Origin: an uncultured Macellibacteroides sp.
GTDB taxonomy: Bacteria > Bacteroidota > Bacteroidia > Bacteroidales > Tannerellaceae
Assembly (NCBI RefSeq): GCF_963667135.1
Contig: NZ_OY762974.1
Coordinates: forward strand, 2,604,001 to 2,668,000
Direction of reading: 5' to 3'
Length of the DNA stretch: 64,000 nucleotides
The notes under the pieces were generated by a model. That model ran no database searches. It worked only from the letters and a program-made list of their open reading frames with translations, and was not told the origin of the DNA. The position numbers and the translations under genes were made by a program. Numbering within the stretch: the stretch's first letter is position 1; the number at the start of each line of letters is the position of its first letter. Below, piece by piece: positions 1 to 64,000 of the stretch.

Positions 1-1074
1 TGGAGCCACATGGGAAACGAAAACTGGTGTATGATAGGCTATCACTCTGTCGCCGTTTTGGCTGATGCCCTTGCTAAAGGATTGCCAATAAATAAAGAGG
101 AGGCACTAAAGGCCATGGTAAGCAGTTCAACGATCCCATATTATGATCATACCGACGAATACATGAAGCTTGGCTATGTGCCTTTTGATAAAAGCGGCGG
201 TGCTGCATCTATTACGCTTGAATATGCCTACGACGATTGGACTATCTACCAAACAGCTTTAGCCATGGGAGAAGATAAGATTGCCGGGCAGTATAAAAAG
301 CGGGCATTAAGTTACCGTAATACGTTTGATAAAACGATCGGTTTTGCCCGTCCGCGTTATTCTGATGGAACATGGAAGCCCAATTTTAGTCTGCTTAATA
401 CACATGACGAAGGATTTATTGAAGGAAATTCATGGAATTATTCCTTTTACGTGCCTCAGGATGTGAATGGGATGATTGATTTGATGGGAGGAGATAAGAG
501 CTTTGTAAATAAACTTGACTCCCTTTTCACCATGCATTTGCCGGATGAGTTTTTTGCCCAAACCGAAGATGTAACCCGAGAAGGTCTGTTGGGTACGTAT
601 GTTCACGGAAATGAACCAAGTCACCATATTCCTTATTTGTATATGTGGAGCAACCAACCATGGAAGACTCAGTATTGGGTTCGCGAGATTATGAATCGTA
701 TGTATAGGAATAATATCGACGGACTTTGCGGAAATGACGATTGTGGACAGATGTCTGCCTGGTATGTCTTGTCGTCCATGGGATTTTATCCTGTTTGTCC
801 GGGTACCAATCAATATGTATTGGGAGCTCCTTACCTCCCTTATATGAAGGTAATGCTCGAGGGGGGAAAGTCGCTGGTTATAAAAGCTGATAAGGTAAGC
901 GACAAAAACCGCTACGTGAAATCAGTGACATTGAACGGAAAGCCCTACAACAAAGCTTATATCACCCAAGAGGATATCATGAATGGAGGAGAGCTGATCT
1001 TTGAAATGTCGGCAAAACCAAATAAAGAGAGGCTGTTTACTGCCACAAATAAGCCCTATTCATTATCGGAATAA
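1..1074 (+). CDS. GH92 family alpha-mannosidase, C-terminal part
   Basis: Exo-acting alpha-mannosidase of glycoside hydrolase family 92, which trims alpha-mannose from N-glycans or yeast mannan, normally in the periplasm or at the cell surface. The frame is already open at base 1 (W-S-H-M-G-N...), so the 5' end of a roughly 750-residue gene lies outside the window and the ATG at 10 is internal. The 357 residues present include the GH92-like stretches NENWCMIGYHS, a HDEGFIEGNSWNYSF block, GNEPSHHIPYLY and GNDDCGQMSAWYV. The last two carry acidic residues typical of the calcium-dependent active site. It ends with the usual small beta domain. No partner PUL genes are visible to the left. Family assignment is confident; linkage specificity is not readable here. 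Confidence 0.93.
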   Translation, partial: WSHMGNENWCMIGYHSVAVLADALAKGLPINKEEALKAMVSSSTIPYYDHTDEYMKLGYVPFDKSGGAASITLEYAYDDWTIYQTALAMGEDKIAGQYKKRALSYRNTFDKTIGFARPRYSDGTWKPNFSLLNTHDEGFIEGNSWNYSFYVPQDVNGMIDLMGGDKSFVNKLDSLFTMHLPDEFFAQTEDVTREGLLGTYVHGNEPSHHIPYLYMWSNQPWKTQYWVREIMNRMYRNNIDGLCGNDDCGQMSAWYVLSSMGFYPVCPGTNQYVLGAPYLPYMKVMLEGGKSLVIKADKVSDKNRYVKSVTLNGKPYNKAYITQEDIMNGGELIFEMSAKPNKERLFTATNKPYSLSE

Positions 1075-1165
1075 AGCGCATAAAATAGAGAAAATGAATT
1101 TTAGCTGGTTATAGTATGGTGAAAATTTGTTATCTTTCGGCTGAATTAGCGTAAGATGACATCAA

Positions 1166-2011
1166 ATGAACCGATTGTATAACGAAAAATATAAGAGTTT
1201 TGACCAGTATGTGTCCGATCATGAAATTGGATTTACACGATGGAATTTATCAGCTGGAGAGAGCCTTAATAGAGAAATTATTGATCACAATCATATTTTC
1301 TTTATTCTTGAAGGTTCTGTAAAGGTATCGTGCAATGAGTTTCATGACCGGACATTTAAGGCTGGAGAAATGGTGTTTATTCCTAAATCATCTTCATTTC
1401 AGGGAGTAACCCTGGATGACAGCCTTATTATTAACCATTCATTCGACACCCCGCTGAATCTATGTGACAAAGCTATGTTGGAATCTCTGACTCCTTTATG
1501 CGAAACTATAGATTATAAATTTCAGCCTCTGGAAATTCGTCCGCCCATGGATCATTTTCTGGAGTTGTTTGATAGTTATCTTGAAGACGGAATTAGGTGT
1601 AGTCACCTTTTTCAGGCGAAACAATCCGAAATATTAGTCTTGTTTAGGTTATATTATACAAGGATAGAGAATGCCACATTCTTTTATCCGCTGGTTGGTA
1701 AAAGTGTAGACTTTAAAGGATTTGTGATGGCCAACTACCTGAAAGTGGAAAGCATCGAAGAATTTGCCCGTCTGGGAGGATTCAATATTTCTACTTTCCG
1801 TAAAAAATTCAAGGCACATTTCAATGAGTCCGCTTATCAGTGGATTTTGAAACAAAAATCGAAGCATATAAAATATAAGTTATCACTGGATAATGTGAGC
1901 TTTAAAGATATTATGGACGAATACGGATTTACTACCCCTGCCCACTTTAATGAATACTGCAAAACCCACTTTGGAATGACTCCCTCGCAGCTAAGAGAGA
2001 GTTTAAGATAG
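1166..2011 (+). CDS. AraC family transcriptional regulator
   Basis: A 281-residue one-component regulator. Residues about 25-95 form a cupin-like sensor half (HIFFILEGSVKV, GEMVFIPKSS). Residues about 180-281 are a double helix-turn-helix AraC domain ending in the typical TPAHFNEYCKTHFGMTPSQLRE. It follows the GH92 gene on the same strand after 91 bp, so it may control that gene or be cotranscribed with it. A weak TATCTTTC box lies at 1131-1138. The ATG at 1166 is the first Met of the frame and gives a normal family length. The ligand is unknown. Confidence 0.9.
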   Translation: MNRLYNEKYKSFDQYVSDHEIGFTRWNLSAGESLNREIIDHNHIFFILEGSVKVSCNEFHDRTFKAGEMVFIPKSSSFQGVTLDDSLIINHSFDTPLNLCDKAMLESLTPLCETIDYKFQPLEIRPPMDHFLELFDSYLEDGIRCSHLFQAKQSEILVLFRLYYTRIENATFFYPLVGKSVDFKGFVMANYLKVESIEEFARLGGFNISTFRKKFKAHFNESAYQWILKQKSKHIKYKLSLDNVSFKDIMDEYGFTTPAHFNEYCKTHFGMTPSQLRESLR

Positions 2012-2138
2012 CTTTTAAACTAGATAAACTCTTTCTTCTATTTCATAATTTATGCTAAAAAACATCTTTTTGGCAGGATGTGTCAGTTTATATAACAACA
2101 ATGATATTTTGCGTAACAATAGACGCAGAATCATGTTA

Positions 2139-2146
2139 TATATTTG
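2139..2146 (+). promoter_or_regulatory. -7 box of the pckA promoter
   Basis: TATATTTG matches the Bacteroidales -7 consensus TAnnTTTG. It lies 68 bp before the pckA start codon, implying a leader of about 60 nt. No clear TTTG -33 element is seen at the expected distance, so this is a -7-only prediction. Confidence 0.5.
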
Positions 2147-2214
2147 TAACCGTAAGTATTACGAGTCGAAAGCGAGTTAAAAAGTTATATAATTTAATTA
2201 ATTAATCACTGTAA

Positions 2215-3807
2215 ATGGCAAATTTAGATTTAAGTAAGTATGGCATCGTATCGGATGCTGTAATTGTTCGGAATCCTTCTTACGAACAGTTATTTCAGGC
2301 TGAAATGGATCCTAGTAACCAAGGTTACGAAGTTGGTATATTAACCAATACTGGTGCGGTAGCAGTAGACACAGGTGTTTTTACCGGTCGTTCTCCTAAA
2401 GACAGATATATTGTTAAGGATGCAACTACAGAAGATACTATTTGGTGGGATGGCACAATCAACAAGCCAGTTTCTACCGAAGTTTGGAACGATTTGAAGG
2501 CATTGTCGCTCAAACAGCTCTCTTCATCAGAAAAATTATACGTTGTAGATACATATTGCGGAACAAACGAAGATACACGTATGAAAGTACGTTTCGTTAT
2601 GGAAGTAGCATGGCAGGCACACTTTGTGACCAACATGTTTATCCGTCCTTCTCAGTATGAACTTGAGCACTATGGCGAACCCGATTTCGTTGTATTAAAC
2701 TCTTCAAAAACTACAAACCCTAACTGGAAAGAACAAGGTTTGAACTCTGAAGTGTTTGTTTGCTTCAACCTTACTGAAAAACTTCAGGTTATCGGTGGTA
2801 CATGGTACGGCGGTGAAATGAAGAAAGGTATGTTCGCTATGATGAACTACTACTTGCCTTTGAGAGGTATGGCTTCTATGCACTGTTCTGCCAATGTTGG
2901 AAAAGACGGTGATGTAGCTGTATTCTTTGGCCTTTCAGGTACAGGAAAAACAACTCTTTCTGCAGATCCAAAACGTTACCTTATCGGTGACGATGAGCAC
3001 GGTTGGGACGATAACGGTGTATTTAACTACGAAGGTGGTTGCTATGCTAAGGTTATCAGCCTGAGTCAGGAAAACGAACCAGATATCTGGCAAGCTATCA
3101 AACGTGATGCATTACTTGAAAACGTAACTGTTCGCGAAGATGGTTCTGTTGACTATGCTGATGGTTCAAAGACAGAAAACACACGTGTTTCTTATCCTAT
3201 CTATCACATCAACAAGATCGTTCTTCCTTCAAGAGCAGGACACGCTAGCAAGATCATTTACTTGTCGGCTGATGCATTTGGAGTATTGCCTCCGGTTTCT
3301 ATCCTTGATGAAAACCAGGCTCAGTATCACTTCCTGTGTGGTTACACTTCTAAGTTAGCAGGTACAGAACGCGGTATCACAGAACCAGTTCCTTCTTTCT
3401 CTCCTGCATTCGGCGAAGCATTCCTTACCCTGCATCCTACTATGTACGCTAAGACCCTTGTTTCAAAGATGAAGGAACACGGAGCAAAGGCTTATTTGGT
3501 AAACACAGGCTGGAACGGAACAGGCAAGCGTATTTCTATTAAGAACACACGTGCGATCATTGACGCGATCATTGATGGTACAATCGAAAGTGCAGAAAAA
3601 GTTACAGTACCTATATTGAACTTAACTGTTCCTAAGGTATTGAACAACGTATCTGAAGGCATCCTTGATCCTCGTGATACTTATGCTGATGTTAATGAAT
3701 GGACTGCAAAGGCTAAGAGCCTTGGTGCAAAATATATTAAGAATTTTGAGCAATACTGCGATAACGATGATGCTAAAGCATTAATTGCATCAGGTCCGCA
3801 GTTGTAA
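2215..3807 (+). CDS. pckA: Phosphoenolpyruvate carboxykinase (ATP)
   Basis: Interconverts oxaloacetate plus ATP with PEP, CO2 and ADP. In fermenting Bacteroidales it usually runs in the carboxylating direction and feeds the succinate branch. The 530-residue length is normal for the ATP type. The kinase P-loop GLSGTGKTT is at about residues 239-247, followed by the metal-binding GDDEHGWDD stretch; the substrate-binding GRSPKDRY loop is near residue 58. The gene is monocistronic, with a TAnnTTTG box upstream and a strong terminator downstream. Regular codon use fits a highly expressed gene. Confidence 0.98.
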
Positions 3808-3834
3808 TTAGTTAAATTGATGACGATTGGATAT

Positions 3835-3869
3835 GGGCTGCCTGTTGATAGGTAGCCCTATCTTTTTTA
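3835..3869 (+). terminator. Rho-independent terminator of pckA
   Basis: GGGCTGCC pairs with GGTAGCCC (one G-U pair) around a short loop and is followed by TATCTTTTTT. It begins 28 bp after the pckA stop. A weaker second hairpin (AGAGAA/TTCTCT, then TTTTT) follows near 3884-3908. Confidence 0.85.
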
Positions 3870-3954
3870 GATCATTTCCACGAAAGAGAATCATTTTCTC
3901 TGTTTTTAGTCTTCTATTTATTAATATAAAGGCTATAATTTACTTCCTTTTTTG

Positions 3955-3962
3955 TATTTTTG
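3955..3962 (+). promoter_or_regulatory. -7 box for the purine permease-xpt operon
   Basis: TATTTTTG fits TAnnTTTG. It lies 97 bp before the permease ATG, so the transcript has a leader of roughly 90 nt. That leader contains the hairpin TTAGG-(8 nt)-CCTAA at 4027-4044. The -33 region is only T-rich. Confidence 0.5.
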
Positions 3963-4058
3963 CCCCCTATTTTATCAATTCAATGTAATAATTAGAAAGA
4001 TAACTCCTACGGACTTCTCTTTCAGCTTAGGCAAGGAAACCTAATAACAATCGTAAAT

Positions 4059-5435
4059 ATGGATACTCAGACAGAAACAGCTAAAGAGAAAGTCAATCCG
4101 GTTAAACCATCAGATTTAATTTATGGTGTAGAGGATCGGCCTCCCTTTAAAGATGCCTTTTTTGCCGCACTTCAACATTTATTAGCCATCTTCGTGGCTA
4201 TTATAACACCTCCGCTTATTATTTGCGGTGCATTAAAGACAGATCTCGAGACAACCGGTTTTATGGTTTCGATGGCTCTTTTTGCCTCAGGTATTTCAAC
4301 TTTTATTCAATGTAGGAAAATAGGCCCGGTAGGAGCAGGTTTGCTTTGTATACAGGGTACCAGCTTTTCTTTTATAGGCCCTATTATTTCTATGGGTTTA
4401 TCGGGTGGGCTTCCACTTATTTTCGGAGTTTGTATTGCAGCTTCGCCTATCGAGATGATTATAAGTCGTACTTTCCGATATATGCGTTCCATCATCACAC
4501 CTCTTGTTTCCGGGATAGTTGTATTGCTTATCGGACTTAGCCTCGTTAAAGTAGGTGTTGTATCTTGTGGAGGAGGCTACGGCGCCATGGATAACGGAAC
4601 CTTTGGAAGTATCGAACATGTTGGTATTGCTGCCGTTGTAATGGGTAGTGTATTGTTTTTTAACCGCTGCAAAAATAAATACCTTCGCATGAGCTCCATC
4701 GTTTTGGGTTTATGTATCGGATACGGAATAGCTTTGGCCATGGGAAAAGTAGACTTCAGTCAGGCTGCTTCTCAGAATATCTGGTCATTCAATGTCCCAA
4801 TGCCTTTTAAATATGGACTTGATTTCAATATTTCTTCATTCATTGCAATTGGTTTGATCTATTTGATTACTGCAATCGAAGCTACAGGAGATGTTACTGC
4901 AAACTCAATGATTTCAGGCAAACCAATTGAAGGCGAACCTTACTTGAAACGTGTTTCCGGAGGTGTACTTGCCGATGGATTTAACTCAATGCTCGCAGGG
5001 ATATTCAACTCGTTTCCCAATTCAATTTTTGCTCAAAACAATGGTATTATACAATTGACAGGTGTTGCCAGCCGCTATGTTGGTTATTATATAGCAGCCA
5101 TGCTTGTATTGTTAGGTTTGTTCCCTATTGTAGGGATTGTCTTTTCTCTTATGCCTGACCCTGTTTTAGGCGGTGCTACTCTGCTAATGTTTGGAACAGT
5201 AGCTGCTGCAGGTATTCGTATTATTGCTTCACAAGAGATAAACAGAAAAGCTACTTTAGTACTTGCCGTGAGTCTTTCACTGGGATTGGGAGTTGAATTA
5301 ATGCCGGATATTTTGAAACTGGCTCCGGAGTCTATCAAAGGGATTTTCACTTCAGGGATTACAACAGGCGGTCTTACTGCTATTCTTGCTAATGCATTGA
5401 TTCACGTAAAAGAAGAAAAAGAAGTAGTAGAATAA
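4059..5435 (+). CDS. pbuX: NCS2 family uracil/xanthine permease
   Basis: Inner-membrane nucleobase:cation symporter of the NCS2 (UraA/XanQ) family, about 14 membrane segments in 458 residues. Typical family stretches are the [17 protein letters not shown] entry helix, [10 protein letters not shown], and [12 protein letters not shown] in the substrate-binding half; the conserved Glu of that last stretch is expected to contact the purine. Its stop is 1 bp before the ATG of a purine phosphoribosyltransferase. This pairing favours xanthine or guanine over uracil as substrate. It is the first gene of a two-gene operon with a 90-nt leader. Confidence 0.9.
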
Positions 5436-5436
5436 T

Positions 5437-6003
5437 ATGGATATATTAAAAAATCGTATTCTGCAGGACGGCAAATGTTATGCAGGTGGGATACTAAAAG
5501 TAGATAGTTTTATTAATCATCAGATGGATCCCATGCTGATGTATAAAATTGCTCAGGAATTTGTTACCCGGTTTGAGGGAACAAAAATAAATAAAATTGT
5601 AACTATCGAGGCAAGTGGCATTGCTCCTGCTATTATGGTGGGTTACATTATGCAGCTTCCGGTTGTCTTTGTTAAGAAAAAACAGCCAAAGACAATGGAG
5701 AATATGCTTACAACAACGGTGCATTCCTTTACGAAGGACCGCGATTACACTGTTTGTATCAGTAACAATTTTCTTACACCGGACGATCATGTATTGTTTG
5801 TTGACGATTTTCTTGCCAACGGCAATGCATCGCTGGGTATGATCGACTTGATTGCTCAGGCAGGGGCTACGTTAAGTGGTATGGGTTTTATTATAGAAAA
5901 GGCATTTCAGGATGGTGGTAAGATTCTACGTGAACAGGGTATCCATGTAGAGTCTTTGGCTATTATTGAAGATTTGTCAAACTGCGAAATTAAGGTCCGG
6001 TAA
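5437..6003 (+). CDS. xpt: Xanthine phosphoribosyltransferase
   Basis: Cytosolic salvage enzyme that converts xanthine plus PRPP to XMP. The 188 residues are normal length. The PRPP-binding motif is [14 protein letters not shown] (acidic pair plus small-residue loop, about residues 110-123), and [10 protein letters not shown] matches Xpt of Firmicutes. It starts 1 bp after the permease stop, so translation is probably coupled: the purine is imported and trapped as a nucleotide by adjacent products. Confidence 0.95.
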
Positions 6004-6030
6004 CTAAGGCTGGTTGCGGACAGTATATTT

Positions 6031-6062
6031 CCCTCCGGGTGTTTGCCCGGAGGGATTTTCTT
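6031..6062 (+). terminator. Terminator of the permease-xpt operon
   Basis: A perfect 9-bp stem, CCCTCCGGG/CCCGGAGGG, with a 6-nt loop, followed on the plus strand by ATTTTCTTTTTT. It lies between the convergent xpt and sucD genes. The T tract is only on the plus-strand side. Confidence 0.9.
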
Positions 6063-6064
6063 TT

Positions 6065-6925
6065 TTATCTTTTCAGCAGTCCCGGAATCATGGATGGTTC
6101 GGGTGCAACATGAATACCAACAGTTTCGAGAGCCTCTATCTTTTCTTTGGCACTTCCTGAACCACTTGAAATAATGGCTCCTGCATGTCCCATCTGCTTA
6201 TCTGCCGGAGCAGTCTGCCCGGCAATGAACGCTACAACGGGTTTGCTTATATGATGCTCTATGAATGAGGCAGCCTTTTCTTCGGCATTGCCACCGATTT
6301 CGCCAATTAAGACTATAGAGTCAGTCTCATCGTCCTCCTCGAACATAGCAAGTAGTTCCAGGTAATGAAGACCCACTACCGGATCACCGCCTATTCCAAT
6401 CGCGGTAGATTGCCCTAAACCTGCCGCAGTAAGATGATAGACCACCTCGTATGTTAACGTCCCACTGCGGCTTATAATGCCCACTCCTCCCTTTTTAAAC
6501 ACCGTGGCAGGCATAATTCCCACCAAACTCTTTTCGGGCGAAATAAGGCCCGGACAATTTGGACCGATAAGCGAAGCTCCTTTTTGCTTAACATAACTGT
6601 AAGCTTTAACGATATCGAGGGTTGGTATACCTTCCGTAATGCAAATGATTAACTTTATACCTGCATCGGCAGCTTCAAGTATGGCATCAAAAGCGAAAGC
6701 TGCAGGAACAAATATAATCGATGTATTTGCACGAAGAAGCTTTACAGTCTCGTGTACGGTATTGAATACCGGTATTCCGTTAACAAACATTCCTCCTTTG
6801 CCGGGTGAGGTGCCGGCTACAATCTGCGTTCCGTAATCTTTCATTTTCAGGGCATGAAAGCCCCCGTCTCTTCCTGTTATTCCTTGTACAACTACGCGTG
6901 TGTTTTGATCTATAAGGATACTCAT
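6065..6925 (-). CDS. sucD: Succinate-CoA ligase, alpha subunit
   Basis: Alpha subunit of the enzyme that links succinyl-CoA and succinate to nucleotide triphosphate. At 286 residues it has the CoA-binding Rossmann domain first ([21 protein letters not shown]). The ligase domain follows, with the phosphohistidine loop [14 protein letters not shown] near residues 246-259; its His is the one that becomes phosphorylated. It lies 12 bp after sucC in the same operon. In Bacteroidales this enzyme works in the succinate/propionate branch. Confidence 0.96.
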
Positions 6926-6937
6926 CTTGAATTTCGT

Positions 6938-8080
6938 TTAATAGGTTTTTAAAGATATATTCACGGCCAAACGTGTTGCTTCGCTCATTGTATTGGCCAC
7001 ATACAGTTTTGAATCACGGAGAAGAGCCCTTCCGGCTTCTTCATTTGTCCCGGTTAACCGCACCACAACCGGAATATCTGTCTCTATTTGTTCGAAAGCC
7101 TGCAGTATACCATTAGCAACGTCGTCACAACGGGTAATTCCTCCGAATATATTGATGAGTACCACCTTCACATCATCGTCTTTTAGCAATAGCTTAAGAG
7201 CTTGTACAACCTTTTCACTATTTGAACTTCCTCCTATATCCAGAAAGTTTGCCGGATTACCTCTATATCTTTTTATTAAATCCATGGTAGCCATTGCTAG
7301 TCCGGCTCCGTTTACCATACACCCTATTTCTCCTCCAAGATGCACATAACTGAAACCTTTAGATTTGGCATCGCGTTCCTTCTTCTCTTCTTCGGTTGGC
7401 TCAAATAGTTCTGCAATTTTTGGCTGACGGAAGAGGGCATTGTCATCAAATGTCATTTTTGCGTCAACCGCTATCAAATTATCATCGTCTGTTAGTACAA
7501 GCGGATTTATCTCTGCCAGCGAGGCATCGGTTTCGATAAAGAGCCTGTAAAGAGATTTAATAATGTGGCTAAGCTGATTGACAAGTTTTATGTCGGAGAA
7601 TAAAGAAAAGGCAACTTTCCGGGTAAAGAAATCGGGAGTTCCCAACATAGGATCAATCTGAAATTTGTGAATACGTTCGGGAGTTGAATGGGCCACCTCT
7701 TCGATATCGATTCCTCCGTCACTGCTTAACATCAGCAAAGCGGATTTAGTGTTGCGATCTACAACTATACTTAAATAGTATTCCTTTTTAATATCTACAG
7801 CTTCAGTTACAATGATCCGATCTACCGGGATATCCTTTATTTTTAAGTTTAGTATAGCCTCGGTGCGGGTTTGAACTTCCTGCGAATTATCGGCAAGTTT
7901 AATTCCTCCGGCCTTTCCCCTTCCACCTGTGAGGACCTGGGCTTTTAAGACAACTTTGTTAACATTTAATTGAGAGTATGCAGAAACAGCTTCGTCCGGG
8001 GTACGACATAAAATGTAACTTTTTACTGGAATTCCATACGCGGCAAACAGATCTTTTGCCTGGTATTCATGTATCTTCAT
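6938..8080 (-). CDS. sucC: Succinate-CoA ligase, beta subunit
   Basis: Beta subunit (380 residues) with an N-terminal ATP-grasp domain (MKIHEYQAKDLFAAYGIPV start; GGRGKAGGIKLA nucleotide loop) and a C-terminal ligase domain with NIFGGITRCDDVA. It supplies the nucleotide site and pairs with SucD, whose gene follows 12 bp later. IS copy 1 sits 117 bp upstream of the ATG, so the region feeding this operon has been altered by a transposition. The remaining 117 bp show no clear TAnnTTTG box for this strand. Confidence 0.96.
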   Translation of the reverse strand: MKIHEYQAKDLFAAYGIPVKSYILCRTPDEAVSAYSQLNVNKVVLKAQVLTGGRGKAGGIKLADNSQEVQTRTEAILNLKIKDIPVDRIIVTEAVDIKKEYYLSIVVDRNTKSALLMLSSDGGIDIEEVAHSTPERIHKFQIDPMLGTPDFFTRKVAFSLFSDIKLVNQLSHIIKSLYRLFIETDASLAEINPLVLTDDDNLIAVDAKMTFDDNALFRQPKIAELFEPTEEEKKERDAKSKGFSYVHLGGEIGCMVNGAGLAMATMDLIKRYRGNPANFLDIGGSSNSEKVVQALKLLLKDDDVKVVLINIFGGITRCDDVANGILQAFEQIETDIPVVVRLTGTNEEAGRALLRDSKLYVANTMSEATRLAVNISLKTY

Positions 8081-8213
8081 CCGTGTTAGGTGTTAATAAG
8101 GTAAAACAATAGGTATATTTTGGGCATTAAATATAGAAATATCCGTTTGCAGGTTAAATCTATAGTAATCAAACAGTAGAAAAGTTAGGATTGTTTTGGA
8201 TCAAGCCGAAAAG

Positions 8214-8244
8214 TTGGGGGGTAATAGAAAAGGAGCTACATTTG
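8214..8244 (+). promoter_or_regulatory. Transposase promoter inside the left inverted repeat
   Basis: A TTG at 8214-8216 inside the terminal repeat is followed after exactly 20 bp by TACATTTG at 8237-8244. The ATG of the first frame is 6 bp further on, so the transcript would be nearly leaderless. The diverged copy has the same arrangement with the same 20-bp spacing. Confidence 0.6.
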
Positions 8245-8249
8245 CAGCT

Positions 8250-8603
8250 ATGGAAACAGGCTATGAATTGCTATTGCCGGAAGGCGTATTAAAATACTTT
8301 GAAGTAGTATTTGCAGAAAAGACAAGTTCGACCATTACCATTCATCTGGAAGAACTCAATATTATTCCTGAGGAATATAAAGAAGATAAACTTGAATCAA
8401 AAGGATTTTATCCCAGTGTAGCCATACAAGACTATCCCCTACGAGGGAAAGTGGTGATTCTGCAGGTAAGGCGTAGAAGGTGGACCAATCATAGCACAGG
8501 GGATATTGTCTGCAGGAATTGGGATATGGTAGCTAAAGGAACTCGTTTGACGCAAGAATTTGCGTCTTTTTTAAAAGAATTACATAGATACTCATCCTGT
8601 TAG
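8250..8603 (+). CDS. Transposase frame 1 (N-terminal domain), IS copy 1
   Basis: 117 residues from the ATG METGYELL. An upstream TTG would lie outside the element and is rejected. It is basic towards the end (RRRRWTNHS) and corresponds in position to the N-terminal DNA-binding region of ISL3 transposases, although no zinc-binding Cys set is visible. The frame ends 28 bp past a TTTTTTAAAAG run where the catalytic frame begins in +1 register. Probably not an independent gene: frameshifting there would give a 438-residue product. Confidence 0.75.
   Translation: METGYELLLPEGVLKYFEVVFAEKTSSTITIHLEELNIIPEEYKEDKLESKGFYPSVAIQDYPLRGKVVILQVRRRRWTNHSTGDIVCRNWDMVAKGTRLTQEFASFLKELHRYSSC
8549..8577 (+). 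other. Putative +1 frameshift site in the transposase
   Basis: Frame 1 reads TTT TTA AAA GAA. Shifting +1 on AAA gives AAG, the same amino acid and probably the same tRNA-Lys, and enters the catalytic frame. The +1 frame has a TAA directly before this point (8572-8574), so the shift must occur on the A run. A perfect hairpin GACGCAA-GAAT-TTGCGTC (8549-8566) abuts the T6 run, like a terminator. Confidence 0.6.
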
Positions 8604-8646
8604 CTGTCGTACTGTTGGTGAATTTTATGGTGTAGACGGGAAGCAA

Positions 8647-9567
8647 TTGGAAGAACAATACCGGCTCTTCTTATCTGACTTCTATGAGTGGGACCAACGG
8701 GAACACGCAGACAAATGGGTTCTTTTCCCCGAAAACATTGGCTCCCATCTGAGTCTGGATGAAACGGCTCTGACTTATGATGAACTTTATACGATTCTCA
8801 CCAATAAGCAAGCCAAAGGTAAAAAAGGAAGTATCGTCGCTATCGTAAAAGGGACCATGGCCTCTGATGTTCTTGACGTTTTAAACAGAATCAATCATTC
8901 TAAACGACTAAAAGTCAAAGAAGTTACAATCGATATGGCCGCCAATATGGAGATGATCGTTCGGCGGGCGTTTCCCAAAGCAACTCTTGTTACCGACCGT
9001 TTTCATGTACAAAAGCTAGCCACTGAAGCATTGCAGGACATCCGTGTGGTACATCGCTGGGAGGCAATCGAACAGGAAAGTAAAGAGATGGAGTTAGCTA
9101 AAGAAGCCGGAAGAAAGTATTCTCCTGAAATTCTGAAAAACGGTGAAACCCGTAAACAACTTTTGGCAAGAAGCCGCTACCTGCTATTTAAAACAGAGAA
9201 TAAATGGACTCCGAATCAAAGGGCCAGAGCTGAAGTCCTTTTTCATTGGTATCCTTCCCTGGAAAGATCTTACAACCTGACCATGCAGCTCAGACATATC
9301 TATCATACCGTGAAAGAAAAAGTAGTTGCGTTTACTCGTCTGGCACACTGGTATGAACAGATTGAACAAGCGGGGTTTAAACAGTTCAACACTGTAAAAA
9401 GATCAATCTCGGCACACTATCAAACAATCATCAATTACTTTGACAATCGGTCGACAAATGCTTCGGCTGAATCTTTCAACGCTAAAATAAAAAGTTTCAG
9501 GGCATGCCTGAGAGGGGTAAAGAATATTTCCTATTTTCTTTTTAGATTAACCAATATTTATGCATAG
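8647..9567 (+). CDS. Transposase frame 2 (DDE catalytic domain), IS copy 1
   Basis: Catalytic part of an ISL3-type DDE transposase. It shows LDETALTYDE (first Asp), VTIDMAANM with VTDRFHVQKL (second Asp) and SAESFNAKIKSF (Glu), all typical of the DDE_Tnp_ISL3 domain. The only conventional start is a TTG at 8647, but the frame is open back to 8575 and the residues there (THPVSCRTVGEFYG) match the diverged copy. It is therefore probably translated as a +1 frameshift fusion with frame 1. The frame ends 23 bp before the right end of the element. Confidence 0.85.
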   Translation: MEEQYRLFLSDFYEWDQREHADKWVLFPENIGSHLSLDETALTYDELYTILTNKQAKGKKGSIVAIVKGTMASDVLDVLNRINHSKRLKVKEVTIDMAANMEMIVRRAFPKATLVTDRFHVQKLATEALQDIRVVHRWEAIEQESKEMELAKEAGRKYSPEILKNGETRKQLLARSRYLLFKTENKWTPNQRARAEVLFHWYPSLERSYNLTMQLRHIYHTVKEKVVAFTRLAHWYEQIEQAGFKQFNTVKRSISAHYQTIINYFDNRSTNASAESFNAKIKSFRACLRGVKNISYFLFRLTNIYA

Positions 9568-9631
9568 CCCCCAACTTTTCGGGTTGATCCATTGTTTTGT
9601 TTTCATCGAAATAAGTGGAGGAGGAGAGGTA

Positions 9632-9661
9632 AATAAAAAAAGGACCGACAATTTGTCGATC
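9632..9661 (-). terminator. Terminator behind tRNA-fMet
   Basis: The hairpin GATCGACA/TGTCGGTC (read on the minus strand) is followed by TTTTTTTATTT. On the plus strand it is followed by TTTTTT as well, so it can act both ways between the IS and the tRNA. Confidence 0.8.
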
Positions 9662-9669
9662 TTTTTTAG

Positions 9670-9741
<72 letters not shown>

Positions 9742-9767
9742 ATATGTTTGTTATTTGATAACGAGTG

Positions 9768-9798
9768 CAAAGGTACAGCTTTTTTATTATAAACCAAA
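9768..9798 (-). promoter_or_regulatory. Promoter of tRNA-fMet
   Basis: On the minus strand TTTG (9798-9795), 19 bp, then TACCTTTG (9775-9768). This is a full match to the Bacteroidales consensus, 26 bp before the mature tRNA. Confidence 0.85.
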
Positions 9799-10151
9799 TT
9801 TATTTCCATTTAGTTTCTGAATGAAACTCCTATCCTTGGTGTGAGTCCTTAACTAACAGCATTTTGTCACCTAATTTATTTTTGAATTAAATTTAAAGTT
9901 TTGCTTTTATCATGCTGCAATATTGTTTTTGCTTCTTTTGTCTCGAGGAAGGTAAATTCTTCCCGGGACTTTCAGCACAGAAAGTATATACTTTTAACAA
10001 GCAATCATATATCTTTGAAACACCAGCTATATAATTATGAAAGTGCAAAGATATAAGTAAATATTTTCTTAAAACTCGTTCTAACTGTTTAATGCATTGT
10101 GCTTTTATCTTGTTGGTATTCAAAGTTTTCTTAGTATAACTTGAATAAAGG
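9799..10151. other. Intergenic stretch without a supported gene
   Basis: AT-rich. A 76-codon frame on the minus strand (9893-10123) has no recognisable domain and is not credited. Isolated TATCTTTG boxes occur on the plus strand (10010-10017) and minus strand (10053-10046) without good -33 partners. Nothing else is visible. Confidence 0.5.
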
Positions 10152-10184
10152 TTTGCGTATTCCGATATTATATGAATATATTTG
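10152..10184 (+). promoter_or_regulatory. Promoter of the second AraC gene
   Basis: TTTG at 10152-10155 and TATATTTG at 10177-10184, 21 bp apart. It overlaps a TTG that could otherwise be taken as the start codon of the AraC frame, and so decides for the ATG at 10212. Confidence 0.65.
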
Positions 10185-10211
10185 CGTTTTAGTAAATTGA
10201 ATATTAAATAT

Positions 10212-11102
10212 ATGGGAGCTTCTTCATTTGAATCTGACTTATCTTTGCAACTTCTTTATGCCGGTTTTTATCGAGTAGGTACATGGTGGAATTATGATAA
10301 TGTAATTAGCCCTTTTTCTCGAATATATTTGATAACAAAAGGTAGCGGAGCTGTTTATATACGTAAGAAAAAATATGAATTACATCCCAATCAATTGTTT
10401 CTGATTCCCAAGTTTGTAGCTCACAGGTATGAGTGCGACGATTTTATGGAGCATTACTATATCTGTTTTTTTGATACCAAAACCAGAGAAAAAAATCGTT
10501 ACGAGCGATTGGATATGAATTTGCAATTACCATCCAAGCCAATTGACTATGCTTTGATGGAGCGTTTTATGGAACTTAATCCCCACAAATCTTTACCAAC
10601 CACCGATCCCCGAAAATATGACAATAAGCGAAATATCCATTTTATGAATAAGGAAACAAATAGTTTGGAGTATGCCAGGGATATTGAAAACAATGGTATC
10701 TTACTTCAGCTTTTTTCCCGATTTATTACATCTGCTCAAGTTCCATTATCAGGTATAAACTATCCGTATGAGAAATTTGATGTCGTAATGAATTATATCC
10801 ACAATAATTTAAGTACCAATATATCTGTATCTGGTTTGGCTGAATTAATGTATGTTACCCCCGATCATTTTTCCAGGTTGTTTAAAAAGATCCAAGGAGT
10901 AAATCCCTGTGAATACATTCAGCTAAAGCGAATAGAAAAAGCCCAAACTTTGATGCTCACCTCTCAAATCACCATAAAAGAAATTGCCTCAGCAGTTGGT
11001 CTGCCTAATCTGTCGCAGTTCTCCCGATTATTTTCAAAACATACACACCACGCTCCCCGTGAGTACAGGGCTATGCTGTTTAATGATCTAAGGAAGGAGT
11101 AA
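10212..11102 (+). CDS. AraC family transcriptional regulator at the end of the PUL
   Basis: 296 residues from the ATG MGASSFESD; an upstream TTG lies in the promoter -7 box and is rejected. The N-terminal half is a cupin-type sensor (GSGAVYIRKKKYELHPNQLFLIP). The C-terminal hundred residues are a double HTH AraC domain (YVTPDHFSRLFKKIQGVNPCEYIQ, then IKEIASAVGL). It is convergent with the glycosidase genes and transcribed from its own promoter. It may regulate part of the glycan locus in addition to the sigma/FecR switch; that link is inferred from position only. Confidence 0.9.
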   Translation: MGASSFESDLSLQLLYAGFYRVGTWWNYDNVISPFSRIYLITKGSGAVYIRKKKYELHPNQLFLIPKFVAHRYECDDFMEHYYICFFDTKTREKNRYERLDMNLQLPSKPIDYALMERFMELNPHKSLPTTDPRKYDNKRNIHFMNKETNSLEYARDIENNGILLQLFSRFITSAQVPLSGINYPYEKFDVVMNYIHNNLSTNISVSGLAELMYVTPDHFSRLFKKIQGVNPCEYIQLKRIEKAQTLMLTSQITIKEIASAVGLPNLSQFSRLFSKHTHHAPREYRAMLFNDLRKE

Positions 11103-11140
11103 ACTCGCCATAAAACTCATTGTCTTTTTTTAAATTAGAT

Positions 11141-11193
11141 AAAAAAAGATGGTCGGCATATATGATCCTGATATTGGATTATATAGTGCCGAC
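11141..11193 (-). terminator. Terminator of the glycosidase operon
   Basis: GTCGGCA pairs with TGCCGAC, extended by a TATA/TATA stem, and on the minus strand is followed by CATCTTTTTTTATC. It lies just after the last enzyme gene and before the convergent AraC gene. Confidence 0.8.
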
Positions 11194-11200
11194 TAACTTG

Positions 11201-12862
11201 TTACTTTACAGGAACTGTACTAAAGTTAAATATAGAAGGCTTTTCGCCTGGTATAAGAATGCTTAATACAAAGTCGTATGAAGCTCCTTTCTCAAATAAT
11301 TTATCGCAAGACAGCCGTACTGTTGTTTTCTGGTATGGATCCAGAGCAGGAACTTTCGAGCTACCTACTTTAATAGTCTGACCGTTTTTCTTATATTCAA
11401 GGTGTAATGTTGTTGTTTTCGACGCCATCTGTCCAAAATTCTGCACTTCAGCACCCAAATCGAAACCTTTTTCGGAAGGAGTAAATGAAGGCATACGGGC
11501 AGAAAGAATCGGATTATTATAGCTTACGTAAGGCAAACGCGCATATCCGTAAAGTAACTTTCCGGAGGTCGTTTTACCTATTAATTTGGGCGCGAACTCT
11601 TCTTCTGTTATGCCATTTCCCTTTGCATCAAATGTAACAACCAGATCGGAACCGGCTTTTTCTGTTTTCATTACTTGGCAACCTCTTCCGTAATTTACTT
11701 CCGCAGATGCTCCGAAACGTAATGAGTTAACATTGATATCGGTATGAGGATTGAATCCTTCCTCTGCTGCAATCTTAACACGGATTGTTTTTGTTTTCTC
11801 TGTTATCTTTTGTGTGTCAAGTATTGCAAGCAGTAATCCGGGATTTAATGGAATACTAATGTTTTTAGAACCATGGTTGTCGTTCCCCTTGTCCGATTCT
11901 TTCTGCACGTCAACTACTGCAAAGTTTGCCTGAATGGCACGGCCATATTTGTCTTGCAATACTTTGATACGCTCATACTTAAACCATTCTTCCACTTTTC
12001 CATCTTCATGAAAAGATACTCCCGGCTGATAAGCTTCGCCCGGATCGGTAACCCAGTTAACTCCGTCTTTCGACCGCATATAAAATGCGATACGTCCCAG
12101 CCAGTCGTTCACAATTAAATGATATTGGATATGATCGCGCCATACAACAGGATCTTCAAATTCTCCCTCTACAGCCGGATAAACCCTTCGGTCAGAGATT
12201 TGATTGTAAGACGAAAGTCCTGTCTGGCTAATCCAGATACCCCCACCACGGCAGACCATCAGGTAGGATCCGTCCTCACGTTTCGAGAAAGTAAGGTTTG
12301 ACAACCCTTCAATGATTCGACGGTCGCGTTTGTTAAATTCGAATTTGTTGTATGTCCACGGACCATTCAACGTGTTGGCTAAATAATATCCGTCAATAAC
12401 ATAAACAACATAGCGTCCATCATTCAGCCTAAAGCATTCTGGATTATGACCAGCGCCTATGGTGTCTTTAATTATAAACGGACCGATGGAATTGTTACAA
12501 ACTGTATGGTATACAATAGAATTTGGCCATGTGGCGTGACCTTTGGGAGAGTCTTCCAACCAGCCACAAACAAATAAATGATATTTGTTATCGTCGCCTA
12601 ACATGATATTTCCGCCCCAATAGGACCGAATACTATCTTCTATTCCATTATCCACATAGCGTGGCAATACATTCTTGGCTCCCCATGTGTCGCTTCTTAA
12701 TTTACCGGAAGGCATCGGAAGAAAACGATCCATAAACCGTGCTCCTTTAACTAACTGTTTCCATTCCGAAGGACGTTCCCTCTCTTTAATCTGGGTAAAA
12801 GAGTCGTTCGATATCAGTAAAAAGAAAAATAGAGTTAATAAAAATGATAACTTGAATTTCAT
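11201..12862 (-). CDS. Secreted beta-propeller glycoside hydrolase-like protein
   Basis: A 553-residue exported protein with an N-terminal signal peptide (KLSFLLTLFFFLLIS, cleavage near residue 23). The first 320 residues have the repeated blade pattern of five-bladed propeller glycosidases of the GH43/GH62/GH117 type: GGNIMLGDDNKYHLFVCGW, GHNPECFRLNDGRYVVYV, EGEFEDPVVWRDHIQYHL. Acidic residues at these positions could be catalytic, but the family is not certain. The rest is an Ig-like beta domain. It is the last gene of the three-enzyme block, 29 bp after the GH95-like gene. Substrate unknown; probably a side-chain sugar of the same glycan. Confidence 0.7.
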   Translation of the reverse strand: MKFKLSFLLTLFFFLLISNDSFTQIKERERPSEWKQLVKGARFMDRFLPMPSGKLRSDTWGAKNVLPRYVDNGIEDSIRSYWGGNIMLGDDNKYHLFVCGWLEDSPKGHATWPNSIVYHTVCNNSIGPFIIKDTIGAGHNPECFRLNDGRYVVYVIDGYYLANTLNGPWTYNKFEFNKRDRRIIEGLSNLTFSKREDGSYLMVCRGGGIWISQTGLSSYNQISDRRVYPAVEGEFEDPVVWRDHIQYHLIVNDWLGRIAFYMRSKDGVNWVTDPGEAYQPGVSFHEDGKVEEWFKYERIKVLQDKYGRAIQANFAVVDVQKESDKGNDNHGSKNISIPLNPGLLLAILDTQKITEKTKTIRVKIAAEEGFNPHTDINVNSLRFGASAEVNYGRGCQVMKTEKAGSDLVVTFDAKGNGITEEEFAPKLIGKTTSGKLLYGYARLPYVSYNNPILSARMPSFTPSEKGFDLGAEVQNFGQMASKTTTLHLEYKKNGQTIKVGSSKVPALDPYQKTTVRLSCDKLFEKGASYDFVLSILIPGEKPSIFNFSTVPVK

Positions 12863-12891
12863 GATTTGATATTTAATTTCATTTTATCGAT

Positions 12892-15129
12892 TTACTTGGT
12901 TGGAATTTCAATCCATTTATCCTTTGTTGTCTCATATTCCAATATCTTTCCATCTACAGGAGATGCAATGCGTAATAGTCCTCCTTGTTCAGAAAAAACA
13001 CGAATATTTATTACTTGTCCATTCTTTTTCTCTGCCGATACAAGAAAGGCACCCATTGCGCGCATATTTTTGAATGAAACATTTTCCCAGCTTGCCGGAA
13101 TAGCAGGAAATACGCGAACAATACCGGTATGACTTTGTAGTAGCATTTCTTGAATTCCCGCAGCAAAAGCAAAGTTACCCTCCAGCGTAAATGGACGATA
13201 GGTAAACTTCGACTTTCCTGTATTTGACTGATCACCATTTACATGAAACGAATTTTTCAAACAAAAACAATCAGCAAAAGTTCGCAAGGCCTCGGCTGCA
13301 CCTTCACCATCCAATGCGCGTGCTTTCATATTACCATACCAACTATATGAATATCCGCACCACCAATCTGGTCCGCATTCTTTCATCCTTTTTAGTGTAG
13401 CATTTATAATATGCTGAGAGTTTTCCCCATCACTCCAATCTATTAATCCCAATGGATGTATGGCCATGGCATGAGAGAAATGGCGGTGTGATTCATCGTA
13501 TGGAAATCCTTTGGAAAAGGTAAGACTTCCGCTTTCGTCTACATCAAAATCCGGCAATTGTTTTTTTAGTGCCAACCAGTGAGCAGACTCTTCCTTCAAA
13601 TCCAATTCGGCTGCTAATTCGGCTGTCGCTTTAAAAATAAAGTGCATCAGTGACAAATCGTAATTAGTCATATCCTTAAACCAAGCTTCTATGGAATTAT
13701 CGAAAACTTCCGGACTTGAGCTAATTTCAAGCTTACGTATGCCATTTGTATCAACTTCCGAAATTTGTTCCATATAAACCGCTACATCTTTCAAAAATGG
13801 ATACGCCCGTTCTTTCAGAAATGTCCTGTCTGCCGAATACTTCCAATGTAAGTAAAAATGTTGGGCCAACCAGGCTCCACAAGTTGGAGACATTGAATAT
13901 TGAATCCATCCACCCATTGGTTCGCCGGTTAAGGTACAAACTCCTGGAATATTCATCCCATCCGTTTCAAAATACTGGCGGGTATAACGTTTATATATAT
14001 CCCGTTGATTCCATAACGTATTGAGATAGCCCATACCTTCGGCCAGGTGATTACTTGAATATGCCGGCCAATAGCTTAGCTGAGTATTCAAGTCGTGATG
14101 AAAATCGCCTTTCCAGGGTGGAAGCTTTCCATTGTCGGCTGTCCATACTGCCTGTAAAGAAATAGGATAAGAGTTTTCTCTGGAAGCAGAACCAAACTTA
14201 TAAATTTCGCTCTGGTACTGTTTTTGTAAGACTGTATCTGGCAGTTCGATAGAAGATTGAGCCCAATAATTATTCCAATAATTCATATGAGCATCATAAT
14301 CTTTATTTACTCCACGTTGCATCGCTTCTTTTACTTCTTTTGCAGCTTTGTCGGTCGACATCGACGACGTTACACTCCAAACTCCCCGCAAGGTGGTTCC
14401 AACTTTTTCCCAACGAACTACTACATCATACGAGAAATCTCCCCATCCTTTCTGATGATATACTATTTCATTTCCATTTTGGGTAATTTTTCCTTGCTCG
14501 TAACCCAGACGACGCAGATCCTGACCTGTTACCGGATCCGATTCTCCGGATGGGCTTGTTTTATTATACTGTGGAGCAACCAGAGTAGGTACAACATCTT
14601 CTTTCAGATTTTCGAATACAAACCATCCAATCGGTTCCGTTGCGTGAACAAACGTCTTCATCCGTGTTCCATCTTTCCAGGTGGCTTCACATAAAGCATT
14701 GTTAAAATACAACTGTACATGCGACGGCTCTCCTAACTGCTTTAATGAGAATTCGATGGCAGCTCCCGGAATTTTTGAAGGGGCAGGCATTTGGTCGTAT
14801 GGCCAGTCAAATTTTTTCTGTACCGGCAGATAATCTTTTTTTCTTACCTGTTCTTTTACCCAGGCAAACCGATTATTTGGGCCCGATATACTATCCGTGG
14901 GACGGAGATCCCAAAGATCGGTCCGATCTAATGAAAAGCGAAGGGCTGAGTCTCGTTTCCACACCAAGGCACCAACCGTAGCATTGCCTAATGGCATACC
15001 CTCATCCCAGCTTTTTGCCAGAACAGGAAATTGCAGGTCGCTATTTGAAGGTGTAACCGACAGATCCGTTACACTACTGCAACCCATTAAGAGATATCCG
15101 CTTACTAACGATAGTAAAATTCGTTTCAT
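12892..15129 (-). CDS. GH95-like glycosidase lipoprotein
   Basis: A 745-residue lipoprotein (signal peptide, lipobox Cys17). It starts with the GH95 N-terminal sandwich (WDEGMPLGNATVGALVWKR, close to the usual EAxPLGNGxxGAMV). The (alpha/alpha)6 barrel follows, with LQAVWTADNGKLPPWKGDFH, HRHFSHAMAIHPLGLI and GIQEMLLQSHTGIVRVFPA. GH95 enzymes remove alpha-L-fucose or alpha-L-galactose. Two normally strict motifs differ: HHDLNTQLSYW where N-I-N-x-x-M-N-Y-W is usual, and FTLEGNF where FQIDGNF is usual. The specificity may therefore differ. It lies in an operon between the GH109-like and propeller genes. Confidence 0.8.
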   Translation of the reverse strand: MKRILLSLVSGYLLMGCSSVTDLSVTPSNSDLQFPVLAKSWDEGMPLGNATVGALVWKRDSALRFSLDRTDLWDLRPTDSISGPNNRFAWVKEQVRKKDYLPVQKKFDWPYDQMPAPSKIPGAAIEFSLKQLGEPSHVQLYFNNALCEATWKDGTRMKTFVHATEPIGWFVFENLKEDVVPTLVAPQYNKTSPSGESDPVTGQDLRRLGYEQGKITQNGNEIVYHQKGWGDFSYDVVVRWEKVGTTLRGVWSVTSSMSTDKAAKEVKEAMQRGVNKDYDAHMNYWNNYWAQSSIELPDTVLQKQYQSEIYKFGSASRENSYPISLQAVWTADNGKLPPWKGDFHHDLNTQLSYWPAYSSNHLAEGMGYLNTLWNQRDIYKRYTRQYFETDGMNIPGVCTLTGEPMGGWIQYSMSPTCGAWLAQHFYLHWKYSADRTFLKERAYPFLKDVAVYMEQISEVDTNGIRKLEISSSPEVFDNSIEAWFKDMTNYDLSLMHFIFKATAELAAELDLKEESAHWLALKKQLPDFDVDESGSLTFSKGFPYDESHRHFSHAMAIHPLGLIDWSDGENSQHIINATLKRMKECGPDWWCGYSYSWYGNMKARALDGEGAAEALRTFADCFCLKNSFHVNGDQSNTGKSKFTYRPFTLEGNFAFAAGIQEMLLQSHTGIVRVFPAIPASWENVSFKNMRAMGAFLVSAEKKNGQVINIRVFSEQGGLLRIASPVDGKILEYETTKDKWIEIPTK

Positions 15130-15218
15130 TATTATTTTTTTAATTTTTACTAATACACTCTTCGCGATGTGAAAGAGAAATTATCTTTTTCCATTTGCAA
15201 AGAAATTAATTAGGATAA

Positions 15219-16619
15219 TTATCCGTGCAAAGTTTTTTCCATATCAATTACAGGCCATGGCAGATAATTTTCCCATGCACCACGGGTAAAATCTGGTATG
15301 GCAACTGAAGTACTTTTATTTTGAACAGAGCGTTCGCTCAACTCTACAATAGAGGACCAAGCAGCAGCATCATAAACAGATTGGTCTAACGGATAGCCAT
15401 TTTGTAAACAATAAATCAATCGCCAATCCATAATAAAGTCCATTCCTCCGTGACCACCTACTTTCTTCGCTTTTTCTCCAATATATTTGCTGAGCGGATG
15501 TTCATATTTAGAAAGAAGTTCTTTTTGATCTCCCTCTTTTAAAAATTCGTGAGAACTTGGCTGAAGGGCTACTTTCTCGTCAGGATATTTGACAGCCATA
15601 CCATTAGTACCTTGTACCAAATGAATACGAGAATAAGGTCTTGGTGAAGTGGTGTCATGCTGTATCATAATACTTTTACCCTTTGATGTGCGAATGATTG
15701 TTGTATTCATATCGCCCAGCATATATCGTTCTGATTGGGTAATCCGTTCGTCGTTTTTCAATTTATCCTTGGCATATAAGGCAAGCCCATACTGATTAGT
15801 GGATACAGACGACAAGTATTCCATCCGGTCACCCTGATTGATTCCTAATATCTGGGCAATAGGTCCTAATCCATGAGTAGGATAGGGGTTGCCAGTATGA
15901 TATTTGCTGTATTCAAGCCTCCAATGTTTATAATAACCGTCGAATTTCTCTTGTCTCAGATCGTGTATATAGGCTCCTTCTGTGTGGATTATTTCTCCCA
16001 GCACACCCTTACGGGCCATATTTAATGTGGCTAATTCAAAAAAATCGTAGCAGCAATTTTCAAGCATCATACAATGGAGCTGTTTTTCTTCCGCTTTATC
16101 AACCAGAGCCCAGCAATCTTTTATTGTTAAAGCAGCTGGTACTTCGATAGCAACATGTTTTCCATGATCCATCGCATATAAGGCGATGGGGACATGCAAT
16201 TCCCAAGGTGTTGCGTTGTAAATGAGATCAATATCATCTCGCTCGCACATTTTTTTCCAATCTTCTTCGCCAGAGTAAACAATTGCTTCTTTTCGACCGC
16301 TGCTTTTCAATGTTTTTTGGCTGTTTGCTATTCTTTCCGGATTAAGGTCGCATAGAGCAATAATGTCGGTTCCTTCAATTTGGCTAAGCCTGGATACGGC
16401 TCCGGCACCCCGGCCTAAACCAACAACTCCAATACGAACCGTTTTCAAGGGTTTGCAACGAAGGCCCAATACCGATTTTCCTTTTGCATGGGGAACAATA
16501 TCTTCCTGCAGTTGGAAAGAATTATTTACATGCGAATTTACTGCTTGTAAGTCCTGACCTATCAAGGCCGTTGCACCACCAGCCAGAGATGCTTTAAAAA
16601 ACTGTCTTCTACTAATCAT
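15219..16619 (-). CDS. GH109-type Gfo/Idh/MocA family protein
   Basis: A 466-residue exported protein with a twin-arginine signal (SRRQFFKASLAGGA), so it is probably folded with its cofactor before export. The NAD-binding Rossmann domain starts with RIGVVGLGRGAGAVSRL (about residues 61-77). The sugar-binding half has the YPTHGLGP block seen in GH109 alpha-N-acetylgalactosaminidases, which use NAD in an oxidation-elimination-reduction mechanism. First gene of the enzyme block behind its own -7 box. It could be another Gfo/Idh member, but the Tat signal plus this motif favour GH109. Confidence 0.85.
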   Translation of the reverse strand: MISRRQFFKASLAGGATALIGQDLQAVNSHVNNSFQLQEDIVPHAKGKSVLGLRCKPLKTVRIGVVGLGRGAGAVSRLSQIEGTDIIALCDLNPERIANSQKTLKSSGRKEAIVYSGEEDWKKMCERDDIDLIYNATPWELHVPIALYAMDHGKHVAIEVPAALTIKDCWALVDKAEEKQLHCMMLENCCYDFFELATLNMARKGVLGEIIHTEGAYIHDLRQEKFDGYYKHWRLEYSKYHTGNPYPTHGLGPIAQILGINQGDRMEYLSSVSTNQYGLALYAKDKLKNDERITQSERYMLGDMNTTIIRTSKGKSIMIQHDTTSPRPYSRIHLVQGTNGMAVKYPDEKVALQPSSHEFLKEGDQKELLSKYEHPLSKYIGEKAKKVGGHGGMDFIMDWRLIYCLQNGYPLDQSVYDAAAWSSIVELSERSVQNKSTSVAIPDFTRGAWENYLPWPVIDMEKTLHG

Positions 16620-16738
16620 AATATTTTAATTTAATAAGGTATAATAACTATCTGTTACCGTTAGGCCATATTTGAATAAAATCGGCAATCCTTTCCATTG
16701 AAATTATTAATTTGTGTTTCTGCCATTTTATGTATTTG

Positions 16739-16746
16739 CAAAGTTA
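16739..16746 (-). promoter_or_regulatory. -7 box before the glycosidase block
   Basis: TAACTTTG on the minus strand, 120 bp upstream of the GH109-like gene. With the terminator behind susD it suggests that the three enzyme genes can be transcribed separately from susCD. No -33 TTTG at the right distance. Confidence 0.45.
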
Positions 16747-16884
16747 TTAGATTATTTAGTCATATTATTGTTCAAATCCTTGAATTACTTGTGTATTTAC
16801 GATATTTTCCAGAAAATCTAACATGCAAATAATGGCATACTTTTGTGTACTGTCTTACTCACCAATTTTCCCTTAACTCAAATG

Positions 16885-16928
16885 AAAAATTCCCTTAAGT
16901 GATATATTTTCACTTAAGGGAATTTTTT
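16885..16928 (-). terminator. Strong hairpin between SusD gene and enzyme genes
   Basis: A perfect 17-bp stem (core ATTCCCTTAAGTG/CACTTAAGGGAAT) with a 9-nt loop, flanked by A and T runs so that it can act in both directions. It starts 23 bp after the SusD stop codon. Confidence 0.85.
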
Positions 16929-16951
16929 CATTATAGAACTTCAGCAGGTGC

Positions 16952-18757
16952 TTACCAACCTGGGTTCTGCTTCCATTGATTATTAGTCAGCGACAGCATG
17001 CGCGACTGTATTGGATACAGATAATCCCTATCCAGTTTGAATTGCCATCCGTTTTGGTAGTTCTTGTTGTTGAATGGAATGATATATCGTTTGGCATCAC
17101 CTGGCTTTCCACTTAGGAATAAATTATTGTTAGATGGTTGGTCATATACAAGTTTATTTCCATAAGCAGTCTCCAAACTACTTCCCGTAAACAATGCACC
17201 AAGGGGGGTCTTGTTAACAATTAGCTTGTCGGCTGCAGCCCAACGTAAAATATCCGTTAACCGGCTTCCTTCAAAGGCCTTCTCCACGCGACGCTCCCTG
17301 CGAACTGCCTGAATGTATTTATCCAGATCCTTAAACGGATAATCCGAAGCCGTGTTATACTCTCTGTCAAAATCGATTGCCGGCATACCTACCCGATCAC
17401 GAAGGGGTTTTAAAGCAGCAGCAATTTTGTCGGCATTGGCAGCTCCGTTCAGTTCGGCCAATGCCTCTGAATAGTTAAGCAGAATGTCAGCATAACGGCA
17501 TTGAATGGCAGGAGCCTGACTTTTACCTTCGCCATCGATAGTTGGGGTATAGGTGGTATTGAATTCAACGTACTTAAGAACCGAGAAACCGGTAGTATTC
17601 TGGTTATAACTATTTCCATCCAAAGGAGGACGAACAAATACGTAGGCATTGTTTGGACGAAGCGGCTGACCGGGAATACAGATCGTTTGCGAAAGACGCG
17701 GATCGCGAACTGTAGGTAGTAATTCGTTTCCATATACAATCTGGGCATTGTCACGCTCGCTACCAACAAATGGACGACCGTCTATTGTAAGGTAATCATC
17801 TATTAGCGACAAAGAAGCTCCCGTGATACCTCCACCCTGGTTTAGATAGCGGGTAACCGAATGCCCCACGTTATCGCTTGCATCGTACTTTTTCCACATC
17901 AATACCTCTTTGTTTGTGGATAGATCCAATGTAATGAACAGATCCCTATAGGCAGTCAGTGTATTACCGGAAGCTATGCTCCATACTCCCCGATCCATTA
18001 CGGCTTTTGCAGCATCGGCCGCCTGTTGCAAGTAATTATTTATTTTCTCATCGGTGATGCTCTTATCATAGAAAGCAGTCCCTTTTACTTTGTGGTATTT
18101 CTCCCAGGTTCCTTCAAACAACGCGACTTCGCTCTTTAATGCACGGGCTACATCCTTGTGAACCCTCATGGAGGCGCTGTTGTTCTTTTCGCCCAGGTTC
18201 TCGATAGCCACATCCAGGTCGGCCAAAATCTTATCGGCAATCACCGTACGGCTATCTCTTGGGCGTTCCATCTGTTCCTGAACAGGGTCTAGCACCTCAT
18301 CGATCCAGGTCAATTCGCCATAATTTACAAACATCTGATAATAATACCAGGCACGAAAATAATAAGCTTCCCCGATACATTGATTCATGGCCGCTCCTGT
18401 TTCCTTACAATTCTCGAAATTATTGATTAAGAAATTTACATTTCGTATATACGTATAGTTGGTAAGTTTTGCTGCATCGCTCAGCGCTGTCTCTCCGGCA
18501 AGTCTATCATCAATCACATTCGAAATCATATTGTCGCTCGCCATATCAGAAAAAGCGATCCCCGAAGCATTACCCACATTCTGAGATTGGGTGCGCACTC
18601 CCGTTTCATAAAACTGATTCAGGTATTTTGTAATTTCAGCTGTACTGCTAAATGCAGTAGACGTTGAGAGAACACCCTCCGGAAGCTTATCCAAGTCGGA
18701 ACAACTTGCCAAACCAAAGATAAGAGCCAAACCTATAAATATTTTTACTTTTTTCAT
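16952..18757 (-). CDS. SusD/RagB family outer-membrane glycan-binding lipoprotein
   Basis: A 601-residue surface lipoprotein with the lipobox LASC (Cys19), then the alpha-helical SusD fold of TPR-like helices. The Bacteroidota pattern is clear: YYFRAWYYYQMFVNYG early, QCRYADILLNYSEALAELNG in the middle and EKAFEGSRLTDILRWAAA near the C-terminus. It forms the lid over the SusC barrel and delivers the oligosaccharide. It starts 11 bp after the SusC gene in the same operon. Confidence 0.96.
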   Translation of the reverse strand: MKKVKIFIGLALIFGLASCSDLDKLPEGVLSTSTAFSSTAEITKYLNQFYETGVRTQSQNVGNASGIAFSDMASDNMISNVIDDRLAGETALSDAAKLTNYTYIRNVNFLINNFENCKETGAAMNQCIGEAYYFRAWYYYQMFVNYGELTWIDEVLDPVQEQMERPRDSRTVIADKILADLDVAIENLGEKNNSASMRVHKDVARALKSEVALFEGTWEKYHKVKGTAFYDKSITDEKINNYLQQAADAAKAVMDRGVWSIASGNTLTAYRDLFITLDLSTNKEVLMWKKYDASDNVGHSVTRYLNQGGGITGASLSLIDDYLTIDGRPFVGSERDNAQIVYGNELLPTVRDPRLSQTICIPGQPLRPNNAYVFVRPPLDGNSYNQNTTGFSVLKYVEFNTTYTPTIDGEGKSQAPAIQCRYADILLNYSEALAELNGAANADKIAAALKPLRDRVGMPAIDFDREYNTASDYPFKDLDKYIQAVRRERRVEKAFEGSRLTDILRWAAADKLIVNKTPLGALFTGSSLETAYGNKLVYDQPSNNNLFLSGKPGDAKRYIIPFNNKNYQNGWQFKLDRDYLYPIQSRMLSLTNNQWKQNPGW

Positions 18758-18768
18758 TTTTACACATA

Positions 18769-21700
18769 TTAGAAATTAACAATTAGACCTAAAGAAATAA
18801 CCTTATTCATCGGATAGTTCTTCCCTGATTCACTAGTATATGAAGTACCGGTAAAAATTGCTTCCGGATCGAACATTTCAGCCAGTTTAGTGCTTGTGAA
18901 TAAGTTTTCGCCCGAGAAAAATACCTGGGTTTTACTTAATCCCACCTTCTTTGTCCATGTTCCGGGTAGGTCGTAGCTAACCGTTAGGTTTTTAAGACGA
19001 CAGTAAGCCGCACTTTGCATGTAGCGGTCAGTTTTTTGAGAGGTCTTGTTTCTAAAATTATTGATTGCACCAGCTCCGGCTGTATAAGGTGCCGGGTAAT
19101 AAGCATCCTTATTATCTTCTCTCCAATAATCCAGGTGCTGTTCAAAAACCGTAACCTGGGCATAAGGACCCGAACCCCAGAAATAAACCGATCCCATGTC
19201 GGGCGACCAATCTCTTTTAGCTACACCCTGAAACAACAGGCTCAACGAGAGGCCCTTCCAGTTAACAGATCCGTTTGCTGTATATTGGTAACGTGGGGCT
19301 GTGTTACCGATTATGGTTACATCCCCCATGTCGGCCAAGGTATTATTCCCTTTATTGATTTTACCATCGCCATTCAGATCTCGGTATTTTACATCGCCCG
19401 GGTTCCATTTCTGTCCGGAGATATACGATAAATCGTAGGATGCATTATAAGCATCCGCCTCAGATTGGGATTGAATCAGTCCGTCTGCGCGATATCCCCA
19501 AATTTCTCCAACCTCTCGTCCTACATACCACTGGCCCTGAGGATCTGTTCCCGTTGGATTTTCGTAGGCAGTTACTTCAGAAATGGCATCAGACAAAGAA
19601 GCACCGACTGTATAGCCCACATCTTTACCAATTTTACCACGATATTGCAACGTTACTTCCCAACCGCTGTTACGCATACGGGCGTTATTCGTATTTGGAA
19701 CCGTAGCCCCAAAAATATCAGCCAGGTCGGCCGAGGGACCTAACATATCTTTCGTATCCCTCTGAAACAGGTCGAACGTACCCGACAAGGAATTACCTAA
19801 AAATCCAAAGTCTACACCCACATTTTTACTCTCTACCTTCTCCCAGGTAGTATAAGGATCGACAACTCCGGGAGCGTTAATAATCATATCTCTGCCATCC
19901 TGAAAATAGTAACTACCCAATGGCTGAGTGCCCATTGTGGATGCAAATGTATATAAAGCCGCACCACTTTGATTTCCCAACAATCCCCAGGAGGCACGTA
20001 GTTTCAAATTGGAAAGAACATTCGTTGTTTTTTCCATAAACGCTTCTCGAGAAAGGTTCCATCCCAAGGAAACGGAAGGGAAGAACCCCCACCTGTTATC
20101 CGATGCAAACCGTGAAGAACCATCGTAGCGGCCATTAGCTTCAAGAAGATAAAGTCCCTTATAATCGTAATTTATTCTGCCAAAGAATCCCCTGGTAGCC
20201 CATCCGTTGCGTGTATCAGTGATGGTCTGATCACCTGTACTTAATCCAAGTCCAGGGTTTGTTGTGGAAATAAGATCTGTAACTTGGTTAAACAGGTAAC
20301 TGTAGCTGTTATCCTCTTCCTGATAACCACCCATTACCGTAAAATTATGATCGTCGGCAACGGTAAACAGATAATTGGTATATAGGTTTACTGACTGATA
20401 ACGTCTTTGCGACATGGATCGGGTAAAACGGCCGTTGGCAGCAATGTTCAACTCAGACCGTGTACCTTTATACAATGTTTCATTGTCGGCTCCCGGAATT
20501 TGTGGTGCCACATTTAACGCTTCATATCCCTGATTGTCATTGCGATATGTATAATCTACAAAAATACGCCAGGTTTTAACGGGTTGAATTTCGAAACCAC
20601 CGGTTAATGACATGTTGTCGTCCTTGGTGTTTGTATAGGTGCCACTTTGCAAATAAGGAATCATCGTGAGCTCCGTAAAATGACCATTGGGATCGACTTC
20701 ACTCACCGTGGGGCGGAAACGGGCTAAGGAGTGATAAAAGCCTTCGGATAATCCGCCTGTACCAAATGGGGTATTATTATCCGAATGCATAAATTTGGTA
20801 TTAACCTTAAGTTTCAACCAATTGGTGATTTGTGAAGTCACGTTGGCATTAAAGTTAAAGCGTTTATAATCCATATCGGCGTAGCGCAATATACCCTCTT
20901 CAGTATAGGCTCCTCCAGACACATAGTATTGTGCAAGTTTTCCACCTCCACTTAAACTCAGGTTATGATTCTGTTTAAAAGCGGCATCCTTGTAATGCAA
21001 TTTAAAATAATCCACATTTCCCACCCCTTTTGCTGTGTTTTCAAAAGCGGCTATCAAGTTATTCTGTCCTTTCAAATCAGCCCAGGCATCAATTCCAGAA
21101 GGATTTTGTCCATATTGTTGTAATAAACCCAGCTTCTCGTCACTGTATTGCTTTGCTACGCCTGCATTGGCGCATGCAGCATTAAAATAAGTAGCAAAAT
21201 CATAGGAATTGGCCATATCAGGCAAAACCGTCGGGGAACTCCAACCTACAGTACCCTGATAACTTACCCGCATTTTTCCCTCTTCGCCTTTTTTTGTAGT
21301 CACCAATATAACACCGTAGGCGGCACGAGCTCCGTAAATAGCAGACGCTGCAGCGTCCTTTAGAACGGATATGCTTTCAATGTCGTTCGGGTTTACATCT
21401 GAAAGGTTCATCTCCACACCGTCCACTAATACGTAAGGATTTGCAGTATTGGATAGATTTCCTTGTCCACGTAACGTAAGCGAACTTTCGGCTCCTGGTC
21501 TGCCTGAACTGCTACTGGTAACCGTTAGTCCGGGAACCAGTCCCTGCAGACTCTGGGTGGCATTTGCAACTGGTCGCAAACTTAGTTCGTCTCCTTTAAC
21601 AGAAGATACGGAGCCGGTAAGATTAACTTTCTTCTGAACACCATATCCGACCACAACGACTTCTTCGAGCGCTTGGCTATCTTCAATCAATTCTATCCGA

Positions 21701-22317
21701 AGATGTTCGGTATTTTTAATGGCAACCTGCTTCGGTTGATATCCGATGTAACTGATTGTTAATGAAGAATTTTGAGGAACCTCCAATGTGAAATTACCAT
21801 CCATGTCAGTAATGGTTCCAACACCAACGCTATTGGTAACCTGTACGTTCGCACCAATAACCGGCAATCCGGATTTGTCCAAAACCGTTCCTGAAATTTT
21901 AAGTGTTTGTTGTTGTTGCAAAGGCGTCTCACTGCTTTTTAAGTTGTGGTTCTTACTTGATAGAATAATATGAGATCTATCAATCTTAAAGGAGATGTTA
22001 CGGTCCTTTAAAAGTTCATTCAATACGTCGGCAACCTTTTTTTTGTTGGCATTGATGGATACCGATTGATTTGCGTTTACCTCATTGCTATAAATAAACA
22101 GGTACTCTGTTTGTTGTTCAATCTCAGTCAGAATTTTATTGAGCTGAGTATTGTTCATATGAATGCTTACCCTCGCATCCTGGGAATAGGTAGATTTAGC
22201 ATGTGAACAAAAAACACAAACCAAGAGTAGGAAAGTAGTTATTCGCATAGTTCTAAATATTTGTTTAAATCCAGTGTTTTTTTGATAAAGTCTGCTTGAA
22301 AAATATTCGTTCTTCAT
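18769..22317 (-). CDS. SusC/RagA family TonB-dependent glycan transporter with STN domain
   Basis: A 1182-residue outer-membrane receptor. After the signal region comes a secretin/TonB short N-terminal (STN) domain (about residues 55-115). A carboxypeptidase-D-like beta domain follows (GTVLDKSGLPVIGANVQV, about 143-215), then the plug (VVVGYGVQKKVNLTGSVSSV) and the 22-strand barrel ending in Phe. The STN domain is the contact for a FecR-type anti-sigma factor, and such a gene lies directly upstream. Substrate binding should thus signal through FecR to the ECF sigma factor. It is paired with SusD downstream. Confidence 0.96.
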   Translation of the reverse strand: MKNEYFSSRLYQKNTGFKQIFRTMRITTFLLLVCVFCSHAKSTYSQDARVSIHMNNTQLNKILTEIEQQTEYLFIYSNEVNANQSVSINANKKKVADVLNELLKDRNISFKIDRSHIILSSKNHNLKSSETPLQQQQTLKISGTVLDKSGLPVIGANVQVTNSVGVGTITDMDGNFTLEVPQNSSLTISYIGYQPKQVAIKNTEHLRIELIEDSQALEEVVVVGYGVQKKVNLTGSVSSVKGDELSLRPVANATQSLQGLVPGLTVTSSSSGRPGAESSLTLRGQGNLSNTANPYVLVDGVEMNLSDVNPNDIESISVLKDAAASAIYGARAAYGVILVTTKKGEEGKMRVSYQGTVGWSSPTVLPDMANSYDFATYFNAACANAGVAKQYSDEKLGLLQQYGQNPSGIDAWADLKGQNNLIAAFENTAKGVGNVDYFKLHYKDAAFKQNHNLSLSGGGKLAQYYVSGGAYTEEGILRYADMDYKRFNFNANVTSQITNWLKLKVNTKFMHSDNNTPFGTGGLSEGFYHSLARFRPTVSEVDPNGHFTELTMIPYLQSGTYTNTKDDNMSLTGGFEIQPVKTWRIFVDYTYRNDNQGYEALNVAPQIPGADNETLYKGTRSELNIAANGRFTRSMSQRRYQSVNLYTNYLFTVADDHNFTVMGGYQEEDNSYSYLFNQVTDLISTTNPGLGLSTGDQTITDTRNGWATRGFFGRINYDYKGLYLLEANGRYDGSSRFASDNRWGFFPSVSLGWNLSREAFMEKTTNVLSNLKLRASWGLLGNQSGAALYTFASTMGTQPLGSYYFQDGRDMIINAPGVVDPYTTWEKVESKNVGVDFGFLGNSLSGTFDLFQRDTKDMLGPSADLADIFGATVPNTNNARMRNSGWEVTLQYRGKIGKDVGYTVGASLSDAISEVTAYENPTGTDPQGQWYVGREVGEIWGYRADGLIQSQSEADAYNASYDLSYISGQKWNPGDVKYRDLNGDGKINKGNNTLADMGDVTIIGNTAPRYQYTANGSVNWKGLSLSLLFQGVAKRDWSPDMGSVYFWGSGPYAQVTVFEQHLDYWREDNKDAYYPAPYTAGAGAINNFRNKTSQKTDRYMQSAAYCRLKNLTVSYDLPGTWTKKVGLSKTQVFFSGENLFTSTKLAEMFDPEAIFTGTSYTSESGKNYPMNKVISLGLIVNF

Positions 22318-22372
22318 ACATTTGTATTGATTTATAATTTAATACAGTTTAAAATAAAATTGTGTTGAGTTC

Positions 22373-22404
22373 ATGCCGGTAAGTGTTGGCGCACTTATCG
22401 GCAT
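22373..22404. other. Hairpin in the FecR-SusC intergenic region
   Basis: ATGCCGGTAAGTG pairs over 13 bp with CACTTATCGGCAT (one G-U) around a 6-nt loop. T residues follow only on the plus strand, where no gene ends, so its role for the leftward transcript is unclear. It could mark the 5' leader or limit readthrough from fecR. Confidence 0.5.
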
Positions 22405-22466
22405 TTTTAAGGTTAACATGTCATTTTCTCATAGGCAATAGCATTAAAGAAGATTAATATTCTCGT

Positions 22467-23405
22467 TTAGTTTATACTAATTATTTGTGTTTCATTGTTC
22501 TTTTGATAGCTGAAACTAATATCATTTTGCAGTACATGTAACGCGTAATCGACACCGTCTGTTTGTCTGAAAGATCCTGTATAAGAGTATTTCAACAAAT
22601 TTTGATTGTTGATTATTATTTTGAAGCCATAATATTTCTCAAGATCTTTCATGATAGTAAGAAATGATTCATCTTTAAAGCTAATAAGCCCTTCTTTCCA
22701 ACGATACGGTTTATAATTAACCACTTTTGAAACTTCCAGTCGTCCGTTTTTTAATGATGCTTTGTGTTCCGGCTTAAGTGTTACATGGTGCGATGGAAAT
22801 GCCTGGGAAGTGAGCTTTACGCTTCCCTGCATCAAGGTTGTTTCAAATTTCTCTTCATCTGGATAGGCCTCCACATCAAACTTGGTACCTAACACTTCGA
22901 TGTCATACTTATCCGTTTTGACGATAAATGGCCTTCGTTCGTCTTTCACAACATCGAAATATCCTTCACCCTCCAGTTCAATAGTCCGGTTATGGGTACT
23001 AAACTTTTCAGGGTAACGGATCGTTGTCCGGGCATTTAACCATACGTTTGTTCCGTCTGGCAAGGTTACGTTGGTACGCTGACCTGCAGGAACAGACACA
23101 ATACTCATGGCCAATTCCTTACTATCTCCTATGTACTGCCGGTAAATATAATTAAGCGAGAGAGTAATCAACGCGATGGCTGCCACTCTTAACCACTCCG
23201 ATTTCAGGATTGTTTTCAGAATGTTATGTTGAGGTTTAGATGCAATCCGCCTCTTGTCTTGCAACAAAATGGCATTAAACAACTTATGTTCCTTCAAAAA
23301 AATACGTTTATTTTCGGCCGAAGCTTCTATCCATTCCTTAATCTCCATGCCTTCCTCAATGGTAACATTTCCTTCAAAGAATCTATATAATTTTTCCCTG
23401 TCCAT
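22467..23405 (-). CDS. FecR family anti-sigma factor
   Basis: A 312-residue inner-membrane regulator. A cytoplasmic anti-sigma segment (about 1-70) is followed by one membrane helix (WLRVAAIALITLSLNYIY, about 75-92). The periplasmic FecR domain comes next (VPAGQRTNVTLPDGTNVWLNA onwards), and a C-terminal DUF4974-type domain contacts the SusC STN domain. It lies 57 bp after the sigma gene and upstream of SusC, the standard order for trans-envelope signalling in mucin-type PULs. Confidence 0.93.
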   Translation of the reverse strand: MDREKLYRFFEGNVTIEEGMEIKEWIEASAENKRIFLKEHKLFNAILLQDKRRIASKPQHNILKTILKSEWLRVAAIALITLSLNYIYRQYIGDSKELAMSIVSVPAGQRTNVTLPDGTNVWLNARTTIRYPEKFSTHNRTIELEGEGYFDVVKDERRPFIVKTDKYDIEVLGTKFDVEAYPDEEKFETTLMQGSVKLTSQAFPSHHVTLKPEHKASLKNGRLEVSKVVNYKPYRWKEGLISFKDESFLTIMKDLEKYYGFKIIINNQNLLKYSYTGSFRQTDGVDYALHVLQNDISFSYQKNNETQIISIN

Positions 23406-23462
23406 ACGTGTGCATTATTTGCTTTATGTATGTATAGCACTTGAACGGTGAATGTTCCTAGT

Positions 23463-24023
23463 TTAATTGAAAAAAAAATAGAAAAATGGTAAATAGTCCT
23501 TCAAATAGACATGCAGGATTTTAAGCGCTTTACTAATATGATAGTCCACTCCCTTGTATGAGATATTCATTTCCATGGCAATCTCCTTATAGGATTTATT
23601 TTCGTAGCGGTTTAATATAAAAATAGCACGTGTACGCTCGGGCATTTGATTAAGTGCTTCTTGAATAAGGTTTTGTATTTCAATTGTAAACAGTTCATTT
23701 GGTTCACATGCTTCTAAGGTTGCTATACGGGTACTTAGCTCCCAATCCTGATATTGCCTGATACTTTCAGAAAATCCCTCACGTATATGCAGATGTCGCA
23801 AATGATTTAGACATTTGTTTTTAATCATAGTAAGTATATAGGCCGGAATGTTAGATTCGTTGTCGATTGAATTTCTGTTTTCCCAATAGTACATTAATGC
23901 ATCAACTGCAATATCTTCTGCAACTGCTTCGTCTCTTACATAAACATTGGCAAAGCGTACAAAACGGTCGTAATATTCGTTGTAAAGCTTATTGAAAGAG
24001 TTTATGTTATCGGTAGATATCAT
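23463..24023 (-). CDS. ECF-type RNA polymerase sigma factor
   Basis: A 186-residue sigma factor with region 2 (residues about 10-80; YYDRFVRFANVYV, AEDIAVDALMYYWENR) and region 4 (about 120-170; LNQMPERTRAIFILNRYENKSYKEIA). It is the first gene of the locus and probably drives SusC transcription when released by FecR. Only 56 bp separate its ATG from IS copy 2. The element inserted next to its promoter and its transposase genes are transcribed towards it. Confidence 0.94.
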   Translation of the reverse strand: MISTDNINSFNKLYNEYYDRFVRFANVYVRDEAVAEDIAVDALMYYWENRNSIDNESNIPAYILTMIKNKCLNHLRHLHIREGFSESIRQYQDWELSTRIATLEACEPNELFTIEIQNLIQEALNQMPERTRAIFILNRYENKSYKEIAMEMNISYKGVDYHISKALKILHVYLKDYLPFFYFFFN

Positions 24024-24049
24024 TTTTGCGTTTTGTCATATATATTCCA

Positions 24050-24057
24050 CAAAAATA
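24050..24057 (-). promoter_or_regulatory. -7 box of the sigma factor gene
   Basis: TATTTTTG on the minus strand, 27 bp before the ATG. The matching -33 position falls at the target duplication and junction with IS copy 2 (24072-24080), so this part of the promoter was remade by the insertion. Confidence 0.5.
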
Positions 24058-24102
24058 AGCTTATTATTTTGGATTTAATGGATCAACCCGAAAAGTTGGG
24101 GG

Positions 24103-25023
24103 CTATGCATAAATATTGGTTAATCTAAAAAGAAAATAGGAAATATTCTTTACCCCTCTCAGGCATGCCCTGAAACTTTTTATTTTAGCGTTGAAAGATT
24201 CAGCAGAAGCATTTGTCGACCGATTGTCAAAGTAATTGATGATTGTTTGATAGTGTGCCGAGATTGATCTTTTTACAGTGTTGAACTGTTTAAACCCCGC
24301 TTGTTCAATCTGTTCATACCAGTGTGCCAGACGAGTAAACGCAACTACTTTTTCTTTCACGGTATGATAGATATGTCTGAGCTGCATGGTCAGGTTGTAA
24401 GATCTTTCCAGGGAAGGATACCAATGAAAAAGGACTTCAGCTCTGGCCCTTTGATTCGGAGTCCATTTATTCTCTGTTTTAAATAGCAGGTAGCGGCTTC
24501 TTGCCAAAAGTTGTTTACGGGTTTCACCGTTTTTCAGAATTTCAGGAGAATACTTTCTTCCGGCTTCTTTAGCTAACTCCATCTCTTTACTTTCCTGTTC
24601 GATTGCCTCCCAGCGATGTACCACACGGATGTCCTGCAATGCTTCAGTGGCTAGCTTTTGTACATGAAAACGGTCGGTAACAAGAGTTGCTTTGGGAAAC
24701 GCCCGCCGAACGATCATCTCCATATTGGCGGCCATATCGATTGTAACTTCTTTGACTTTTAGTCGTTTAGAATGATTGATTCTGTTTAAAACGTCAAGAA
24801 CATCAGAGGCCATGGTCCCTTTTACGATAGCGACGATACTTCCTTTTTTACCTTTGGCTTGCTTATTGGTGAGAATCGTATAAAGTTCATCATAAGTCAG
24901 AGCCGTTTCATCCAGACTCAGATGGGAGCCAATGTTTTCGGGGAAAAGAACCCATTTGTCTGCGTGTTCCCGTTGGTCCCACTCATAGAAGTCAGATAAG
25001 AAGAGCCGGTATTGTTCTTCCAA
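24103..25023 (-). CDS. Transposase frame 2 (DDE catalytic domain), IS copy 2
   Basis: Protein sequence identical to the catalytic frame of copy 1, with LDETAL, VTDRFHVQKL and SAESFNAKIK intact. TTG is the only conventional start; the frame is open further upstream to the T6A4G run, so a +1 frameshift product with the preceding frame is likely. It is read towards the sigma-factor gene, so readthrough could raise expression of the glycan locus regulators. Confidence 0.85.
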   Translation of the reverse strand: MEEQYRLFLSDFYEWDQREHADKWVLFPENIGSHLSLDETALTYDELYTILTNKQAKGKKGSIVAIVKGTMASDVLDVLNRINHSKRLKVKEVTIDMAANMEMIVRRAFPKATLVTDRFHVQKLATEALQDIRVVHRWEAIEQESKEMELAKEAGRKYSPEILKNGETRKQLLARSRYLLFKTENKWTPNQRARAEVLFHWYPSLERSYNLTMQLRHIYHTVKEKVVAFTRLAHWYEQIEQAGFKQFNTVKRSISAHYQTIINYFDNRSTNASAESFNAKIKSFRACLRGVKNISYFLFRLTNIYA

Positions 25024-25066
25024 TTGCTTCCCGTCTACACCATAAAATTCACCAACAGTACGACAG

Positions 25067-25420
25067 CTAACAGGATGAGTATCTATGTAATTCTTTTAAA
25101 AAAGACGCAAATTCTTGCGTCAAACGAGTTCCTTTAGCTACCATATCCCAATTCCTGCAGACAATATCCCCTGTGCTATGATTGGTCCACCTTCTACGCC
25201 TTACCTGCAGAATCACCACTTTCCCTCGTAGGGGATAGTCTTGTATGGCTACACTGGGATAAAATCCTTTTGATTCAAGTTTATCTTCTTTATATTCCTC
25301 AGGAATAATATTGAGTTCTTCCAGATGAATGGTAATGGTCGAACTTGTCTTTTCTGCAAATACTACTTCAAAGTATTTTAATACGCCTTCCGGCAATAGC
25401 AATTCATAGCCTGTTTCCAT
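25067..25420 (-). CDS. Transposase frame 1 (N-terminal domain), IS copy 2
   Basis: 117 residues from METGYELL, identical to frame 1 of copy 1. It ends shortly past the T6A4G shift run. The promoter -7 box TACATTTG sits six bases before the ATG, with its TTG partner in the terminal repeat. Confidence 0.75.
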   Translation of the reverse strand: METGYELLLPEGVLKYFEVVFAEKTSSTITIHLEELNIIPEEYKEDKLESKGFYPSVAIQDYPLRGKVVILQVRRRRWTNHSTGDIVCRNWDMVAKGTRLTQEFASFLKELHRYSSC

Positions 25421-25514
25421 AGCTGCAAATGTAGCTCCTTTTCTATTACCCCCCAACTTTTCGGCTTGATCCGATTTAATAGCATAGGCTCTTTTTTGGG
25501 ATCAACGACAAAAG

Positions 25515-25545
25515 TTGGGTCAAAAATTAAAAAGGTATATCTTTG
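25515..25545 (+). promoter_or_regulatory. Transposase promoter in the left end of the diverged IS
   Basis: TTG at 25515-25517 inside the terminal repeat, 20 bp, then TATCTTTG at 25538-25545. Same spacing and placement as in copies 1-3, although the surrounding sequence has changed. Confidence 0.6.
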
Positions 25546-25564
25546 TCTTCATAAATACGATCGC

Positions 25565-25951
25565 ATGGACAAGGATATCAACCAATCATTATTAGAGTTA
25601 ATATTACCAGAAGGAATACTTGAATATTTTGACATAGTAGGCTTTGATAAAGGGAATAGTGGAAAGTATGTTTATGACAAAACACTGACCATTTATCTGG
25701 AAGAGAAAAACCAAATTCCGAAGGAATACAAAAATTATAAATTCAAGGCAAGTGGTTTTATGGATCCACGTCTGATAAATGATTATCCTATACGGAATAT
25801 GTTGGTTACTTTAAGTGTGAAAAGACGGCGATGGGATGTTGAAATAGAAGGCGAAGTTAAAAAGATAAGCAGGGATTGGAATGTAGTTGCACAGGGTACT
25901 CGCATGAGCGCAGAGTATGCTTCTTTTTTAAAAGAAATTAGTCGATACTAA
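25565..25951 (+). CDS. Transposase frame 1 (N-terminal domain), diverged IS
   Basis: 128 residues from the ATG MDKDINQSLLELILPEGILEYF, which aligns with METGYELLLPEGVLKYF of the other copies. It shares VKRRRWD with VRRRRWT and ends ASFLKEISRY. The ATG lies 20 bp after a TAnnTTTG box, which favours it over an upstream in-frame start in the terminal repeat. It overlaps the catalytic frame in +1 register at the same TTTTTTAAAAG run. Confidence 0.75.
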   Translation: MDKDINQSLLELILPEGILEYFDIVGFDKGNSGKYVYDKTLTIYLEEKNQIPKEYKNYKFKASGFMDPRLINDYPIRNMLVTLSVKRRRWDVEIEGEVKKISRDWNVVAQGTRMSAEYASFLKEISRY

Positions 25952-26927
25952 CGCAATCAGTTGTCAAAGCATTGAAATCTATCTGGGAGTTAACGGGCGT
26001 AACTTTCAGCGACAATATAAAGAAAAGCTAAGTGATTTTCGCCATTGGAGACAAGGTCCACATGCGGAAAAATACATCGTTTACCCCAAAAATCTAGGAC
26101 CTTACCTGACCATTGATGAAACATCCCTCTCGAACGGTGAGCTTTATACCATCATCACCAATAAAGCCAGAAAAGGCCAGAAAGGTTCTATTGTTGGTAT
26201 ATTTGAAGGAACCGAATCCAATGAAATCATAAGACTTATACTTAAGCATTATTCAGAACAACAACGCAAAATAGTCCGTGAAGTCACTCTAGATATGGCT
26301 GCCAATATGAACCTGATTGTCAAAAGTTGCTTTCCCCGGGCTAAACGGGTAACGGACCGTTTTCATGTACAGAAGCTGGCTTATGAAGCCGTACAGGACC
26401 TCCGGATTAAGCATCGGTGGGAAACTCTGGACGCGGAAAATACAGCTTACAAAAAAGCCAAAGAAAAGGGTATTGAATATCAACCAGAGGTATTAGCAAA
26501 TGGAGATACCCGAAAACAGTTGCTGGCCAGAAGTCGGTATCTGCTATTTAAACCAGAAGAAAAATGGACCCTTTCGCAATGGCATAGAGCACATATATTA
26601 TTTGAACTTTATCCTGATATTAAAAAAGGCTACGAGCTATCTTATAGTCTTTACAAAATCTATAACCGTCAAATATCGCCTGATGTGGCCAGAGCAAAAC
26701 TGGCTCAATGGTTCAGCCAGGTAGAAGAAGCGGGATTTAATGCATTCTCTACAGTTAGAAAAACTTTTGAGACACATCACAATACCATTATAAACTACTT
26801 TAACAGCAGAAGCACAAACGCAGCTGCTGAATCGTTTAATGCAAAGATAAAAGAGTTCAGAAGACAGTTTAGAGGGGTAACAGACATTAAATTTTTTCTC
26901 TACAGATTATGCAAAATTTATGCTTAG
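25932..26927 (+). CDS. Transposase frame 2 (DDE catalytic domain), diverged IS
   Basis: The frame opens just after a TAA at 25929-25931 and continues for 331 codons. It aligns throughout with the other copies: DTNAISCQSIEIYLGVNG, LTIDETSLSNGE (first Asp, codon at 26115), VTDRFHVQKLAYEA and AAAESFNAKIKEF. No ATG, GTG or TTG occurs in frame before the ATG at 26295, which is after the first catalytic Asp. A separate initiation could not make a complete DDE domain. A +1 frameshift from frame 1 would give a 453-residue protein. Confidence 0.8.
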   Translation, partial: KKLVDTNAISCQSIEIYLGVNGRNFQRQYKEKLSDFRHWRQGPHAEKYIVYPKNLGPYLTIDETSLSNGELYTIITNKARKGQKGSIVGIFEGTESNEIIRLILKHYSEQQRKIVREVTLDMAANMNLIVKSCFPRAKRVTDRFHVQKLAYEAVQDLRIKHRWETLDAENTAYKKAKEKGIEYQPEVLANGDTRKQLLARSRYLLFKPEEKWTLSQWHRAHILFELYPDIKKGYELSYSLYKIYNRQISPDVARAKLAQWFSQVEEAGFNAFSTVRKTFETHHNTIINYFNSRSTNAAAESFNAKIKEFRRQFRGVTDIKFFLYRLCKIYA

Positions 26928-26980
26928 ACCCAGAATTTGTTCTTGATCCCCAAAGAGTGGGGGTAAAGTGAAGGTAGGAA

Positions 26981-27011
26981 ATAAAAAAAGAGGAACCCAA
27001 TTGGATTCCTC
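26981..27011 (-). terminator. Terminator behind tRNA-Gly
   Basis: GAGGAATCC/GGGTTCCTC stem (one G-U pair) with loop AATT, followed on the minus strand by TTTTTTTAT. It ends the tRNA-Tyr/tRNA-Gly transcript just before the diverged IS. Confidence 0.88.
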
Positions 27012-27018
27012 TTTAGAG

Positions 27019-27091
27019 AGCGGAAGACGGGACTCAAACCCGCGACCCTCAGCTTGGAAGGCTAATGCTCTATCAACTGAGCTACTTCCGC
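27019..27091 (-). tRNA. tRNA-Gly (TCC)
   Basis: Complete 73-nt cloverleaf with acceptor GCGGAAG/CTTCCGC, anticodon loop CTTCCAA and T-loop TTTGAGT. CCA is not encoded. Second gene of a two-tRNA transcript, 10 nt after tRNA-Tyr. Confidence 0.96.
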
Positions 27092-27101
27092 AAGTAGTGT
27101 G

Positions 27102-27183
27102 TGGGCAGTGATGGATTCGAACCACCGAAGACGAAGTCAGCTGAGTTACAGTCAGCCCCATTTGGCCACTCTGGTAACTGCCC
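27102..27183 (-). tRNA. tRNA-Tyr (GTA)
   Basis: 82 nt with a long variable arm (class II), acceptor GGGCAGT/ACTGCCC, anticodon GTA in loop CTGTAAC, T-loop TTCGAAT and discriminator A. First gene of the pair. Confidence 0.95.
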
Positions 27184-27204
27184 CCATTATTTTCTATTGC
27201 GATG

Positions 27205-27234
27205 CAAAGGTACGATTAATTTTGTAACTTGCAA
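27205..27234 (-). promoter_or_regulatory. Promoter of tRNA-Tyr/tRNA-Gly
   Basis: Minus strand: TTG (27234-27232), 19 bp, TACCTTTG (27212-27205). The -33 element lies inside the last codons of ribH, so ribH transcripts run across the tRNA promoter. Confidence 0.85.
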
Positions 27235-27710
27235 GCAAAATCAATCATTTTTATTGCAGTAATTGCAGCTTCATCTCCCTTGTTACCATACTTTCCACCT
27301 GCACGGTCCTCCGACTGTTCCATCGTGTCGGTAGTTAACAAACCGAATATGAAAGGAATATCATACATTAAGTTCAATTCTGTTATACCTTGTGTAACGC
27401 CCGAACAAACGTAATCAAAATGAGGTGTGTCGCCTTTAACAACACATCCAAGGATAATAATTGCATTTAATTCTTTACTTTCGGCAAGTCTTTTAGCGCC
27501 AAAGGTTAATTCGAAGCTTCCTGGTACGCGTCTTGTAATGATGTTTTCAGGTTTAACGCCATGTTTTTCTAACGTGTTGATCGCTCCTATCAGTAACTTT
27601 TCGGTGATGTTGGTGTTCCATTCAGACACTACGATACCAATAGTCATATCCGATGCATCGGGTATGCTGTCGAAATCGTAAGCAGATAAATTTTGATAAG
27701 CTGTAGCCAT
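27216..27710 (-). CDS. ribH: 6,7-dimethyl-8-ribityllumazine synthase
   Basis: Penultimate riboflavin enzyme. It condenses the ribityl-aminopyrimidine with dihydroxybutanone phosphate and forms large icosahedral or pentameric shells. 164 residues with family marks: VVSEWN (substrate pocket), [30 protein letters not shown] (His acid/base) and [18 protein letters not shown]. It follows a TPR-protein gene on the same strand after a 71-bp gap that contains a hairpin. Confidence 0.97.
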
Positions 27711-27729
27711 TAGTTTTTTATTAAAATAA

Positions 27730-27755
27730 GAGGATGCCCTGTAAGAGACATCCTC
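27730..27755 (-). terminator. Hairpin between the TPR gene and ribH
   Basis: GAGGATGTC/GGCATCCTC stem with an 8-nt loop, followed on the minus strand by TTATTTTAAT. Probably a partial terminator that lowers ribH expression relative to the upstream gene. Confidence 0.6.
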
Positions 27756-27781
27756 CGTATTGTTATTTGCGTAAATTCAAA

Positions 27782-28465
27782 TTATTTTGCTGATGAAGCA
27801 CGAACAATGTATTTGTCAATATCTGAAGCTTCAAGAGAATTGAAATATTTTTCTTTAATCGTAGTGTAAGCTTTTACTGCATCTTCGTTTTGTTTCAAGC
27901 TTTCGTATGCCAAACCTGCTTTCTTTAGATAAACAGGACTTACAACTTCATTGTCTGCTTGGCTTGCTGCTTTTTCGAAATAGCTAATACCCTCTTCTAC
28001 TTTTCCGGCATTTACCAGACAGTCGCCAATTAATCCTGTTACAGAAGGAGCAATCATCTTGTCGCTTCCGTCATATGATTTTAAAAGGTCTAACGCTTTT
28101 TTGCTATCACCCATTTTAAAGTAACAAATACCAGCATATGCTTTTGAAAGATTAGCGGCGTCGGTTCCGCTGTAATCATCAATTATTGCTTCAAAACCCA
28201 AATAATCGGCTCCGTTTCCATTCAAAGCAAGGGCGAAAGAATCTTGTGCAAAATATTGCTCGCCTTTAAACATGGCGGCATTTGCTTTCTTTTCCTGAGG
28301 AACAAGATAACCGTATTTGAATCCAATGAATGCGCCAACAACAACTGCTATTGCTACAACGCCGTAAACAATCTTCTTTGTATTCTTTTCAATAAATTCT
28401 TCAGTCCGCGAAACGATTACTCCGATTTCCGCTTCAGTGTGGGTGCCATTTCCGTTAGTAGCCAT
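27782..28465 (-). CDS. Membrane-anchored tetratricopeptide repeat protein
   Basis: 227 residues: a short cytoplasmic N-terminus, one membrane helix (about 33-53, VYGVVAIAVVVGAFIGFKYGY) and a TPR domain of about four helix pairs (AYAGICYFKMGDSKKALDLL, DCLVNAGKVEEGISYFEKA). The layout resembles YfgM, a partner of the secretion translocon, but similarity is structural only. It is transcribed with ribH; a TACTTTTG box lies upstream at 28531-28524. Confidence 0.8.
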   Translation of the reverse strand: MATNGNGTHTEAEIGVIVSRTEEFIEKNTKKIVYGVVAIAVVVGAFIGFKYGYLVPQEKKANAAMFKGEQYFAQDSFALALNGNGADYLGFEAIIDDYSGTDAANLSKAYAGICYFKMGDSKKALDLLKSYDGSDKMIAPSVTGLIGDCLVNAGKVEEGISYFEKAASQADNEVVSPVYLKKAGLAYESLKQNEDAVKAYTTIKEKYFNSLEASDIDKYIVRASSAK

Positions 28466-28595
28466 AATATTTTATCGTTATTTATTAGTTTGCCTAATTG
28501 TGTCAAATACTTTATTCAAAGCGCAAAAGTAAATTTTTTAAATGAAATAAGCTATACTTATTCTATATTTTTTTAAAGATTAGAAGAAATGAGCA

Positions 28596-28626
28596 TTTGC
28601 TGACATCCCTTTTTATTTTAACTTTG
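28596..28626 (+). promoter_or_regulatory. Promoter of recF
   Basis: TTTG (28596-28599), 19 bp, TAACTTTG (28619-28626). Full consensus, 20 bp before the recF ATG. It lies back to back with the TPR gene promoter. Confidence 0.8.
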
Positions 28627-28646
28627 TACATCAAAATAAGCAACAG

Positions 28647-29756
28647 ATGATACTTAAGAAGCTTTCTATCCTAAATTATAAGAATATCCGCCAGGCAGAG
28701 GTTGCTTTTTCACCCAAAATGAACTGTTTCTTTGGAAATAACGGGATGGGTAAAACAAACTTACTTGATGTTATTTATTACCTGTCGTTCTGTAAAAGTT
28801 ATCTTAATACCCCGGAAAGTCTGCTTATCAATAACGATGAAGAACTTTGTGTATTGCAGGGGGCTTATTTTTATGAAGGAAGAGACGAAGAGATTTTTTG
28901 TTCTATCCGCCGTAAACAACGAAAACAGTTTAAACGCAATAAAAAAGAATACGAAAAATTATCGGATCATATTGGATTGCTTCCTTTGGTTATGGTATCG
29001 CCGGCAGATTCGGAATTGATACAGGGCGGGAGCGAAGAGCGTCGCCGGTTTTTGGATCTGATTATTTCGCAGCATGATAAATCTTATCTTCATGCGCTGA
29101 TTCAGTACAATAAGGCTTTGATGCAGCGCAATATATTATTAAAGAATCAGGAGACGGACTATTCTTTATATGAGGTACTCGAAATGCAGCTGGGTATGTA
29201 TGGAGAAAAGGTATATGCCTGCAGGCAAACGCTTGTAGAGGAGTTGATACCTTTGTTTAATAGTTACAATCAGACTATCTGTTGTTCTGCCGAAACAGTC
29301 GGACTGTCTTACGTATCTCAAACAGCTGGCAACGATTTACCGGAAATGTTGCAGAGGGTACGCGAACGTGACCGTATAATTGGATATACATCGGTTGGTA
29401 TTCATAAAGACGATCTTGAAATGACTCTAAGCAACCAGCTGATTCGCCGTGTTGGCTCGCAGGGGCAAAACAAAACGTTTCTGATTGCCTTAAAACTAGC
29501 TCAGTTTGCTTTATTGGCCCGCAAAGGTCATACACTGCCGGTTTTGTTGCTGGATGATATTTTTGATAAACTGGACGCAACACGTGTGGAGCAAATTATT
29601 AAGCTTGTATCCGGCGACGGTTTCGGACAGATTTTTATTACTGATACAAACAGAAAGTATCTTGATGAAATTTTGGCTGCTATGGATCATGCTTATTGCT
29701 TGTTTAAAGTTGAAAAAGGAGAAGTATACCCGTTAGAAGAAGATGAAACGAAATAA
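28647..29756 (+). CDS. recF: DNA replication/repair protein RecF
   Basis: SMC-like ATPase that helps load RecA at gaps during recombinational repair. 369 residues with Walker A FFGNNGMGKTNLLD (about 28-41), the ABC-type signature near GSQGQNKTFLIALKLAQ and Walker B LPVLLLDDIFDKLD. Its last 14 bp overlap the start of the next gene, so the two are probably translationally coupled. Confidence 0.97.
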   Translation: MILKKLSILNYKNIRQAEVAFSPKMNCFFGNNGMGKTNLLDVIYYLSFCKSYLNTPESLLINNDEELCVLQGAYFYEGRDEEIFCSIRRKQRKQFKRNKKEYEKLSDHIGLLPLVMVSPADSELIQGGSEERRRFLDLIISQHDKSYLHALIQYNKALMQRNILLKNQETDYSLYEVLEMQLGMYGEKVYACRQTLVEELIPLFNSYNQTICCSAETVGLSYVSQTAGNDLPEMLQRVRERDRIIGYTSVGIHKDDLEMTLSNQLIRRVGSQGQNKTFLIALKLAQFALLARKGHTLPVLLLDDIFDKLDATRVEQIIKLVSGDGFGQIFITDTNRKYLDEILAAMDHAYCLFKVEKGEVYPLEEDETK

Positions 29757-30036
29757 TAGTCAGAAGTTAGGCGATCTGCTTCGGGATTTCTTTGAGGAAA
29801 ATTCCGAGTTGTACGACAAGATGATGGAAATTCGCATTCAACGCTCCTGGAAAGAAGTGCTTGGCCCTATGGTTATGCAGTATACCCGGACGGTCTATGT
29901 AAGAGACAAGGTGCTATATGTATATCTGACTTCCTCCGTACTGCGCAGCGAACTTATCCTGTGTCGCGAAAAACTGATAAAGAGTCTTAATGAGTACGCA
30001 GGCTCTTCAGTTATTAAAGATATTGTGATTCGCTGA
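29743..30036 (+). CDS. DUF721 (DciA-like) protein
   Basis: A 97-residue DUF721 protein. Members called DciA bind the replicative helicase DnaB and help load it in bacteria without DnaC. Family features: the N-terminal helix LGDLLRDFFEEN and WKEVLGPMVMQYTRTVYVRDKVLYVYLTSS. It overlaps recF at its 5' end. Its last 30 bp overlap the 3' end of the convergent formyl-THF cyclo-ligase gene. Helicase loading in this organism is inferred from the family. Confidence 0.88.
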   Translation: MKRNNSQKLGDLLRDFFEENSELYDKMMEIRIQRSWKEVLGPMVMQYTRTVYVRDKVLYVYLTSSVLRSELILCREKLIKSLNEYAGSSVIKDIVIR

Positions 30037-30600
30037 ATTAATTTCATGACGGATAACTTCCGATTCGGTAATTATCATATCCATTGGGATATCAAAGTGC
30101 TCAACAGGAACTTCTTCGATAAGTTGAAACCCGTAACAAATTCCTATTTTATACGCTTCGGTGTGTTTTAAAAGCCGGTCGTAATACCCTTTTCCTCTAC
30201 CCATCCGGTTTCTGTTTCTGTCAAATGCTACTCCCGGAACAATGATTAAGGATATATCCGGATCGCCGTTATTGTTGGTCGGAATAGGTTCCAAAATGCC
30301 AAAAACTCCCGCTTTAACAGATTCCGGACCCGAATAAAGCCGAAGAGTAAGATTGTCTCCGTCAATAACAGGCAGGTAGATCTGTTTTTCTTTATACCAT
30401 TTGTTGATAAAATCGGAGGTCTGTACTTCGCCGGCAATAGCATGATACAATGCAACTGATGAAGCATTCCTGAATTCGTCCGTTTCTTCAACCTTGGAAA
30501 GTATCTGCCGAGACATGGTTTTTAGCCATTCCTTATCATGCAGTTTTTTCTGAAAAGCAATATCTTTCCTTATTTGTATTTTTATTCCTTTTATGTACAT
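30007..30600 (-). CDS. 5-formyltetrahydrofolate cyclo-ligase
   Basis: Converts 5-formyl-THF to 5,10-methenyl-THF with ATP. 197 residues with the family motif IIVPGVAFDRNRNRMGRGKGYYDRLL (shown here across two motifs: GVAFDRNRNRMG and GKGYYDRLL, about 133-152). It follows a strong hairpin that ends the upstream peptidase transcript and overlaps the convergent DUF721 gene by 30 bp. Confidence 0.95.
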   Translation of the reverse strand: MYIKGIKIQIRKDIAFQKKLHDKEWLKTMSRQILSKVEETDEFRNASSVALYHAIAGEVQTSDFINKWYKEKQIYLPVIDGDNLTLRLYSGPESVKAGVFGILEPIPTNNNGDPDISLIIVPGVAFDRNRNRMGRGKGYYDRLLKHTEAYKIGICYGFQLIEEVPVEHFDIPMDMIITESEVIRHEINSANHNIFNN

Positions 30601-30622
30601 ATTCCAATAGTTTTACAAAAGC

Positions 30623-30652
30623 GTAAAGGAGAGGAACAACCCTCTCCTTTAC
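30623..30652 (-). terminator. Terminator of the S41 peptidase operon
   Basis: Perfect 12-bp stem GTAAAGGAGAGG/CCTCTCCTTTAC with a 6-nt loop, followed on the minus strand by GCTTTTGT. The T tract is short, so termination may be partial and feed the downstream cyclo-ligase gene. Confidence 0.7.
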
Positions 30653-30682
30653 ATCATATGTTATAATAACAAGTAATCCTTT

Positions 30683-32320
30683 TTAATGTTTAGCTTCCTT
30701 CGAAGGTAACGGAAAGGCTTTCTTTTCATGTATTACCTTAATCGCCTTCAGCAAGGTTACATCATCCTTTAGGAAGATGGGGTAAAAACCTTCGTCATTA
30801 AAGAAGTTGCGAATGATATAAGAATGCAACTGATTTTCAATAAGCTTAGAAGATATGCTGATCAATGTTACCCGCTTGCGAATGCCTTTTGTTACTGCAT
30901 AGTTTGTAAACTTATCCAATAAAGGTTGTTTCTTCAGATAGCTGTATAATTCCTGATAAGTCTTGAACGACGAAAGTTTTGCACGATTCTGGTCTGAATA
31001 TTCCAACGTGAACAGGTTTAAAACGCCAGTGTTTACAACATTACTGAAATAAGAAGTAACTCCGGTTGTGTCGCGCGGAATAAAGATGTCCGGCATGATA
31101 CCACCACCTCCATATACCGTTCTGCCTTGTGTAGTCTGGTACTTTAAAGAGTTATCAATCTTTATGCTGTCTTGCGAATCAAATTCTCCATGCATAAAAC
31201 GATTATAGAGATCCTGATCGTATTCGTCTGTTTTACCCAGTTCGTAATCTTTCTGGATACATCTGCCCGAAGGTGTATAATAGCGGGCAATAGTTAATCG
31301 TAAGGCTGATCCGTCGCTCAACGGTATTTGAGATTGAACAAGACCTTTGCCATATGTACGGCGACCGACTATCATTCCTCTGTCATTGTCTTGGATCGCT
31401 CCTGCAAATATTTCGCTGGCCGAACCAGAGAACTCATCTGTAAGGACTACGATGGGGGCATCCTGACAAGTTCCTGTTCCGTTGGCATACACGTCATTTC
31501 GTGGAAATGCCTTACCTTCAGTGTATACAATAAGTCTGCCATTTGGCATAAATTCATTTATCATATTTATTGCAGCATCCATATATCCTCCGGTGTTTCC
31601 ACGCAAATCGATAATAAAGCTTTTACAGTTTTCCTGTTTTAGTTTTGCAATAGCTGTTATAAACTCGTTATAGGTTGTACGGGCAAATTTATTAACTTTA
31701 ATATAGCCAATACCTTCGCTTACCACATAGGAAACATCAACCGAGTTAACAGGAACATCTCCACGTGTTACATCAAAATAGAGTAAATCCCTGGAAGAGC
31801 TTCTTTTTATACCCAGCTTCACTTTACTATTTTTAGCTCCGCGTAAAGTTTTCATAATCTTACCCTGACTACTGTTGTTTCCGGCAAATATGGAATCATT
31901 AATGGTAATGATTCGGTCGCCTGCAAGGATACCAGCTTTCTCTGATGGACCACCAGGAATAACGCTGATAATCAGGATTGTGTCAGTTTGCAAATTAAAT
32001 GATACGCCAATGCCGCTGAACGAACCTTCCAGTTCTTCGTTTACCATTTCTGCATCTGCCGCCGGAATATAACCAGAGTGAGGATCCAGTTCACTGAATA
32101 TTTTAGGAATGGCTCCCTCAACCAATTGAGCCATGTTTACAGTGTCGACGTATTGCTCGTCTATAATATCAAGAATGGCGTTAATTTTATTTCCGCTTGC
32201 ATAATTACGGAATTTGCCAGATGAGATAGAAACATAATGGTTTCCTATATAAATACCTAAAGCGATGCTTGCGGCAATAATAACAGGTAACCAAATAGCA
32301 ATTCTCTTATTCTTATCCAT
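30683..32320 (-). CDS. S41 family C-terminal processing peptidase
   Basis: 545-residue periplasmic serine protease with an N-terminal membrane anchor (IWLPVIIAASIALGIYIG). A PDZ domain (about 85-165, PGGPSEKAGILAGDRIITI) precedes the catalytic domain. The Ser is in DEFSGSASEIFAGA (about residue 299) and the Lys in GRRTYGKGLVQ. This is the Ser-Lys dyad of CtpA/Tsp enzymes that trim or degrade envelope proteins. It lies 13 bp after the deaminase gene in an operon. Confidence 0.94.
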   Translation of the reverse strand: MDKNKRIAIWLPVIIAASIALGIYIGNHYVSISSGKFRNYASGNKINAILDIIDEQYVDTVNMAQLVEGAIPKIFSELDPHSGYIPAADAEMVNEELEGSFSGIGVSFNLQTDTILIISVIPGGPSEKAGILAGDRIITINDSIFAGNNSSQGKIMKTLRGAKNSKVKLGIKRSSSRDLLYFDVTRGDVPVNSVDVSYVVSEGIGYIKVNKFARTTYNEFITAIAKLKQENCKSFIIDLRGNTGGYMDAAINMINEFMPNGRLIVYTEGKAFPRNDVYANGTGTCQDAPIVVLTDEFSGSASEIFAGAIQDNDRGMIVGRRTYGKGLVQSQIPLSDGSALRLTIARYYTPSGRCIQKDYELGKTDEYDQDLYNRFMHGEFDSQDSIKIDNSLKYQTTQGRTVYGGGGIMPDIFIPRDTTGVTSYFSNVVNTGVLNLFTLEYSDQNRAKLSSFKTYQELYSYLKKQPLLDKFTNYAVTKGIRKRVTLISISSKLIENQLHSYIIRNFFNDEGFYPIFLKDDVTLLKAIKVIHEKKAFPLPSKEAKH

Positions 32321-32333
32321 TAGATCGTATCTA

Positions 32334-32768
32334 TTATTCGTTTAAATCAATAAAGGAAAGTTCAATTCCTGCGCGTAACAGCAGATTACAACCATCTTCC
32401 ACGCGGTATTTCTCTGAATATACGACTCGTTTAATGCCAGATTGTATTATAAGTTTGGCACATTCTATGCAAGGAGCCGAAGTAATATATATGGTTGCCC
32501 CTTTGCTGCTGTTTGAAGATGCGGCTACTTTTGTAATGGCATTTGCCTCCGCATGCAGCACATAAGGCTTTGTGATGTTGTGTTCATCCTCGCATACATT
32601 TTCAAATCCGGAAGGTGTGCCATTATAACCATCTGATATAATCATTTGGTCTTTAACAATAAGAGCGCCTACCTGACGACGTTTGCAGTATGAATTTTCC
32701 GACCAGATAGCAGCCATGCGCAGGTAACGCTTGTCTAATTCAAGTTGTTTCTCAGTTCTTTCGCCCAT
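32334..32768 (-). CDS. dCMP deaminase family protein
   Basis: 144-residue zinc deaminase with the motif HAEANAI (zinc ligand His and catalytic Glu) and PCIECAK (two zinc Cys). This arrangement matches ComEB/dCMP deaminases, which turn dCMP into dUMP for thymidylate synthesis. It is the first gene of the pair with the S41 peptidase; the combination is common in Bacteroidales without a known functional link. Confidence 0.93.
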   Translation of the reverse strand: MGERTEKQLELDKRYLRMAAIWSENSYCKRRQVGALIVKDQMIISDGYNGTPSGFENVCEDEHNITKPYVLHAEANAITKVAASSNSSKGATIYITSAPCIECAKLIIQSGIKRVVYSEKYRVEDGCNLLLRAGIELSFIDLNE

Positions 32769-32802
32769 TGTATCCCGTTAATTATGTACTGTTGTATGCA
32801 TA

Positions 32803-32840
32803 AATAGCGTACCATAATGCAAGTGCAACGGTACGCTATT
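32803..32840. other. Long intergenic hairpin without T tract
   Basis: AATAGCGTACC pairs perfectly over 11 bp with GGTACGCTATT around a 16-nt loop. It lies between the start of the deaminase gene and the end of the M3 peptidase gene. Neither strand has a T run behind it, so it is not a typical intrinsic terminator. Confidence 0.6.
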
Positions 32841-32905
32841 GTATCCTTCGTACAATTAAGCCACAAAAATAGTTATATTTAGCTTACTTGTAGTCAGTTT
32901 GTCTA

Positions 32906-35002
32906 TTAATTTTTTATGCCATTTCTTTTTAACAGCGCATCTATTCCCGGAGCCTGACCGCGAAAGCGAATGTACAATTCCATTGGATCTTCCGTGCCGC
33001 CTTTCGACAGGATATTTTTACGGAAAGATTCTGCTATATCGCTATTGAATATTCCGGCCTCTTTAAAGGCTGAAAATGCATCAGCATCAAGAACTTCGGC
33101 CCATTTGTATCCATAGTAACCTGCAGCGTAACCTCCTGAAAATATATGACCGAAACTACTGCTCATTAATGTGCCGCTAACTTCCGGAAGAATACTTGCT
33201 TTTGCCCAGGCGTTCTTTTCAAAACTTACCACATCTCCATCGAATGGTTGGGTAAGGGTATGCCAGGCCATGTCCAGCATCCCGAAGCTAAGCTGTCTGC
33301 AACACTGGTATCCTATATTATAGTTCGATGCATCAATCAGTTTCTGTATTATTTCCTGTGGTATCTTTTCGCCTGTCTGATAATGGATAGCTATTTGATT
33401 CAGAAACTCTTTTTCTGTTAGCCAATTTTCCATTATCTGAGAAGGAAGTTCCACGAAATCCCTGTACACATTGGTGCCGGAAAGACTTTGATAGGTTCCC
33501 TTCGCCATCATGCCATGAAGCGCGTGTCCGAATTCGTGCAAAAGGGTATTCACTTCGTCGAATGTAAGCAATGAGGGGGTAGATTCTGTTGGCAGGGTGA
33601 AATTCATTACAATCACAACTTGCGGGCGGCTGTCTTTTCCTTTCTCAATGTACTGTTCTTTTACACTATTCATCCAGGCTCCAGATTGTTTACCTTCCCG
33701 GGGAAAGAAGTCCGTATATAATATGGAAAGGAAATTACCATCGGCGTCGTATACTTCGTACGCGTTTACGTCGGGATGATAAACCGGAATTTTCTTATTT
33801 TCTTTAAATGTGATACCGTAGAGCTGTGTTGCAAGACCAAACACTCCCGTCTTTACTCTGCTCAGCTCAAAATACGGACGCGTCATCTCATCGTTAACTT
33901 TGAACTTTACATCCTTAAGCTTTTCGGAATAGTAACTCCAATCCCAGGGCATAAGCGTGAAATTTTCATTTTTCATTCCCAAGGCAAAACCCTGCAGCAT
34001 ATTATATTCATTCATTGCAACAGGCTTGTAAGCGGTAAGCAAATCATCAATAAGCTTATATACCGCTTTGGGGTTTTTGGCCATTCTGTGCTTAAGCTGA
34101 TATTCGGCAAATGAAGCGTATCCCATCAATTGAGCAATGGCAAGACGGGTATTTACTATATTCTTGATATTTTCCTTATTGTCGAACTCGTCTCCCTTGT
34201 TACCTACCGCCATGTTGGCCATATAGAGTTCCTGTCGGAGTTCACGGTTATCGGCATAACGCATAAACGGAATATAACTTGGGGCAGAGAGCGTAAACAT
34301 CCAGCCATTCTTTCCTTTTTCTTTTGCTTTAAGTGCAGCTGCATCAATAATTCCCTGAGGCAACCCTGCCAGTTGATCTTCAGAAGTCAGCAAAAGCTCA
34401 TACCTGTTTTCATCTTTCAAGACGTTCTGATCGAAAGTGAGAGTCAATGTGCTCAATTCAGAGCTAAGCGTACGGTATTGTTCTTTTCCTTCGGGAGAGA
34501 GGTTTGCGCCTCGTTGGGAGAATGCATAAAAAGTTTCTTCCAGCAACTTCGCTTCTTCAATCGAGAGTTTCAGTTTTTCTTTTTGTTCGTATACAGTTTT
34601 TACCCGGTTGAACAACTGTTCGTTCAGATAAATATTATTAGAACTTTCCGATAGTTTTGGCGAGATGCGCTGCGAAATTTCCATCATTTCGTCATTGCTC
34701 TCAGCACTGAGTACATTGAAAAATGCAGAACTTACCTTGTCTAATAATTTACCGCTACGTTCAAGCGCCTCAATCGTATTCTGGAAGGTAGCAGGTTTTG
34801 GGTTAGAGGCAATGGCCTTAACCTCTTCATCTAGCTGTTTGATCCCTTCTTCAAATGCGGGTTCATAATGTTCGGTTTTTATTTTATCAAAAGGAGGTGT
34901 TTCAAAAGGTGTTTTATACTTTACCAAAAATGGATTTACAGATGCTTGTGTCATATTTACTATGCTTAAGAATAATACTACAATAAAAACTAATTGTTTC
35001 AT
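32906..35002 (-). CDS. M3 family metallopeptidase (peptidyl-dipeptidase type)
   Basis: 698 residues with an N-terminal signal peptide (VFIVVLFLSIVNMTQASVN), so it is exported, unlike cytosolic E. coli Dcp. The zinc site is LLHEFGHALHGM (HExxH, His at about 488 and 492). The downstream Glu and substrate loop GHIFSGGYAAGYYGYKWAEV matches Dcp/OpdA enzymes that cleave dipeptides or short peptides. Monocistronic. Probably digests imported peptides in the periplasm. Confidence 0.95.
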   Translation of the reverse strand: MKQLVFIVVLFLSIVNMTQASVNPFLVKYKTPFETPPFDKIKTEHYEPAFEEGIKQLDEEVKAIASNPKPATFQNTIEALERSGKLLDKVSSAFFNVLSAESNDEMMEISQRISPKLSESSNNIYLNEQLFNRVKTVYEQKEKLKLSIEEAKLLEETFYAFSQRGANLSPEGKEQYRTLSSELSTLTLTFDQNVLKDENRYELLLTSEDQLAGLPQGIIDAAALKAKEKGKNGWMFTLSAPSYIPFMRYADNRELRQELYMANMAVGNKGDEFDNKENIKNIVNTRLAIAQLMGYASFAEYQLKHRMAKNPKAVYKLIDDLLTAYKPVAMNEYNMLQGFALGMKNENFTLMPWDWSYYSEKLKDVKFKVNDEMTRPYFELSRVKTGVFGLATQLYGITFKENKKIPVYHPDVNAYEVYDADGNFLSILYTDFFPREGKQSGAWMNSVKEQYIEKGKDSRPQVVIVMNFTLPTESTPSLLTFDEVNTLLHEFGHALHGMMAKGTYQSLSGTNVYRDFVELPSQIMENWLTEKEFLNQIAIHYQTGEKIPQEIIQKLIDASNYNIGYQCCRQLSFGMLDMAWHTLTQPFDGDVVSFEKNAWAKASILPEVSGTLMSSSFGHIFSGGYAAGYYGYKWAEVLDADAFSAFKEAGIFNSDIAESFRKNILSKGGTEDPMELYIRFRGQAPGIDALLKRNGIKN

Positions 35003-35115
35003 GATAAATTAAAATTAAGGATTCGGATACAAAGATGCAAAATCATTTTCATTTATTTATCTTTTCAATTCTAGTTTAACAAGAAATTCAATTTCTAAAA
35101 AAAACTGAAATCGAA

Positions 35116-35147
35116 TTTGTTTTATTAATATTTATGTGATATATTTG
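35116..35147 (+). promoter_or_regulatory. Promoter of the alpha-glucan operon
   Basis: TTTG (35116-35119), 20 bp, TATATTTG (35140-35147). It is 53 bp before the debranching-enzyme ATG. Confidence 0.75.
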
Positions 35148-35200
35148 GTACATTAAATGATAATAAATAGTTAGATTCTAACTTAAAACCCAATATTAGT

Positions 35201-37135
35201 ATGAGTTATCTTAAATTCGATAAGACAGTTATGATAAACCTTGAAGAATCTCTTAAACGGGAGATTCTCCGGACTAACCGGAACGGAGCTTATCATTGTA
35301 CTACTGTTGTGGATTGTAATACACGAAAATACCATGGGCTGCTGGTAATGCCCGTTCCCGAATTGGACGACGATAACCATGTGCTGCTTTCATCATTAGA
35401 CGAGACAGTTATACAGCATGATGCACCTTTCAATTTAGGGTTGCACAAATACGAGGGAGATAATTACAGTCCCAAAGGTCATAAATATATACGCGAATTC
35501 AGTTGCGATACAGTACCCCGCACAGTTTATCGTGTAGGAGGGGTGATCCTGTCCAAAGAGAAGGTCTTTTCCCTTTATGAAAACCGAATAATGATCAAAT
35601 ATACGCTTGAGGATGCTCACTCGGATACGACCTTGAGATTTAAGCCTTTTCTGGCATTCCGGAGTGTGAATACACTTGCCAAGTCAAATGCGTATGTGAA
35701 CAAATTATACCAGGATGTTCCCAACGGAATAAAAACCTGTATGTATCGTGGCTATCCTGAATTATACATGCAGTTTAATAAGAAAGCTAAATTTGTTTTT
35801 GAACCCTATTGGTATAACGGAATAGAATATCCTAAAGAACAGGAGAGGGGATATCCTTATAAAGAAGATTTATACGTTCCTGGTTACTTTGAAGTTCCGA
35901 TTAAAAAAGGTGAGACTATAATCTTCAGTGCCGGAGTTAGCCAGGTTACGACTAATCAACTGAAAAAGCTTTTTGAAACCGAGACATTGGCCAGAACGCC
36001 GCGTACAAGCTTTTATAACTGTCTTAAGAATTCGGCGCAACAGTTTTATTTTCGGCCAAAAGAAGAGGATGCCTACCTTTTGGCAGGTTATCCCTGGTTT
36101 AAAGTTCGTGCCCGCGATTTATTTATATCCTTGCCGGGATGTACTTTGTCGATCGAAGATCCGGTGCGATTTGAAAAAATAATGCATACGGCCATACCTG
36201 CGATGCGATCTTTTATGCAAACAGGAAAAGCCGACGAGGTAATAAGGGAAATAGAAAATCCGGATGTTTTTCTTTGGGCAATATGGGCAATGCAGCAATA
36301 TTCCAGAAAAATGGGCGTTGAGAAATCAAAAGAGCTATATTTCAATTTCATAGGCGAGATTATTACCTATTTCCGTGAACAAAAGCATCCCGACATGAAA
36401 CTCATGGAAAATGGATTGCTTTTTGTGGAAGGTCGCAATAAGGCACTTACGTGGATGAACTCTACGGTAGATGGAAAGCCTGTTGTTTCCCGCTCCGGTT
36501 ATATTGTTGAGTTTAATGCTTTATGGTATAATGCATTGAATTTTTATAAGGAATTGTCTGGAGAAATATATATTGATACGATAGACTCAATTATAAGATC
36601 GATAGATACATCTTTTGTAAACACTTTTTTGAACGGTTATAATTATTTGCTGGATTCTGTAAGCGGAGGATACGTAGATTGGAGTGTGCGTCCCAATATG
36701 ATTTTCGCCGTTGCATTTCCCTATTCTCCTCTTAACAAGATACAGATGCGTGCCATTGTTGATATGGTTACCAAAGAGCTTGTTACTCCCAAAGGGCTTC
36801 GTTCGCTTAGTCCAAAAAGCGAAGGATACCGTCCCAACTATGTGGGTACACAGAGGGAAAGGGATTTGGCTTATCATCAGGGAACAGCCTGGCCATGGTT
36901 GCTGGGAGCATACCTTGAATCTTATCTGAAAGTGTTTGGAAAAGGAGGTATTTCATTTGTTGAAAGGATGTTGATAAGCATGGAGGAGGAAATGTCTTTG
37001 CATTGTATTGGCACACTTGCTGAGACTTTTGACGGGAACCCGCCCTTTAAAGGAAGAGGGGCCGTTTCTTTTGCCATGAATGTGGCAGCCATGTTGCGCG
37101 TACTTGATTTGTTGAAGAAGTATAACGCCGAATAA
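35201..37135 (+). CDS. Glycogen debranching enzyme (amylo-alpha-1,6-glucosidase)
   Basis: 644-residue cytosolic enzyme with the GDE_N beta-sandwich (TNRNGAYHCTTVVDCNTRKYHGLL, here as NRNGAYHCTT and TRKYHGLLV) and a GH133-type (alpha/alpha)6 GDE_C domain. Family features are AGYPWFKVRARDLFISLPG and TAWPWLLGAYLESY. It hydrolyses the alpha-1,6 branch glucose of glycogen. First of three genes in an operon (10 bp, then 22 bp gaps) with a glycosyltransferase and a GH57 enzyme: the intracellular glucan cluster common in Bacteroidales. Confidence 0.95.
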   Translation: MSYLKFDKTVMINLEESLKREILRTNRNGAYHCTTVVDCNTRKYHGLLVMPVPELDDDNHVLLSSLDETVIQHDAPFNLGLHKYEGDNYSPKGHKYIREFSCDTVPRTVYRVGGVILSKEKVFSLYENRIMIKYTLEDAHSDTTLRFKPFLAFRSVNTLAKSNAYVNKLYQDVPNGIKTCMYRGYPELYMQFNKKAKFVFEPYWYNGIEYPKEQERGYPYKEDLYVPGYFEVPIKKGETIIFSAGVSQVTTNQLKKLFETETLARTPRTSFYNCLKNSAQQFYFRPKEEDAYLLAGYPWFKVRARDLFISLPGCTLSIEDPVRFEKIMHTAIPAMRSFMQTGKADEVIREIENPDVFLWAIWAMQQYSRKMGVEKSKELYFNFIGEIITYFREQKHPDMKLMENGLLFVEGRNKALTWMNSTVDGKPVVSRSGYIVEFNALWYNALNFYKELSGEIYIDTIDSIIRSIDTSFVNTFLNGYNYLLDSVSGGYVDWSVRPNMIFAVAFPYSPLNKIQMRAIVDMVTKELVTPKGLRSLSPKSEGYRPNYVGTQRERDLAYHQGTAWPWLLGAYLESYLKVFGKGGISFVERMLISMEEEMSLHCIGTLAETFDGNPPFKGRGAVSFAMNVAAMLRVLDLLKKYNAE

Positions 37136-37145
37136 AATTTAATAT

Positions 37146-38408
37146 ATGAAAGCATTAATGTTCGGTTGGGAATTTCCTCCTCATATTTTGGGAGGTTTGG
37201 GAACTGCCAGTTACGGATTGACCAGGGGGATGGCTATGCAGCCTGATATGGAAATAACTTTTGTGATTCCAAAACCATGGGGTGATGAGGATAAGAGTTT
37301 CCTTAAAATTATTGGTACAAACAATACCCCTGTTGTCTGGCGAGATGTAGATTATGATTATGTAAAAAATAGATTGGGAGACAAAATGACTCCCGAACAA
37401 TATTATGACTTGCGTAGTCATATTTATGCCGATTTCAGTTACCGTCATGTTAATGATCTGGGTTGCATTGAGTTTTCGGGTCGCTACCCAGATAATTTGC
37501 TTGAGGAGATAAACAATTACTCTATTGTTGCAGGGGTAATTGCGAGATCGGAAGCTTTCGATGTAATTCACGCGCACGACTGGCTTACCTATCCGGCAGG
37601 TATTCATGCTAAACAGATTTCCGGAAAGCCAATGGTTATCCACGTTCATGCCACCGATTATGATCGTAGCCGTGGAAATGTAAATCCCGAAGTGTATGCC
37701 ATCGAAAAGAACGGAATGGATTTTGCCGATCATATAATTACCGTAAGTAATCTTACCCGTAATACGGTTATCGAAAAATACCATCAGGATCCGTCAAAAG
37801 TAACCACTGTCCATAATGCGGTTGAGCCGTTGAGTCCTGAAATTGTTTCCATACAGGACAAAAGAGGTGTAAAAGATAAAGTCGTTACATTTCTTGGACG
37901 TATTACCATGCAAAAAGGACCTGAATATTTTGTGGAGGCTGCAGCCAAGGTTTTGGCTAAAGCGCCCAATGTTCGTTTTGTAATGGCTGGAAGCGGAGAT
38001 ATGCTTGACGAAATGATTCGACTAGCCGCTTCCCGTAATATTTCGGACCGCTTTCATTTTACAGGTTTTATGAAAGGAAAGCAGGTTTATGAAGTACTTA
38101 AGTCAAGCGATGTGTACGTGATGCCTTCCGTATCAGAGCCTTTTGGTATTTCACCCCTCGAAGCTATGCAGTGCGGTGTACCTACAATTATATCAAAACA
38201 ATCGGGATGTGCCGAGATTCTGGACTATGCCGTAAAGGTGGATTACTGGGATATAGAAGCTATGGCAGATGCTATCTATTCTATCATCGCTTATCCGGCT
38301 ATGTATAAATTCCTTAAAGATGAAGGAAAACGGGAAGTTGATAACATAAAGTGGGAATATGCCGGACAGAAAGTGCGCCGCATATATGATCAGGTGATAA
38401 ACAAGTGA
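37146..38408 (+). CDS. GT4 family glycosyltransferase (glycogen synthase-like)
   Basis: 420-residue GT-B enzyme. The N-terminal domain has the GGLGTASYGL loop like KxGGL in glycogen synthases and HAHDWLTYPAG. The C-terminal donor domain has FLGRITMQKGPEYFVEAA and the E-x7-E type motif SEPFGISPLEAMQCGVP. Between the debranching enzyme and the GH57 gene, it probably extends alpha-1,4-glucan from a nucleotide sugar. Which nucleotide is not readable. Confidence 0.88.
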   Translation: MKALMFGWEFPPHILGGLGTASYGLTRGMAMQPDMEITFVIPKPWGDEDKSFLKIIGTNNTPVVWRDVDYDYVKNRLGDKMTPEQYYDLRSHIYADFSYRHVNDLGCIEFSGRYPDNLLEEINNYSIVAGVIARSEAFDVIHAHDWLTYPAGIHAKQISGKPMVIHVHATDYDRSRGNVNPEVYAIEKNGMDFADHIITVSNLTRNTVIEKYHQDPSKVTTVHNAVEPLSPEIVSIQDKRGVKDKVVTFLGRITMQKGPEYFVEAAAKVLAKAPNVRFVMAGSGDMLDEMIRLAASRNISDRFHFTGFMKGKQVYEVLKSSDVYVMPSVSEPFGISPLEAMQCGVPTIISKQSGCAEILDYAVKVDYWDIEAMADAIYSIIAYPAMYKFLKDEGKREVDNIKWEYAGQKVRRIYDQVINK

Positions 38409-38430
38409 AATTAATTAAAAAAATAATCGT

Positions 38431-39735
38431 ATGAAAACGATCTGCTTTTATTTTCAGATACATCAGCCGTTTCGACTCAAAAGATACCGCTTCTTTGACA
38501 TAGGAAACGACCATTACTATTATGATGATTTTCGCAATGAAGAGATAATGCGCCGGATTGCCGAGCGATGCTATATTCCTGCAAACCGCGCTATCATGGA
38601 TATGATTAAAAGTAGTGGAGGTAAGTTTAAGGTGGCTTTCTCAATTTCAGGTACAGCCATCGAGCAAATGGAGATTTATGCACCAGAGGTTATCGATAGC
38701 TTTAAGGAACTTGCTGATACCGGAAATGTTGAATTCTTATCGGAGACTTACTCTCATTCCCTTGCGTCACTCGCTCATAAGGAAGAGTTCAGGGATCAGA
38801 TAAAAATGCATAAAGAGAAAATTCATTCCTTATTCGGAGTAACACCCAAAGTTTTCCGCAATACAGAACTGATCTATTCGGATGAAATTTCCGAAGTTGT
38901 TTATAAGGCTGGATTTAAAGGAATGCTTACAGAGGGAGCAAAACATATTTTAGGTTGGAAGAGTCCTAATTATGTGTATACGTCCAGCACCCAACACCAG
39001 TTAAAATTATTACTTAAAAACGATCGCTACAGCGAAGATATATCGGATAGGTTTAATAACTATTCCTGGAATGAATATCCGCTTACTGCTGATAAATTTA
39101 TATCATGGATTGCGGAAACTCCTCCCGAACAACAAATTGTTAATTTGTTCATGAATTATGAGGTGCTCGGCTCTCTTCATCCTGCCGAATCGGGTATTTT
39201 TGATTTCTTTAGGGCGTTGCCACGTTATGCGGCTGAAAAAGAGATCAGTTTCTCGCTGCCATCCGAAGCCTTTAATTTGCTTAAGCCAGTCGATTCTATT
39301 TCTGTGCCTTATCCCATTTCGTGGGTGGACGAAGAACGCGATTGCAGTTCCTGGTTGGGAAATCTTCTGCAGCAGGAAGCTTTTAATAAATTGAAAGAAA
39401 TCGTAGACAGGGTACGTTTATGTGAAGATCGTCGTATCCGACAAGACTGGAACTACCTGCAGAGCAGCGACCATTTTTATTATATGAGTACCAAGCATAT
39501 GGGAGGCAAGGCTTTTAGTCCGTACGATAATCCTTATGAGGCATTCAATAACTACATGAATGTGATCTCCGATTTTATCCTACGTGTAAATGCTCAATTC
39601 CCATCTTCTATAGATAATGAGGAATTAAATTCCCTGCTTACTACAATCAAGAATCAGGGAATAGAGATTGAATCGCTTCAGGAAGAGATTGCTAAATTGA
39701 AAAAAAAAGAAGCTAAGAAAGCCGCTTCAAATTAA
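38431..39735 (+). CDS. GH57 family alpha-amylase-like enzyme
   Basis: 434 residues. GH57 motifs: FYFQIHQPFRL at the start, LSETYSHSLASL, and FRNTELIYSDE with the likely nucleophile Glu near residue 150. GH57 includes alpha-amylases and branching enzymes; this length and lack of a branching-enzyme C-terminus favour amylase-type action on stored glucan. The last 30 residues are a lysine-rich coiled coil (LQEEIAKLKKKEAKKAA). Last gene of the glucan operon, ended by a bidirectional terminator. Confidence 0.92.
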   Translation: MKTICFYFQIHQPFRLKRYRFFDIGNDHYYYDDFRNEEIMRRIAERCYIPANRAIMDMIKSSGGKFKVAFSISGTAIEQMEIYAPEVIDSFKELADTGNVEFLSETYSHSLASLAHKEEFRDQIKMHKEKIHSLFGVTPKVFRNTELIYSDEISEVVYKAGFKGMLTEGAKHILGWKSPNYVYTSSTQHQLKLLLKNDRYSEDISDRFNNYSWNEYPLTADKFISWIAETPPEQQIVNLFMNYEVLGSLHPAESGIFDFFRALPRYAAEKEISFSLPSEAFNLLKPVDSISVPYPISWVDEERDCSSWLGNLLQQEAFNKLKEIVDRVRLCEDRRIRQDWNYLQSSDHFYYMSTKHMGGKAFSPYDNPYEAFNNYMNVISDFILRVNAQFPSSIDNEELNSLLTTIKNQGIEIESLQEEIAKLKKKEAKKAASN

Positions 39736-39741
39736 TTAAAG

Positions 39742-39786
39742 AAAAAAAGGGAATGAATCGTTTTACTGATTCATCCCCTTTTTTTC
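39742..39786. terminator. Bidirectional terminator between GH57 gene and kdsA
   Basis: A7-GGG-AATGAATC pairs with GATTCAT-CCCC-T7 around an 8-nt loop. A and T runs on both sides allow it to stop both convergent transcripts. Confidence 0.9.
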
Positions 39787-39806
39787 TTTAGCAGGTAGAT
39801 TTCTTC

Positions 39807-40610
39807 TTATTTAATAGCTTCCCGAATGCGTACAAGACGGGTAAGTAATCCTTCAAGTAAATCAAGTTGCAGCATATTGGCGCCATCGGACTTGGCAATG
39901 TCTGGTTCCGGATGAGTTTCTATGAATAATCCATCTGTACCAACTGCAATAGCTGCCTTTGCTATTGTCTCGATAAGCTGAGGCAAACCACCGGTTACAC
40001 CCGAAGTTTGGTTGGGCTGTTGCAGCGAATGGGTTACATCCATGATTACCGGATAACCAAACTCCTGCATCTGAGGAATTCCTCTGTAGTCGACCACCAG
40101 GTCGGTATATCCGAAAGTAGTTCCTCGTTCGGTAATCATTATCTGGTTATTACCGGCATCGGCAACCTTTTGAACAGCGAACGACATAGCTCCCGGCGAA
40201 AGAAACTGACCTTTCTTTATATTTACGATCTTTCCGGTTTGAGCTGCGGCAATTAGTAAGTCTGTCTGTCTACATAGAAATGCAGGAATCTGCAAAACAT
40301 CCACATAAGCTGCAGCCATAGCTGCTTCTGTAGTTTCGTGGATATCAGTCACTGTAGGAATACCAAACGTTTCTCCTACTTTTTGCAGAATCTTTAGAGC
40401 CTTTTCGTCGCCGATGCCCGTAAACGAATCAATGCGGGAACGATTGGCTTTACGGTATGAACCTTTAAAGATATAGGGGACACCCAGTTTGTTGGTCATT
40501 GTAACCACTCTTTCGGCGATGCGGAGTGCCATATCTTCTCCTTCAATAACACAAGGGCCTGCCATCAGAAAGAAATTATCGGCAGAAGTTAAATCCTTTA
40601 CAGTAATCAT
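39807..40610 (-). CDS. kdsA: 3-deoxy-8-phosphooctulonate synthase
   Basis: Makes KDO-8-phosphate from PEP and arabinose-5-phosphate for lipid A/LPS core synthesis. 267 residues with FLMAGPCVIEG, the KGSYRKANRSRIDSF PEP/phosphate loop, ERGTTFGYTDLVVD and ETHPEPDIAKSDG. It starts 11 bp after miaA in the same operon. Confidence 0.98.
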   Translation of the reverse strand: MITVKDLTSADNFFLMAGPCVIEGEDMALRIAERVVTMTNKLGVPYIFKGSYRKANRSRIDSFTGIGDEKALKILQKVGETFGIPTVTDIHETTEAAMAAAYVDVLQIPAFLCRQTDLLIAAAQTGKIVNIKKGQFLSPGAMSFAVQKVADAGNNQIMITERGTTFGYTDLVVDYRGIPQMQEFGYPVIMDVTHSLQQPNQTSGVTGGLPQLIETIAKAAIAVGTDGLFIETHPEPDIAKSDGANMLQLDLLEGLLTRLVRIREAIK

Positions 40611-40621
40611 ATGTCTGGTGT

Positions 40622-41539
40622 TTATTTATTCAAGAATGCCATTACGGCTTTACAATTTACTTCGGCGGGAAGGGTGGCGTCAAGCCAGTGGATTGTTATG
40701 CCGCGACGTTCCATTCCCCGGAACCAGGTCATCTGCCTTTTGGCAAATTGATGAATTGCAATTTCGAGCTGCGAAACCATCTCTTCGTACGAAAGCTTAC
40801 CGATCACATACAATGTAAGATACTTGTATTCCAGTCCGTAATAAATAAGATCATCCGGTTTAACACCGGAGGCAAGGATACCTTTAATCTCGTCAACCAT
40901 TCCTTCGTCCAGACGGGCTTTTAGTCGGCGGGAGATTTTTTCTCTCCGCAACTCTCTGGATATGTCCAACCCGATAACCAGACTTTCGATGGGTTCGTAA
41001 TCGTTTACATCGGGAGCCTGATTCAGGTAAAACTCTTCGATTTCGATGGCTCGGATAGCCCGTTGAGCCGAATCCACATCTGTTTTATTATGGAGTGTTT
41101 TGTATGAACCCAGGATTTGTTCCAATTCCTGCAGCGACTTACCTTTCAGCGATTCACGTAAGGAAAGGTTGGCCGGAACGTCCAGTAGTTTATAGCCTTT
41201 CAGAACCGCTTCAATATACATGCCGGTACCACCACATAAGATAGGCAGTTTACCCCTTTTGCGTATTTCGTCGTAGGCTCTGAAAAAAGCATGCTGGTAT
41301 TCGAAGACATTGTATTTGTCTCCCGGGTTACAGATATCTATCAGGTGATAAGGAATAGTCTTTCCGTTTACAGTATAATCCGCCAGGTCTTTGCCTGTAC
41401 CTATATCCATCGAACGGTAAATTTGTCTCGAGTCGGCACTGATTATTTCCGAATCGAGGTGGGCGGCGAGGGCAGCGGCGAAAGAAGTTTTGCCAGATGC
41501 AGTAGGCCCTAATACGGTGATAAGTTGATAGCTTCCCAT
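40622..41539 (-). CDS. miaA: tRNA dimethylallyltransferase
   Basis: Adds the isopentenyl group to A37 of tRNAs that read UNN codons. 305 residues, P-loop LGPTASGKTSFA (about 10-21), ADSRQIYRSMDIGTGK and CGGTGMYIEAVL. The ATG lies only seven bases behind a TACCTTTG box, so the transcript is nearly leaderless. That box sits between the ATG and the terminator of the upstream gap gene. Operon with kdsA. Confidence 0.97.
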   Translation of the reverse strand: MGSYQLITVLGPTASGKTSFAAALAAHLDSEIISADSRQIYRSMDIGTGKDLADYTVNGKTIPYHLIDICNPGDKYNVFEYQHAFFRAYDEIRKRGKLPILCGGTGMYIEAVLKGYKLLDVPANLSLRESLKGKSLQELEQILGSYKTLHNKTDVDSAQRAIRAIEIEEFYLNQAPDVNDYEPIESLVIGLDISRELRREKISRRLKARLDEGMVDEIKGILASGVKPDDLIYYGLEYKYLTLYVIGKLSYEEMVSQLEIAIHQFAKRQMTWFRGMERRGITIHWLDATLPAEVNCKAVMAFLNK

Positions 41540-41546
41540 AGCGAGG

Positions 41547-41554
41547 CAAAGGTA
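41547..41554 (-). promoter_or_regulatory. -7 box of the miaA-kdsA operon
   Basis: TACCTTTG on the minus strand, seven bases before the miaA ATG. The expected -33 position falls inside the hairpin of the gap terminator and reads TTC. Confidence 0.55.
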
Positions 41555-41563
41555 ATAAAAAAA

Positions 41564-41585
41564 GCCACACCCCGAAGGATGTGGC
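41564..41585 (-). terminator. Terminator of gap
   Basis: GCCACATCC-TTCG-GGGTGTGGC with a stable UUCG loop, followed by TTTTTTTATT on the minus strand. Confidence 0.9.
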
Positions 41586-41608
41586 TTTCAAACTATATAA
41601 TACGATGA

Positions 41609-42622
<1,014 letters not shown>

Positions 42623-42648
42623 TTATTTGGGTTTTAAAAAAAACTACG

Positions 42649-42679
42649 CAAAATTAGTACTTTTTGTGTTATTATCAAA
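42649..42679 (-). promoter_or_regulatory. Promoter of gap
   Basis: Minus strand TTTG (42679-42676), 19 bp, TAATTTTG (42656-42649), 39 bp before the ATG. Confidence 0.8.
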
Positions 42680-42718
42680 GTAATGATAATTAAAACAGAT
42701 TCAAATTGTTACTTATTA

Positions 42719-42799
42719 TCAGCAACCGCAGGGGGTAGCACAAGATGCAAACACAACAAGCATCAAGAGAAACAAGACCCAGAATTTAATTTGTTTCAT
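42719..42799 (-). CDS. Very small lipoprotein (26 residues)
   Basis: A frame of 26 codons plus TGA: MKQIKF, a hydrophobic stretch WVLFLLMLVV, the lipobox FASC (Cys20) and only ATPCGC after it. The mature peptide would be about seven residues with three Cys in all. A perfect TACCTTTG box lies 40 bp upstream. The whole transcript lies between the envelope trio and the gap promoter. Too short for ordinary gene callers. Function unknown; Bacteroidota do encode other tiny hydrophobic peptides. Confidence 0.5.
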   Translation of the reverse strand: MKQIKFWVLFLLMLVVFASCATPCGC

Positions 42800-42838
42800 T
42801 ATAATTCATCTTTACTAGTACGGTAACAACTACGTATG

Positions 42839-42846
42839 CAAAGGTA
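42839..42846 (-). promoter_or_regulatory. -7 box before the small lipoprotein
   Basis: TACCTTTG on the minus strand, 39 bp before the ATG of the 26-residue gene. No -33 TTTG at the expected spacing. Confidence 0.5.
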
Positions 42847-42918
42847 GGTATGTTTTTTGTTTCTTTATAATATAAAAGACAAAAAAAGATGTCCTATAAC
42901 ATAAATTAATGGTCTGAA

Positions 42919-43290
42919 TTATTTCTTTTTCTTAAATAAAGCGTTCGTAAACAGCTTGCCAGCTTTTCTCATTCCCCAGGAAAAGAGAATTGGTTTCACA
43001 ATGTCCCATACAACAGGCAACATTCCCTTACCAATCGAAATGATGTCGGAAAAACCAAGTGCTTCAGCTTTTTGATTTCCTTCCGAATGGAGAGCTTTCC
43101 TCTCGCCTGCAGGAGCCGGTTTTGATTTTCCAAACAATAGCGATGTAATGCCCGAAAAGAGGAGAGATGCCGAGTTTTCCTGAATGTAGGTAAAGTCCGA
43201 ATTTAATTCCTGTTCCTTCAGCCGGCAGCGTTGCTGCAACCGGTTTCTATCAGAAATCAGCTTCTCCAGAGGTGTTTGTTGTTTGTTCAT
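42919..43290 (-). CDS. Hypothetical protein behind a holin-like gene
   Basis: 123 residues from the ATG MNKQQTPLEK; longer versions of the frame start inside the preceding gene and are not needed. An N-terminal coiled-coil region (LISDRNRLQQRCRLKEQELN) is followed by two weakly hydrophobic segments (LLFSGITSLLFG; LPVVWDIVKPILFSWGMRKAG) and a lysine tail. It overlaps the end of the holin-like gene by 41 bp, so it is translationally coupled. No known family recognised; the context suggests a membrane-associated partner. Confidence 0.75.
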   Translation of the reverse strand: MNKQQTPLEKLISDRNRLQQRCRLKEQELNSDFTYIQENSASLLFSGITSLLFGKSKPAPAGERKALHSEGNQKAEALGFSDIISIGKGMLPVVWDIVKPILFSWGMRKAGKLFTNALFKKKK

Positions 43291-43657
43291 TGCCCGAATC
43301 CTTTTTTTTATCATCAGCTGCTGTAAGAACAGCAATTATTTCATTAATCACAGCTAAGCGGATTTTATCCTTATTGAAAACTATTATCGCAAACAGTACC
43401 ATATAAAGCAATGCAACTATAGCAAAGCCTCCGGCAACATTGTCTAAAAGGTCTCCCAAAAAGAACCCAAGTGCCAGAAAAATAAATAGTACTGCAAAGA
43501 AAGCGAGGAATAACAAAATCAATCCATACGAAAGAACGGAGACAAGTTCCCCCGTCCTTTCGTATGCAGTTAACTTGAGGAGCTCAACTTTAAGCTCCAC
43601 ATAAGTAGATACATCTTCTTTTAACTTTTTGAAGATTTGCTCTGTTTCTTTTTCCAT
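43250..43657 (-). CDS. Phage holin family (PF07332-like) membrane protein
   Basis: 135 residues: an amphipathic N-terminal helix (FKKLKEDVSTYVELKVELLKL), then two long membrane helices (GLILLFLAFFAVLFIFLALGFFL and GGFAIVALLYMVLFAIIVF, about 50-105) and a polar tail. Despite the family name these chromosomal proteins are not known to lyse cells. They often sit with YtxH proteins, as here (7 bp downstream of one), and may be envelope-stress factors. Confidence 0.82.
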   Translation of the reverse strand: MEKETEQIFKKLKEDVSTYVELKVELLKLTAYERTGELVSVLSYGLILLFLAFFAVLFIFLALGFFLGDLLDNVAGGFAIVALLYMVLFAIIVFNKDKIRLAVINEIIAVLTAADDKKKDSGNEQTTNTSGEADF

Positions 43658-43664
43658 AAATTAC

Positions 43665-43895
43665 TTATTCAAGAGGAAGCGCTTCTTCTGCCGGTGTGCC
43701 TTTTTCGCATCCACCTTTAGCCTCTTTGATTTTTGACATAGCGCTGTTAAAACCTTCTTTAACTTTGCCAACAACATTGTTTAGTTCATCAAGAATCTGT
43801 TCCTTTTTATCGGTGGCAACCAGATACCCAACAGCAGCACCTACAGCGGCACCAACAACTAAACCAAGTAATAATTTTGAATCGATACTTTTCAT
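43665..43895 (-). CDS. YtxH domain protein
   Basis: 76 residues with a glycine-zipper membrane helix (LLLGLVVGAAVGAAVGYLVA, about 8-27) and a charged helical tail (LDELNNVVGKVKEGFNSAMSKI, split here at VKEG). YtxH proteins are general-stress membrane proteins of unknown mechanism. First gene of a three-gene operon with the holin-like and hypothetical genes. Confidence 0.85.
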   Translation of the reverse strand: MKSIDSKLLLGLVVGAAVGAAVGYLVATDKKEQILDELNNVVGKVKEGFNSAMSKIKEAKGGCEKGTPAEEALPLE

Positions 43896-43988
43896 AACTT
43901 ATTCTTTTTAAGCGTTACTATTAATGTAACCCTTTTTTTTACCGGTTAGTTCAATGCTTCGGCCACTTTTATTCTTAAAAATATAGAT

Positions 43989-44840
43989 CTACTGCTTTTT
44001 CACACGTACAGCAACCCAGTTGTTCTTTTCCGCGTAAGAAACCAGCTTGAGTCTGTTGTTAGTGCAAGATTCAGCAATTACCGGGATATCTTCTGTGTAG
44101 AAGCCACTCATATACAGTACGCCATTTGGTTTCATACAGGCACTATAGTGGGCCATGTCGTTAAGCAGAATGTTCCGGTTTATATTGGCAAACACGACGT
44201 CAAACTTGCCCAGCGGGGCAATCTGTTCGGCGCCACCCAGATATATTTTTACATTGGGCGTATTGTTGGTTTCTATATTTTCGAGCGCGTTGTTGTAAGC
44301 CCACTCGTCTATATCTATAGCCTCTATCCTGGCGGCTCCTTTTTTTGCTGCAAGAATGGCGAGGACAGCTGTTCCGCAACCCATGTCGAGAAGCTCTTTG
44401 CCTTCCAGATCAAGCTTTAGCATTTCGCTTATCATCAAAAAGGTTGTTTCATGATTACCGGTACCGAATGCCATTTTAGGATCGATAATGATAGTATGTG
44501 CGATACCCGGAACAGCTTCATGAAACGATGCGCGGATAATGCACTCGTTGCCGATGCGTATGGGTTGAAAGTAATTCTTCTCCCAGGCTTCATTCCAGTC
44601 TTTGCTGATAATTAGTTCAGAGGTAAACTCAATTGTTACAGGTTCGAGCGGAAATTGGGTAAGCTTCTCATTAATTGTATTTGTGTTAAATAGTTTTTCG
44701 GAGATATATGCAGTGAGTCCGCTTTCTGAAGATGTAAAGCTTTCGAAACCAATCTCTCCAAGTTCGGAGGCTAGTACATCATTAATAATTTCGGACTCGA
44801 TGGGTGAATTATATGTAAATTTTAGTTCGTAATAGTTCAT
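43989..44840 (-). CDS. prmA: Ribosomal protein L11 methyltransferase
   Basis: SAM-dependent methylation of ribosomal protein L11. 283 residues: N-terminal substrate domain, then the methyltransferase with IDPKMAFGTGNHETT, LLDMGCGTAVLAILAAKKGA (SAM loop) and DVVFANINRNILL. Divergent from rplU; its TACCTTTG box (44877-44870) is close to the rplU promoter. Confidence 0.95.
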   Translation of the reverse strand: MNYYELKFTYNSPIESEIINDVLASELGEIGFESFTSSESGLTAYISEKLFNTNTINEKLTQFPLEPVTIEFTSELIISKDWNEAWEKNYFQPIRIGNECIIRASFHEAVPGIAHTIIIDPKMAFGTGNHETTFLMISEMLKLDLEGKELLDMGCGTAVLAILAAKKGAARIEAIDIDEWAYNNALENIETNNTPNVKIYLGGAEQIAPLGKFDVVFANINRNILLNDMAHYSACMKPNGVLYMSGFYTEDIPVIAESCTNNRLKLVSYAEKNNWVAVRVKKQ

Positions 44841-44897
44841 ACTGCTTCTTATTTAATGTTTTACGCCCACAAAGGTAGTGAAAAAAGTTTGGCAAAG

Positions 44898-44929
44898 TTT
44901 GTTTGTTTTATAAACTTATGCTACTTTTG
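44898..44929 (+). promoter_or_regulatory. Promoter of rplU-rpmA
   Basis: TTTG (44898-44901), 20 bp, TACTTTTG (44922-44929). It gives a leader of about 80 nt that carries GC-rich self-complementary pieces (ACCCCCGGGAGGT; AGGTAACCT). These could be an r-protein control site, which is not demonstrated. Confidence 0.75.
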
Positions 44930-45017
44930 CAGTCTGAATTCCGCAGAGGGTAAACTAAGCGAGGCTCTTTAAAAAGCATCCACCCCCGGGAGGTAACCTG
45001 TATAATAAAAAAAACAG

Positions 45018-45335
45018 ATGTACGTAGTTGTAGAAATCAACGGTCAACAGTTTAAAGCCGAAGAAGGCAAGAAGTTGTTCGTTCACCACATTCAGAATGT
45101 TGAAGGTGGAGCAGTTGTTGAATTTGACAAAGTATTGTTAGTTGACAACAATGGTGAGATTAAAGTAGGTCTTCCTACTGTAGAAGGAGCAAAGGTTGTT
45201 TGCGAAGTTCTTTCTCCACTTGTTAAGGGTGATAAAGTTCTTATTTTCCACAAGAAGAGAAGAAAAGGTCACCGTAAGTTGAACGGTCACCGTCAGCAGT
45301 TCACTGAAGTGAGTGTAAAAGAAATTGTTGCATAA
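45018..45335 (+). CDS. rplU: 50S ribosomal protein L21
   Basis: 105 residues, typical [20 protein letters not shown] start and the [19 protein letters not shown]-terminal RNA-binding loop. First gene of the rplU-rpmA pair; gap of 19 bp to L27. Confidence 0.98.
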
Positions 45336-45354
45336 CGATTAAAAAGGAAAGAAA

Positions 45355-45621
45355 ATGGCACATAAAAAAGGTGTAGGTAGTTCTAAGAACGGCCGTGAAT
45401 CACAAAGTAAACGATTAGGCGTTAAAATCTTTGGTGGTGAAGTTGCTAAAGCCGGTAACATTCTTATCCGTCAGAGAGGCACACAACATCATCCGGGCGA
45501 AAACGTAGGTATTGGAAAAGACCATACGTTGTATGCATTGGTAGACGGTGTTGTAAAATTCCGTAAAAGAAAAGACGACAGATCTTTTGTTTCGATTGAA
45601 GCAATCAAGGCTGAAGCATAA
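45355..45621 (+). CDS. rpmA: 50S ribosomal protein L27
   Basis: 88 residues starting [16 protein letters not shown], the N-terminal tail that reaches the peptidyl-transferase centre. No Firmicutes-type cleavable extension is present. [20 protein letters not shown] matches the family core. Followed by a terminator. Confidence 0.98.
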
Positions 45622-45643
45622 TATATCTTTCACGAAAAAACTT

Positions 45644-45680
45644 AAAAGCAGGACGTCCTTTAGAGGATATCCTGCTTTTT
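45644..45680 (+). terminator. Terminator of rplU-rpmA
   Basis: AAAAGCAGGA/TCCTGCTTTT outer stem plus TCC/GGA inner pairs, followed by a T tract on the plus strand. Confidence 0.85.
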
Positions 45681-45742
45681 TTATTTGACTAATTTTTTTA
45701 TTCTAACCTTCTTTTTTTTAAGTTTGTCGAAACCTTTGAGAT

Positions 45743-46267
45743 ATGACTCTATCCAGGCTTGTTATTCGTTTTTCATTTTTTCTTATGCTTCTGCTTCTTG
45801 TTTCCTGCGGAACCAGAAAGCAATTTACACCCGAATCGCCTCCCGCCGACGATTTATCTCAACTTTACGGCATACGAATAACGAATGAAGATAACGTAAC
45901 ACTCTACACCCAAGCCGCTCAATGGCTGGGAGTGCCCCATAGGTACGGAGGCGCCGATAAGAAAGGGGTGGATTGCTCGGGGTTTGTTGCCATCCTTTAT
46001 CAAAAAGTATATGGCCGAAAACTTTCACGATCGTCGGCCGACATGCTGAAGCACGATTGCCGGAAAATTTCGCGCAGCAAGTTACGCGAAGGCGATCTTG
46101 TTTTCTTCCGGACAGAATCCGGTCGGAAAAAGTTGCCCAATCATGCAGGGATCTACCTTAAAAACGACAAATTTATACATACCAGTACATCCCGTGGGGT
46201 GATGGTGAGCAGTCTGAACGAACCCTATTACCTGCGAACCTGGATTTCCGGAGGGAGAGTAAAGTAA
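45743..46267 (+). CDS. NlpC/P60 family lipoprotein (C40 peptidase)
   Basis: 174-residue cell-wall hydrolase anchored by a lipobox (LLVSC, Cys22). Catalytic Cys78 in GVDCSGFVAILYQ and His134 in NHAGIYL match the NlpC/P60 Cys-His pair that cuts peptidoglycan stem peptides between D-Glu and the diamino acid. A TAAGTTTG box at 45719-45726 gives a very short leader. Downstream lies the palindrome array. Confidence 0.93.
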   Translation: MTLSRLVIRFSFFLMLLLLVSCGTRKQFTPESPPADDLSQLYGIRITNEDNVTLYTQAAQWLGVPHRYGGADKKGVDCSGFVAILYQKVYGRKLSRSSADMLKHDCRKISRSKLREGDLVFFRTESGRKKLPNHAGIYLKNDKFIHTSTSRGVMVSSLNEPYYLRTWISGGRVK

Positions 46268-46323
46268 TCCCTTAACAGTTTAGCGTACCGCATAGTACCC
46301 ATTAACCGTCCGCATGCCTATGT
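46268..46323. other. Spacer after the NlpC/P60 gene
   Basis: Forms, with 46422-46585, the ordinary part of a 354-bp gap between two genes. No frame, RNA gene or T-tract hairpin is seen in it; the notable content is the palindrome array that follows. Confidence 0.4.
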
Positions 46324-46421
46324 TTAGTTGGTCACACACCCGTGTGACGTTGGTCCCACGATTGCGGGACGACGGTCACACGTATGTGTGACGAACATCC
46401 CACGTACGTGTGACCAACTAA
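46324..46421. repeat. Array of four 18-bp palindromes with 22-bp period
   Basis: Units start at 46331, 46353, 46375 and 46397, each 18 bp, separated by 4 bp. The pattern is GTCnCAC-N4-GyGnGAC: GTCACACACCCGTGTGAC, GTCCCACGATTGCGGGAC, GTCACACGTATGTGTGAC, ATCCCACGTACGTGTGAC. The whole is closed by a perfect 14-bp inverted repeat, TTAGTTGGTCACAC at 46324-46337 and its complement at 46408-46421. Two words alternate: a GTCACAC type and a GTCCCAC type. No T tract follows, so it is not a normal terminator. Confidence 0.9.
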
Positions 46422-46585
46422 TCACTATAGTCTTCGTCCTTATTCTTCGTATTCAAAATCCTTACTCATCGTTGTATGTTACTTAACCATCCGAAGAGTT
46501 TTTTTTAGAAGTAGGTTTTTCCATAAACATTGGATAAAGTTTTTTATCATTTGCTGTTAAAATAGTATGTTCTCTATAATTTGTT

Positions 46586-46593
46586 TAACTTTG
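46586..46593 (+). promoter_or_regulatory. -7 box of serS
   Basis: TAACTTTG, 28 bp before the serS ATG. No clear -33 element. Confidence 0.5.
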
Positions 46594-46621
46594 TGGCTCA
46601 ATTAAAAAGCATAGATAAAGT

Positions 46622-47893
46622 ATGTTGACGCTTAAAGTAATTACGGAGAATCCGGACGAAGTAATCCGCAGGTTGGCCAAAAAGCATTTTGATGCGAAAG
46701 AGATTATCGGTAAAATTATCGAGTTAGATAAAACAAGACGTACTACCCAGTCGGTTCTTGATGAGAATTTGGCAACGCTGAATAACTTATCGAAAACAAT
46801 CGGTGCCCTGATGAAGGAAGGAAAGAAGGACGAAGCCGAACAAGCCCGCGCCAAAGTTGCCGAAATTAAAGAAGGTAACAAGGAGTTGGATGCAGCTAAA
46901 ACGGCTGCGGAACAGGAAATGAATAACCTGCTGGTGCTGGTTCCTAATTTACCTCATGATTCGGTTCCCGAAGGACGTGTAGCTGAAGATAACATATGCG
47001 AAAAAACAGGAGGAGTAGTTCCTCAATTGCATGCTGATGCGGTTCCTCACTGGGATCTATGCAAGAAATATGATCTTATCGATTTCGAATTGGGCGTTAA
47101 GATTACAGGAGCAGGTTTCCCGGTTTATAAAGGATATGGTTGCCGTTTGCAACGTGCCCTTATAAATTTCTTCCTTGACAATGCACGCGAAGCAGGTTAT
47201 CTTGAAATACAACCTCCATACGTTGTAAATGCCGATTCAGGCTATGGTACTGGTCAGCTTCCCGACAAGGAAGGCCAGATGTATCATGCAACGATAGATG
47301 ATCTTTATCTTATTCCAACAGCCGAAGTACCTGTTACCAATATCTACCGTGATGTTATTCTGAACGAATCCGAACTTCCTGTCAAGAATGCAGCCTATTC
47401 TGCTTGTTTCCGTCGTGAAGCAGGTTCATATGGAAAAGATGTTCGCGGTTTGAATCGTTTGCACCAGTTCGACAAAGTAGAAATTGTGCGGATAGATACG
47501 CCGGAACATTCTTACGAGTCGTTGAAGGAGATGGTTGATTATGTGCAATCACTGGTAGACAAGCTTGAACTTCCATGGCGTATACTTCGCCTTTGTGGGG
47601 GAGATATGAGCTTTACTTCTGCTATCACGTTCGACTTTGAAGTATATTCTGCTGCTCAGGAACGTTGGTTGGAAGTAAGTTCTGTTTCAAACTTCGAAAG
47701 CTATCAGGCAAACCGTTTGAAATGCCGTTACCGCGATGCAAGCAAGAAAACACAACTTTGTCACACGTTGAACGGTAGTGCCCTGGCTTTGCCTCGTATC
47801 GTGGCCGCTTTGTTGGAAAACAACCAGACGCCAGAAGGTATCCGTATTCCCAAGGCACTTGTGCCTTACACAGGTTTCGATATGATTAAGTAA
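46622..47893 (+). CDS. serS: Serine-tRNA ligase
   Basis: 423-residue class II synthetase. N-terminal antiparallel coiled coil for the tRNA-Ser long arm (about 30-105). Catalytic core with motif 2 CFRREAGSYGKDVRGLNRLH (split: FRREAGSYG and RGLNRLHQF) and motif 3 LNGSALALPRIVAALLENNQ. Monocistronic, ended by a 21-bp-stem terminator. Confidence 0.98.
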   Translation: MLTLKVITENPDEVIRRLAKKHFDAKEIIGKIIELDKTRRTTQSVLDENLATLNNLSKTIGALMKEGKKDEAEQARAKVAEIKEGNKELDAAKTAAEQEMNNLLVLVPNLPHDSVPEGRVAEDNICEKTGGVVPQLHADAVPHWDLCKKYDLIDFELGVKITGAGFPVYKGYGCRLQRALINFFLDNAREAGYLEIQPPYVVNADSGYGTGQLPDKEGQMYHATIDDLYLIPTAEVPVTNIYRDVILNESELPVKNAAYSACFRREAGSYGKDVRGLNRLHQFDKVEIVRIDTPEHSYESLKEMVDYVQSLVDKLELPWRILRLCGGDMSFTSAITFDFEVYSAAQERWLEVSSVSNFESYQANRLKCRYRDASKKTQLCHTLNGSALALPRIVAALLENNQTPEGIRIPKALVPYTGFDMIK

Positions 47894-47922
47894 TCTGTCC
47901 GGTATCTAGCCGGTCATATAAA

Positions 47923-47968
47923 TAAAAGAAGAGGGTGAATCAATTATTTGATTCACCCTCTTCTTTTA
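47923..47968. terminator. Bidirectional terminator after serS
   Basis: A perfect 21-bp stem (core GAAGAGGGTGAATCAA / TTGATTCACCCTCTTC) with a 4-nt loop between two convergent genes. Its core GAGGGTG...CA resembles the terminator at 50975-51012. Confidence 0.9.
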
Positions 47969-47992
47969 TATGTGTACGTTTGTATCCTTAAC

Positions 47993-50440
47993 TTAGATAA
48001 AGAGATTTACGTTCGACTCTTCCGCACGTTCCAGGTAAGAAGCCACACCACCATAAACAACATTGTCGAGCAGCTCTTCTTCTTTCACACCCATCACATC
48101 CATACTCATGGTACAGGCAATCATTTCAACACCGTTATCGATGGCTTGCTGCATCAGACTTTCCAAACTGTCTATTTTCTTATTCTTCATAATCAAACGC
48201 ATCATCCAGCTGCCGGCACCACCCATATTTAGTTTAGAAAGTTTTAGTTTGCCACTGTGAGCAGGAAGCATCATACCGAACATCTTCCCAAAGATATCCT
48301 TGGCAACCGACGGTTTCTCTTTCTTTTTGATTACGTTAAGTCCCCAGAAAGTGAAGAACATACTTACTTTCTTACCTGTTGAGGCTGCCCCGTTGGCAAT
48401 TACAAAAGAGGCGAGGGCTTTATCTAAATCATCGCTGAATACGATGAATGTTTTTCTGTCTCCGTTACTTATCATTTTATTTTGACTTTGAGGTTCTGTT
48501 TTTTCGATTGTTGCGTGAATAATGCCAGCTTTGTTTTCTACCGAAAGCAGTTGAGCTCCGGTTATCTTACACCAGGCAACCACATCTTTTGCAAAGCCCG
48601 GATCGGTAGCGGTAATCTGTAATTGCTCTCCAACGCCTATTTCTCCATAATTTTTTTTAAGTTGCATAACCGGACCGGGGCATTGCAAGCCGCAGGCGTT
48701 TATTAACTTCAGATCCTTAATGGCAGGGAACACAACATCCTCGCTACCATCTTCGTTTGCCGGCTTGGAGCTGATATGCTTGTTTATATTGGGCTCGATT
48801 TTGGCGAGCGACCATGTTTTATATCCTCCCGATAGGTTTCGCACCCGTTCATACCCATTCTGAGTTAGAATACGGTAAGCCACATAACCACGCAAACCAA
48901 CAGCGCAGGTTACAACAATATCTTTTTCTAATGGAAGCTCGTCCAATCGATGGCGAAGCGCGTCTACCGGAATATTAATAGAACCGGGTATAGAACCAAG
49001 TGCAAATTCGTCGCGTGTGCGAACATCCAACACCAATGCATCTTTAGAAAGACCGTCGATGTCGCGCCACTGAGCCGTTTTAACCTTGCCGGTCAAAATA
49101 TTCTCGGCCACAAACCCTGCCATATTAACCGGATCTTTTGCCGAAGAGTAGGGAGGAGCATAAGCATGTTCGATCTCAATCAGATCATAAATTGTTCCTT
49201 TGGCACGGATAACCTGTGCCATCATTTCAATTCGCTTATCTACACCATCAAAACCAACAATCTGTGCTCCCAGTAACTGTCCGGTCTTCGGTGCAAACAA
49301 AATCTTTACCGACATGGACAAGGCTCCCGGGTAATAGCCGGCATGCGATGCACTGTGAGTAAACGATTCATAGTAAGGAATACCCTCTTTGGCAAGCAGC
49401 TTGCTGTTAGCCCCCGATGCGGCTACTGTAAGATCAAATATCTTTGCGATGGATGTTCCGATAGACCCATCGTATGTTCTTTTATTACCAAATACAATAT
49501 TGTCGGCAACGATACGGCCCTGCTTGTTTGCCGGTCCCGCAAGAGGAATCAAAGCTTTGCTACCTGTAACCAGGTGAGTAACTTCTACGGCATCACCCAA
49601 TGCATAGATGTCAGGATCTGAAGTCTGCATGTGGTTGTTAACCGAAATACCACCAAGTTCGCCGATAGATAATCCGGCACCCTTAGCCAGCAATGTCTCC
49701 GGACGTACCCCGATACTCAGGATAACCATATCCGTTTCCAGCTGTTTACCACTTTTAAGAACAGCAATTATACCCTTTTCGGTCTCTTTAAAACTCACAA
49801 TACCATCTTCCAGATACAAAGAGACATCATTCTCTACAATATGATGATGTACAATAGCAGCCATTGAGAAATCAAGCGGCGCCATTACCTGGTTTGCCAT
49901 TTCGATAACACCCACTTCAATGCCAAGCGCATGTAAGTTCTCAGCCATCTCCAGTCCGATAAAACCTCCACCAACTACCAGAGCCCTTTTGGGCTTTAAT
50001 TCGTTAATGTATCCTTTAATGGTATCCGTGTCGGGCACATTACGAAGTGTGAATACCCGTTTGCTTCCAATGCCTTCTATCTTTGGGCGTACAGGTTCTG
50101 CTCCGGGAGACAAAACCAGTTTATCGTAGGTTTCTGTATATGTTTCGTTTGTTGTCAGATTGCGAACAATAACCGATTTACTGTCGGGCAAGATAGACAC
50201 AACTTCTTGTTTAGTCCGGATATCAATGTTGAAACGGGCCGTAAATCCTTGGGCTGTCTGGACAAATAGGTTATTACGATTGGTGATAGTATCGCCAATG
50301 TAGTAGGGGAGTCCGCAGTTTGCATACGAAACATATTCTCCGCGTTCAAAAAGAATGACGTTTGCCTGCTCGTCCATCCTTCGTAAACGTGCAGCTACAG
50401 TAGCACCTCCGGCTACTCCTCCGATAATAAGATACTTCAT
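47993..50440 (-). CDS. CoA-disulfide reductase/rhodanese/TusA/DsrE fusion protein
   Basis: 815 residues with four sulfur-handling domains in one chain. (1) FAD/NAD(P)H disulfide reductase, about 1-440, with GGVAGGATVAARLRR and the single active-site Cys42 in YVSYANCGLPYY, as in CoA-disulfide and NADH-persulfide reductases. (2) Rhodanese, about 460-545, active Cys in VTCAVGLRGY. (3) TusA-like, about 575-645, CGLQCPGPVM. (4) DsrE/F-like, about 650-815. Probably reduces or relays persulfide sulfur in the cytosol. It lies 61 bp after a marR gene and is probably under its control. Confidence 0.93.
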   Translation of the reverse strand: MKYLIIGGVAGGATVAARLRRMDEQANVILFERGEYVSYANCGLPYYIGDTITNRNNLFVQTAQGFTARFNIDIRTKQEVVSILPDSKSVIVRNLTTNETYTETYDKLVLSPGAEPVRPKIEGIGSKRVFTLRNVPDTDTIKGYINELKPKRALVVGGGFIGLEMAENLHALGIEVGVIEMANQVMAPLDFSMAAIVHHHIVENDVSLYLEDGIVSFKETEKGIIAVLKSGKQLETDMVILSIGVRPETLLAKGAGLSIGELGGISVNNHMQTSDPDIYALGDAVEVTHLVTGSKALIPLAGPANKQGRIVADNIVFGNKRTYDGSIGTSIAKIFDLTVAASGANSKLLAKEGIPYYESFTHSASHAGYYPGALSMSVKILFAPKTGQLLGAQIVGFDGVDKRIEMMAQVIRAKGTIYDLIEIEHAYAPPYSSAKDPVNMAGFVAENILTGKVKTAQWRDIDGLSKDALVLDVRTRDEFALGSIPGSINIPVDALRHRLDELPLEKDIVVTCAVGLRGYVAYRILTQNGYERVRNLSGGYKTWSLAKIEPNINKHISSKPANEDGSEDVVFPAIKDLKLINACGLQCPGPVMQLKKNYGEIGVGEQLQITATDPGFAKDVVAWCKITGAQLLSVENKAGIIHATIEKTEPQSQNKMISNGDRKTFIVFSDDLDKALASFVIANGAASTGKKVSMFFTFWGLNVIKKKEKPSVAKDIFGKMFGMMLPAHSGKLKLSKLNMGGAGSWMMRLIMKNKKIDSLESLMQQAIDNGVEMIACTMSMDVMGVKEEELLDNVVYGGVASYLERAEESNVNLFI

Positions 50441-50501
50441 CTGATTATATTTAGTATTACTAATAGTTTTTAGTAGAAAATAAATAGGTAAAAAAAGGGA
50501 A

Positions 50502-50867
50502 TTAATCCCTTTTCATGCATTCGTTCAGCTTGTTGAACAAGGTTTCGATGTTGAGTTCGGCACTCATCATTTCTTTCACTTTCTCCTTGCCGGTAGCCGA
50601 AAGTTCAAATATCATCTGGCGCTTGTCTTCTTTGCAGATAGTTCTGTTTATCAGTTCCTTGTCCTCAACCGCTGTTATTATCTTTGATACCCTTGAATTG
50701 GACAATCCAATGAAATCGCAGATTACTCCGGCCGATTTACATTCGCCGTCTTTCAGGCAGCAAAGCAGCATAGCTTCATTAATGGTTATATCGTACGCTT
50801 CAGAGAAATCTTTCTCGAACTGGTACAGCGTTTTATAGATATCTTTAATTGCACAAATTGGTTCCAT
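50502..50867 (-). CDS. MarR family transcriptional regulator
   Basis: 121 residues from the ATG MEPICAIKD. A TTG eight codons upstream overlaps the promoter -7 box and is rejected. Winged-helix core AMLLCCLKDGECKSAGVICDFIGLSNSRVSK (see ECKSAGVICDF and GLSNSRVSKI) with the wing following. Cys25, 26 and others could sense sulfur species or oxidants. First gene of an operon with the persulfide-type fusion enzyme; probably an autorepressor. Confidence 0.88.
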   Translation of the reverse strand: MEPICAIKDIYKTLYQFEKDFSEAYDITINEAMLLCCLKDGECKSAGVICDFIGLSNSRVSKIITAVEDKELINRTICKEDKRQMIFELSATGKEKVKEMMSAELNIETLFNKLNECMKRD

Positions 50868-50888
50868 TCTATTTCTATTATTACGGTG

Positions 50889-50953
50889 CAAAGATAAACA
50901 TATATTCTTAAATAGAATAGTTTTTAATGGAAAATATTTCTAACAATAGTTAG
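50889..50953 (-). promoter_or_regulatory. marR promoter with two candidate operator palindromes
   Basis: TATCTTTG (minus strand, 50896-50889) is the -7 box. TATTCTTAAATAGAATA (50903-50919) has TATTC/GAATA arms and covers the -33 position. CTAAC-AATA-GTTAG (50940-50953) lies one to two helical turns further up. Repressor binding to the first would block the promoter. Confidence 0.5.
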
Positions 50954-50974
50954 AGATATATAAAAAGGTTTAGT

Positions 50975-51012
50975 AAAAAAAAGAGGGTGGCTCAATTAAA
51001 TGAGTCACCCTC
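50975..51012 (-). terminator. Terminator after the DHOD-like gene
   Basis: GAGGGTGACTCA/TGAGCCACCCTC stem (one mismatch as a G-U pair) with a 6-nt loop, followed on the minus strand by eight T. Confidence 0.9.
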
Positions 51013-51035
51013 GCTGTATATCAGGATCAAACAGC

Positions 51036-52013
51036 TTAGTCGCGGTTTGAAAAATATTTCATAAACTGGGCACGTTCGTAACGTGACGGGTCGCTGATGT
51101 TTGTAAAGTTTAATTTGCCGCGGAACTCATCCACTGTTTTGAAACGAGACTGATGCATCCATTCTTCGATGCATGTTAGTACCTGCGAAATAATCTCCGA
51201 TCCGTGGGTATAAAGCGCACTGGTAAGCTGGACAGCCGAAGCCCCTGCAAGCAAGCACTTGATAACATCTTCCCAATCGTGTACACCGGTAGACGAGGCA
51301 ATGCTTATTCCCGGAATTTTACCCGCAACAATACCTGTCCAGCGTAAAGTGTCACTAAGGTCGGAATGGTTGCTGAATACGTTGCCAGATACAATCTGCA
51401 TGGTGTTGATATCGATATCCGGTTGATAATACCGGTTGAATAATACAACGCCATCTGCACCGTTTACCTTAATTGTATTAACTATGGCAGGGATATTGGC
51501 AAAGTTTTTACCAATCTTAAGTATAACAGGAATACGAACAGTTTCTTTAACCTTGCGTATAATGCTTACGTAGGTAGTCTGCAACTTATAATAATCGTGT
51601 GTGAGTCCGGTTTCCAGATAAAAGACATTCAACTCAAGGGCATCGGCTCCTGCAAGTTCAATCTGACGGGCAAAATCAATCCAATTATCGGCTTTATAGC
51701 AGTTAATACTTGCGATAATAGGGATTGTGCAAAGTTCTTTGGTCTTTTTGATCAGCTCAAGATATTCGTTTACCTGATTCACCTTTACGTACTCATGCAA
51801 GTAGTCGGAAGCTTCGGGGTAGTCGGATTCTTTCATCAGTGTGCTCGATTGCATTTCGATCTGCTCTTCAAAAAGCGATTTTAATACAATGGCACCTGCA
51901 CCAGCTTTTTCAAATTCTCTGTTTCTTTCCGGATTGTTTGTTAAGCCAGAGCTTCCGGCGATAAGAGGATTGCGGAGTGTTAACCCGGCATATTTAGTTT
52001 TTAAATCGATCAT
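51036..52013 (-). CDS. Dihydroorotate dehydrogenase-like protein
   Basis: 325-residue FMN-type TIM barrel of the DHOD family: LKTKYAGLTLRNPLIAGSSGLT start, ADALELNVFYLETG, ILKIGKNFANIP and GADGVVLFNRYY. It is separate from true pyrD in that the usual catalytic-base region is altered: SINCYKADNW and NVFYLE are not the standard NxSCPN. It probably acts on another substrate, and its role is open. Monocistronic. Confidence 0.82.
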   Translation of the reverse strand: MIDLKTKYAGLTLRNPLIAGSSGLTNNPERNREFEKAGAGAIVLKSLFEEQIEMQSSTLMKESDYPEASDYLHEYVKVNQVNEYLELIKKTKELCTIPIIASINCYKADNWIDFARQIELAGADALELNVFYLETGLTHDYYKLQTTYVSIIRKVKETVRIPVILKIGKNFANIPAIVNTIKVNGADGVVLFNRYYQPDIDINTMQIVSGNVFSNHSDLSDTLRWTGIVAGKIPGISIASSTGVHDWEDVIKCLLAGASAVQLTSALYTHGSEIISQVLTCIEEWMHQSRFKTVDEFRGKLNFTNISDPSRYERAQFMKYFSNRD

Positions 52014-52100
52014 GATTTATTAAATTATTAGTTCAACTTCACAAAGTTAACGATTTATTCTAATGAATAAATAGCAGGCGATATTTAAAATGGTTAAAAA

Positions 52101-52769
52101 TTAATAGGATCGTTCGCCGAAAATGAGGCTTCCTACACGAATCATCGTGCTTCCCTGGGCAATGGCAAGCGGGTAATCGTGACTCATACCCATGGAAAGT
52201 TCGCAAAAACTTTCCTTATTGGCAAAGTAAGATGCTTTAAGTTCAGTAAAGAAAGTATGTAATTTCTGAAATTCAGCGCTTACCTGTGTTTCATCCTCCG
52301 TGTTTGTAGCCATTCCCATTAGTCCGGCTATGGTAACATGTTTACAGGATTCAATTATCCCGCTTTCGATAAGTTCAACACACTCTTCGGGACTTAGTCC
52401 GAATTTGGTTTCCTCTTTGGCAATATAAATCTGTAGTAAAACCCGGATATTCCTGTTGTTACGGGCAGCCTGCTTGTCTACTTCCTGCAGTAACCTTGCG
52501 GAGTCAATGCTATGGATGGTATGAACAAAAGGAGCAATAACCTTTATTTTATTGCTTTGCAGATGTCCGATAAAGTGCCACTGGATATCCTTGGGAAGCA
52601 CTTCCTGTTTAGAATATAGTTCCTGCGCCTTGTTCTCACCGAAAATACGCTGACCGGCGTCGTAGGCTTCCTGCAAAGCTTCCACAGGATGGAACTTTGA
52701 AACAGCAACAAGCGTTACCCCCTCGGGAATAGACGCTTGTAGCTGTTTTATGTTGGATGTTATACCCAT
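52101..52769 (-). CDS. YggS family PLP homeostasis protein
   Basis: 222 residues from the ATG MGITSNIKQL, one base after the stop of the preceding gene; a longer version would overlap that gene. PLP Lys in LVAVSKFHP, then HFIGHLQSNK and SMGMSHDYPLAIAQGSTMIRVG (as MGMSHDYPLAI and STMIRVGSLIFG), typical of YggS/PROSC proteins that buffer pyridoxal phosphate. Coupled to the DUF4494 gene. Confidence 0.94.
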   Translation of the reverse strand: MGITSNIKQLQASIPEGVTLVAVSKFHPVEALQEAYDAGQRIFGENKAQELYSKQEVLPKDIQWHFIGHLQSNKIKVIAPFVHTIHSIDSARLLQEVDKQAARNNRNIRVLLQIYIAKEETKFGLSPEECVELIESGIIESCKHVTIAGLMGMATNTEDETQVSAEFQKLHTFFTELKASYFANKESFCELSMGMSHDYPLAIAQGSTMIRVGSLIFGERSY

Positions 52770-52770
52770 T

Positions 52771-53226
52771 TCAATTAGTTGCGCCTTCTTTCTTACCATC
52801 AAGAGAGAAAGGAAATACATCCATCAACATGGTTTCAGAAACCGATGCGATTGAATAATCGGCCATCGTATTTTTCATTCCTTCTTCCAAAACAGCGATG
52901 GCTTCCTTTAATGTGCAAGCCTGAGCAAGCATCATAGCAGCCGTTTTCTTTTCAGCGCCGCTCTTTTCGTCCAATGTAATGAAATAAACTTTGATTCTGA
53001 AGAAACGATCGCCCGCTTCATTAAAGAATAGTTCCGAAATCTTTGCGCGTTTGATGTCCGCTACTGTGAAATCGCCGGTAATATAAGGTTGAATTTCTTC
53101 AATAATACGGGCTTCTGCTTCTGTAAATGATAGAGCATCAACTAAGTAAGGTTCGGTTACTTTCTTCTGCATTCCGTTTTCCATCATCTTTTCGTAAGAT
53201 ACCTTACACTCAAACCAATTATGCAT
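52771..53226 (-). CDS. DUF4494 family protein
   Basis: 151 residues of a Bacteroidota-specific family of unknown function (start HNWFECKVSYEKMMENG; then EPYLVDALSFTEAEARIIEE). No signal peptide or membrane segment; mixed alpha/beta composition. Its stop is one base before yggS, so the two are coupled. A regulatory or cofactor-related role can only be guessed from that partner. Confidence 0.85.
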   Translation of the reverse strand: MHNWFECKVSYEKMMENGMQKKVTEPYLVDALSFTEAEARIIEEIQPYITGDFTVADIKRAKISELFFNEAGDRFFRIKVYFITLDEKSGAEKKTAAMMLAQACTLKEAIAVLEEGMKNTMADYSIASVSETMLMDVFPFSLDGKKEGATN

Positions 53227-53498
53227 ATTCGACTATTTTTTATTGTTTGTTCTTGCTAAAACAGCTCACAAAAGTAGCTGCAATCTGCAAATAATACAAC
53301 TTAAAACCGAAAAACAATTAAACATATCGGTATAATGATCTGTTATAATAATACAGTATAGTGTTTTTCATGGTATTAGATTTTTAAGATTAGTAAAAAG
53401 ATTGGTCATCCAATTCGGGAGAACAGGGTGGCGAGAATGAGATAGCAACCGGGTCAGAGAGTAAACCTCCCTTTTCCGGTTGTTTTCGTTAGATGAGA

Positions 53499-53960
53499 TT
53501 AAACTTCATCAATTGCATAAAGGCTTGAAAAGCACAGACGCTTGTAATCAAATATCTCTGAAGGTTCAAAGAAACGATTCAATTCGATTTTTGCAGTTTC
53601 AATAGAGTCGGATGCATGAACCATATTTTCCTGTATACTCATGCTATAATCTCCTCTGATGGTGCCCGGTTGGGCGATTCGTCCGTTTGTAGGTCCGGAT
53701 AAAGTTCTGACTACTTGAACTGCATCCACACCTTCCCAGCAACAAACAATAACAGGACAAACTTCCATAGCATCTTTGATTCTACCAAAAAACGGTTTAT
53801 CAAGTAAGTGTGCGTAGTGTTCTTTAAGAATATCATCTGTAAGCCAAATCATCTTCGTGCCTACAAGTCTTAATCCTTTTTTTTCAAACCGGGAGATAAT
53901 TTCTCCAATCAAACCTCGCTGTATAGTACAAGGTTTTAGAATAACAAGTGTTCGTTCCAT
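53499..53960 (-). CDS. ndk: Nucleoside-diphosphate kinase
   Basis: 153 residues. Start RTLVILKPCTIQRGLIGEII with the nucleotide-binding Lys, active-site His in NMVHASDSIETA (about residue 116), and GPTNGRIAQPGTIRGDY. It keeps (d)NTP pools balanced. A full-consensus promoter lies upstream. Confidence 0.96.
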   Translation of the reverse strand: MERTLVILKPCTIQRGLIGEIISRFEKKGLRLVGTKMIWLTDDILKEHYAHLLDKPFFGRIKDAMEVCPVIVCCWEGVDAVQVVRTLSGPTNGRIAQPGTIRGDYSMSIQENMVHASDSIETAKIELNRFFEPSEIFDYKRLCFSSLYAIDEV

Positions 53961-54003
53961 AACAATTTTATATTAGAATATTTAGAAGGTTAATTCTTAG
54001 CGC

Positions 54004-54034
54004 CAAAGATACCTTTTTTGGTTATGGTTACAAA
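54004..54034 (-). promoter_or_regulatory. Promoter of ndk
   Basis: Minus strand TTTG (54034-54031), 19 bp, TATCTTTG (54011-54004), 44 bp before the ATG. Confidence 0.8.
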
Positions 54035-54114
54035 TAGTTTGTTTAGATTTTGATTGAGAAATTCCGATTTATTTTGAATAAGGGCTTGTGATTATTGCCC
54101 AAGGCCAAAAAGAA

Positions 54115-54153
54115 AAGGTCGCGCAGAGGGCAAAAACCCTGTCGCACGACCTT
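54115..54153 (-). terminator. Terminator of the serine/DUF1015 operon
   Basis: Imperfect long stem (AAGGTCGTGCG.../CGCGACCTT with GGG/CCC at the loop) followed on the minus strand by TTCTTTTT. It lies 65 bp after the DUF1015 stop. Confidence 0.75.
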
Positions 54154-54217
54154 AATTATGTTTATGTTTGCGGGAAGCATTTAGGGCAGCTTCCGGACCC
54201 AATATAAATTCTATTAC

Positions 54218-55465
54218 TTAATCGAGTGAGTGAATAACCAGACCCGAACGAAGTTTAGGCTCGAACCAGGTGGTTTTAGGAGGCATGATGTTTCCCGTAT
54301 CTGCAATGTCGATAAGCTGTTTCATCGATACCGGATACAAAGCGAGTGCAACACGCATTTCACCACTGTCTACTCTGTTCTTTAATTCTCCCAATCCACG
54401 AATACCTCCAACGAAGTCGATACGTTTATCGGAACGAAGGTCCTTGATACCAAGAACTTCATCCAAAATAAGATTGGACGAAATGGTAACATCCAGTACA
54501 CCGATAGGATCGTTGTCGTTGTATGTGCCCGGTTTGGCAGTAAGTGAATACCACTTGCCGCTAAGATACAAAGCAAAATTGTGAAGCTGATTTGGTTTGT
54601 AAATATCCGCGCCTTTTTCTTCTACAATAAAGTTGTTGCCAATCTTTGTCAGAAACTCTGCATCGCTTAAACCGTTCAGGTCTTTTACCACACGGTTGTA
54701 ATCAATGATGGTAAGCTGATCGGCAGGGAAGCATACAGCCATAAAATAGTTATATTCTTCTTTCCCTGTATGGTTGGGATTCTGTTGTGCTTTTTCGGCA
54801 CCTACCAAAGCCGCTGCCGCAGAACGGTGGTGACCGTCGGCAATGTATAGCGAAGGCATATCCGCAAACAGTTCGGTAATACGAGCCATATCCTTTTCGC
54901 AATCAATTATCCAGAACTGATGTCCAAATCCATCGGGCTGAGCTGTAAAATCGTAAACAGGAGTATTCGCTGTATATTTCTTTACAATAGCATCCAACTC
55001 GGCATTATCGGGGTAAGCAAAAAATACCGGTTCGATGTTTGCATTGTTCACACGCACATGCTTCATCCGGTCTTCTTCCTTATCGCGGCGGGTAAGCTCA
55101 TGTTTTTTGATATTACCCTTCATATAGTCGTCAACATACGCGCACACCACCAGGCCATATTGAGTACGGCCATTCATTGTCTGTGCATAAACGTAATATT
55201 GTTCTTTGTCATCCTGAACAAACCATCCGTTCTTTTTGAACAGGGCGAAGTTTTCGGCAGCTTTTTGATAAACAGCTTCATCGTGCTCATCGGTTCCAAC
55301 GGGAAAATCTATTTCCGGCTTGATAATATGATATAATGATTTTTCATTTCCCAATGCCTCTGCACGTGCCTCTTCAGAGTTAAGTACGTCGTAAGGGCGG
55401 GAGGCCACCTGTTCAATAAATGCCTGCGGGGGCCGAATACCTCTAAAAGGTTTAATGTTAGCCAT
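54218..55465 (-). CDS. DUF1015 family protein
   Basis: 415 residues, start KPFRGIRPPQAFIEQVASRP (as IKPFRGIRPP). It carries LYIADGHHRSAAALVGAEKA (as ADGHHRSAA, about residue 210). That short motif resembles the GHHR/GHR nucleotide loop of ParB/sulfiredoxin-fold proteins, including the free serine kinases SerK and SbnI. Third gene after serC and serA with a hairpin before it, so it probably acts in serine metabolism. No phosphoserine phosphatase gene is in this operon. Function inferred from context only. Confidence 0.85.
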   Translation of the reverse strand: MANIKPFRGIRPPQAFIEQVASRPYDVLNSEEARAEALGNEKSLYHIIKPEIDFPVGTDEHDEAVYQKAAENFALFKKNGWFVQDDKEQYYVYAQTMNGRTQYGLVVCAYVDDYMKGNIKKHELTRRDKEEDRMKHVRVNNANIEPVFFAYPDNAELDAIVKKYTANTPVYDFTAQPDGFGHQFWIIDCEKDMARITELFADMPSLYIADGHHRSAAAALVGAEKAQQNPNHTGKEEYNYFMAVCFPADQLTIIDYNRVVKDLNGLSDAEFLTKIGNNFIVEEKGADIYKPNQLHNFALYLSGKWYSLTAKPGTYNDNDPIGVLDVTISSNLILDEVLGIKDLRSDKRIDFVGGIRGLGELKNRVDSGEMRVALALYPVSMKQLIDIADTGNIMPPKTTWFEPKLRSGLVIHSLD

Positions 55466-55487
55466 GGTTTTTTATATTTGAATAGAA

Positions 55488-55527
55488 AAGGTAGTTAGAA
55501 GAAACAGTCGTTTCCTTTAACTACCTT
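55488..55527 (-). terminator. Hairpin between serA and the DUF1015 gene
   Basis: AAGGTAGTTA/TAACTACCTT with an interrupted inner GGAAAC/GTTTCT stem, followed on the minus strand by TTCTATTC. Probably partial termination inside the operon. Confidence 0.6.
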
Positions 55528-55541
55528 ATATACATCTTAAA

Positions 55542-56465
55542 TTACTTATTAACCTTGTATTTGCAGTTTCCGTTTACCACGAAATCAACAATCTGATTTG
55601 CCGCAGCAAGACCTGCATTTACATTTGCTTCGGAAGTTTGTGCACCCATCTTTTTGGGAGTTCCGAAGTAACGATCAGCATACTTTTCTGTTAGTTCAGC
55701 ATCGTTAGAAGGTTTGATATCTGATAGATATACAAAATCAGGACGTTCTTCGAACATTTTTACCAAACCAGCTTCATCGATAACCTCTTTACGTGCTGTG
55801 TTTACAACGATAGCACCCTTAGGCATCTTGTTCATCAGTTCGAAGTTGATTGAATTCTTTGTTTCCGCAGTAGCAGGGATATGTAAAGAAATAATCTGGC
55901 ATTTTTCGAACAACTCTTCAGTAGAACCAAGCGCTTTTACTCCATCGTTTTCAATAATAGCGGCAGGGCAGAAAGCATCGTAAGCATACACCTTCATTCC
56001 GAATCCTTTGGCGATGCGAGCCACATTGCGGCCAACATTCCCGTAAGCAAGAATACCTAATTTCTTTGTAAGAAGTTCGGTTCCCGAAGTACCGTTGTAT
56101 CTGTTACGGATGGAATAAAGCAACATACCAAATACTAGTTCGGCAACTGCGTTGGCATTCTGTCCCGGTGTATTCATCACACATACGTTATGAGCCGTTG
56201 CAGCATCAAGATCCACATTGTCGTAACCGGCACCCGCGCGAACAACAATCTTTAGATTCTTTGCTGCGTCAAGCACTTCGGCATCGATAATGTCGCTACG
56301 GATAATGATGGCATCCACATCTTTCACAGCATCAAGAAGCTGTGCTTTTTCCGTATATTTTTCAAGAAGAGCCAGTTCGAAACCGGCCGCTTCTATAATT
56401 TCACGGATTCCTTTTACGGCAACCGCCGCAAAAGGTTTATCTGTTGCAATTAATACTTTTGTCAT
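55542..56465 (-). CDS. serA: D-3-phosphoglycerate dehydrogenase
   Basis: 307 residues from the ATG MTKVLIATDK, one base after the serC stop; a start six codons earlier would lie in serC. First step of serine synthesis. NAD-binding GILAYGNVGRNVARIAKGFG, then RAGAGYDNVDLDAA, and SLHIPATAETKNSI with the catalytic region NTARKEVIDE. No ACT or ASB regulatory domain, so it is the short type probably not inhibited by serine in the E. coli manner. Confidence 0.95.
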   Translation of the reverse strand: MTKVLIATDKPFAAVAVKGIREIIEAAGFELALLEKYTEKAQLLDAVKDVDAIIIRSDIIDAEVLDAAKNLKIVVRAGAGYDNVDLDAATAHNVCVMNTPGQNANAVAELVFGMLLYSIRNRYNGTSGTELLTKKLGILAYGNVGRNVARIAKGFGMKVYAYDAFCPAAIIENDGVKALGSTEELFEKCQIISLHIPATAETKNSINFELMNKMPKGAIVVNTARKEVIDEAGLVKMFEERPDFVYLSDIKPSNDAELTEKYADRYFGTPKKMGAQTSEANVNAGLAAANQIVDFVVNGNCKYKVNK

Positions 56466-56466
56466 T

Positions 56467-57534
56467 TTAGTGGAGTTTTTCAAATTCCTGCATGGTTGCG
56501 ATCAATGCTTCAACGCTGCTCTTAGGCATTGCGTTATACAAGGAAGCACGGAAACCACCTACAGAACGGTGACCCTTAATACCTACCATACCGGCAGCAG
56601 ATGCAAATGAATTGAATTCGGCTTCCAGTTCCTGATATTCTTCATTCATAACAAAGCAAACATTCATGATAGAACGGTCTTCTACAGCAGTTGTTCCTTT
56701 AAACAATCTGTTGCGGTCAATTTCATCATAAAGAATAGCAGCCTTTTCAAGATTGATCTTTTCAAGAGCAGCAACACCACCCAATTCCTTGTACCATCTT
56801 AAAGTCTGCAATGCAGCGAAGATAGGCAATACAGGAGGCGTATTGAACATAGACTCTTTTTTGATATGAGTCCGGTAATCAAGCATCGTTGGAATAGCAC
56901 GATCCATCTTGCCCAGAGCACCTTCGCGAACGATTGCCAAAGTAACACCTGCAGGAGCAAGGTTTTTCTGAGCGCCGGCATAGATGATATCATATTTTGA
57001 AACATCGATGGGACGAGAGAAGATGTCGGACGACATGTCTGCAACAAGCGGACAGCCTACTTCCGGATCAAAACGCATCTCTGTACCAAAGATGGTGTTG
57101 TTTGTTGTAAAGTGAAAATATTCCGAGTCCGGAGAAACAGTAAAGTTCTTAGGAATAAAAGAGTAATTTGAATCTTTCGAAGAAGCAACTACTTCAACAT
57201 CCCCAAAGAATTTTGCTTCTTTAATGGCATTTGATGCCCAGGTGCCAGTGTCTAAATAAGACGCTTTTTTGTTTAACAAGTTAAACGGTACCATACAGAA
57301 TTGCAAACTTGCTCCACCGCCTAAGAATACAACTTCGTAGCCAGCAGGAACATCAAGCAATTCTTTAATAAGTGCACGTGCTTCGTCGCTTACGGCCACA
57401 AACTCTTTGCTTCTGTGCGACACTTCAAGAAGCGATAAACCAGTGCCTGCGAAGTTTTCGACAGCAGCAGCAGTGTTCTTGATTGTGTACTCACTTAAGA
57501 TAGAGGGACCAGCATAAAAATTGTGCTTTTTCAT
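56467..57534 (-). CDS. serC: Phosphoserine aminotransferase
   Basis: 355 residues, start [18 protein letters not shown]-binding Lys in [18 protein letters not shown] (about residue 193) and [16 protein letters not shown] at the C-terminus. It makes 3-phosphoserine from the SerA product. First gene of the serC-serA-DUF1015 operon; a near-consensus TACTTTCG box lies upstream. Confidence 0.97.
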
Positions 57535-57706
57535 ACCATTGTTTTTTTAATATTATTGTTTAAAAAGTAACATCTTATCATTTAGAGCGGCGAAAGTACT
57601 GTTTTTTTCGAAACCAACAATCTTTCTATACGAAAAAATGATTTCGAAACAGTGTTAATTCGTTACAATCCTCTAGAAACATACCTAAAATAGTAACAGA
57701 ATAACA

Positions 57707-58981
57707 TTAAAACCTTTCTCCCCACAAGTTTTTCATGTGTTCAATCAACTTGCTTTCCGCCGCATTGGGTTGCCCTACCCACAGCCGCTCGTTCTTTAAT
57801 TCGTGGGGAAGATACTCCTGACGAACGAAATGACCTTCAAAGTCGTGTGCATACTTATACTCTTTCCCGTAGTTCAATTCGGCCATCAGTTGGGTAGGAG
57901 CGTTTCGCAGATGCAGAGGCACGGGCAGATTTCCTGTACGGTTTACCAGCGCCAACGCATCGTCGATGGCTAAGTACGCTGAATTACTTTTAGCGCTGCA
58001 AGCAAGGTAAACGGTTGTTTCCGCAAGGATAATCCGTCCTTCCGGCCATCCGATTTTCTTTAATGCTTCAAAGCAGGCATTAGCAAGCAACAACGCATTG
58101 GGATTGGCCAGCCCGATATCTTCGGCAGCCGATATCACTAACCGGCGTGCGATAAATTCCGGATCTTCACCACCCGCAACCATACGTGCCAGCCAATAGA
58201 TGGCAGCATCCGGGTCGCTTCCCCGGATCGATTTTATGAAGGCGGAGATAATGTCGTAATGCATTTCTCCTCCCTTGTCGTAAGCCGCCGGATTTTCCTG
58301 CAACCTCTCCACAACAGTTTCATCGGTAATCAACACCTCGTCCGATTCGCTGGCTGAAACAAGCAAGTCGATTATATTAAGCAACTTGCGGGCATCACCC
58401 CCCGAAAAGCGGAGCAAGGCATCTGTTTCTTGTATAGTAAATGTTTTTTGTTTCAGTACAACATCTTCCGTAACAGCCTTATTTAATAAGGTAAGCAAAT
58501 CGTCTTTCCCCAACGACTTAAGTACGTACACCTGGCAACGGGAGAGGAGCGGACGAATTACCTCGAACGAGGGATTCTCGGTGGTAGCCCCAATCAGGGT
58601 AACCACCCCGGTTTCCACAGCGTTAAGTAACGAATCTTGCTGCGATTTGCTAAAGCGATGGATCTCGTCAATAAAAAGGATGGGCGATATCGTATTAAAG
58701 AAGCGGTTGCTTTTGGCCTTTTCGATCACGTCGCGCACATCCTTTACACCCGAACTGACGGCACTCAAGGTATAAAAAGTAGTCTCCAGTCTGGCCGCTA
58801 TTATCTGAGCCAGTGTAGTTTTTCCTACGCCCGGAGGCCCCCAAAGAATAAATGACGGAACACGACCAGCTTCTATCATCTTGCGCAATACAGAACCCGG
58901 GCCGACCAGGTGTTTCTGACCCACATAGTCGTCCAGTGTCCTGGGGCGCATTCGTTCTGCCAACGGTTGATTCATGTTCAC
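57707..58981 (-). CDS. rarA: Replication-associated recombination protein A (MgsA/RarA)
   Basis: 424-residue AAA+ ATPase related to clamp loaders. It acts at stalled forks and on single-strand DNA ends. Walker A ILWGPPGVGKTTLAQ (about 46-60), Walker B LFIDEIHRFSKSQQD, sensor GATTENPSFEVI, and the C-terminal tetramer domain with FEGHFVRQEYLPHEL. Monocistronic. Confidence 0.96.
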   Translation of the reverse strand: MNMNQPLAERMRPRTLDDYVGQKHLVGPGSVLRKMIEAGRVPSFILWGPPGVGKTTLAQIIAARLETTFYTLSAVSSGVKDVRDVIEKAKSNRFFNTISPILFIDEIHRFSKSQQDSLLNAVETGVVTLIGATTENPSFEVIRPLLSRCQVYVLKSLGKDDLLTLLNKAVTEDVVLKQKTFTIQETDALLRFSGGDARKLLNIIDLLVSASESDEVLITDETVVERLQENPAAYDKGGEMHYDIISAFIKSIRGSDPDAAIYWLARMVAGGEDPEFIARRLVISAAEDIGLANPNALLLANACFEALKKIGWPEGRIILAETTVYLACSAKSNSAYLAIDDALALVNRTGNLPVPLHLRNAPTQLMAELNYGKEYKYAHDFEGHFVRQEYLPHELKNERLWVGQPNAAESKLIEHMKNLWGERF

Positions 58982-59008
58982 AAAATTCGCATATTATATT
59001 TACTTATC

Positions 59009-59064
59009 AAAAAACTCACCGTTAAAAAACCCGAAGCTTTTTGCTGTCTGGTCTTCTAACGGTG
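59009..59064 (-). terminator. Terminator of rfbC-rfbB
   Basis: CACCGTTA/TAACGGTG outer 8-bp stem enclosing an AAAAAGC-TTCG-GGTTTTT inner hairpin. On the minus strand it is followed by AGTTTTTTG. Confidence 0.75.
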
Positions 59065-59091
59065 TTTATTATTTATTGTTGTAATCCGCGA

Positions 59092-60231
59092 TTAACGGTT
59101 GCCATACATTTGTGTATAATATTTCAAATAATCGCCCCCTGCTATCTCTTCTACCCAAGCCTGGTTTTCAAGATACCAGCGAATGGTCTTAACGATACCC
59201 ACTTCGAAAGAAGTTTCCGGTAACCAACCCAGTTCTTTGCTAATCTTAGAAGGGTCGATAGCGTAACGCTGATCGTGTCCCAGACGATCCTTCACGAAAG
59301 TGATCAGGTCGTAGTTAATCCAGTCGATGGCAATCTCGCCATTGGCATCCATCACTTGTTTCTTAAGCACCTTACGGAATTTAGGCTCGTCTGTCATCAA
59401 TTGGCGAATTGTATCAATCGTAAGCTTTACAATCTCAATGTTTTGCTTCTCGTTGTGACCCCCTACGTTGTATATTTCACCTACGCGACCACGGCGAACA
59501 ACTGCATCAATAGCCTTACAATGATCTTCTACGTACAACCAGTCACGTACATTAGTCCCATCACCATAGACCGGCAGCGACTTTCCTTCCAGAATATTCT
59601 TTATAATGAGAGGAATCAGCTTTTCGGGGAAGTGATACGGGCCGTAGTTGTTTGAACAGCGGGTAATGGTTACAGGCATTTTGTAAGTCTCGTTATAAGC
59701 CTTTACAAATAAATCGGCACTTGTTTTGGAAGCGCTGTACGGACTACGAGGATCGAGCGGAGTAGTTTCATGGAAATACCCTTCGGCACCCAGACTGCCA
59801 TATACCTCGTCGGTCGATACCTGATGGAACCTAACACCTTCGCGCCAGGTAGGGTAACCCTGCTCGTCTTTACCGGTAACCCATGCGCGACGGGCAGCAT
59901 CCAGCAAATTCTGTGTACCCAGAATGTTAACCTGCAAAAACAACTGCGGATTCTCAATACTGCGGTCAACATGGCTCTCGGCGGCAAAGTTCACAACGTA
60001 ATCAAAATTGTACTTGGAAAACAGGCTATCAGCCAACTCTTTGTCGCAGATATCACCTTTTACGAACTCGCAGCGATCGCCATCGATATCCCCTGCAATC
60101 GTACCCAGATTACCCGCGTAGGTAAGCAAATCCAAAATCACAATCTTGCAATCCGTGTAGGTAGCAAGCATATACTTTATATAATTAGCTCCAATAAAAC
60201 CGGCCGCACCGGTAACCAAATAAGTTTTCAT
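59092..60231 (-). CDS. rfbB: dTDP-glucose 4,6-dehydratase
   Basis: 379-residue short-chain dehydrogenase-type enzyme. TGAAGFIGANYIKYM (NAD loop), FAAESHVDRSIENP, STDEVYGSLG and catalytic YSASKTSADLFV (Tyr-x3-Lys). Second step of dTDP-rhamnose synthesis for surface glycans. It lies 18 bp after rfbC; the partner genes rfbA and rfbD are not in this window. Confidence 0.97.
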   Translation of the reverse strand: MKTYLVTGAAGFIGANYIKYMLATYTDCKIVILDLLTYAGNLGTIAGDIDGDRCEFVKGDICDKELADSLFSKYNFDYVVNFAAESHVDRSIENPQLFLQVNILGTQNLLDAARRAWVTGKDEQGYPTWREGVRFHQVSTDEVYGSLGAEGYFHETTPLDPRSPYSASKTSADLFVKAYNETYKMPVTITRCSNNYGPYHFPEKLIPLIIKNILEGKSLPVYGDGTNVRDWLYVEDHCKAIDAVVRRGRVGEIYNVGGHNEKQNIEIVKLTIDTIRQLMTDEPKFRKVLKKQVMDANGEIAIDWINYDLITFVKDRLGHDQRYAIDPSKISKELGWLPETSFEVGIVKTIRWYLENQAWVEEIAGGDYLKYYTQMYGNR

Positions 60232-60249
60232 TGTTATAGTTATTCTATA

Positions 60250-60807
60250 TTAGTAAATATAATTAATGTCAGCTTCCGCCAGCAAAGGCGCTTTCATATC
60301 TTTATCAGACAGAATCAAATCCGAAGGATCAGCTATTCTCCAGTCGATGCCAATTTGCGGATCATCAAACCGCAGGCTGCGTTCGCAAGAAGGCGTATAC
60401 GGATTATCTACCTTGTAAGTAAAAACCGCCCGTTCGCTAAGTACATGAAAACCATGGGCAAACCCCTGAGGAATATAAAACTGACGTTTGTTTTCGCCAG
60501 ACAACTCCACCGCCATATATTTACCGAAAGTAGGAGACCCTTTACGCAAATCTACAGCCACATCCAGCACCGTACCCTCAATTACCCGCACCAGTTTAGC
60601 CTGCGAGTAAGGAGCCAGCTGATAATGCAACCCACGTAAAACACCACGGGAAGAACCCGATTCATTTTCCTGAATGAAATTTACTTTCCCAACGTGACGT
60701 TCAAAAACCTCTTGTTTAAACGCCTCCATAAAATACCCACGCGAGTCGGTAAGTACTTTAGGCTCAATAATCCATAAGCCGGAAATCCCGGTTTCTTTAT
60801 ATTCCAT
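60250..60807 (-). CDS. rfbC: dTDP-4-dehydrorhamnose 3,5-epimerase
   Basis: 185-residue cupin enzyme, third step of dTDP-L-rhamnose synthesis. GISGLWIIEPKVLTDSRGYF start, RGLHYQLAPYSQAKLVRV with the catalytic His, and QGFAHGFHVLSE. First gene of the rfbC-rfbB pair, divergent from tRNA-Cys. Confidence 0.96.
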   Translation of the reverse strand: MEYKETGISGLWIIEPKVLTDSRGYFMEAFKQEVFERHVGKVNFIQENESGSSRGVLRGLHYQLAPYSQAKLVRVIEGTVLDVAVDLRKGSPTFGKYMAVELSGENKRQFYIPQGFAHGFHVLSERAVFTYKVDNPYTPSCERSLRFDDPQIGIDWRIADPSDLILSDKDMKAPLLAEADINYIY

Positions 60808-60896
60808 GTGTGTATTCTATAAGAAAAAACAAAGTAAGTCATTTTTACGTACATCTGCAAAACAAATATTTTCTTAACAAAAATAGACTGTAACAC

Positions 60897-60927
60897 TTGC
60901 GCAATTGAAAAATATTACCTTACTTTG
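60897..60927 (+). promoter_or_regulatory. Promoter of tRNA-Cys
   Basis: TTG (60897-60899), 20 bp, TTACTTTG (60920-60927); one mismatch to TAnnTTTG. It lies 35 bp before the tRNA. Confidence 0.65.
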
Positions 60928-60962
60928 CACTCGCAATTCAAGAGAGACTTGCACTTGCGAAG

Positions 60963-61033
60963 GGTTCCTTGGCCGAGTGGCTAGGCACCGGTCTGCAAAA
61001 CCGTCTACGGCGGTTCGAATCCGCCAGGAACCT
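60963..61033 (+). tRNA. tRNA-Cys (GCA)
   Basis: 71 nt: acceptor GGTTCCT/AGGAACC, anticodon GCA in loop CTGCAAA, T-loop TTCGAAT and discriminator U73, the Cys identity base. CCA not encoded. Confidence 0.96.
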
Positions 61034-61038
61034 CTAAA

Positions 61039-61071
61039 GCTTCATTCTTAGGAATGAGGCTTTTTTTATTT
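61039..61071 (+). terminator. Terminator of tRNA-Cys
   Basis: GCTTCATTC-TTAG-GAATGAGGC (one G-U pair) followed by TTTTTTTATTTT. IS copy 3 begins 33 bp after the hairpin. Confidence 0.9.
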
Positions 61072-61116
61072 TAATGGAATTCAAGTAGTTAGCGGATCAA
61101 CCCGAAAAGTTGGGGG

Positions 61117-62037
61117 CTATGCATAAATATTGGTTAATCTAAAAAGAAAATAGGAAATATTCTTTACCCCTCTCAGGCATGCCCTGAAACTTTTTATTTT
61201 AGCGTTGAAAGATTCAGCCGAAGCATTTGTCGACCGATTGTCAAAGTAATTGATGATTGTTTGATAGTGTGCCGAGATTGATCTTTTTACAGTGTTGAAC
61301 TGTTTAAACCCCGCTTGTTCAATCTGTTCATACCAGTGTGCCAGACGAGTAAACGCAACTACTTTTTCTTTCACGGTATGATAGATATGTCTGAGCTGCA
61401 TGGTCAGGTTGTAAGATCTTTCCAGGGAAGGATACCAATGAAAAAGGACTTCAGCTCTGGCCCTTTGATTCGGAGTCCATTTATTCTCTGTTTTAAATAG
61501 CAGGTAGCGGCTTCTTGCCAAAAGTTGTTTACGGGTTTCACCGTTTTTCAGAATTTCAGGAGAATACTTTCTTCCGGCTTCTTTAGCTAACTCCATCTCT
61601 TTACTTTCCTGTTCGATTGCCTCCCAGCGATGTACCACACGGATGTCCTGCAATGCTTCAGTGGCTAGCTTTTGTACATGAAAACGGTCGGTAACAAGAG
61701 TTGCTTTGGGAAACGCCCGCCGAACGATCATCTCCATATTGGCGGCCATATCGATTGTAACTTCTTTGACTTTTAGTCGTTTAGAATGATTGATTCTGTT
61801 TAAAACGTCAAGAACATCAGAGGCCATGGTCCCTTTTACGATAGCGACGATACTTCCTTTTTTACCTTTGGCTTGCTTATTGGTGAGAATCGTATAAAGT
61901 TCATCATAAGTCAGAGCCGTTTCATCCAGACTCAGATGGGAGCCAATGTTTTCGGGGAAAAGAACCCATTTGTCTGCGTGTTCCCGTTGGTCCCACTCAT
62001 AGAAGTCAGATAAGAAGAGCCGGTATTGTTCTTCCAA
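61117..62037 (-). CDS. Transposase frame 2 (DDE catalytic domain), IS copy 3
   Basis: Same protein as in copy 1 with all three catalytic positions (LDETAL, TDRFHV, AESFNAK) intact. TTG is the only conventional start; the frame is open upstream to the T6A4G run and is probably reached by +1 frameshift. Read convergently towards tRNA-Cys. Confidence 0.85.
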   Translation of the reverse strand: MEEQYRLFLSDFYEWDQREHADKWVLFPENIGSHLSLDETALTYDELYTILTNKQAKGKKGSIVAIVKGTMASDVLDVLNRINHSKRLKVKEVTIDMAANMEMIVRRAFPKATLVTDRFHVQKLATEALQDIRVVHRWEAIEQESKEMELAKEAGRKYSPEILKNGETRKQLLARSRYLLFKTENKWTPNQRARAEVLFHWYPSLERSYNLTMQLRHIYHTVKEKVVAFTRLAHWYEQIEQAGFKQFNTVKRSISAHYQTIINYFDNRSTNASAESFNAKIKSFRACLRGVKNISYFLFRLTNIYA

Positions 62038-62080
62038 TTGCTTCCCGTCTACACCATAAAATTCACCAACAGTACGACAG

Positions 62081-62434
62081 CTAACAGGATGAGTATCTAT
62101 GTAATTCTTTTAAAAAAGACGCAAATTCTTGCGTCAAACGAGTTCCTTTAGCTACCATATCCCAATTCCTGCAGACAATATCCCCTGTGCTATGATTGGT
62201 CCACCTTCTACGCCTTACCTGCAGAATCACCACTTTCCCTCGTAGGGGATAGTCTTGTATGGCTACACTGGGATAAAATCCTTTTGATTCAAGTTTATCT
62301 TCTTTATATTCCTCAGGAATAATATTGAGTTCTTCCAGATGAATGGTAATGGTCGAACTTGTCTTTTCTGCAAATACTACTTCAAAGTATTTTAATACGC
62401 CTTCCGGCAATAGCAATTCATAGCCTGTTTCCAT
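62081..62434 (-). CDS. Transposase frame 1 (N-terminal domain), IS copy 3
   Basis: 117 residues from METGYELL, identical to copies 1 and 2. Promoter box TACATTTG directly before the ATG; the extra G in the terminal repeat stretches the -33/-7 distance from 20 to 21 bp in this copy. Confidence 0.75.
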   Translation of the reverse strand: METGYELLLPEGVLKYFEVVFAEKTSSTITIHLEELNIIPEEYKEDKLESKGFYPSVAIQDYPLRGKVVILQVRRRRWTNHSTGDIVCRNWDMVAKGTRLTQEFASFLKELHRYSSC

Positions 62435-62487
62435 AGCTGCAAATGTAGCTCCTTTTCTATTACCCCCCCAACTTTTCGGCTTGATCC

Positions 62488-62993
62488 TAGTTAGCTTTCT
62501 TTTTATGGTGTCTTACATGAAAAAAGTGTAGACCGACCCCCAAAAAACAGGGTAATGTAGCCCAATTATAGCCCGGAAAAAATTATGTCGACAATACGAA
62601 CTTATATACGAAAACACAAACAAACCAAAGGAAACAGGCGATGTAGTAATAATTGTAGTAAAAATATCTTACTGATGTATTAAATCTTCTAATCAGTTGT
62701 CTTCGAATCTAAAAACATTTTTTCCGTTGTCTTTGTGATTTCTCACATAAATTGTCGTGACTATATGGAATGAACAAACGTGTGAATCATGTAATTTTTT
62801 TTCACTATTATGTAACACTATCATTGTTATATAACTATAACTTTGTTTTTCAAATTTGGTAGAGGAATTATTCATTTATAAAATGAATCGTACTGCAAAC
62901 GAATTCATAGCCGGATAAGCGAGATATCAGTCTAGAAGCGTTGTCTTTTTACAATTATCCTGTCAGGCAAATAACTATCTAAAATCAGAACTT
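62488..62993. other. Intergenic region before the polyketide synthase
   Basis: About 500 bp, AT-rich. It begins with the right copy of the IS target duplication. A TAACTTTG box on the plus strand (62838-62845) is the only promoter-like element pointing at the next gene and lacks a -33 partner. A 60-codon minus-strand frame (62693-62875) shows no protein-like features. No RNA gene recognised. Confidence 0.5.
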
Positions 62994-64000
62994 ATGCCAT
63001 CATTAGCGGCCATTTCTACTATTGACTTTCCTTTCAAAACTGATCAGCAGAAAGTGAAGCAATATGCCAACGAATTATTTGCCCCTTCGTACCCACAAGT
63101 GGAACGAATGCTGAGCGCGTTTGACAACACAGAAATAATTATGCGAAATTTCTGTAAACCACTTGATTACTATGAGGATCTTCATACTTTTCAAGAGCAA
63201 AATGCAGAATATATCCGGATTTCGCTGGAATATTCTGTCAAAGCAATTGAGGAATGTATTTCTTCGGCACACATTCTGAAGGAAGAAATCACAGACATCA
63301 TTTTCATTTCCACCACCGGACTTTCCACGCCTAGTTTAGACGCACTCATCATTAATAAAATGAGGCTGAACCAGAATATCAATCGGATGGCCATATTTGG
63401 TTTAGGTTGTGGTGGAGGCGTAGCCGGTTATTCAAAAGCCTGTGTTCTGGCAAAAGCAAATCCAGATGCGGTAGTTTTACTGGTTGCAGTTGAGTTATGC
63501 TCGTTAACTTTTTTAAGAAACGATTACAGCAAGAGTAATTTCATTGGCTCCAGTTTATTTGCCGACGGAGTGGCTGCTTGCCTGATCACAGGAGATAAGT
63601 ATGGGCTTAAAACCCAGAAGGCAATTACATTTCTGGGCAGTGAAAGTAAAATCTATTATGATTCATTGGGCGTTATGGGTTGGCAGTTTATGGACAGCGG
63701 ATTTAAGGTCTTATTCTCGTCGGATATTCCAACCATAATCGCAAATAATGTACGAAATGACCTGACTTCATTCTTAGATAAACATCATCTGAAAATATCG
63801 GATATTAAAAATTTCATTTTCCATCCCGGCGGAAAGAAAGTATTGGCAGCTTATGAAGAAGCTTTGGAAGTGAAAGGAGATTTTTTGAAGAACACCCGTG
63901 AGGTGATGAATGAGAATGGCAACATGTCCAGCGCAACGGTTTTATATGTGTTGGAACGGTTTTTTAAGCAGGACTTCGAAAACGGTTATGGACTGATGGT
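62994..64000 (+). CDS. Type III polyketide synthase (chalcone synthase-like), 5' part
   Basis: The frame is open from ATG (MPSLAAISTIDFPF) to the end of the window, 335 codons; only a short C-terminal piece should be missing. It has the full catalytic triad: Cys139 in FGLGCGGGVAGY, His277 in FHPGGKKVL and Asn310 in NGNMSSAT. Type III PKSs condense an acyl-CoA or CoA-linked starter with malonyl-CoA to pyrones, resorcinols or phloroglucinols. It lies behind an IS and a tRNA-Cys, where accessory genes are often found. Partner genes lie beyond the edge, so the product cannot be named. Confidence 0.92.
   Translation, partial: MPSLAAISTIDFPFKTDQQKVKQYANELFAPSYPQVERMLSAFDNTEIIMRNFCKPLDYYEDLHTFQEQNAEYIRISLEYSVKAIEECISSAHILKEEITDIIFISTTGLSTPSLDALIINKMRLNQNINRMAIFGLGCGGGVAGYSKACVLAKANPDAVVLLVAVELCSLTFLRNDYSKSNFIGSSLFADGVAACLITGDKYGLKTQKAITFLGSESKIYYDSLGVMGWQFMDSGFKVLFSSDIPTIIANNVRNDLTSFLDKHHLKISDIKNFIFHPGGKKVLAAYEEALEVKGDFLKNTREVMNENGNMSSATVLYVLERFFKQDFENGYGLM

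Follow-up and report, generated by a model that had tools for sequence, protein, structure and literature searches.

The array at positions 46324-46421 of the window (the whole 64,000-nucleotide stretch of DNA that was analysed) is probably a chromosomal site of an HU-HIG/winged-helix protein, at which four dimers are predicted to form one complex. Binding of HU-HIG proteins to arrays of this kind is suggested by the proximity of the arrays to HU-HIG genes, by the inheritance of the motif among close protein relatives and by the modelled protein fold.

The window array consists of four dyads at exact 22 bp steps, enclosed by a perfect 14 bp inverted repeat (Table 1). The unit starts, the 4 bp linkers, the exact inversion of the closing arms and the location between an NlpC/P60 gene and serS were all reproduced as given in the original prediction, whose description of four 18 bp palindromes holds for units 1 and 3 and is slightly generous overall, because 25 of the 28 arm pairs match (7 bp arms, four units) and the mismatches fall in units 2 and 4. 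Scored over four units of 9 pairs each, the array reaches 29/36 at period 22, whereas none of 40 shufflings of the whole window exceeds 24 and none of six other periods gives more than 22; it is not a product of chance. It was said to have no second copy in the window, and indeed the next best place, at 42606, has a different appearance and a near-background score of 23. The array is not a CRISPR, being made of dyads with 4 bp linkers rather than direct repeats with unique spacers, and by reading it is not an intrinsic terminator, since TCACTATAG follows position 46421 with no T tract; on both points the earlier judgement stands.

Table 1. Coordinates, in the window, of the array and its surroundings
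Feature	Position	Strand	Details
Dyad unit 1	46331..46348	.	GTCACACACCCGTGTGAC; arms perfect
Dyad unit 2	46353..46370	.	GTCCCACGATTGCGGGAC; one arm mismatch
Dyad unit 3	46375..46392	.	GTCACACGTATGTGTGAC; arms perfect
Dyad unit 4	46397..46414	.	ATCCCACGTACGTGTGAC; two arm mismatches
Closing inverted repeat, left arm	46324..46337	+	TTAGTTGGTCACAC, 14 bp
Closing inverted repeat, right arm	46408..46421	-	GTGTGACCAACTAA, exact inverted copy of TTAGTTGGTCACAC
Left flank, weak 22 bp periodicity, about three degenerate units	46265..46330	.	lag 22 = 0.33
Right flank, 22 bp periodicity, about three degenerate units	46419..46488	.	lag 22 = 0.52, top lag
NlpC/P60 gene, upstream neighbour of the array	45743..46267	+	
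serS, downstream neighbour of the array	46622..47893	+	start codon ~200 bp from array

Two features absent from the original prediction are a weak 22 bp rhythm that continues into the flanks (about 46265-46488) and the many relatives of the array elsewhere in the genome. In the left flank of the window array lag 29 (0.37) exceeds lag 22, and the right flank contains two repeat copies 22 bp apart. Pooled over 31 arrays of the same genome (six of 37 left out), the same-base frequency at lag 22 is 0.368 in left and 0.385 in right flanks; other lags give 0.26-0.34, and control stretches far from the arrays give 0.262.

BLASTN with the window array recovered five arrays of four units each, namely the window array itself and those at 4.436, 1.120, 4.035 and 3.331 Mb. 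The last two (4034696 and 3330830) stand immediately before an HU-HIG gene (PF18291, E 2e-28), within a 2.2 kb duplicated segment of 94% identity, and by this sequence relationship we assign the window array to the family found at these two genes (3.33 and 4.03 Mb). When the genome search originally proposed was run with a strict pattern, six places in the 4.46 Mb genome matched, with 16 strand matches among them. A second array family, with CAGCTG cores, was first found at 0.383 and 0.558 Mb. A joined query of ten arrays of this genome had 74, 56 and 42 matches when run against three genomes of the genus. Combining the matches listed with the pattern and BLASTN places, the genome holds at least 46 array places in several sequence families (36 were scored unit by unit, some of them with only two or three good units). 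Of these places, 11 immediately precede HU-HIG genes, and three lie some 515 bp upstream of short ones. The solo arrays sort into families that match the arrays of particular HU-HIG genes.

Long HU-HIG proteins join an HU fold to a winged helix in about 200 aa. The genome that contains the window has 18 HU-HIG matches (20 including TIGR01201), a sister species (G001) has 14, and the richest of 59 family genomes searched has 27; in the first genome other paralogs, too, carry upstream arrays of the same geometry and different sequence. We scored 71 HU-HIG genes: 18 from this genome, 29 from a search of the family (the top listed matches, one per genome, out of 59 genomes), 14 from a search of the order and 10 from named records. 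Two ordinary 90 aa HU genes (L048, L049) and duplicate entries for genes already included (L054, L080, L087, L089, L094, L097) were left out before the count, and the near-identical sets L040/41/42, L043/44, L038/L101 and L086/91 are not independent. Genes encoding 180 aa or more were called long; 54 of these 56 were testable, L072 and L084 being excluded for having less than 200 bp upstream, and three further long genes had too little downstream DNA, leaving 51 for downstream tests.

An array is present within 300 bp upstream of 43 of the 54 long genes at p<=0.01 (47 at p<=0.05; 1000 shuffles each) and downstream of none of the 51 at p<=0.01. With a plain cut at score 22 the corresponding counts are 42/54 and 0/51, and 1/51 for the upstreams of other genes in the window (serS excluded). 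Before long genes, period 22 has a mean best score of 23.4, whereas each of the 12 other periods from 18 to 30 stays at 17.9-18.4. The number of units that stand out from background there is exactly four: on aligned arrays, agreement (of 9) is 2.7 before, 5.6, 6.2, 6.3 and 6.4 within, and 2.8 after, where the four inner units were picked as the best run and their flanking neighbours were not picked. The array ends 41-179 bp from the start codon, and 58-70 bp from it in 20 of the 43. All ten named-record loci have an array (p<=0.004; nine labelled Parabacteroides, among them P. gordonii, P. goldsteinii, P. faecis, P. faecalis and two Parabacteroides-labelled MAGs, and one labelled Izemoplasmatales), these loci having been found with one HU-HIG subfamily of this genome and hence being its relatives. 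The remaining 11 long genes do not reach p<=0.01, and for six of these p is 0.1 or higher. One miss, L041, is explained by an array lying 1.7 kb upstream, beyond a DDE transposase ORF at L180; for L040 and L042, paralogs nearly identical to it, the distance is 61 bp. That unit count and step are kept while the letters are free points to a protein complex of set geometry, and the original argument that a 22 bp step (two helical turns) would place bound dimers on one face of the DNA is strengthened, because 22 bp is retained while the letters change.

Short HU-HIG genes (under 180 aa, n=15), which encode no winged helix, have an upstream array at p<=0.01 in one of 15 cases, and in five of 15 an array of three to four units lies downstream, 0-30 bp past the stop codon. 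These five (L063, L067, L071, L074, L075) show dyads at 22 bp steps, several with an AAAA-G+C core-TTTT layout, and the four-unit array of L071 scores 33/36. Three others (L030, L031, L036) have arrays about 515 bp upstream, where a small DUF4248 gene adjoins each array (L181, L182, L183). Arrays thus accompany even proteins that lack this domain, so that something other than the winged helix may read them.

The prediction that the array might be a multi-hairpin RNA lost ground. Such an RNA, or a single-stranded DNA site acting by folding (attC-like, for example), would suit the strong predicted folding of the + strand of the window array, at -54.2 kcal/mol (z -5.5); inverted repeats fold anyway, however, and we regard an action through folding as very improbable. 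Half-sites of one array share 5.5-6.1 of 9 positions, irrespective of which unit they belong to and which way they point, while those of different arrays share 3.5; arms match partners in other units (5.5) nearly as well as their own (6.1, a value inflated by the choice of register). In several arrays of the L042 family unit 1 even fits the reverse complement of unit 3 better than it fits itself. Exact 22 bp phasing has no reason in a folded strand, covariation of the arms as hairpins has no clear support, and Rfam gives no family above its gathering score in 46000-46900.

Position relative to genes bears on control of transcription. Lying in a tandem gap some 200 bp upstream of the serS start codon, the window array could be taken for an ordinary local operator of serS or nlpC, bound by a classical repressor unrelated to HU-HIG; to this we give very little credence, because the array is absent at serS in the sister species, its family members adjoin unrelated genes, and the same half-sites precede HU-HIG genes. 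A purely local serS operator is rejected, given that absence and the occurrence of arrays in all kinds of gap. With gap types assigned by a simple ORF caller, 37 arrays divide into 22 in tandem, nine in convergent and five in divergent gaps, and one within an ORF, and a link between solo arrays and gene 5' ends finds no support in these counts. An operator array, as had been proposed, fits the copies that precede HU-HIG genes, but the nine of 37 between convergent genes argue against plain promoter operators. That solo arrays take no account of how genes are oriented speaks for DNA structuring or selfish spread rather than for promoter control.

Another explanation is MITE- or REP-like miniature mobile DNA, in which the array would be the recognised part of a small element moved by some recombinase, and HU-HIG genes would travel along or assist. 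The dozens of dispersed copies, the duplicated segment that carries the 3.33 and 4.03 Mb arrays, the convergent gaps and the absence of the window and 4.436 Mb arrays from the sister species would all be in keeping with mobility, as would a closing repeat that, at a perfect 14 bp, has the terminal inverted form expected of a MITE. Sequence common to array copies extends over about 100-250 bp in some families and more than 1 kb in others, often stopping 40-150 bp past the array. Among the 68 ORFs adjoining 35 arrays four are transposases, three of one DDE type and one IS66, yet these resemble ordinary insertion sequences beside arrays, and the other 64 are mostly household families, DUFs or unmatched. 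The REP-like unit first suggested accords with the scattered solo copies and lacks its usual partner: the Y1 transposase family (PF01797) has no match in the same 68 ORFs, and the partner genes are PF18291. The contrary case named in advance, a catalogued repeat scattered with variable spacing, agrees with the array in being scattered and differs in that the array has a fixed spacing and matches no Rfam family above its gathering score. No clean empty site or target duplication was seen at two junctions (serS; L157 against the sister species), both hard to align, the serS gap of the sister species being too diverged for the array ends to be placed. Mobile DNA also leaves unexplained why 43 of 54 long HU-HIG genes are preceded, within a limited range of distances, by arrays unrelated in sequence, and we think it unlikely as the explanation.

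Several arrays have recurrent neighbours. The same 386 aa DDE transposase adjoins L162, L177 and L180 (near 6 kb, 2.528 Mb and 2.720 Mb), and an IS66 transposase adjoins L170. Arrays with AAGCTT cores (L167, L168, L169, L181) lie inside repeats whose common sequence reaches several hundred bases to either side of the array, and their neighbours include a Fic protein and DUF4248.

Comparison with a second genome of the species shows that cores can differ far more than their surroundings. At six solo loci 100 of 504 core positions differ and 136 of 2767 flank positions, and at five HU-HIG-linked arrays 15 of 420 and 48 of 2085; for the window array the figures are 4/84 and 16/520. The core excess comes mainly from two loci, at 3.784 and 3.112 Mb, where 35 and 37 of 84 core positions differ, one genome having an L042-type core and the other an L037-type core. 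The outer repeats and flanks run on unbroken there, with 25/395 and 35/518 flank differences (93-94% alike); at two of six loci the solo arrays have changed family in place. Unit 1 corresponds to the reverse complement of unit 3 in both rewritten cores of the second genome (G002), exactly so in L214, as is largely true of L042-type arrays in general; arrays at 1.429 and 1.833 Mb of the first genome look like hybrids of the L042 and L037 types. In the sister species two other orthologous genes have different-looking upstream arrays, L122 (score 25) and L114 (21, weak). At L216 (G002 contig 47), the ortholog of the 0.830 Mb locus, 100 N replace the array and its right flank, suggesting that arrays may break draft assemblies and be undercounted.

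Motif and protein were compared with 11-base half-sites, 9-base half-sites missing register shifts. Motif similarity exceeds 0.6 in 15 of 16 gene pairs with at least 60% mean protein identity and in 6-18% of less related pairs. Mantel tests on 36 representatives gave r 0.20 (p 0.006) for the HU part and 0.17 (p 0.004) for the winged helix, so that beyond close relatives the correlation between the sequences is weak, and part of it comes from shared descent. Individual cases go both ways: L083, from another family and 45% identical to the 4.03 Mb protein, has the same GTCAC half-sites, yet L081 and L082 (47 and 46% identical to that protein) have other motifs and, with proteins 83% identical to each other, a motif similarity of 0.52. 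A candidate pair for one protein with two motifs, L100/L102, was rejected, the motif being the same and shifted by one half-step. For L101, which comes from a named record and shares 97% identity with L038 of this genome, an AF2 model (pLDDT 81.8, pTM 0.52) has an HU-like part at about residues 34-120 and a C-terminal winged-helix-like part at 137-196, the placement of the domains relative to each other being unreliable because of the low pTM. It matches 4fmr (a Bacteroides vulgatus DNA-binding protein), HU and IHF in the PDB, and more weakly AspA, MarR and ArsR (AspA E 5e-3, C-terminal domain).

The component parts are of known kinds, and the closest analogues each lack a defining feature. 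REP/BIME elements are dispersed intergenic palindromic units, and their RAYT (TnpA-REP) genes are flanked by the same unit; the likeness extends to the gene beside its own unit, whereas the partner there is a Y1 transposase and here HU-HIG, with four dyads at a fixed 22 bp. ParB/parS, MatP/matS, AspA and ParR centromeres have palindromic or tandem sites, one of them beside the protein's own gene, a likeness to which the weak structural match with AspA may be added. They differ from the present case, where many families of paralogs and arrays occur per genome, with an HU domain and four dyads, and a reading by eye of the ORFs near the 3.33 and 4.03 Mb genes revealed no partition NTPase. The clades of the HU superfamily have reportedly been treated by Burroughs et al. 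in 2017. The array partner is itself a member of the HU-HIG/TIGR01201 group of HU-related proteins of Bacteroidota, for which the literature searched, a set leaving most subscription papers outside, gave no DNA target. Of two papers in that set, one lists an HU-HIG protein in a table and no more (PMC11035120), and the other is a general comparison of HU and IHF (PMC5683647). The BrickBuilt MITE of Porphyromonas gingivalis resembles the arrays in being intergenic, multi-copy and built of short tandem repeats within inverted ends in a member of the Bacteroidota, but its 23 nt repeats are direct, as opposed to four 22 bp dyads tied to HU-HIG genes, and 'palindrom-' is absent from the text of its paper (PMC4596501). 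The combination of HU-winged-helix paralogs, four-dyad arrays each with its own spelling and dispersed arrays that switch family in place appears new, no match having been found in that set of literature.

On the reading that we favour, a site for an HU-HIG/winged-helix protein, each dyad would take up one dimer, with a winged helix on either inverted half-site, four dimers would line up on one face of the DNA two turns apart, and the HU bodies would bend or wrap the ~100 bp to give a single closed complex. The array beside an HU-HIG gene would act as the operator of that gene, its position suggesting autoregulation. Solo sites would carry the same complex independent of any particular neighbouring gene; such copies would multiply, and their cores would be rewritten in place, the probable route being conversion between arrays whose outer repeats are alike. 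In the window, this would amount to a local HU-HIG complex between nlpC and serS, and an effect on serS is possible.

A bolder proposal, which we offer tentatively and hold to be rather doubtful, is that the paralogs form parallel, paralog-specific DNA-packing particles, i.e. fixed four-dimer complexes at their own promoters and at solo arrays, with arrays switching paralog by in-place conversion and the set of sites being strain-specific.

The gene-side four-dyad array gives each of the numerous HU-HIG proteins a concrete candidate target. Together these putative protein/site pairs form a natural series in which the geometry is constant and the letters change, and the two switched loci offer a case of site sequence turnover in place between conspecific genomes with the architecture kept. 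If the paralog-specific particles are real, these bacteria would have a rapidly rewired nucleoid or silencing system, possibly reflecting an arms race between paralogous selfish protein/site pairs.
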